The position numbers were made by a program, and so were the translations under genes. From IMG/VR virus record IMGVR_UViG_3300017743_001936, positions 1 to 22,852 of that record: 22,852 nucleotides of DNA; one strand, 5' to 3'. The stretch comes from a virus. Positions 1 through 22,852 of the stretch are shown here, one piece after another (position 1 is the stretch's first letter; each line of letters starts with the position of its first letter). The notes beneath the pieces were generated by a model. The model was given only the letters and a program-made list of their open reading frames with translations. It was not told the DNA's origin and made no database searches.

Positions 1-2
1 CA

Positions 3-3000
3 GCAAAGGGTGATTTAACACTCCGTTATTGGAATAGCGGTGCATCAGCAGGTGTAGATAAAATTTCTAATCTTAGAATACAAAGAGGAGCTGTGTATGC
101 CACAGGGGCATCTATCACAGTACCTACTGCACCATTTTCACCAGATGCAAACACGGTCTTACTTACTGCTCAAGGTAAAACATTTCAAGACTATTCAAAT
201 AACAGTCAAGCAATTTCAAGATCGGGTAATGCTTTCATATCAGAGATTAGTCCATTTGGTAATGGGTATTGGAGTAATGACTTTACTGCAACTAACGCCG
301 GCATTTATACAGGCACATCCTCAGACTTTGCATTTGGCACAGGTAATTTCACAGTAGAGTGTTTTATTTATCTTACTAGTGCATCTGGAATTCAAGTTCT
401 TTGTGATTTGCGTGATGCTAGTAATGTTGATAATGACCACATAGCTCCGTTATTGATTGCTTCCTCTGGTAGACTAGCAGCATTTACTGGTTCTAACTTT
501 GAAGCTGGATCTGATGTAGACCTTGGCACAAATCAATGGTATCATATCGCTGTACAAAGATCTGGTAATTACTTATACTTTAGTAGAGATGGCACAGTTA
601 GTAGCACATACCCAGCTTATGATAAAAATTTAACAGCCTCGGGTTTAGCAACGATAGGTGTAAATGTAGGAGGAGGTGCTTCTCAGTCTCTAGCGTTTAT
701 TTCAAATCTCAGAATTATAAAAGGCACGGCTCTTTATGGCACAAGTAATTTTACAGCGCCTACAGGACCACTTACAACCACAAGTCAAGGTGCAACAGCT
801 TCAGAGGTTGTGTTATTAACTTGTCAGAATAATCGTTTTGTTGATAATAGTAATTCACCAAAAGCTTTCTCAATACACAACGCACCAAAAGTAGATGAAT
901 TTATACCATTTCAGTATCTACAAAGACAAACAAAATTAATTACTTGTCAAGAAAATAGATTTAGAGATGTAATCAATTATAGACATTTAGTTACCCTATC
1001 AGGTATTCCAAAAGTTTCTACGGTATCACCGTTTTCTTCAAACGCTTCTTACAAAACTGCAAACACCGGTGCAATTTATATGGATGGCACCAGTTTTGTT
1101 AAAGTTGATGAAACTGAGAAAGAATTTACTCATGGTTTAGATGATTATACAATTGAAGCTTGGGTTTATGATTTATCAGTTGATACAGGTCAAAGAACTA
1201 TTTTTGGTCGTAATGGAACAGGCAATCTAGCAATGCCATATGTTTATAAAGTATCATCATCAGAAGTTTTTAGTTTATACTATAGTAGTGGTATTGTATC
1301 TTCAACAAGAAAAATTTTCAAAGGTGAGTGGACTCATTTAGCACTTTGTAGAGAGGATGGGGTATCAAGATTATTCATCAATGGCGAGTTACAAGGGTCA
1401 GCGGCTGATACAACGACTATAGTATCACCCGTAAAATTTGTAATTGGTAACAATGGTGGTAGTTCATCAAATTTACCTTGGATAGGATATTTTCATGCTG
1501 TTCGTGTAGAAAAAGGCCGTGCAAAATATACATCAAACGCATCTTTCAATCCAGCTTCTACACAACCAGCATTAGCAAATAGTGCAAACACGGGTGCCAT
1601 ATCAACGAATCAATTTAGTAACTTCTTTGATGGGTCAGACCATTTAGCAAACACAAATGTAATACCAACGAGTGATATTTTTTTTGGCACGGCAAATGAT
1701 TTTACAATTGAAATGTGGTTTAATACAATAAATTTACCTGGCTCCGATATGCTTTTATATGATGGAAGAGTTGCCAATGGTGCATATCCAGCAATTATTT
1801 TAAATAGTGCAAATAAAATTTTATGGTATGTAAATACAGGAGCTCGGATAACATCAAGAGCATTAATGGCTAATAAGTGGTATCATTTAGCTATTGTTAG
1901 ATCTGGTGGCAGTACCACAATGTATCTTGATGGTCTGAAAGAAGGTGATGTTTATGCAGATACGATTGACTATTTACATGGCGATATTAATATAAGTTTA
2001 AATCAACCATCTGGCGGTCAACAATTCCAAGGTCGGATTCATGGTTTAAATGTCTTAAACGGTGTTGCAAAATACACATCAAACACAGCAGTTACATACA
2101 GCCCAGTTTCAACAACTGGTACACTATCAGCAAATAGTAATAGTTGGGATTTTAATAGGGGCGTTTACAACGGCACTTACCCATATTACAGTATATTAGG
2201 TGAAAGTGATTTTGTTGTAGGCACGAATGATTTTACAATAGAGGCTTGGATTTATATTGACAACTTCACACAATCTAGCATAATTGCATCACAAAGAGCT
2301 CAACCAACACTTGTGGCTGCAACTGTATATCCTCATTTTATTTTAAATGTTAATACAAGTGGCCAACTCCAGCTACAAACAAGAAATGCCAGCGGAACAC
2401 AATTTTTTGCGAAGTCAGCTACAGGCATAATAAAAACAAAAGTGTGGTATCACGTTGCAGCCACAAGAGCAAGTGGTGCTTTAAAAGTTTATATAAATGG
2501 AGTTCACCATAGCCATGAAACTGCTAATGATAGTGCTTTCAATTTAACAGAAGATGATTTTTGTGTTGGTGGTTATAGAGTAACAAGTTATTCTAGTATG
2601 TATGCAGGAAATATACATTCTTTGAGATTCATAATTGGTACTGCATTATATACATCAAATTTCACACCACCAACTGAGCCATTAACAACAACTTCTCAAG
2701 GTGCTACAGCATCAGAGGTCAAGTTTCTTGGATGTCAAAATGATACATTCATAAACAATGCAACAAATAATATACAAGGTGGTGGTTTTAGCGGAACAAC
2801 ATCAACTGGCACATTAGTAAACACAACAGGTCCTGGTGTCAGTACATTTAACCCATATGACAATGGGTATTGGAGTGTACACTTTGATGGTGATGATTAT
2901 TTAACAGTCCCAACCACCTCAGATCATGATTTTGGCACGGGTGATTTTACTGTAGAATTTTGGGTTCAGCCAAAAGAAGCACTTGGCGGACATATGTTCT

Positions 3001-6000
3001 TATCAGCTCCACAAAATACAACAACTCAATTAGGTTACGACACAGGAAATGGTCCTAGGTATTTGTATTTTTATAATGGTGCTAATATTATATCTGGTAC
3101 TGGCGCTGGTTCTTTAGTAAAGGATGTATGGAATCATGTAGCGTTAGCTAGAGAGGGTACAACACTTTCTTTATTTTCTAACGGAAATAGAGTAGGCACA
3201 GCCACACACAGTTCTAGTGTCAGTTTGTCAGGTTTGAATATTGGTAGATACCACGGTGGTGGTTGGGACATGATTAGTTCCATATCAAATCTTAGAATAG
3301 TTAAAGGTTCAGCATTATATGACCCTTCTAGTGCCACATATACTGTTCCAACATCGCCTTTAACTACAACTTCACAAGGCGCAACCGCATCAGAAGTAAA
3401 ACTTCTCACCTGCCAATCAGGTGCTATCATAGACAATTCAACTGCAAATTCTAGTCTTGGGTATGCTATAACTCCAGTTAATGATGCAAAAGTTTCCCGT
3501 TCAAGACCGTTCTCAACTGAACTCGCAAGAGACCAAATTTTACTGGCTTGTCAAGATAAAGAAGTGCAAAAAGACAATTCACATTTAGATACAAGATTTA
3601 CAAAAACTGGTGATGTAATAAGATCCGCAGACAACCCATTTGATAATGGTCTCTGGTCTTTATCTCTCGATGGTAGTGCTGATAAATTAACAACTCCTGA
3701 AGATGTGATAGATTTAGACACATCTAGTTTTACAGCAGAACTTTGGTTTAATCAAAGAGGTGATGGTGAAAATGGTGATGCCATAGGTAATACATTACTT
3801 ATTATTGGTGCAAGTTCTTCATCAAATGCTCTTTGGATTACAGTAACAAATGCTGGTGTAATACGAGCTCTCATTAGATACAATGGGTCATCTTGGGAAA
3901 CTGATTTGAACCCTGGCACAACCTTTGCATTAAATAAATGGCATCATGTTGCACTTGTAAAAAATACAGGCGACTCAAATAGTATTAAACTTTTTGTAAA
4001 TGGAGCTCTTATATCTTCAGGCACAAACAGCACAGATTTAACCAGTTTTGGTCAAAAAGTAGGTATAGGTGGTCAGGTAGGTGCGAATAGAAACTTTAAT
4101 GGGTTTATTTCAAATCTTCGTGTTGTGGTAGGTTCAGCCTTGTACACCACTACATTTACACCAAGTACATCTCCATTTACAACGACATCTCAAGGTGCTA
4201 CTGCATCAGAAGTAAAACTTCTTACTTGCCAATCTTCAAATTCTGTAGATAATTCAGGATCATTCATAAGATTTGTAGAATCAGGTAATATAGAAACAAA
4301 ACCAGTTTTCCCATTTGCAAACACAATACCACAACAAACAACACTTTTATCTGGAATATATCCTGGTTCTGTTCGTAATATAGGATTCATAGATGAGAGT
4401 AGTAATAATGCAGTAGTTGTGGCTCAAAATCAAGTTACTCAAGGTAGTTTTACACCACACTATCCACCATCAGGTTACTGGAGTAATGCTTTTACAGCCG
4501 ATAGTATAAAAGTAACAACAGCATCAGATTTTGATTTAAGTTCTAATCAAGAATTTTCTATCGAATTCTGGTTGTTCCCAAGATCTGTAAATTCTTCTTG
4601 GGGTATATTCTTTTATGCCAACCCTAATGATGATAATTTTCAAATATCGCATGATGCAAGTGGTAACATAGATTTAAGATTTGCAGGTTCTCAAATCGGA
4701 ACTCCTTTTAATTTACCTTTAGGCTCATGGTCGCATCTCGTAATTACAAGAGATAGTAGTGGGTATATACGACAATTTCTTAATGGTGTCTTGAAAAACT
4801 ATAATCAAAAAACGAATGCTATTGATCGTGATTTTGTAACTATTGGAGATAGAAACGGTGGAAATCATTTTTTAGGTCACATATCAAATGTAAGATGGGT
4901 TAAAGACTCAATACCAACAGGTTATGTAACAACTGAAACATCCACTGGTACAACCATATTTACACCGCCAACTACGCCTACGACAACAACATCACAAAGT
5001 GCCACAGAGGCTGATGTTAAATTATTAACTTGTAAGTCTAATCAATTTGTTGATGAATCAGGTAATCATACAATTACTTTGAATGGCACACCAAGAGTTC
5101 AACCTTTCTTCCCATTTGACCTCACAACATCTTATGATCCCTATGATCATGGTGGGTCTGCATACTTTGATGGTACTGATGATCGTCTGAGTTTACCCTT
5201 AGGAGGTTTTACAAACTTTTTAGGACAAGATTTTACTTTTGAATGTTGGTATTATGGTGAAACAAGTTCAGATGCAAATAAAAATTTATTTTCACAGGGT
5301 GATGGGTATTCACCTCTTAGTGTTTATCATTATGGTAATGGTATAAGATATAATTTATCTACTGGAGGTTCTTGGACTAAACAAGACACATCAACGTATG
5401 GGTCAAATGGATTTATCAATCAATGGAATCATGTTGCTATCTCTCGTAGTGGTAGTAACTTTGCAGCTTTCTTAAACGGAACTAGAGTTGATAATTATAC
5501 AAACGCAATCACTTTAATGACACCAACACAGAGTACCCACATTGGGGCTAGAAATGGAAACGATTTTGATTACAAGGGTTATGTATCTTCATGGAGAATG
5601 GTCATAGATGAGGCCATATATGATCCTACTCAAAGCACTTTAACTTTACCTACTGCACCATTTCGTAATACTGCAAATACAAGAGCATTACTAAACTTTG
5701 TAAATGCTGGTATTTTCGATTCAACAGGGAAAACTGTTTTTTCTGTTGCAGGTGATGCCAAAATATCAACGGGTGCAGCAAATACTAAATTTGGTACTGG
5801 TAGTTTAAGTTTTGATGGGACTGGTGATTACTTACAAACATTACAGTCTCCTAATTTAGTATTTGGCTCTGGTGATGTTACGGTTGAAGCTTTTGTAAAA
5901 CCAATGACTTCACCAGCTATCGCAACGATTATTGATACCAGGTCAGGTTATAGCACAGAGGCATTTAGTTTTTATATTTCTAGCGGTATTCTTCAAGTGT

Positions 6001-6314
6001 GGGCAGGTGCATATTCAAATTCTAGTGTGTTAAGACAAGGTGGGGCAGTTCCTACCGGGACATGGAGTCATGTTGTATTTGTTAGGCATAACGGCACTAA
6101 TATGTTATTCATAAATGGTCAAAAAAGTGGTGCTGATAATACAAATGCTTGGAATCAAACATTCCTCTCAACCGCTAATTGGAGAATAGGAGATTCTACC
6201 TCTTATGCAAGAGGATTTAATGGCTTCATAGACGAGTTAAGAATAACAAAAATGGCTAGATATACTGCGAACTTTACACCAATGACCGCAGCTTCAGGTA
6301 ATAAAACAAGTTAA
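3..6314 (+). CDS. Giant multi-LamG (concanavalin A-like lectin) repeat protein, 5'-truncated by the window edge
   Basis: The frame is open from base 3, so the gene starts left of the window. The GTG at 93 is not the start, because the codons before it already encode the end of a LamG unit (KISNLRIQRGAVY). After that partial unit come nine units, with cores near 258-740, 1065-1530, 1611-2085, 2140-2665, 2862-3325, 3645-4150, 4470-4900, 5151-5630 and 5793-6275. Each core reads FDG...D(F)GTGDFTIE.W..., then W.H.A..R...L.INGV, then ISNLRI.KGTALY. This is the Laminin_G_3-like pattern of phage tail and adhesin proteins, a family that often binds carbohydrate. No catalytic residues are evident. The position upstream of neck genes and beside a tail-chaperone-like gene suggests a virion fibre or adhesin, which is inference. 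Stop TAA lies 11 bases before the next start. LamG fold: confident. Exact role: open. Confidence 0.88.
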   Translation, partial: AKGDLTLRYWNSGASAGVDKISNLRIQRGAVYATGASITVPTAPFSPDANTVLLTAQGKTFQDYSNNSQAISRSGNAFISEISPFGNGYWSNDFTATNAGIYTGTSSDFAFGTGNFTVECFIYLTSASGIQVLCDLRDASNVDNDHIAPLLIASSGRLAAFTGSNFEAGSDVDLGTNQWYHIAVQRSGNYLYFSRDGTVSSTYPAYDKNLTASGLATIGVNVGGGASQSLAFISNLRIIKGTALYGTSNFTAPTGPLTTTSQGATASEVVLLTCQNNRFVDNSNSPKAFSIHNAPKVDEFIPFQYLQRQTKLITCQENRFRDVINYRHLVTLSGIPKVSTVSPFSSNASYKTANTGAIYMDGTSFVKVDETEKEFTHGLDDYTIEAWVYDLSVDTGQRTIFGRNGTGNLAMPYVYKVSSSEVFSLYYSSGIVSSTRKIFKGEWTHLALCREDGVSRLFINGELQGSAADTTTIVSPVKFVIGNNGGSSSNLPWIGYFHAVRVEKGRAKYTSNASFNPASTQPALANSANTGAISTNQFSNFFDGSDHLANTNVIPTSDIFFGTANDFTIEMWFNTINLPGSDMLLYDGRVANGAYPAIILNSANKILWYVNTGARITSRALMANKWYHLAIVRSGGSTTMYLDGLKEGDVYADTIDYLHGDINISLNQPSGGQQFQGRIHGLNVLNGVAKYTSNTAVTYSPVSTTGTLSANSNSWDFNRGVYNGTYPYYSILGESDFVVGTNDFTIEAWIYIDNFTQSSIIASQRAQPTLVAATVYPHFILNVNTSGQLQLQTRNASGTQFFAKSATGIIKTKVWYHVAATRASGALKVYINGVHHSHETANDSAFNLTEDDFCVGGYRVTSYSSMYAGNIHSLRFIIGTALYTSNFTPPTEPLTTTSQGATASEVKFLGCQNDTFINNATNNIQGGGFSGTTSTGTLVNTTGPGVSTFNPYDNGYWSVHFDGDDYLTVPTTSDHDFGTGDFTVEFWVQPKEALGGHMFLSAPQNTTTQLGYDTGNGPRYLYFYNGANIISGTGAGSLVKDVWNHVALAREGTTLSLFSNGNRVGTATHSSSVSLSGLNIGRYHGGGWDMISSISNLRIVKGSALYDPSSATYTVPTSPLTTTSQGATASEVKLLTCQSGAIIDNSTANSSLGYAITPVNDAKVSRSRPFSTELARDQILLACQDKEVQKDNSHLDTRFTKTGDVIRSADNPFDNGLWSLSLDGSADKLTTPEDVIDLDTSSFTAELWFNQRGDGENGDAIGNTLLIIGASSSSNALWITVTNAGVIRALIRYNGSSWETDLNPGTTFALNKWHHVALVKNTGDSNSIKLFVNGALISSGTNSTDLTSFGQKVGIGGQVGANRNFNGFISNLRVVVGSALYTTTFTPSTSPFTTTSQGATASEVKLLTCQSSNSVDNSGSFIRFVESGNIETKPVFPFANTIPQQTTLLSGIYPGSVRNIGFIDESSNNAVVVAQNQVTQGSFTPHYPPSGYWSNAFTADSIKVTTASDFDLSSNQEFSIEFWLFPRSVNSSWGIFFYANPNDDNFQISHDASGNIDLRFAGSQIGTPFNLPLGSWSHLVITRDSSGYIRQFLNGVLKNYNQKTNAIDRDFVTIGDRNGGNHFLGHISNVRWVKDSIPTGYVTTETSTGTTIFTPPTTPTTTTSQSATEADVKLLTCKSNQFVDESGNHTITLNGTPRVQPFFPFDLTTSYDPYDHGGSAYFDGTDDRLSLPLGGFTNFLGQDFTFECWYYGETSSDANKNLFSQGDGYSPLSVYHYGNGIRYNLSTGGSWTKQDTSTYGSNGFINQWNHVAISRSGSNFAAFLNGTRVDNYTNAITLMTPTQSTHIGARNGNDFDYKGYVSSWRMVIDEAIYDPTQSTLTLPTAPFRNTANTRALLNFVNAGIFDSTGKTVFSVAGDAKISTGAANTKFGTGSLSFDGTGDYLQTLQSPNLVFGSGDVTVEAFVKPMTSPAIATIIDTRSGYSTEAFSFYISSGILQVWAGAYSNSSVLRQGGAVPTGTWSHVVFVRHNGTNMLFINGQKSGADNTNAWNQTFLSTANWRIGDSTSYARGFNGFIDELRITKMARYTANFTPMTAASGNKTS
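258..6280 (+). repeat. Nine tandem LamG-type protein repeats (coding)
   Basis: The array of complete LamG units is divergent at DNA level but clear in protein. Unit period is irregular, about 180-270 codons. Units 5 and 6 show the cleanest boundaries (NGYWS or NGLWS before FDG/LDG). The spacing variation comes partly from extra N-terminal strand segments without a following core, at about 930-1035 and 3537-3645, and from a long non-repetitive insert before unit 7 at about 4320-4470. Confidence 0.8.
774..5036 (+). repeat. Dispersed 18-codon repeat TTTSQGATASEVKLLTCQ, five copies
   Basis: Near-identical 18-codon segments occur at 774-827, 2685-2738, 3363-3416, 4179-4232 and 4983-5036, in the LamG protein frame. 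Copies 3 and 4 encode identical peptides. Copy 2 has KFLGCQ and copy 5 reads TTTSQSATEADVKLLTCK. They join the C-terminal end of one LamG unit to the first strand of the next (LLTCQ...DNS). Conservation here exceeds that of the LamG cores, and each copy keeps a cysteine. Confidence 0.85.
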
Positions 6315-6325
6315 TAGGAGAAAAA

Positions 6326-6793
6326 ATGTTAATCGCAATTGTAGATGGCGAATCAATACAAAGACTTGGACATTATAGAACAATGTTTCCGAATGTGTCA
6401 TTTCCAGCCTCTGGACCTGATCAACATTGGATGAATCAGAACAATGCCAAGTTTGTTTTATCAACAAAATCATTTGATCGCACAACACAGAAAATAGAAT
6501 CAGTTGAACCATATGTTGAGGGTGATTATGTCTATAATGTTCGTGTTGTAGAACTATCATCACAAGAAACTACAAATAGAGCAAATATAATCAATGAACA
6601 AATAGCCACAGCAAAAAGAAATGAAAGAAATAAATTACTTACAGAAACAGATTGGACACAGGGTAATGATTCACCTTTATCAAATTCTAAAAAAACAGAG
6701 TGGGCTAGTTATAGAACAGCACTAAGAAATTTACCATCTGCAAGTGGCTGGCCAAATGTAGATATGCCAAATTCTTCAGATTACGTTACATAA
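6326..6793 (+). CDS. Tail (fibre) assembly chaperone-like protein, 155 aa
   Basis: The C-terminal half carries RNERNKLLTETDWTQGNDSPL, then a lysine-rich segment, then EWASYRTALRNLP and a tryptophan. This is the pattern of the Phage_tail_APC-type chaperone domain (R..LL..TDW......W..YR.ALR.lP). Members are commonly encoded directly downstream of fibre genes and are thought to help fibre folding or attachment. The first ~90 residues (IAIVDGESIQRLGHYRTMFPNVSFP...) resemble N-terminal regions of marine-phage versions. The start is fixed by an AGGAG at 6316-6320, five bases upstream of ATG. It follows the LamG gene by 11 bases, consistent with a chaperone dedicated to that protein or to the polyglycine proteins downstream (inference). 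No signal peptide or membrane segment is seen. Confidence 0.75.
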   Translation: MLIAIVDGESIQRLGHYRTMFPNVSFPASGPDQHWMNQNNAKFVLSTKSFDRTTQKIESVEPYVEGDYVYNVRVVELSSQETTNRANIINEQIATAKRNERNKLLTETDWTQGNDSPLSNSKKTEWASYRTALRNLPSASGWPNVDMPNSSDYVT

Positions 6794-6796
6794 ATA
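6789..6796 (+). promoter_or_regulatory. Candidate T4-like late promoter (CATAAATA)
   Basis: CATAAATAG overlaps the stop of the chaperone-like gene, 23 bases before the next ATG. It differs from the T4 late consensus TATAAATA only at the first base and fits the looser NATAAATA form described for marine T4-like phages. Activity is inferred from sequence and position only. Confidence 0.5.
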
Positions 6797-6819
6797 GATA
6801 GATTAAATAAGGAAAAAAC

Positions 6820-7347
6820 ATGGCCGTACAAGAAGGATACTTAGGAAACCCGCCAAGAACAGCTCAATTTCTGGTAGACCAATTTGCCGGAGATAGCTCA
6901 ACTACAACTTTTAATTTACAAATCGCACCTGGTTCTGGACTTTCTATATTTGTTTTTATAGATGGTGTAAGACAATCAGTTGATTCGTATGTAATAGACT
7001 TAGCAACTATAAATTTTACTGCGGCTCCAAGCACATCCCCATCTGGACCTGGGACTAAAAATATTGAAGTAGTACATATCACTCAAGGTTTTACGCCTGT
7101 GGTTCCCTCAGATGCCTCTGTAACTGATGCTAAATTAACTGCTACAGGTGTAACATCTGGTTTATATGGCGGTACAGCTAATCAAGTTATTCATACAGTT
7201 CAAGTGAATAGTAAAGGTAGAGTTAGTAATGTTGCAAATGTTGCTGTGGCAGACTTAGATTTTTCTGCATTACCTACAGGTGGTGGCTCTGTGGTGGCCG
7301 GAAGATTATATAAAGAAGCTAATAATTTAATTTTTATTAAAACGTAG
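6820..7347 (+). CDS. Fibre/connector-like virion protein, 175 aa
   Basis: Residues ~15-90 show a pattern typical of N-terminal domains of phage tail fibres: FAGDSSTTTFNL, then IFVFIDGVRQSVDSYVID, then INFTAAPS and IEVVHI. Residues ~108-150 carry a second fibre-associated motif, GLYGGTANQVIHTVQVNSKGRVSNVANVAVA, split here as GLYGG...IHTVQV, then KGRVSNVANVAVAD. The C-terminus is RLYKEANNLIFIKT. It probably contributes a small attachment or adaptor element of a fibre, which is inference. An AAGGA at 6809-6813 precedes the ATG by six bases, and a late-promoter-like octamer lies just upstream. The N-terminal MAVQEGYLGN resembles the start of the large terminase in this window (MSTEGYLGN). Confidence 0.65.
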   Translation: MAVQEGYLGNPPRTAQFLVDQFAGDSSTTTFNLQIAPGSGLSIFVFIDGVRQSVDSYVIDLATINFTAAPSTSPSGPGTKNIEVVHITQGFTPVVPSDASVTDAKLTATGVTSGLYGGTANQVIHTVQVNSKGRVSNVANVAVADLDFSALPTGGGSVVAGRLYKEANNLIFIKT

Positions 7348-7360
7348 ATAGGAAAATAAA

Positions 7361-7693
7361 ATGCCAACAAATGTTTACAAAATATTAGGTCAACATAACT
7401 CAACTGCAAATTTAATTGCAGATGTGTATACGGTGCCTACCACTAACTCAGCTGTGTTATCATCAATCACAGTTTGTAATCAAACAGCTGCAAATGTATC
7501 ATACTCAATTGCGATTGCACCAAATGGTGAAGCTGCAAATGATAAACACTTTATTGTGAGAGGTGGTACTGTGCCAGCAGCAGATGCAATTGGTATAACT
7601 TTAGGACTTACTATGGATGCTCAAGATGTTGTGAGATGTAATACAAACACTTCCAATGTATCATTTAGTGTATTCGGTTCAGAAGTATATTAA
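7361..7693 (+). CDS. Small virion-associated protein of a widespread phage family, 110 aa
   Basis: The sequence runs YKILGQ...ADVYTVPTTNSAVLSSITVCNQ, then YSIAIAPNGEAANDKHFIVRGG, then AIGITLGLTMDAQDVV and finally SVFGSEVY. I recognise this as the family of ~100-120 aa phage proteins (TLYTVPA...VVSTITVCN..., LTLGI.L...D.V.V, FGSEI end) seen in tail/fibre regions of marine phages and prophages and labelled structural or hypothetical. The alternating hydrophobic pattern suggests an all-beta fold. AGGA at 7350-7353 sits seven bases before ATG. Its exact place in the virion is unknown to me. Confidence 0.65.
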   Translation: MPTNVYKILGQHNSTANLIADVYTVPTTNSAVLSSITVCNQTAANVSYSIAIAPNGEAANDKHFIVRGGTVPAADAIGITLGLTMDAQDVVRCNTNTSNVSFSVFGSEVY

Positions 7694-7699
7694 TTGTAA

Positions 7700-10639
7700 A
7701 TGTCTATATTTCGTTTAAACCAAAAAACAATTGGTAGACCACGAGGTTACAAATATCCCGCAGGATTATCTTTTATTGTAACTGGTCAAACTGATGGTGC
7801 CCCAAGAGCTAATATAGCTACAAATACAACTGGCGGAACTCAAACAGTTATTGGTGATGAAACAATACACACGTTCTTAGAATCTGATGATTTTGTTTGG
7901 ACATCATCACAGCCTGGATTTATCGACTACGTTGTTGTAGGCGGTGGAGGCGGTGGCGGTGGTAATAACGGTGCTGGCGGTGGTGGGGGTGGTGTTCTCA
8001 TGCGAGAAAGATATCACCTTGATGCAGGATCAAATTGCCAAATCACAATAGGGGCAGGTGGGGCTGGTGGCACAGGATCTGGAACTATAGCAGGTTTTGG
8101 TGGTAATACAATTTTAGAATTACCTACAATGAATGTTACCGCAGGTGGCGGTGGTAATGGTGGTCAGTACAAGGGTGAACCTGCTTCAGCAGATCTGGGG
8201 CACTCTGGTGGTAAAGGGCATAACGATGGAGGTTCAGGTGGTGGGGGTGGACAAACAAGGGGTTTAGGTGGGGCCTCGGCTAATATATCTGGTGAAAATA
8301 AAATTTGGACATCGAACGGTTCATTTTCAGGTGCAAACGGTTCTTCTGCGGTAAATCCTGGATATCATGGTGCAGGCGGTGGAGCTGGAAATACTGCTTA
8401 CGGTGGCACAGGTGGCGCCGGTCTAAACGCACCTTTCTTAAATAAAATTCAACTATCTGAAGCAGCCGGTACTTCAAATAACTATACATTTGGTGGCGGT
8501 GGTGGTGCAGGTTGGTGGACAAGTCCAAAGGGTGGTGCAGCTGGCGGTGCAGGTGGAGGTGGTGGAGGTGGTGCAACCCCAGTTCACACTACAGGTCTGC
8601 CTGGTGGTGCTGGCTTTAATTCAGGAAGTCCAGGTCAACCAACTACTTTAGGTGGTGCTGGTGGTGTAAACTCCGGTGGAGGCGGAGGTGGTGGCGGTTA
8701 TGGTAAGAATGGTGCCCCTGGAACTTGGGGTGGTGCAGGCGGTTCGGGTTGTGTAATCATAAGATATGACACAAATCAAATAAATGTTCAAACAGATCAA
8801 GCAAACGCAGCCACACTTACAACGGGTGGTACACAAATAACTCAAAACGGATATGCAATTCACTCATTTACGTCTGGTTCTTCTACATTCTCCACACAAC
8901 TTGCAAATTTAGAGGTAGAAATTTTAGCTATTGCAGGTGGTGGAGGCGGTGGCGGACCAAACTATCATGGCGGTGGGGGCGGTGCAGGTGGACTTGTTTA
9001 TGCCAAAAACTTTACCATACATAGAGAATCACCAAGTGCAGCTTTATCAAAGGCAACAATTGTAATAGGTGCTGGTGCAGCAGGTGGTCACCCAGTTGGT
9101 GGTAGAGGTAGTAATACAACTGTAGGTTTCCCAGATTTAGTTTCACCATCAGCAAATTTATTTTGCCATGGTGGTGGAGGCGGAGGGAGTTATAATGGTG
9201 CATCAGGGACTCCTGGTGGTTCGGGGGGTGGAGGTAATGCAAGTCTTGCTGGGCCTTTAACTGCTGGTTTATCCGTTCAAGCAAACACTCTTTATAATAC
9301 ACTTCCAGGTTTTGGTCACGGATTTCCAGGCGGTAACGGCCAAGGTCCTACACCGCATCAAGGCGGTGGAGGAGGAGGCGCTGGCGGTGCTGGGGAAAAT
9401 GGTCAAAGATCAATTCCTTCAGGTGTTGCAAATGGCGGACTAGGTTTATCATTCAGTATATCAGGGGCAGTTCAAGGTTATGCAGGCGGTGGAGGCGGCT
9501 CACTTTGGACTGCTAATCCCGCATATGGACGTGCAGGTCTCGGTTTTGATGGCGGCGGTGATGGTGCCTCTGCTGGTAGTGGTTATCCCGCTAAAAACGG
9601 TTTAGACAATCGTGGCGGTGGCGGTGGTGGGGGTGAAAGAGGTATAGGTGTTGGAACTGGTGGTTCTGGTGTAGTTTATATTCGTTATTTAATGAGAGAT
9701 AGAGTAGCAAATCAAGTTGTCGCAAGTGTGAATACATCTAATGCGGGTACAAACACCACAGGTGGTACACAAACAGATGAAGGTGAATTTATGTTACACA
9801 CCTATAATTCATCTAGTTATTTTAAACCAACCGTAAATGTACAAGCTGATGTTCTCTGTGTTGCAGGTGGTGGCTCTGGTGGAGGCTCAGTTGGTGGAGG
9901 TGGTGGTGCAGGTGGATTAATCTTCTTAGACAATTTTGTCTTTGAGGGTGGCCAACATTACTCAGTAAATGTAGGTGCAGGTGGTACTGCGCCGGCACCA
10001 TCAACAATGGGAAATCCTGGAAATAATACAGATATACACCTTGCAAATACTATTCAAGTCGTAATGTCTGAAAGAGGTGGAGGAGGGGCATCTTATCTTG
10101 GTCCTTCATATCAAAATGATGGTTTACCCGGTGGTTCAGGGGGCGGGGCTACAGGTTATGCACCTGGCGGTTCAGTTACAGCTAAGTCGGGTGGGGTTGC
10201 AAATACAGGTCAAGGTTCTGCTGGCGGTAACTCACTAACAACAAATAATGGTGCCGGAGGTGGTGGTGCAGGATCCACAGGGACAGATGCAGTTCCTGGT
10301 GGTAGTGCTCCAACAAATCATGGTTCAAGGGGTGGTGATGGGCTATTTTTTGGTATATCTGGTGAGAACAAAGCTTATTCAGGGGGTGGAGGATCAGGTG
10401 GTAACAGCGGCACACCAGGATTTGGTGGTGCTGGTGGCGGAGGTCAAGGTGCCTTATTCCCAGTTAATGCTGGTACGGCCGGCGCAGCTAATCGAGGTGG
10501 TGGCGGAGGAGGTGGCCAAACTAGTGGAGCGGGCACCGGTGGTGCCGGTGGTTCAGGTGTCGTATTCATAAGATACAAAAAAGTACAATCAAATGTTATA
10601 GTAGCACTTACGGTTGAACGCAACTATTCTATAAATTAA
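7700..10639 (+). CDS. Polyglycine-domain adhesin-like protein, copy 1 (979 aa)
   Basis: The N-terminus (~60 aa, FRLNQKTIGRPRGYKYPAGLSF then DGAPRANIATNTTGGTQT) is shared with the next gene. It is followed by three glycine-rich modules at about residues 75-356, 405-663 and 713-960. Each module is introduced by TTGGTQT...IH(T/S)F and an alternating hydrophobic strand (VVVGGGG, ILAIAGGGG, VLCVAGGG). Long runs of G with A/S follow, then RGGGGGG or GGAGGSG and a closing strand (CVIIRY, VVYIRY, VVFIRY). This matches the Gly-rich domain common in phage tail proteins. By analogy with the S16-type gp38 adhesin it may form packed polyglycine-II helices with variable loops contacting the host. That comparison is inference. 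The C-terminus is NYSIN. No convincing Shine-Dalgarno precedes the ATG. The GGT-rich codons raise local GC above the neighbours. Confidence 0.8.
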   Translation: MSIFRLNQKTIGRPRGYKYPAGLSFIVTGQTDGAPRANIATNTTGGTQTVIGDETIHTFLESDDFVWTSSQPGFIDYVVVGGGGGGGGNNGAGGGGGGVLMRERYHLDAGSNCQITIGAGGAGGTGSGTIAGFGGNTILELPTMNVTAGGGGNGGQYKGEPASADLGHSGGKGHNDGGSGGGGGQTRGLGGASANISGENKIWTSNGSFSGANGSSAVNPGYHGAGGGAGNTAYGGTGGAGLNAPFLNKIQLSEAAGTSNNYTFGGGGGAGWWTSPKGGAAGGAGGGGGGGATPVHTTGLPGGAGFNSGSPGQPTTLGGAGGVNSGGGGGGGGYGKNGAPGTWGGAGGSGCVIIRYDTNQINVQTDQANAATLTTGGTQITQNGYAIHSFTSGSSTFSTQLANLEVEILAIAGGGGGGGPNYHGGGGGAGGLVYAKNFTIHRESPSAALSKATIVIGAGAAGGHPVGGRGSNTTVGFPDLVSPSANLFCHGGGGGGSYNGASGTPGGSGGGGNASLAGPLTAGLSVQANTLYNTLPGFGHGFPGGNGQGPTPHQGGGGGGAGGAGENGQRSIPSGVANGGLGLSFSISGAVQGYAGGGGGSLWTANPAYGRAGLGFDGGGDGASAGSGYPAKNGLDNRGGGGGGGERGIGVGTGGSGVVYIRYLMRDRVANQVVASVNTSNAGTNTTGGTQTDEGEFMLHTYNSSSYFKPTVNVQADVLCVAGGGSGGGSVGGGGGAGGLIFLDNFVFEGGQHYSVNVGAGGTAPAPSTMGNPGNNTDIHLANTIQVVMSERGGGGASYLGPSYQNDGLPGGSGGGATGYAPGGSVTAKSGGVANTGQGSAGGNSLTTNNGAGGGGAGSTGTDAVPGGSAPTNHGSRGGDGLFFGISGENKAYSGGGGSGGNSGTPGFGGAGGGGQGALFPVNAGTAGAANRGGGGGGGQTSGAGTGGAGGSGVVFIRYKKVQSNVIVALTVERNYSIN

Positions 10640-10654
10640 TAGATAAGTAAAAAT

Positions 10655-13423
10655 ATGGCAATTAAAAAAACATTTTCATCATTCAACTTTAGACCAAAGG
10701 GTTTTGAATATCCTACAGGTTTATCTTTTGGTATAATTGGTAGTGATGGTTTACCAACTTCAAATGCGGCTACAAACACAACAGGCGGTACTAAAACCGT
10801 TGATGTCTCAAATAGTTTTGCAATTCACACATACACAACATCTGGTACATTTGACCCAAGTTTTACTGGTACGGTTGAATACCTCGTTGTTGCCGGTGGT
10901 GGCAGCGGTGCCGTAGTATATGGAGGGGGTGGTGCAGGAGGCGTAAGACAAGGAACTATTCAAGTTGAATCAACAGCAACTTATAATATTACAGTAGGTG
11001 GTGGAGGCGCAGCTCCAGCAGCAACTCCAATTGGCACAGGTAGTGGTGCTAATGGCACTAATTCAATGTTCGCAACAATCGAAGCTTCGGGTGGTGGTTT
11101 CGGATCATCTGGCCAACACGCTGCAGCAGGTGGTTCTGGTGGAGGTGGAGGTAATTATAATGCTGTTGTTTATAATGGTGGTATAGGAAATAAAGGTAAT
11201 TACGAACCACTTGACTCAAGCGGTGAAGGTAATCCTGGAGGTATCGTTCACGCTCCACTAGGTTGTGGCGCCGGTGGCGGAGGAGCAGGATCACCAGGTG
11301 GACATGGTACAAGAGATTCAAGCGGACCTGGTGGTTCATCATTGAGTGGTTTCGGTGGTTCAGGAGTAAATTCTGCAATATCAGGCACAATGACCGCTTA
11401 TGGTGGCGGAGGTGGGGGTGGTGCTTGGACAGGTCCATCATCACAAAGTGCAGCTGCTGTAGGAGCTCGAGGCGGTGTTGGTGGTGGAGGTCCTGGTGGA
11501 GCTCACCCCGAAGGCCCAACTGATGGTAATTACAAAGCAGCTCCAGCTGCTTATGGTAATGGTGGTGCTGGTGCGGTAAATAGAGGTGGTGGCGGAGGCG
11601 CTGCAACATCCAGCTCTGCAGCTGCTGTTAGTGGTGGTGCAGGTGGGTCTGGTGTTGTAATTTTAAGATACATTACAAATCAGGTTGGGCCAGGTAATAG
11701 ATCAAATGTGTTTACTAGTTCAACGGGTGGTACAAAAACAACCGATAATGCCTACGCCTATCATGTTTTTACAACTTCAGGAACTTTTACCGCCTCAAAA
11801 CAATTAGAGGCTGATGTTTTACTTGTTGGTGGTGGTGGAGGCGGAGGTTATGATAGCGGTGGAGGTGGTGGTGCAGGTGGTTTTGTATATGCTTCAGGTA
11901 TCACAGTACCATCATCAGCTCACCAAGTATGGGTTGGTGCTGGTGGTGCAGGCGCCCCTGGTTATCCTGCCAGAGCTGGTAATGGTCAAAATTCAATATT
12001 TGGTACGTCTAATGCAGCCGCACTTTATGCTGAAGGAGGAGGAAGTGGTGGGGGTGCAGCTGGAGCAACACCAGCTACAGGACCTGGAGCTCCTGGAGGT
12101 TCTGGAGGAGGCTCTGCCGGTGGTGGCCCAGGTGGAACTATTGGAGTATCAAATACAACAATAAAACAAGGTAGTGATGGAGGTAATGCCATGACATCAT
12201 CACCATATGGAGCTGGAGGAGGTGGCGGTGCTATTCGGAAAGGATTTGATGCAACACCAGGAAATGGTGGGCGAGGGGGTGATGGTGCTTATATAACTAT
12301 GTCTGGTTCAGGTGCAACTACAGCTTATGCTGGGGGTGGTGGCGGTGTTCTTTGGCGATCAGGCCCATCTGGACCTGGATCTGGTGGTGTAGGTGGTGGT
12401 GCTCCTGGTTCTGGTTATCCTAGCATATCATCTGGTACCGCAAATAGAGGTGGCGGTGCAGGTGGCGGTTCACACGGACCTGGAGATCAAAAAGAAGCTG
12501 GTGGAAATGGAGGGTCTGGTGTTGTTATAATAAGATATGAGAAAGAGCAAGTAGACGGTCTTCAAAATGTAATTTCAACAGGCACGACTGGTGGTGAAGT
12601 TAGCTTTGACGAAGAAGAAGCAGTGCATACATTCAATTCACCTGGCACGTTTACTGCTGGTGCTGATATGAATGTCGATGTTTTAATTGTTGCGGGTGGT
12701 GGAGGTGGCGGTGCAGATAGAGCTGGCGGTGGCGGTGCAGGTGGTCTAGTTTATCTTTCTAATTACCCAGTTTCAAACACTACTGGGTATACAATTGCAG
12801 TAGGAAGCGGAGGTGCTGGTGCACCACCTTCTACAAAAGGTGGTAACGGGTCAAATTCGATCTTTAATAATCAATATTATACAGAAGGCGGTGGCGGTGG
12901 TGGTACAAGTCATCCAGGAACGGGTATAAGAGATGGAAGCCCTGGAGGTTCTGGTGGTGGCGGCTCACTTTATGGTGGTGCAGGTACAGGTGGATCTGCA
13001 AACAATACTGGAACAGGAATTGCTTTACAACAAGGTAATCAGGGTGGCGCAGGCTCAGAACCTGGTGAAGGTGGCGGAGGCGGCGGAGCTGCAATGAGAG
13101 GTAATCCATTTAATGGCGGAAGTCAAGGTGGTCCAGGTTTAATGTTTAGTGGTATCGCATACGCAGCCGGCGGTGGAGGTGGTAGAGCTTCTGCTTTTTC
13201 TCAAGGGGGTAGTTCTAACACAGGCGGTCTTGGAGGAGGCGGATCATCAGCAGCCGGAGGTGTTGGTGTAGCAAATAGAGGATCTGGTGGAGGTGGTGGA
13301 GGTGGTAATGCACCCGGCTCTGCACCAGGAGCAGGTGGTGCTGGCGCAGATGGTGTAATTGTTATAAGATATAAAAAATTAAAAGCTGGAATTACATCAA
13401 CAGAAGGGTACTTCATTAATTAA
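10655..13423 (+). CDS. Polyglycine-domain adhesin-like protein, copy 2 (922 aa)
   Basis: This is the paralog of the preceding gene. The N-terminus FNFRPKGFEYPTGLSF, then NAATNTTGGTKTV, aligns with copy 1. Three modules follow at about residues 74-340, 386-628 and 672-907. They open with EYLVVAGGG, DVLLVGGGGGGG and DVLIVAGGGGGG and close with GSGVVILRY, GSGVVIIRY and DGVIVIRYKK. Inside the modules the order is stereotyped: GGGGAGG, a strand with VG.GGAGAP, NG.NS.F, GG.GGGG, PGGSGGGG, G..GG, ISG/MSG, YAGGGGG.....G..GG, ANRGGG. The C-terminus is STEGYFIN. It starts 15 bases after copy 1, with only a weak purine stretch (AATAGATAAG) before ATG, so coupled translation is possible. A virion surface or host-recognition role is inferred. 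Substitution is concentrated in the loops between glycine runs. Confidence 0.8.
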   Translation: MAIKKTFSSFNFRPKGFEYPTGLSFGIIGSDGLPTSNAATNTTGGTKTVDVSNSFAIHTYTTSGTFDPSFTGTVEYLVVAGGGSGAVVYGGGGAGGVRQGTIQVESTATYNITVGGGGAAPAATPIGTGSGANGTNSMFATIEASGGGFGSSGQHAAAGGSGGGGGNYNAVVYNGGIGNKGNYEPLDSSGEGNPGGIVHAPLGCGAGGGGAGSPGGHGTRDSSGPGGSSLSGFGGSGVNSAISGTMTAYGGGGGGGAWTGPSSQSAAAVGARGGVGGGGPGGAHPEGPTDGNYKAAPAAYGNGGAGAVNRGGGGGAATSSSAAAVSGGAGGSGVVILRYITNQVGPGNRSNVFTSSTGGTKTTDNAYAYHVFTTSGTFTASKQLEADVLLVGGGGGGGYDSGGGGGAGGFVYASGITVPSSAHQVWVGAGGAGAPGYPARAGNGQNSIFGTSNAAALYAEGGGSGGGAAGATPATGPGAPGGSGGGSAGGGPGGTIGVSNTTIKQGSDGGNAMTSSPYGAGGGGGAIRKGFDATPGNGGRGGDGAYITMSGSGATTAYAGGGGGVLWRSGPSGPGSGGVGGGAPGSGYPSISSGTANRGGGAGGGSHGPGDQKEAGGNGGSGVVIIRYEKEQVDGLQNVISTGTTGGEVSFDEEEAVHTFNSPGTFTAGADMNVDVLIVAGGGGGGADRAGGGGAGGLVYLSNYPVSNTTGYTIAVGSGGAGAPPSTKGGNGSNSIFNNQYYTEGGGGGGTSHPGTGIRDGSPGGSGGGGSLYGGAGTGGSANNTGTGIALQQGNQGGAGSEPGEGGGGGGAAMRGNPFNGGSQGGPGLMFSGIAYAAGGGGGRASAFSQGGSSNTGGLGGGGSSAAGGVGVANRGSGGGGGGGNAPGSAPGAGGAGADGVIVIRYKKLKAGITSTEGYFIN

Positions 13424-13424
13424 T

Positions 13425-13432
13425 TATAAATA
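13425..13432 (+). promoter_or_regulatory. Candidate T4-like late promoter (TATAAATA)
   Basis: This is an exact match to the T4 late-promoter octamer, in the 37-base gap between the second polyglycine gene and the 138 aa gene, 28 bases before the ATG. It is followed by a strong Shine-Dalgarno. It is the clearest intergenic candidate in the window. Confidence 0.65.
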
Positions 13433-13444
13433 GGACATTAACAA

Positions 13445-13451
13445 AAGGAGG
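13445..13451 (+). promoter_or_regulatory. Strong ribosome-binding site (AAGGAGG)
   Basis: This near-perfect anti-16S match sits nine bases before ATG 13461. It is the strongest Shine-Dalgarno in the window and fixes the start of the 138 aa gene. Most other genes here have AGGA/AGGAG or rely on overlap with the previous gene. Confidence 0.75.
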
Positions 13452-13460
13452 TTTTATAAA

Positions 13461-13877
13461 ATGAATGTGGATGAAGTTGCAAAGAATTTTACAGGTCAAT
13501 CTGGTCTTGCATATGGCATAGACACAGCAATTAAAGCTTTAAGACCTAATGCAAAATTTGAGATGAGTGCTGGTGGAGGATCTTTTAATTTTCCTAGATG
13601 GGAAGACCCAGATGGAAAACAACCACCAACAAAAGACGAAATTATGGCTGAGTTTGAAAGACAAAAAGCTGTATCAGAATACTATCAGTATGCTTATGAT
13701 CGTTGTCATCATTACCCAGATGGGTTTGAACAGTTAGATATGTTATGGCACGCTATTAATAATGGTGCGTGTGATGGTTTAAAAGATACTGAATGGTTTA
13801 AAAAGATAGATAAAGTAAAGAAAAGATTTCCAAAACCTGAAGGTAACCCACCTCCAGAGTTTCAACCAAAGGATTAG
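13461..13877 (+). CDS. Tail-region accessory protein of marine T4-like phages, 138 aa
   Basis: Two recognisable blocks are present. The N-terminal block is DTAIKALRPNAKFEMSAGGGSF, then PPTKDEIMAEFERQKAV. The C-terminal block is YAYDRCHHYPDGFEQLDMLWHAINNG, ending KKIDKVKKRFPKPEG. The IKALRP.AKF start and the (Y..DR..YP...QLD.LWH) helix are typical of small proteins encoded beside fibre genes in marine phages. The sequence is mainly helical, without signal peptide or membrane segment. A chaperone-like or baseplate/fibre accessory role is plausible but unproven. It has its own TATAAATA and strong Shine-Dalgarno, so it may be expressed independently of the polyglycine genes. The proline-rich C-terminal tail (EGNPPPEFQPKD) looks disordered. 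Confidence 0.65.
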   Translation: MNVDEVAKNFTGQSGLAYGIDTAIKALRPNAKFEMSAGGGSFNFPRWEDPDGKQPPTKDEIMAEFERQKAVSEYYQYAYDRCHHYPDGFEQLDMLWHAINNGACDGLKDTEWFKKIDKVKKRFPKPEGNPPPEFQPKD

Positions 13878-13887
13878 ATAAACTAAA

Positions 13888-14103
13888 ATGGCAATTTCAA
13901 AGATAGTAACAAACTCACTTGCAAATACTGCTGTAACTCCTGGTGAATACGGTAATACAAATACAGCCGTGTCTATGACTATCAATGAAAAAGGCCAAAT
14001 AACAAGAGTCGCTAATGTCGCTATAGCTGGTGTGAGTGGCGGAGGTGGTGGTGGCGGTAGCGGTGAAGAAGGTTTCAACCCATTCTTATTGTCAGGTATG
14101 TAA
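13888..14103 (+). CDS. Small fibre-motif protein with polyglycine tail, 71 aa
   Basis: Residues ~15-48 read TPGEYGNTNTAVSMTINEKGQITRVANVAIA. In pieces, GEYGN, then TINEKGQITRVANVAIAGV. This is the same motif found in the 175 aa protein (KGRVSNVANVAVA) and in many phage fibre proteins. It is followed by a SGGGGGGGSG linker and EEGFNPFLLSGM. It could be a mini-fibre tip or attachment peptide, or a remnant of a larger fibre gene. The start ATG is ten bases after the previous stop; the only nearby purine match (AAGGA at 13868) is rather far. Same reading frame as the next gene, with stops TAA at 14101 and 14122 between them. Confidence 0.55.
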   Translation: MAISKIVTNSLANTAVTPGEYGNTNTAVSMTINEKGQITRVANVAIAGVSGGGGGGGSGEEGFNPFLLSGM

Positions 14104-14110
14104 AGTAACT

Positions 14111-14140
14111 CCTGGTTTGACTAAATAGTCCTAAAACAGG
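14111..14140 (+). promoter_or_regulatory. Imperfect RNA hairpin covering the Shine-Dalgarno of the next gene
   Basis: CCTG at 14111-14114 pairs with CAGG at 14137-14140. TTT at 14116-14118 pairs with AAA at 14133-14135, and GACT at 14119-14122 pairs with AGTC at 14127-14130. That leaves one G/A mismatch, a two-base bulge and an AAAT loop. The right arm ends inside the AGGAG (14138-14142) of the downstream gene. The stem would partly occlude ribosome binding or act as a weak end-of-gene structure. No T-run follows, so an intrinsic terminator is unlikely. Function is inferred. Confidence 0.45.
14120..14127 (+). promoter_or_regulatory. Weak late-promoter-like octamer (ACTAAATA)
   Basis: ACTAAATAG lies in the loop region of the dyad, 22 bases before the inferred start. 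The same nine bases recur upstream of the tail sheath gene (19417). It differs from TATAAATA at the first two positions, so promoter function is tentative. Confidence 0.3.
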
Positions 14141-14148
14141 AGAACGAG

Positions 14149-14484
14149 ATCGCTACTTATACTGAGCTCTTCATAGAGCAATACGCAAATTTTTCAAACA
14201 CAATTCATGTAAAAGACAATTCAGGTTCAAACATTAACTTGTTTGGGTATACAGCTAACTCTGAAATAAGAAAATCTCCGTACTCTTCCTCTGCAAATTC
14301 TTTTACTGCTACGGTTACTGGTAATGCAAATGGTCAAGTAACAATCACAATGTCAGCAGCTACTACTGCAAACCTAAGAGCAGGTCGATATATGTATGAT
14401 GTTCTTGTAACTTCATCAGGTGGTAATAAAATAAGAGCAGTTGAAGGTATTGTAAATATATTACCAGGTGTAACAAGGACATAA
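14149..14484 (+). CDS. Conserved phage structural-region protein, 111 aa, apparent ATC start
   Basis: The frame encodes ATYTELFIEQYANFSNTI, then VKDNSGSNINLFGYTANSEIRKSP, then FTATVTGNANGQVTITMSAATT, ANLRAGRYMYDVLVT and RAVEGIVNILPGVTRT. I recognise the phage family with N-termini like MA.Y..L.I.QG..F...I....G...DL.GYTARA.IRKS... and a GRY.YDV...EG...V.PGVT end. The family match clearly begins near 14149. Between stop 14122 and TTG 14239 there is no ATG, GTG or TTG in frame. AGGAG at 14138-14142 is followed after six bases by ATC GCT ACT TAT, exactly where ATG GCT would be expected. A start at TTG 14239 would delete the conserved first strand. Either ATC is used, or the base is an error or mutation. 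The protein looks all-beta; its precise role is unknown to me. Confidence 0.6.
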   Translation: MATYTELFIEQYANFSNTIHVKDNSGSNINLFGYTANSEIRKSPYSSSANSFTATVTGNANGQVTITMSAATTANLRAGRYMYDVLVTSSGGNKIRAVEGIVNILPGVTRT

Positions 14485-14485
14485 T

Positions 14486-15499
14486 ATGCCAAATTATAAT
14501 TTATCAGAGTCACCAAGAGGATATTCAGGTAAACCAACCACTAGACAATCATTTAAAGATTATTGTTTAAGAAGATTGGGTTTTCCTGTAATAGAGATAA
14601 ATGTAGATGATGATCAAATAGAAGATCGAATTGATGATGCTCTTCAATATTTTCACGACTATCATTTTGATGGTGTTGAAAAAATCTTTATGAAACACCA
14701 AGTAACACAGGCTGATATTGAGAGGAAGTGGATTTATGCTCCTGATGCGGTAATATTTGTAAATGGTGTTTTTCCATTTGATGATTCTAACTCGTCAATC
14801 AATATGTTTGACTTGAGATACCAATTAAGATTACATGACTTATATGACTTTACATCTGTTTCTTATGTGTCATATGAAATCACAATGCAACATATCAGAA
14901 CTCTTAATCTTTTATTTTCAGGCACACCACAGTTTAGATTCAATCGACATCAAAACAAACTTTTCTTAGACATAGATTGGACAAGAGACTTAAACGTAGG
15001 TGAATACGTTATTGTAGAATGTTATCGTAAATTACAACCAGATACAATTAATATATCTGGCACAGCTGCAATTACAAGTGATGCAAATACACTTACTGGC
15101 ACAAACACAACTTTTGATCAACAATTGATTGAAAATGATTTCATAACTTTAGCAAACACTTCAAACACATCTGATACAGTAGAAGTTCAAATCAAGCAAA
15201 TAAACTCACCAACATCTATCACGTTAAGAAGTAATCCAGGGACAACAATAGCAGAAGCCAGCATCACACAAGCAGGATTTTCTGATGTGTGGGATGATAG
15301 GTTCTTAAAAAAATATACAACAGCTCTCATAAAATACCAATGGGGTTCTAATTTATCAAAATTTGCTGGTGTTCAAATGCCAGGAGGTGTTACGTTAGAT
15401 GGCCCTAGGATTATGGAAGAAGCAAAAGCAGAAATAGACAAGATAGAAGAGGAGATGCAAGTCTTGAATGTGTTGCCAAATGAAATCTATATGGGATAA
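14486..15499 (+). CDS. 13: gp13-like neck (head completion) protein, 337 aa
   Basis: The N-terminal half shows the T4 gp13 pattern: TRQSFKDYCLRRLGFPVIEINVDDDQIEDRIDDALQYFHDYHFDGVE, in pieces SFKDYCLRRLGFPVIEIN, then DRIDDALQYFHDYH. Next come FDLRYQLRLHDLYDF and FRFNRHQNKLFLDIDW, with a C-terminal KKYTTALIKYQWGSNLSKF and GPRIMEEAKAEIDKIEEEM. In T4 this protein completes the packaged head and binds the portal/neck. At 337 aa it is somewhat longer than T4 gp13. Residues ~187-263 (ISGTAAITSDANTLTG...) look like an inserted beta segment. ATG is two bases past the previous stop, with AAGGA at 14474-14478. Gene order 13-20 supports the call. Confidence 0.9.
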   Translation: MPNYNLSESPRGYSGKPTTRQSFKDYCLRRLGFPVIEINVDDDQIEDRIDDALQYFHDYHFDGVEKIFMKHQVTQADIERKWIYAPDAVIFVNGVFPFDDSNSSINMFDLRYQLRLHDLYDFTSVSYVSYEITMQHIRTLNLLFSGTPQFRFNRHQNKLFLDIDWTRDLNVGEYVIVECYRKLQPDTINISGTAAITSDANTLTGTNTTFDQQLIENDFITLANTSNTSDTVEVQIKQINSPTSITLRSNPGTTIAEASITQAGFSDVWDDRFLKKYTTALIKYQWGSNLSKFAGVQMPGGVTLDGPRIMEEAKAEIDKIEEEMQVLNVLPNEIYMG

Positions 15500-15501
15500 T
15501 A

Positions 15502-16404
15502 ATGGCAACCAATCAGTATTTTAATCCTTTTCCAGCCAATCAAATAACTAATGAACAATTATTAGTTGAAGATTTAGTTATTGAGTCCATGAAAATATAT
15601 GGCATGGATGTTCTCTATATGCCACGAACAAGTGGTGATCAAATTGATTTTCTTTTTGGTGAAGATACTCTCAAAGAATATACAAAAACATTTAATCTTG
15701 AAATGTATCTTGAAAATATACAAGGTATGGAGGGTGAGGGTGATTATATTTCTAAATTTGGTCTTGAGATTAGAGATGAGATAACTTTATTAGTCTCTCG
15801 CAGAAGATTTGTTCATACAGTAAGGGATGCCTCAGCTGATTTACTAAGACCTAGAGAAGGTGATGTAATATATGTACCTCTCACAGATGCTTTCTTTGAA
15901 ATAACTTTTGTAGAACACGAAAATGATCAAGCTATGTTTTATACATTAGGTCGTGGTCGTGGTGCAAATGTTTATCTATTTGCATTGAAATTGAAAAAGT
16001 TTGTATTTTCTAATGAACTCATATCAACTGGTAACCCTACGATAGATAATAAAATAAGAGACTATTACCCAAGAACAAGAATTAATTTATCAGGTGATGG
16101 TCAACGTGAATATATACAAAATGAAATAGTATTTCAAGGAAATAGTCTTGCGACTGCAACAGCACAAGCTGTTGTTCATACTTTCGTGCCAAACACTCAC
16201 ATAGATGTAATTAGAGTTCAAGGTTCGTTTACATCAGCCAATGTCGTTGGAAACACATCAAATGCGTTATTTACAGTTTCTACTGCTGATGATACAGCAA
16301 CAATGAATACGGCGTTTGAAGATACATTTGATAATTTAAGAATAGAAGCTGGTGGGGATGGTATATTAGACTTTAGTGAAACTAATCCATTTGGTGAAGC
16401 ATAA
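15502..16404 (+). CDS. 14: gp14-like neck protein, 300 aa
   Basis: The start NEQLLVEDLVIESMKIYGMDVLYMPRT, then FLFGEDTLKEYTKTFNLEMYL, matches T4 gp14 (E.L..EDL.IESI.IYG.D..Y.PRT....L.GED). The conserved end DFSETNPFGEA also fits. With gp13 it forms the neck that closes the DNA-filled head and gives a docking site for tails. Residues ~200-278, rich in beta strands (VVHTFVPNTHIDVIRVQGSF, NALFTVSTADDTA), make it longer than the T4 protein. The start is two bases after the gp13 stop; its last base is shared with the gp15 start (TAATG), implying translational coupling. Confidence 0.9.
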   Translation: MATNQYFNPFPANQITNEQLLVEDLVIESMKIYGMDVLYMPRTSGDQIDFLFGEDTLKEYTKTFNLEMYLENIQGMEGEGDYISKFGLEIRDEITLLVSRRRFVHTVRDASADLLRPREGDVIYVPLTDAFFEITFVEHENDQAMFYTLGRGRGANVYLFALKLKKFVFSNELISTGNPTIDNKIRDYYPRTRINLSGDGQREYIQNEIVFQGNSLATATAQAVVHTFVPNTHIDVIRVQGSFTSANVVGNTSNALFTVSTADDTATMNTAFEDTFDNLRIEAGGDGILDFSETNPFGEA

Positions 16405-17408
16405 TGTTAGGTAACGCACAATTTTATAATAGAACAATCAGAAAAATTGTTGTCGCTTTTGGCACAGTTTTTAATGATATTATTTTACAGAGATATAAGT
16501 CAGATGGTACAACTAAACAAACTGTATTTAAAGTACCACTTTCTTATGGTGCAAAAGAAAAATATCTTACAAGAATTACAGCCGACCCATCTTTAACAAA
16601 AGCAATTCAAACAATTATACCTAGAATTTCTTTTGAGATGGTAAGTATGACTTACGATACTGGCCGAAAATTAAATACACTTACACAAAATTTTGCAGCT
16701 GAAAGTTCAACAAGTGTTAAGACACAATACAGACCTGTGCCTTATAATTTTGATTTTAATTTATCAATCTATGTAAGAAATACAGAAGATGGTACACAAA
16801 TATTAGAACAAATATTACCTTTCTTTACGCCAGACTTTACTGTAACAGTAAACTTTATACCTGAAATGAATCAGAAGTATGATATGCCTATCGTGCTTAA
16901 CTCTGTTAATTCTACAGTTGATTATGAAGGTGATATGATGACCACAAGAATGATAATGTGGGACTTACAATTTACTGCAAAAAGTTACATTTGGCCACCA
17001 GTTAAGAGTGGTAAATATATTCGTCAAGCAAACACAAATGTATTCATTGATAGTGAATCTAAAAATGCACAGAAAGTAACAACTGATTTAAACCCAACTA
17101 ATGGTGATAGACTTTTAATAGATGGTGAAACTATCCGTGTTGTAGCAAGAGATGTAATTGGCACCGTAAAACAATTTACGAATGTCGCTAACTCTAAGTT
17201 GGTGGCAACTGATCTAAATAAACTATTAGAAGCTGGTGATATTGTAACAGGTGATTCATCAAACGCAACTGTAACAATTTCATCAGTAGAAAGTGAGCCA
17301 CTCAAAGCAGCTGCTCTTATATTAACACCTAACCCATCTACTGCTGATCCGGATGATGAGTTTGGCTTTGCAGAAAGTATAACAGAATACCCAGATACAT
17401 TGTTATGA
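16404..17408 (+). CDS. 15: gp15-like proximal tail sheath stabiliser / tail completion protein, 334 aa
   Basis: The opening FYNRTIRKIVVAFGTVFNDIILQRY, then VPLSYGAKEKYL, then IIPRISFEMVSMTYDTGRKLNT, matches T4 gp15. So do the later FNLSIYVRNTEDGTQILEQILPFFTPDF and MIMWDLQFTAKSYIWPPV. In T4 a gp15 hexamer caps the finished tail and joins it to the neck. From ~residue 205 a C-terminal extension (TNVFIDSESKNAQKVTT...) with beta-like segments is present; it has no obvious counterpart in T4. The start overlaps the gp14 stop by one base. The stop overlaps the gp16 start by four bases (ATGA). Confidence 0.9.
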   Translation: MLGNAQFYNRTIRKIVVAFGTVFNDIILQRYKSDGTTKQTVFKVPLSYGAKEKYLTRITADPSLTKAIQTIIPRISFEMVSMTYDTGRKLNTLTQNFAAESSTSVKTQYRPVPYNFDFNLSIYVRNTEDGTQILEQILPFFTPDFTVTVNFIPEMNQKYDMPIVLNSVNSTVDYEGDMMTTRMIMWDLQFTAKSYIWPPVKSGKYIRQANTNVFIDSESKNAQKVTTDLNPTNGDRLLIDGETIRVVARDVIGTVKQFTNVANSKLVATDLNKLLEAGDIVTGDSSNATVTISSVESEPLKAAALILTPNPSTADPDDEFGFAESITEYPDTLL

Positions 17409-17797
17409 AAAATGAAAAACTATCTAAATTATTAAACATTGAACCTATAGACGTAACCTCTACAGAAATAGAGCCAGTAGAGCCTGAAAAACAAGTTGAG
17501 AATGATGCTCAATTTGCTCGTGAAAATATCCGTGGTTTAATTAATAAAGGCGACTCAGCACTTGATAGTCTTTTGCGTGTTGCCAAAGAGTCAGAACACC
17601 CTAGAGCCTTTGAAGTTGTAGCACAAACTCTTAAAAACTTAGGTGAACTTAATAAAGATTTACTTGAGATACAAAAGAGAAAACAAGATTTAGAACCTAA
17701 GAAAACTCAAAATGAAATCAATGTTGATAAGGCCGTATTTGTTGGTTCTACAAATGATCTTGTAAAGATGTTAAAAGGTAAGAAAGATGTCAACTGA
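17405..17797 (+). CDS. 16: gp16-like small terminase subunit, 130 aa
   Basis: This is a short acidic and helical protein between 15 and 17. Residues ~35-95 (ARENIRGLINKGDSALDSLL, then FEVVAQTLKNLGELNKDLLEIQKRK) form the coiled-coil-rich oligomerisation region typical of T4 gp16 relatives (LI..G..AL..L..VA..SEHPRAFEV). It recognises phage DNA and regulates the large terminase during packaging. The N-terminal ~35 residues are low in conservation. It overlaps gp15 by four bases and gp17 by 11 bases, so the two terminase subunits are translationally linked. Identification relies on sequence pattern and strict synteny. Confidence 0.87.
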   Translation: MKNEKLSKLLNIEPIDVTSTEIEPVEPEKQVENDAQFARENIRGLINKGDSALDSLLRVAKESEHPRAFEVVAQTLKNLGELNKDLLEIQKRKQDLEPKKTQNEINVDKAVFVGSTNDLVKMLKGKKDVN

Positions 17798-19412
17798 GGG
17801 GTATCTTGGCAACGACAAATTAAAAAGAGTTGGTATTGAAATCTCTTTCTCCGAAGAAGAGGCGAAAGAGATACTTAAATGTTCAGAAGATCCAATATAC
17901 TTTATAAAAAAATATGTTAAGATTGTTAATGTAGATTTAGGTATCGTTGACTTTGATATGTGGCCATTTCAAGAAGAGATGGTTGATGGTTTTCATAAGA
18001 ATCGTTTTTCAATATGTAAAATGCCACGACAAGTTGGTAAGACAACTACAACTGTGGGTTATATGTTATGGGCTGTTTTATTTAATCCTGATTACACAGT
18101 TGGTATTCTCGCAAACAAAGGTCAACTTGCAAGAGAAATACTTGGTCGTTTACAAAGAGCTTATGAATATCTACCACTATGGCTTCAACAAGGTATCATT
18201 ACTTGGAACAAAGGTAATATAGAACTTGAAAATGGCTCTAAGATATACGCATACGCAACATCAAACTCAGGTGTGCGAGGCGGCACATACAATCTAATTT
18301 TTCTTGATGAGTTTGCTTTCGTGCCTCATAATATGGCACAAGAGTTTTTTACTGCTACATATCCTGTAATATCATCAGGTAAAACAACAAAAGTAATTAT
18401 TGTTTCTACACCAAATGGTCTCAATCTATTTTACAAAATGTGGATTGATGCCATGGAGAAACGGTCATCTTATACACCATTTGAAGTTCATTGGTCTATG
18501 GTACCAGGTCGAGATGAGGATTGGAAAAAAGAAACAATACGAAACACATCAGAAGAGCAATTCAGACAAGAGTTTGAAACAGAGTTTATAGGCTCGGCAG
18601 CTACACTTATATCTGGTGCAAAACTACGTTCACTTGCATTTTTCAACCCTATCAGTACAATAGATGAATTAGATATGTATGAAGAACCAAAAGAAGGTCA
18701 TATTTACATAGCTACAGTAGATTGTTCAGAGGGTGTTGGCCAAGATTATTCTGCCATCAATATCATAGATGTAACAAAAACACCGTATAAACAAGTTGCA
18801 AAATATAGAGCAAATGATATACCACTATTATTCTTTCCAAATATTATATACTCAATGGGTATGAAGTATAACGGTGCGTATATTTTAATCGAAACAAATA
18901 ACATTGGTCAACAAGTCGTTGACATTTTACACTATGACTTAGAATATGAAAACATTTATAAGATTGACCAACATCATATTAAAGGCCAAACAATATCAGG
19001 TGGATTTAAAAGAAATGCCTCATTTGGTATCAAGACTACAAAATCCGTAAAGAAAATTGGCTGTGCGAACCTAAAAACACTCATTGAATCAGATAAGTTA
19101 ATTATTATTGACTTTGATACTATAAATGAACTGAACTCTTTTGTTCGTGTAAAAGATTCATATGCAGCTGAAGAGGGTAATAATGATGATTTAGCTATGG
19201 GTCTTGTATTATTTGGCTGGTTAACAGCACAATCATACTTTAAAGATTCTACAGATGTTGATGTAAGGTCAATTTTACTCAAAGAACAAAGTCTTTTAAT
19301 TGAAGAAAGTTTAGCTCCTGTAGGAATTATTGATGATGGGTTACAGGAAGAAGTAACGATTGATGGTGATGATGTCTGGAGTCAAAGTGGAAATATAAAT
19401 ACGAGATTTTGA
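17787..19412 (+). CDS. 17: gp17-like large terminase (packaging ATPase and nuclease), 541 aa
   Basis: The ATPase has a Walker A PRQVGKTT at residues 80-87 (Lys85), a Walker B LIFLDE with Asp174 and catalytic Glu175, and the coupling motif VSTPNG at 206-211. The C-terminal RNase H-like nuclease retains three acidic sites: Asp312 in TVDCSEGVGQDYS, Glu369 in ILIETNN, and Asp467/Asp468 in NNDDLAMG. All catalytic positions appear intact. The enzyme docks at the portal, pumps DNA into the prohead using ATP and cuts concatemers. The N-terminal GYLGN...LK block and KYVKIVNVDLGIVDFDMWPFQ are typical of marine T4-like versions. It is shorter than T4 gp17 but within the range of that group. No intron, intein or homing insertion is seen. 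Confidence 0.96.
   Translation: MSTEGYLGNDKLKRVGIEISFSEEEAKEILKCSEDPIYFIKKYVKIVNVDLGIVDFDMWPFQEEMVDGFHKNRFSICKMPRQVGKTTTTVGYMLWAVLFNPDYTVGILANKGQLAREILGRLQRAYEYLPLWLQQGIITWNKGNIELENGSKIYAYATSNSGVRGGTYNLIFLDEFAFVPHNMAQEFFTATYPVISSGKTTKVIIVSTPNGLNLFYKMWIDAMEKRSSYTPFEVHWSMVPGRDEDWKKETIRNTSEEQFRQEFETEFIGSAATLISGAKLRSLAFFNPISTIDELDMYEEPKEGHIYIATVDCSEGVGQDYSAINIIDVTKTPYKQVAKYRANDIPLLFFPNIIYSMGMKYNGAYILIETNNIGQQVVDILHYDLEYENIYKIDQHHIKGQTISGGFKRNASFGIKTTKSVKKIGCANLKTLIESDKLIIIDFDTINELNSFVRVKDSYAAEEGNNDDLAMGLVLFGWLTAQSYFKDSTDVDVRSILLKEQSLLIEESLAPVGIIDDGLQEEVTIDGDDVWSQSGNINTRF
19394..19401 (+). promoter_or_regulatory. Candidate late promoter (TATAAATA) inside the end of gene 17
   Basis: This exact T4 late octamer is within the last codons of gene 17, 74 bases before the gene 18 ATG. 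T4 also transcribes gene 18 from a late promoter. The octamer overlaps codons for Asn-Ile-Asn-Thr, so coding constraint alone could produce it. Confidence 0.5.
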
Positions 19413-19416
19413 AAAC

Positions 19417-19424
19417 ACTAAATA
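19417..19424 (+). promoter_or_regulatory. Second late-promoter-like octamer (ACTAAATA) before gene 18
   Basis: This lies in the 63-base gap between genes 17 and 18 and is identical over nine bases (ACTAAATAG) to 14120-14128. It is a weaker match to the consensus than 19394-19401. The remainder of the gap holds an AT-rich leader and AAAAAGGAG at 19461-19469, six bases before ATG. Confidence 0.3.
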
Positions 19425-19475
19425 GACAGTAAATGAAAATAAACAATCGTCTAGTCTAATAAAAAGGAGAAATCC

Positions 19476-21413
19476 ATGGCATTTCAGTTATCACCAGGGG
19501 TAAATGTATCTGAGATTGATCTCACTACTATTGTCCCATCAGTTGCCTCTTCAATAGGAGCTCACGCTGGAATATTTGCATGGGGACCAGCAAATGAGAT
19601 AGTAACTATAGGTAGTGAAGTTCTGTTACAGGAAAGATTCGGTAGCCCTGATAATACTAACTTTGAATACTGGTTCACAGCTGCAAACTTTCTTGCATAC
19701 GGAAATAATTTAAAACTTGTAAGAGCAGTAAACAATGATCACGCAACGGGAGCTTTAAACGCAGCTGCAAATGTCGGTGGTGCAATATTAATCGAAAATG
19801 ATGACGATTATGATTTGAACCATGGCACAGCGGCCAATACAAGTGTAGGTCCTTTTGCTGCGAAATATCCAGGTGCAAGAGGTAATTCACTAAGAATTTC
19901 TATCTGCCCAAGTGCAAACGCATTTTCACAAAATTTATCAGTTGGTACAGCGGCTAATCAGATAAGGGCTAATGCAATAACTATAGCTTCTACGCCTCAA
20001 AAGAATGTTATACCAATTAACTCACCAGCTAATACACACCAACCATTTATCACAAGAGATAAAGTTTCAATTGATGGTGGTACAACATACTTTGATGTTG
20101 TTTCTGCAAATGCTTTCGGAATAACAATCGCTCAAAGTCTCACAGCTGATATAACTGGAAGTCCTGCTGTATTGAAAAAATGGCAATATCATGATGACTT
20201 TAAAGTCGCACCAGGCACATCTGATTATGTAGCCAATAAAGGTGGTTCAGGTGACGAAATGCACGTTATTGTTGTTGATGAAGATTCGGAGTTTTCGGGT
20301 ACAGCTAATACTATTTTAAATAAATTTTCATTTGTGTCTAAGGCTTCAGATGCTAAGACTGGTACTGGTGAAACAAACTTCTATAAAGAAGTAATCAATA
20401 AAACATCAGAAAGTGTATGGTGGACAGCACATCAAAATGGTGGTACAAATTGGGGTAGTGGCTCTGCCACAGCATTTACAGAGGTGCAAGTACCATTTTC
20501 TGCATCATTAGTAGGTGGTGCTGATGGTACAACTGCTACTGCAAACGTAGTCACCGCATTTGACAATTTTGCCGATGCTGATTCAGTTGACATATCACTT
20601 GTAATGACTGGTCCAGGAGACCAAACAGTTGCTACTCATGTAATTGATAATATAGCAGTTACAAGAAAAGACTGTATCGCTTTTGTTTCACCAAGAAGAG
20701 CTGATGTAGTAAATAATTCGGGTAATGAAGTAACAGATATTAAAACATATCGTAATTTACTTACTTCTACATCATTTGCTTTCTTAGATTCAGGTTACAA
20801 ATATCAATACGACAAATACAATGATGTCTTTAGATATGTACCATTAAATGGTGATATTGCCGGTCTTTGTGTAAGAACAGATATAGAAAGAGATGCTTGG
20901 TTCTCACCAGGTGGTCTTAATCGTGGTATTATAAAGAACGTAACTAAACTTGCGTTTAACCCTACAAAAACAAATAGAGATGATCTCTATACAGAGGGTG
21001 TCAACCCAGTTGTTGCTTTCCAAGGTGAAGGTACAGTATTGTTTGGAGATAAAACAATGCAATCAAAACCTTCAGCATTTGATAGAATTAATGTTCGTAG
21101 ATTGTTTATTGTATTAGAGAAAGCAATCTCAAGAGCTGCAAGATTCTCACTCTTTGAATTTAACGACCAGTTTACGAGATCACAATTCGTTGCTCTTGTA
21201 GAGCCATTCTTGAGAGATGTCCAAGGTCGCCGTGGTATTACAGACTTTAGAGTTGTTTGTGATGAATCAAATAATACAGGCGAAGTAATTGACCGTAATG
21301 AGTTTGTAGGTGATATATTCATCAAACCTGCAAGATCAATTAACTTCATACAACTTAACTTTGTAGCAGTAAGAACAGGAGTTTCGTTTGAAGAGGTTGT
21401 AGGACGCTTCTAA
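19476..21413 (+). CDS. 18: gp18-like contractile tail sheath protein, 645 aa
   Basis: The N-terminus QLSPGVNVSEIDLTTIVP, then GIFAWGPANEI and LLQERFGSPD, is the standard sheath start (SPGV...EID...). The C-terminal part from about residue 540 carries RRLFIVLEKAISRAARFSLFE, then NDQFTRSQF, VEPFLRDVQGRRGI, FRVVCDESNNT, IDRNEFVGDIFIKPARSINFI and LNFVAVRTGVSFEE. This is the conserved domain that interlocks sheath subunits on the tube. The central ~120-380 region is surface-exposed and variable in the family. The length is close to T4 gp18. Expression as an abundant late protein is suggested by its own upstream late-promoter-like octamers and the strong AAGGAG site. Confidence 0.95.
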   Translation: MAFQLSPGVNVSEIDLTTIVPSVASSIGAHAGIFAWGPANEIVTIGSEVLLQERFGSPDNTNFEYWFTAANFLAYGNNLKLVRAVNNDHATGALNAAANVGGAILIENDDDYDLNHGTAANTSVGPFAAKYPGARGNSLRISICPSANAFSQNLSVGTAANQIRANAITIASTPQKNVIPINSPANTHQPFITRDKVSIDGGTTYFDVVSANAFGITIAQSLTADITGSPAVLKKWQYHDDFKVAPGTSDYVANKGGSGDEMHVIVVDEDSEFSGTANTILNKFSFVSKASDAKTGTGETNFYKEVINKTSESVWWTAHQNGGTNWGSGSATAFTEVQVPFSASLVGGADGTTATANVVTAFDNFADADSVDISLVMTGPGDQTVATHVIDNIAVTRKDCIAFVSPRRADVVNNSGNEVTDIKTYRNLLTSTSFAFLDSGYKYQYDKYNDVFRYVPLNGDIAGLCVRTDIERDAWFSPGGLNRGIIKNVTKLAFNPTKTNRDDLYTEGVNPVVAFQGEGTVLFGDKTMQSKPSAFDRINVRRLFIVLEKAISRAARFSLFEFNDQFTRSQFVALVEPFLRDVQGRRGITDFRVVCDESNNTGEVIDRNEFVGDIFIKPARSINFIQLNFVAVRTGVSFEEVVGRF

Positions 21414-21417
21414 ATAA
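21410..21417 (+). promoter_or_regulatory. Late-promoter-like octamer (TCTAAATA) before gene 19
   Basis: It spans the gene 18 stop codon (TTC TAA ATA), 22 bases before the gene 19 ATG. It differs from TATAAATA at one position. Because the stop codon supplies part of the motif, the match may be fortuitous. Confidence 0.3.
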
Positions 21418-21439
21418 AGGATAACACAGGAGAAAATAA

Positions 21440-21985
21440 ATGGCTTTTAATGTAAACGAATTTAGAACACAGATGGTAGGCGATGGAGCTCGCCCTAATC
21501 TGTTTGAGATGGAAATGCCATTCCCAGCGTTTTCAGCACCAGCAAATGCTCAGACTAAAATGACCTTTATGTGTAGAACAACGCAACTACCAGGAGTTAC
21601 TCTTGGTGTTGTGCCTGTTACATATTTTGGTCGTGAATTAAAGTTCTTGGGTAATAGAACTTTTGCTGATTTAACTGTAACAGTCATCAATGATGAGGAC
21701 TTTGTAGTTCGTAACGCAATGGAAAGATGGACAAACGGTCTCAATTCACATAGTTTAAATGTAAGAAACCCAGCGGCCCTAGCGCCACTAGGTTATTCAG
21801 TTGACGCTAAGGTAACACAGTTTGGCAAAACTGGTGATGAGTTGAAAAAATACAAGTTTATCGGTATGTACCCATATGATATATCTCCAATAGACGTAGA
21901 TTGGGGTGCAAATGACCAGATAGAAGAATTTACGGTCACTTTAGCATATCAATGGTGGGAAGCCGAAGAAGCTGGTGTGGTTTAA
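21440..21985 (+). CDS. 19: gp19-like tail tube protein, 181 aa
   Basis: The sequence begins NEFRTQMVGDGARPNLFEMEM, in pieces NEFRTQMVGDGARPNLFE, followed by MCRTTQLPGVTLGVVPVTYFGRELKF, then DLTVTVINDEDFVVRNAMERW, and ends IGMYPYDISPIDVDWG then FTVTLAYQWWE. These are hallmark blocks of T4-type tube proteins (P....LPG...G...V.Y.GR..K..G...F.....T...D.......E.W). Stacked hexamers form the inner tail tube for DNA passage. It is slightly longer than T4 gp19. CAGGAG at 21427-21432 precedes ATG by seven bases. Confidence 0.95.
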   Translation: MAFNVNEFRTQMVGDGARPNLFEMEMPFPAFSAPANAQTKMTFMCRTTQLPGVTLGVVPVTYFGRELKFLGNRTFADLTVTVINDEDFVVRNAMERWTNGLNSHSLNVRNPAALAPLGYSVDAKVTQFGKTGDELKKYKFIGMYPYDISPIDVDWGANDQIEEFTVTLAYQWWEAEEAGVV

Positions 21986-21986
21986 C

Positions 21987-22000
21987 GAGGGGCGACCCTC
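21987..22000 (+). terminator. Perfect hairpin with GCGA tetraloop between genes 19 and 20
   Basis: GAGGG (21987-21991) pairs fully with CCCTC (21996-22000) around a GCGA loop, a GNRA-type tetraloop. It begins one base after the gene 19 stop. It is followed by ATTTAG, not a clean T-run, so it is a weak intrinsic terminator at best. It could equally be an mRNA 3'-end stabiliser that lets tube message exceed portal message. Confidence 0.5.
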
Positions 22001-22018
22001 ATTTAGAATGGATATTTT

Positions 22019-22852
22019 ATGGCTATAAAATTATTTGGCTTTACTTTAGGTAAAAAAGAGCAGGCAAAGGAACCACCGAAAGGCCAGAGTTCCTTTGCGT
22101 TGCCAAACGAGGCACTTGATGATGGTGCCGTTACCGTAACAAACAACGCATATTACGGAACATATGTTGATTTAGAAGGCTCAGTTCGCAATGAACTTGA
22201 GTTAATCACCAGATACCGTGAGATGTCGAATCACCCTGAGTTAGATGGAGCAATTGATGATATTGTCAATGAAGCTATCACACATGATGTTGATGGTAAA
22301 TCAGTTGACATAAATCTCGATAATCTCAAACAACCTGAGTCTATAAAAAATAAAATTAGAAATGAGTTTAGTAATGTTAAACATATGCTAAACTTTTCAA
22401 ATATGGCGGACGATCTCTTCAAGAGATGGTATATAGATGGTAGAATATATTTTCATGTCGTAGTGAATGAGAACAACCCTAAAGAGGGTATTCAAGAGCT
22501 ACGATATATCGACCCACGAAAGATAAGAAAAGTTCGTGAAATTGTAAAAGAAAGAGACCCAAAGACTGGTGCTCAAATCATCAAGTCTATTGGTGAATAC
22601 TATGTTTACAATGATAAGGGTACATCAACACAAACGTATTCTGCAAATGTAAACTCTGGTGTTCGTATAGCTACAGATGCAGTTGTTTATTGTTCATCTG
22701 GTCAAATGGACGCAAAGAATACATTTGTTATTTCTTATCTACATAAGGCGATTAAGCCTTTAAATCAGTTAAGAATGATAGAAGATGCAATTGTTATCTA
22801 TCGTTTATCAAGGGCACCTGAAAGAAGAATATTTTACATTGACGTAGGTAAC
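22019..22852 (+). CDS. 20: gp20-like portal vertex protein, N-terminal 278 aa (cut by window edge)
   Basis: The translated start MAIKLFGFTLGKKEQ is followed by RNELELITRYREMSNHPELDGAIDDIVNEAI, in pieces ITRYREMSNHPELD then AIDDIVNEAI. Next come FKRWYIDGRIYFHVVV, IQELRYIDPRKIRKVREI and PLNQLRMIEDAIVIYRLSRAPERRIFYIDVGN. These are the conserved T4 gp20 portal blocks. The dodecameric portal starts head assembly and is the docking site of gp17. The ATG at 22008 is rejected because its frame stops at 22026-22028. ATG 22019 has only a weak GGA nearby, consistent with lower expression than the tube. No stop is reached before the window ends; T4 gp20 has about 524 residues, so roughly half is present. 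Confidence 0.95.
   Translation, partial: MAIKLFGFTLGKKEQAKEPPKGQSSFALPNEALDDGAVTVTNNAYYGTYVDLEGSVRNELELITRYREMSNHPELDGAIDDIVNEAITHDVDGKSVDINLDNLKQPESIKNKIRNEFSNVKHMLNFSNMADDLFKRWYIDGRIYFHVVVNENNPKEGIQELRYIDPRKIRKVREIVKERDPKTGAQIIKSIGEYYVYNDKGTSTQTYSANVNSGVRIATDAVVYCSSGQMDAKNTFVISYLHKAIKPLNQLRMIEDAIVIYRLSRAPERRIFYIDVGN

Follow-up and report, generated by a model that had tools for sequence, protein, structure and literature searches.

All 64 codons were reportedly measured as start codons by Hecht in 2017. According to PMC12350097, from which the ranking is taken at second hand, AUC, AUU and AUA belong to the seven codons that initiate most strongly in E. coli. In bacteria, few genes with an AUC or AUU start have been documented, and gene callers restricted to ATG, GTG and TTG overlook them. 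Among the closest described systems, infC, the gene of IF3, starts with ATT in E. coli and with ATC in Streptomyces, sigR starts with GTC, and the control of the infC ATT/ATC start by IF3 is known (PMC5472188). In these genes the near-cognate start is conserved by selection and keeps initiation low and IF3-dependent. A second system is found in genes e, soc and 49 of phage T4, in which a late-promoter motif lies between the arms of a hairpin masking the Shine-Dalgarno (SD) sequence; in gene e, translation of the long transcripts is poor and the 5' arm is missing from the late ones (PMC3014915). The third one is p132 of phage T5, a dodecameric collar which anchors the side fibres and resembles the N-terminal domain of BppU (PMC10038345). 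In a literature search covering few subscription journals, AUC or AUU starts in phage virion genes were not found described, which is weak evidence of novelty.

In the window, that is, the whole stretch of 22,852 nucleotides analysed here, the gene at 14149 shares with the near-cognate-start class the absence of a canonical in-frame start at its conserved N-terminus, the presence of an SD and conservation among related genomes (Table 1). It opens with ATC and ends with the TAA at 14484. The in-frame stretch from 14122 reads TAA (14122-14124) ATA (14125) GTC CTA AAA CAG GAG AAC GAG ATC GCT ACT TAT, and the first ATG, GTG or TTG met in frame after this TAA is TTG 14239, as the first-pass annotation had claimed. 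The sequence also agrees with its statements that AGGAG (14138-14142) stands six bases ahead of ATC and that gene 18 shares this spacing (GGAG, six bases, ATG).

Table 1. Coordinates in the window of the features of the ATC-start locus.
Feature	Position	Strand	Remarks
5' arm CTCCTG of predicted hairpin	14109..14114	+	pairs with SD CAGGAG 14137-14142; in read-through transcripts only
Putative T4/Aeh1-type late promoter, ACTAAATA	14120..14127	+	matches Aeh1 consensus; TAAATA kept in subfamily
Shine-Dalgarno CAGGAG	14137..14142	+	six bases ahead of ATC; anti-SD duplex -7.4 kcal/mol
ATC start codon	14149..14151	+	aligned family start; 13 contigs; ATC/ATT again in divergent members
Ig-like virion adaptor gene, p132-like, 111 residues	14149..14484	+	phrog_1084 / phrog_3304, E 3e-24 and 3e-22
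5-bp hairpin GCTCT-TCAT-AGAGC	14166..14179	+	codons 6-11, +18 to +31 from start
Gene 13-like neck/head-tail adaptor, ATG start	14486..15499	+	phrog_211, E 6e-42; directly downstream neighbour

Comparison of the codon in close relatives, which the first-pass annotation had proposed as a check, showed the aligned codon to be ATC in the window as well as in 12 further IMG/VR contigs, these sequences falling into two clades with protein identities of 86-90% and 71-74%. A motif scan in which the start codon was left open returned no codon but ATC and 0 contigs with ATG. More divergent members of the family carry ATC (L126, L139, L160/L161, L166 and L099) or ATT (L050 and L064) at the aligned start, and homologs that start with ATG (L003, L005 and L022-L025) begin exactly at the aligned ATC codon. 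The dN/dS of the ORF is 0.08-0.17, indicating purifying selection. The ATC at 14149 is very probably the genuine start, and the true non-canonical start that had been one of several options offered earlier is now strongly supported by the recurrence of ATC at the aligned start across contigs and divergent lineages. Two of the other options, a base or assembly error for ATG and a recent inactivating mutation, have in their favour only that distant relatives start with ATG. Since ATC recurs among contigs from different samples, the base error is excluded for practical purposes, and so is the recent mutation by the same codon being present in 13 contigs and recurring in several divergent lineages, in an ORF under purifying selection; the chance left to either of them is negligible.

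A start placed elsewhere, whether internally, at TTG 14239 or a different codon, or through read-through, hopping or frameshifting from the upstream gene, would agree with the presence of TTG 14239 in the window and with the reading frame shared by the upstream ORF (13888-14103). However, the sister clade has CTG in place of TTG 14239 and meets its first canonical codon at codon 67, and residues 3-20, which form two beta-strands in the AlphaFold model, are encoded ahead of TTG 14239, so that a protein beginning there would lose the first strands of the fold; homologs starting at this TTG, the outcome which the first-pass annotation had set against an ATC start, were not encountered. The upstream genes are wholly different between the ATC clades, and all 18 ATC/ATT sequences possess an in-frame stop 5-13 codons upstream with no canonical start in between, their next canonical in-frame codon being found at codon 17-67. 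Both TTG 14239 and a fusion, read-through or hopping product were rejected on these grounds, and initiation away from the ATC is very improbable. A role for the Dam site (GATC) that overlaps the start codon was rejected as well, the site not being conserved (GACATC in L017-L021).

The distribution of start codons was established on a family set of 136 distinct loci obtained with two profile-guided scans. In the window's clade of 64 proteins, the start is TTG in 27, GTG in 17, ATC in 12, ATT in 2 and ATG in 6, and outside this clade ATG is found in 62 of the 63 members with a readable start. The first-pass annotation had overlooked this wider pattern, in which weak starts are used by the entire clade. 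A start-codon scan by SD motif alone yielded many ATA and ATT calls beside ATG and was superseded by homology-based scans. Other genes of the same contigs with homology-supported starts begin with ATG in 95 cases, TTG in 5 and GTG in 3 (about 92% ATG), and three of these five TTG cases are overlapping shadow frames. The difference in start codon between the clade gene and the other genes is very large, with a nominal Fisher odds ratio of 184, for which p is not to be taken literally as the sequences are related. A tree from which the first residue had been left out requires no fewer than 17 start-codon changes in total, and no fewer than 6 exchanges of ATC/ATT with canonical codons, the latter count being approximate since the tree rests on 110 columns and has 44 unresolved forks. 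The ATC/ATT members form six groups on this tree (the window clade with L126; L160 with L099; L139; L166; L050; L064), L139 (ATC) being surrounded by GTG members and L050 (ATT) by TTG members, with identities of up to 92%. This switching among weak starts in the relatives suggests that evolution has been holding down the production of the protein, and the low expression proposed by the first-pass annotation thereby gains indirect support from the repeated, conserved use of weak starts.

The frequent turnover, of at least 17 changes, would also be expected if AUC were a true start whose weak codon is nearly neutral, a strong SD carrying initiation while the codon drifts among near-cognates, and the strong SDs that accompany weak starts (see below) point in the same direction. 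ATG should then be common, yet it is found in only 6 of the 64 proteins, with neighbours in the same contigs that are about 92% ATG. Moreover, the homology-based scan of related contigs returned one other near-cognate start, in the portal gene of L166's contig, and since it is the only other one in these contigs the trait appears concentrated in the p132-like gene. Neutral drift of the codon is unlikely, while keeping a real share of the probability. The portal gene itself (gene 20, L217, - strand, contig IMGVR_UViG_3300027977_000248) has an apparent ATC start (GGAGG-CACTAAA-ATC GCC GTA AAA); at least 4 of its homologs have ATG, the ATC version occurs in this single contig only, and the contig has ATC in its p132-like gene too. 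The start codon varies as well for the window gene at 6820 (ATG), whose homologs L203 and L205 begin with GTG and TTG.

The strength of the SD was also compared between start-codon classes. Its mean is -7.8 kcal/mol for ATC/ATT, -8.0 kcal/mol for GTG and -7.7 kcal/mol for TTG members, compared to -4.3 kcal/mol for the ATG members of the subfamily and -4.7 kcal/mol for the rest of the family. SDs are stronger in weak-start than in ATG members with a p of 1e-7 calculated without phylogenetic correction, the phylogenetically independent pairs on supported branches being 2, too few to test the link between SD and codon. These values are suggestive of an SD strength tied to the start codon, which fits a tuned initiation rate. 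The strong SDs partly compensate for the weak codons, so that net initiation may not be low.

Upstream of the start, an SD-masking hairpin placed around a putative late promoter, overlooked by the first-pass annotation, was predicted. The late-promoter motif is located 21 bases upstream of the start, between the hairpin arms; the Aeh1 late-promoter consensus has a/gC at -13/-12 (PMC2988020). Within the EL/EI subfamily, 62 distinct upstream regions have TAAATA 18-50 bases ahead of the start, and similar motifs precede the window genes at 6820, 13461, 19476 and 21440; across the entire window the motif shows no enrichment. Counted from -13, the predicted transcript start would be at about 14133, four bases before CAGGAG. 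The CTCCTG/CAGGAG hairpin has a predicted RNA fold of -12.1 kcal/mol (z -2.1), and its 5' arm is conserved in both ATC clades. Matching arms of other sequence are found in L129, L043 and L132 (CTCCCA/TGGGAG), in L044 (CTCCTGTTTT/AAAACGGGAG), in L126 and L017 (CTCCTGTTT/AAACAGGAG) and in L054 (TTCCCCTTTT/AAAAGGGGAA), other members showing no clear SD-masking stem. For the subfamily, the mean best stem is 13.3 vs 10.9 +/- 0.32 in a cross-pair control whereby right arms were dealt to left arms of other sequences. Judging from these pairings, the predicted SD-masking stem belongs to several lineages, not to all, and only some members of the clade have a strong one.

Two further observations were made on this region. 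The gene upstream of the ATC gene (13888-14103 in the window, and those upstream of L010 and L016) differs between close relatives and the leader is conserved from the SD-masking arm onward, pointing to a module boundary just ahead of the leader. In the distant ATG-start members L102 (upstream of 1124) and L117 (upstream of 1180), perfect inverted repeats of 13 and 10 bp respectively flank the late-promoter motif, without obvious SD pairing.

The combination of a late-promoter motif with an SD-masking stem suggests control of timing, and IF3 control of ATT/ATC starts has a precedent (PMC5472188). Both would suit a dedicated late switch, by which an IF3 activity altered by the phage or a modified initiation complex would render AUC/AUU efficient, the codon then serving timing and not a low dose. 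However, relatives that start with TTG or GTG would have no need of such a switch, no candidate factor came to light, and the stretches searched yielded no phage tRNA, and hence none that might read AUC. A switch of this kind is therefore improbable.

Regarding the protein, the window phage is T4-like, its terminase being about 55% identical to terminases of cyanophages, pelagiphages and Methylophilales phages. The phrog matches of the ATC gene span residues 14-118 of the stop-to-stop ORF; phrog_3304 carries the annotation 'L-shaped tail fiber protein assembly' and the annotations given to the homologs are those of tail fibre or tail-fibre assembly proteins. A Pfam search gave nothing above the cut-off, and no relatives of the protein were found in bacterial genome contigs. 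The AlphaFold model, made from 31 relatives, displays an Ig-like sandwich (mean pLDDT 91.5), for which the top PDB matches are tail-tip chains of DT57C/T5 in 8hqz and 7qg9 (E 4e-8 to 2e-7, TM (query) 0.69-0.75); these chains are taken as p132 from PMC10038345 together with their size. The predicted Ig-like domain resembles the T5 collar protein p132. The likeness to the T5 p132/DT57C collar and to the BppU N-terminal domain lies in a small domain of Ig-like type that is about as long, p132 forming a collar of 12 subunits; on the other hand, identity in the structural match is 21-23%, and the gene described here stands beside gene 13 in a T4-like phage.

Taken together, a true AUC start with repeatedly selected weak initiation, limiting the dose of a low-copy adaptor, is the explanation that we consider probable, along with a likely sensitivity to IF3 and a leader that masks read-through transcripts. 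The ordinary initiator tRNA would start translation at AUC 14149, guided by the strong SD six bases upstream, and formyl-Met would remain the first residue of the protein. With AUC as its codon, initiation would stay inefficient and probably IF3-sensitive, a low and IF3-sensitive yield being expected by analogy with infC and sigR. Weak initiation would itself be the selected trait, the clade exchanging TTG, GTG, ATC and ATT and rarely taking ATG, and it would most likely restrict how much is made of a low-copy tail adaptor resembling T5 p132/BppU-N in type. Transcripts from the late promoter would begin just upstream of the SD and be open for translation, and in read-through transcripts CUCCUG would mask the SD by pairing with CAGGAG, in the manner of T4 gene e.

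This locus differs from its models in several respects. While infC and sigR encode regulators of the cell for which a feedback or ratio logic is known, the present gene is a phage virion gene, and its codon, unlike theirs, turns over among ATC, ATT, TTG and GTG. Gene e of T4 has an AUG start and its masking prevents early lysis, whereas here a weak start is found on a structural adaptor; the gene e-type stem is present in strong form in only some of the clade, with a transcript start that is predicted. The chances are evenly balanced for the broader proposal that a T4-like clade evolved a gene-specific preference for inefficient starts, AUC/AUU having arisen several times independently, which sets the stoichiometry of one virion protein, and that in some lineages a gene e-type SD-masking leader restricts synthesis to late transcripts. 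Several origins of AUC/AUU in one phage structural gene provide natural replicates for asking what purpose weak initiation serves, and the gene allows testing whether the stoichiometry of virion proteins is set by the start codon and whether IF3 is exploited by phages. In many phages, the p132-like gene will be truncated or omitted by standard annotation.

The first-pass annotation had also pointed out the 5-bp hairpin just downstream of the start as a possible means of slowing the ribosome. The stem is indeed present, with a fold of -6.8 kcal/mol (z -3.6), and in the window's clade it is invariant with a variable loop (TCAT, ACAT, TTCT); as its sequence never varies, there is no covariation. 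None of the other ATC lineages (L126, L139, L160, L166 and L099) has the hairpin, leaving ribosome slowing unsupported as a general feature, and it was rejected as a general start enhancer for the same reason; no role is ascribed to it here. Synonymous conservation of the first codons is not exceptional in comparison with other genes.

Elsewhere in the window, two adjacent and very long glycine-rich genes of 979 and 922 residues (7700-13423) belong to phrog_2295, and a gene of 2073 residues (93-6314) matches baseplate/structural families.
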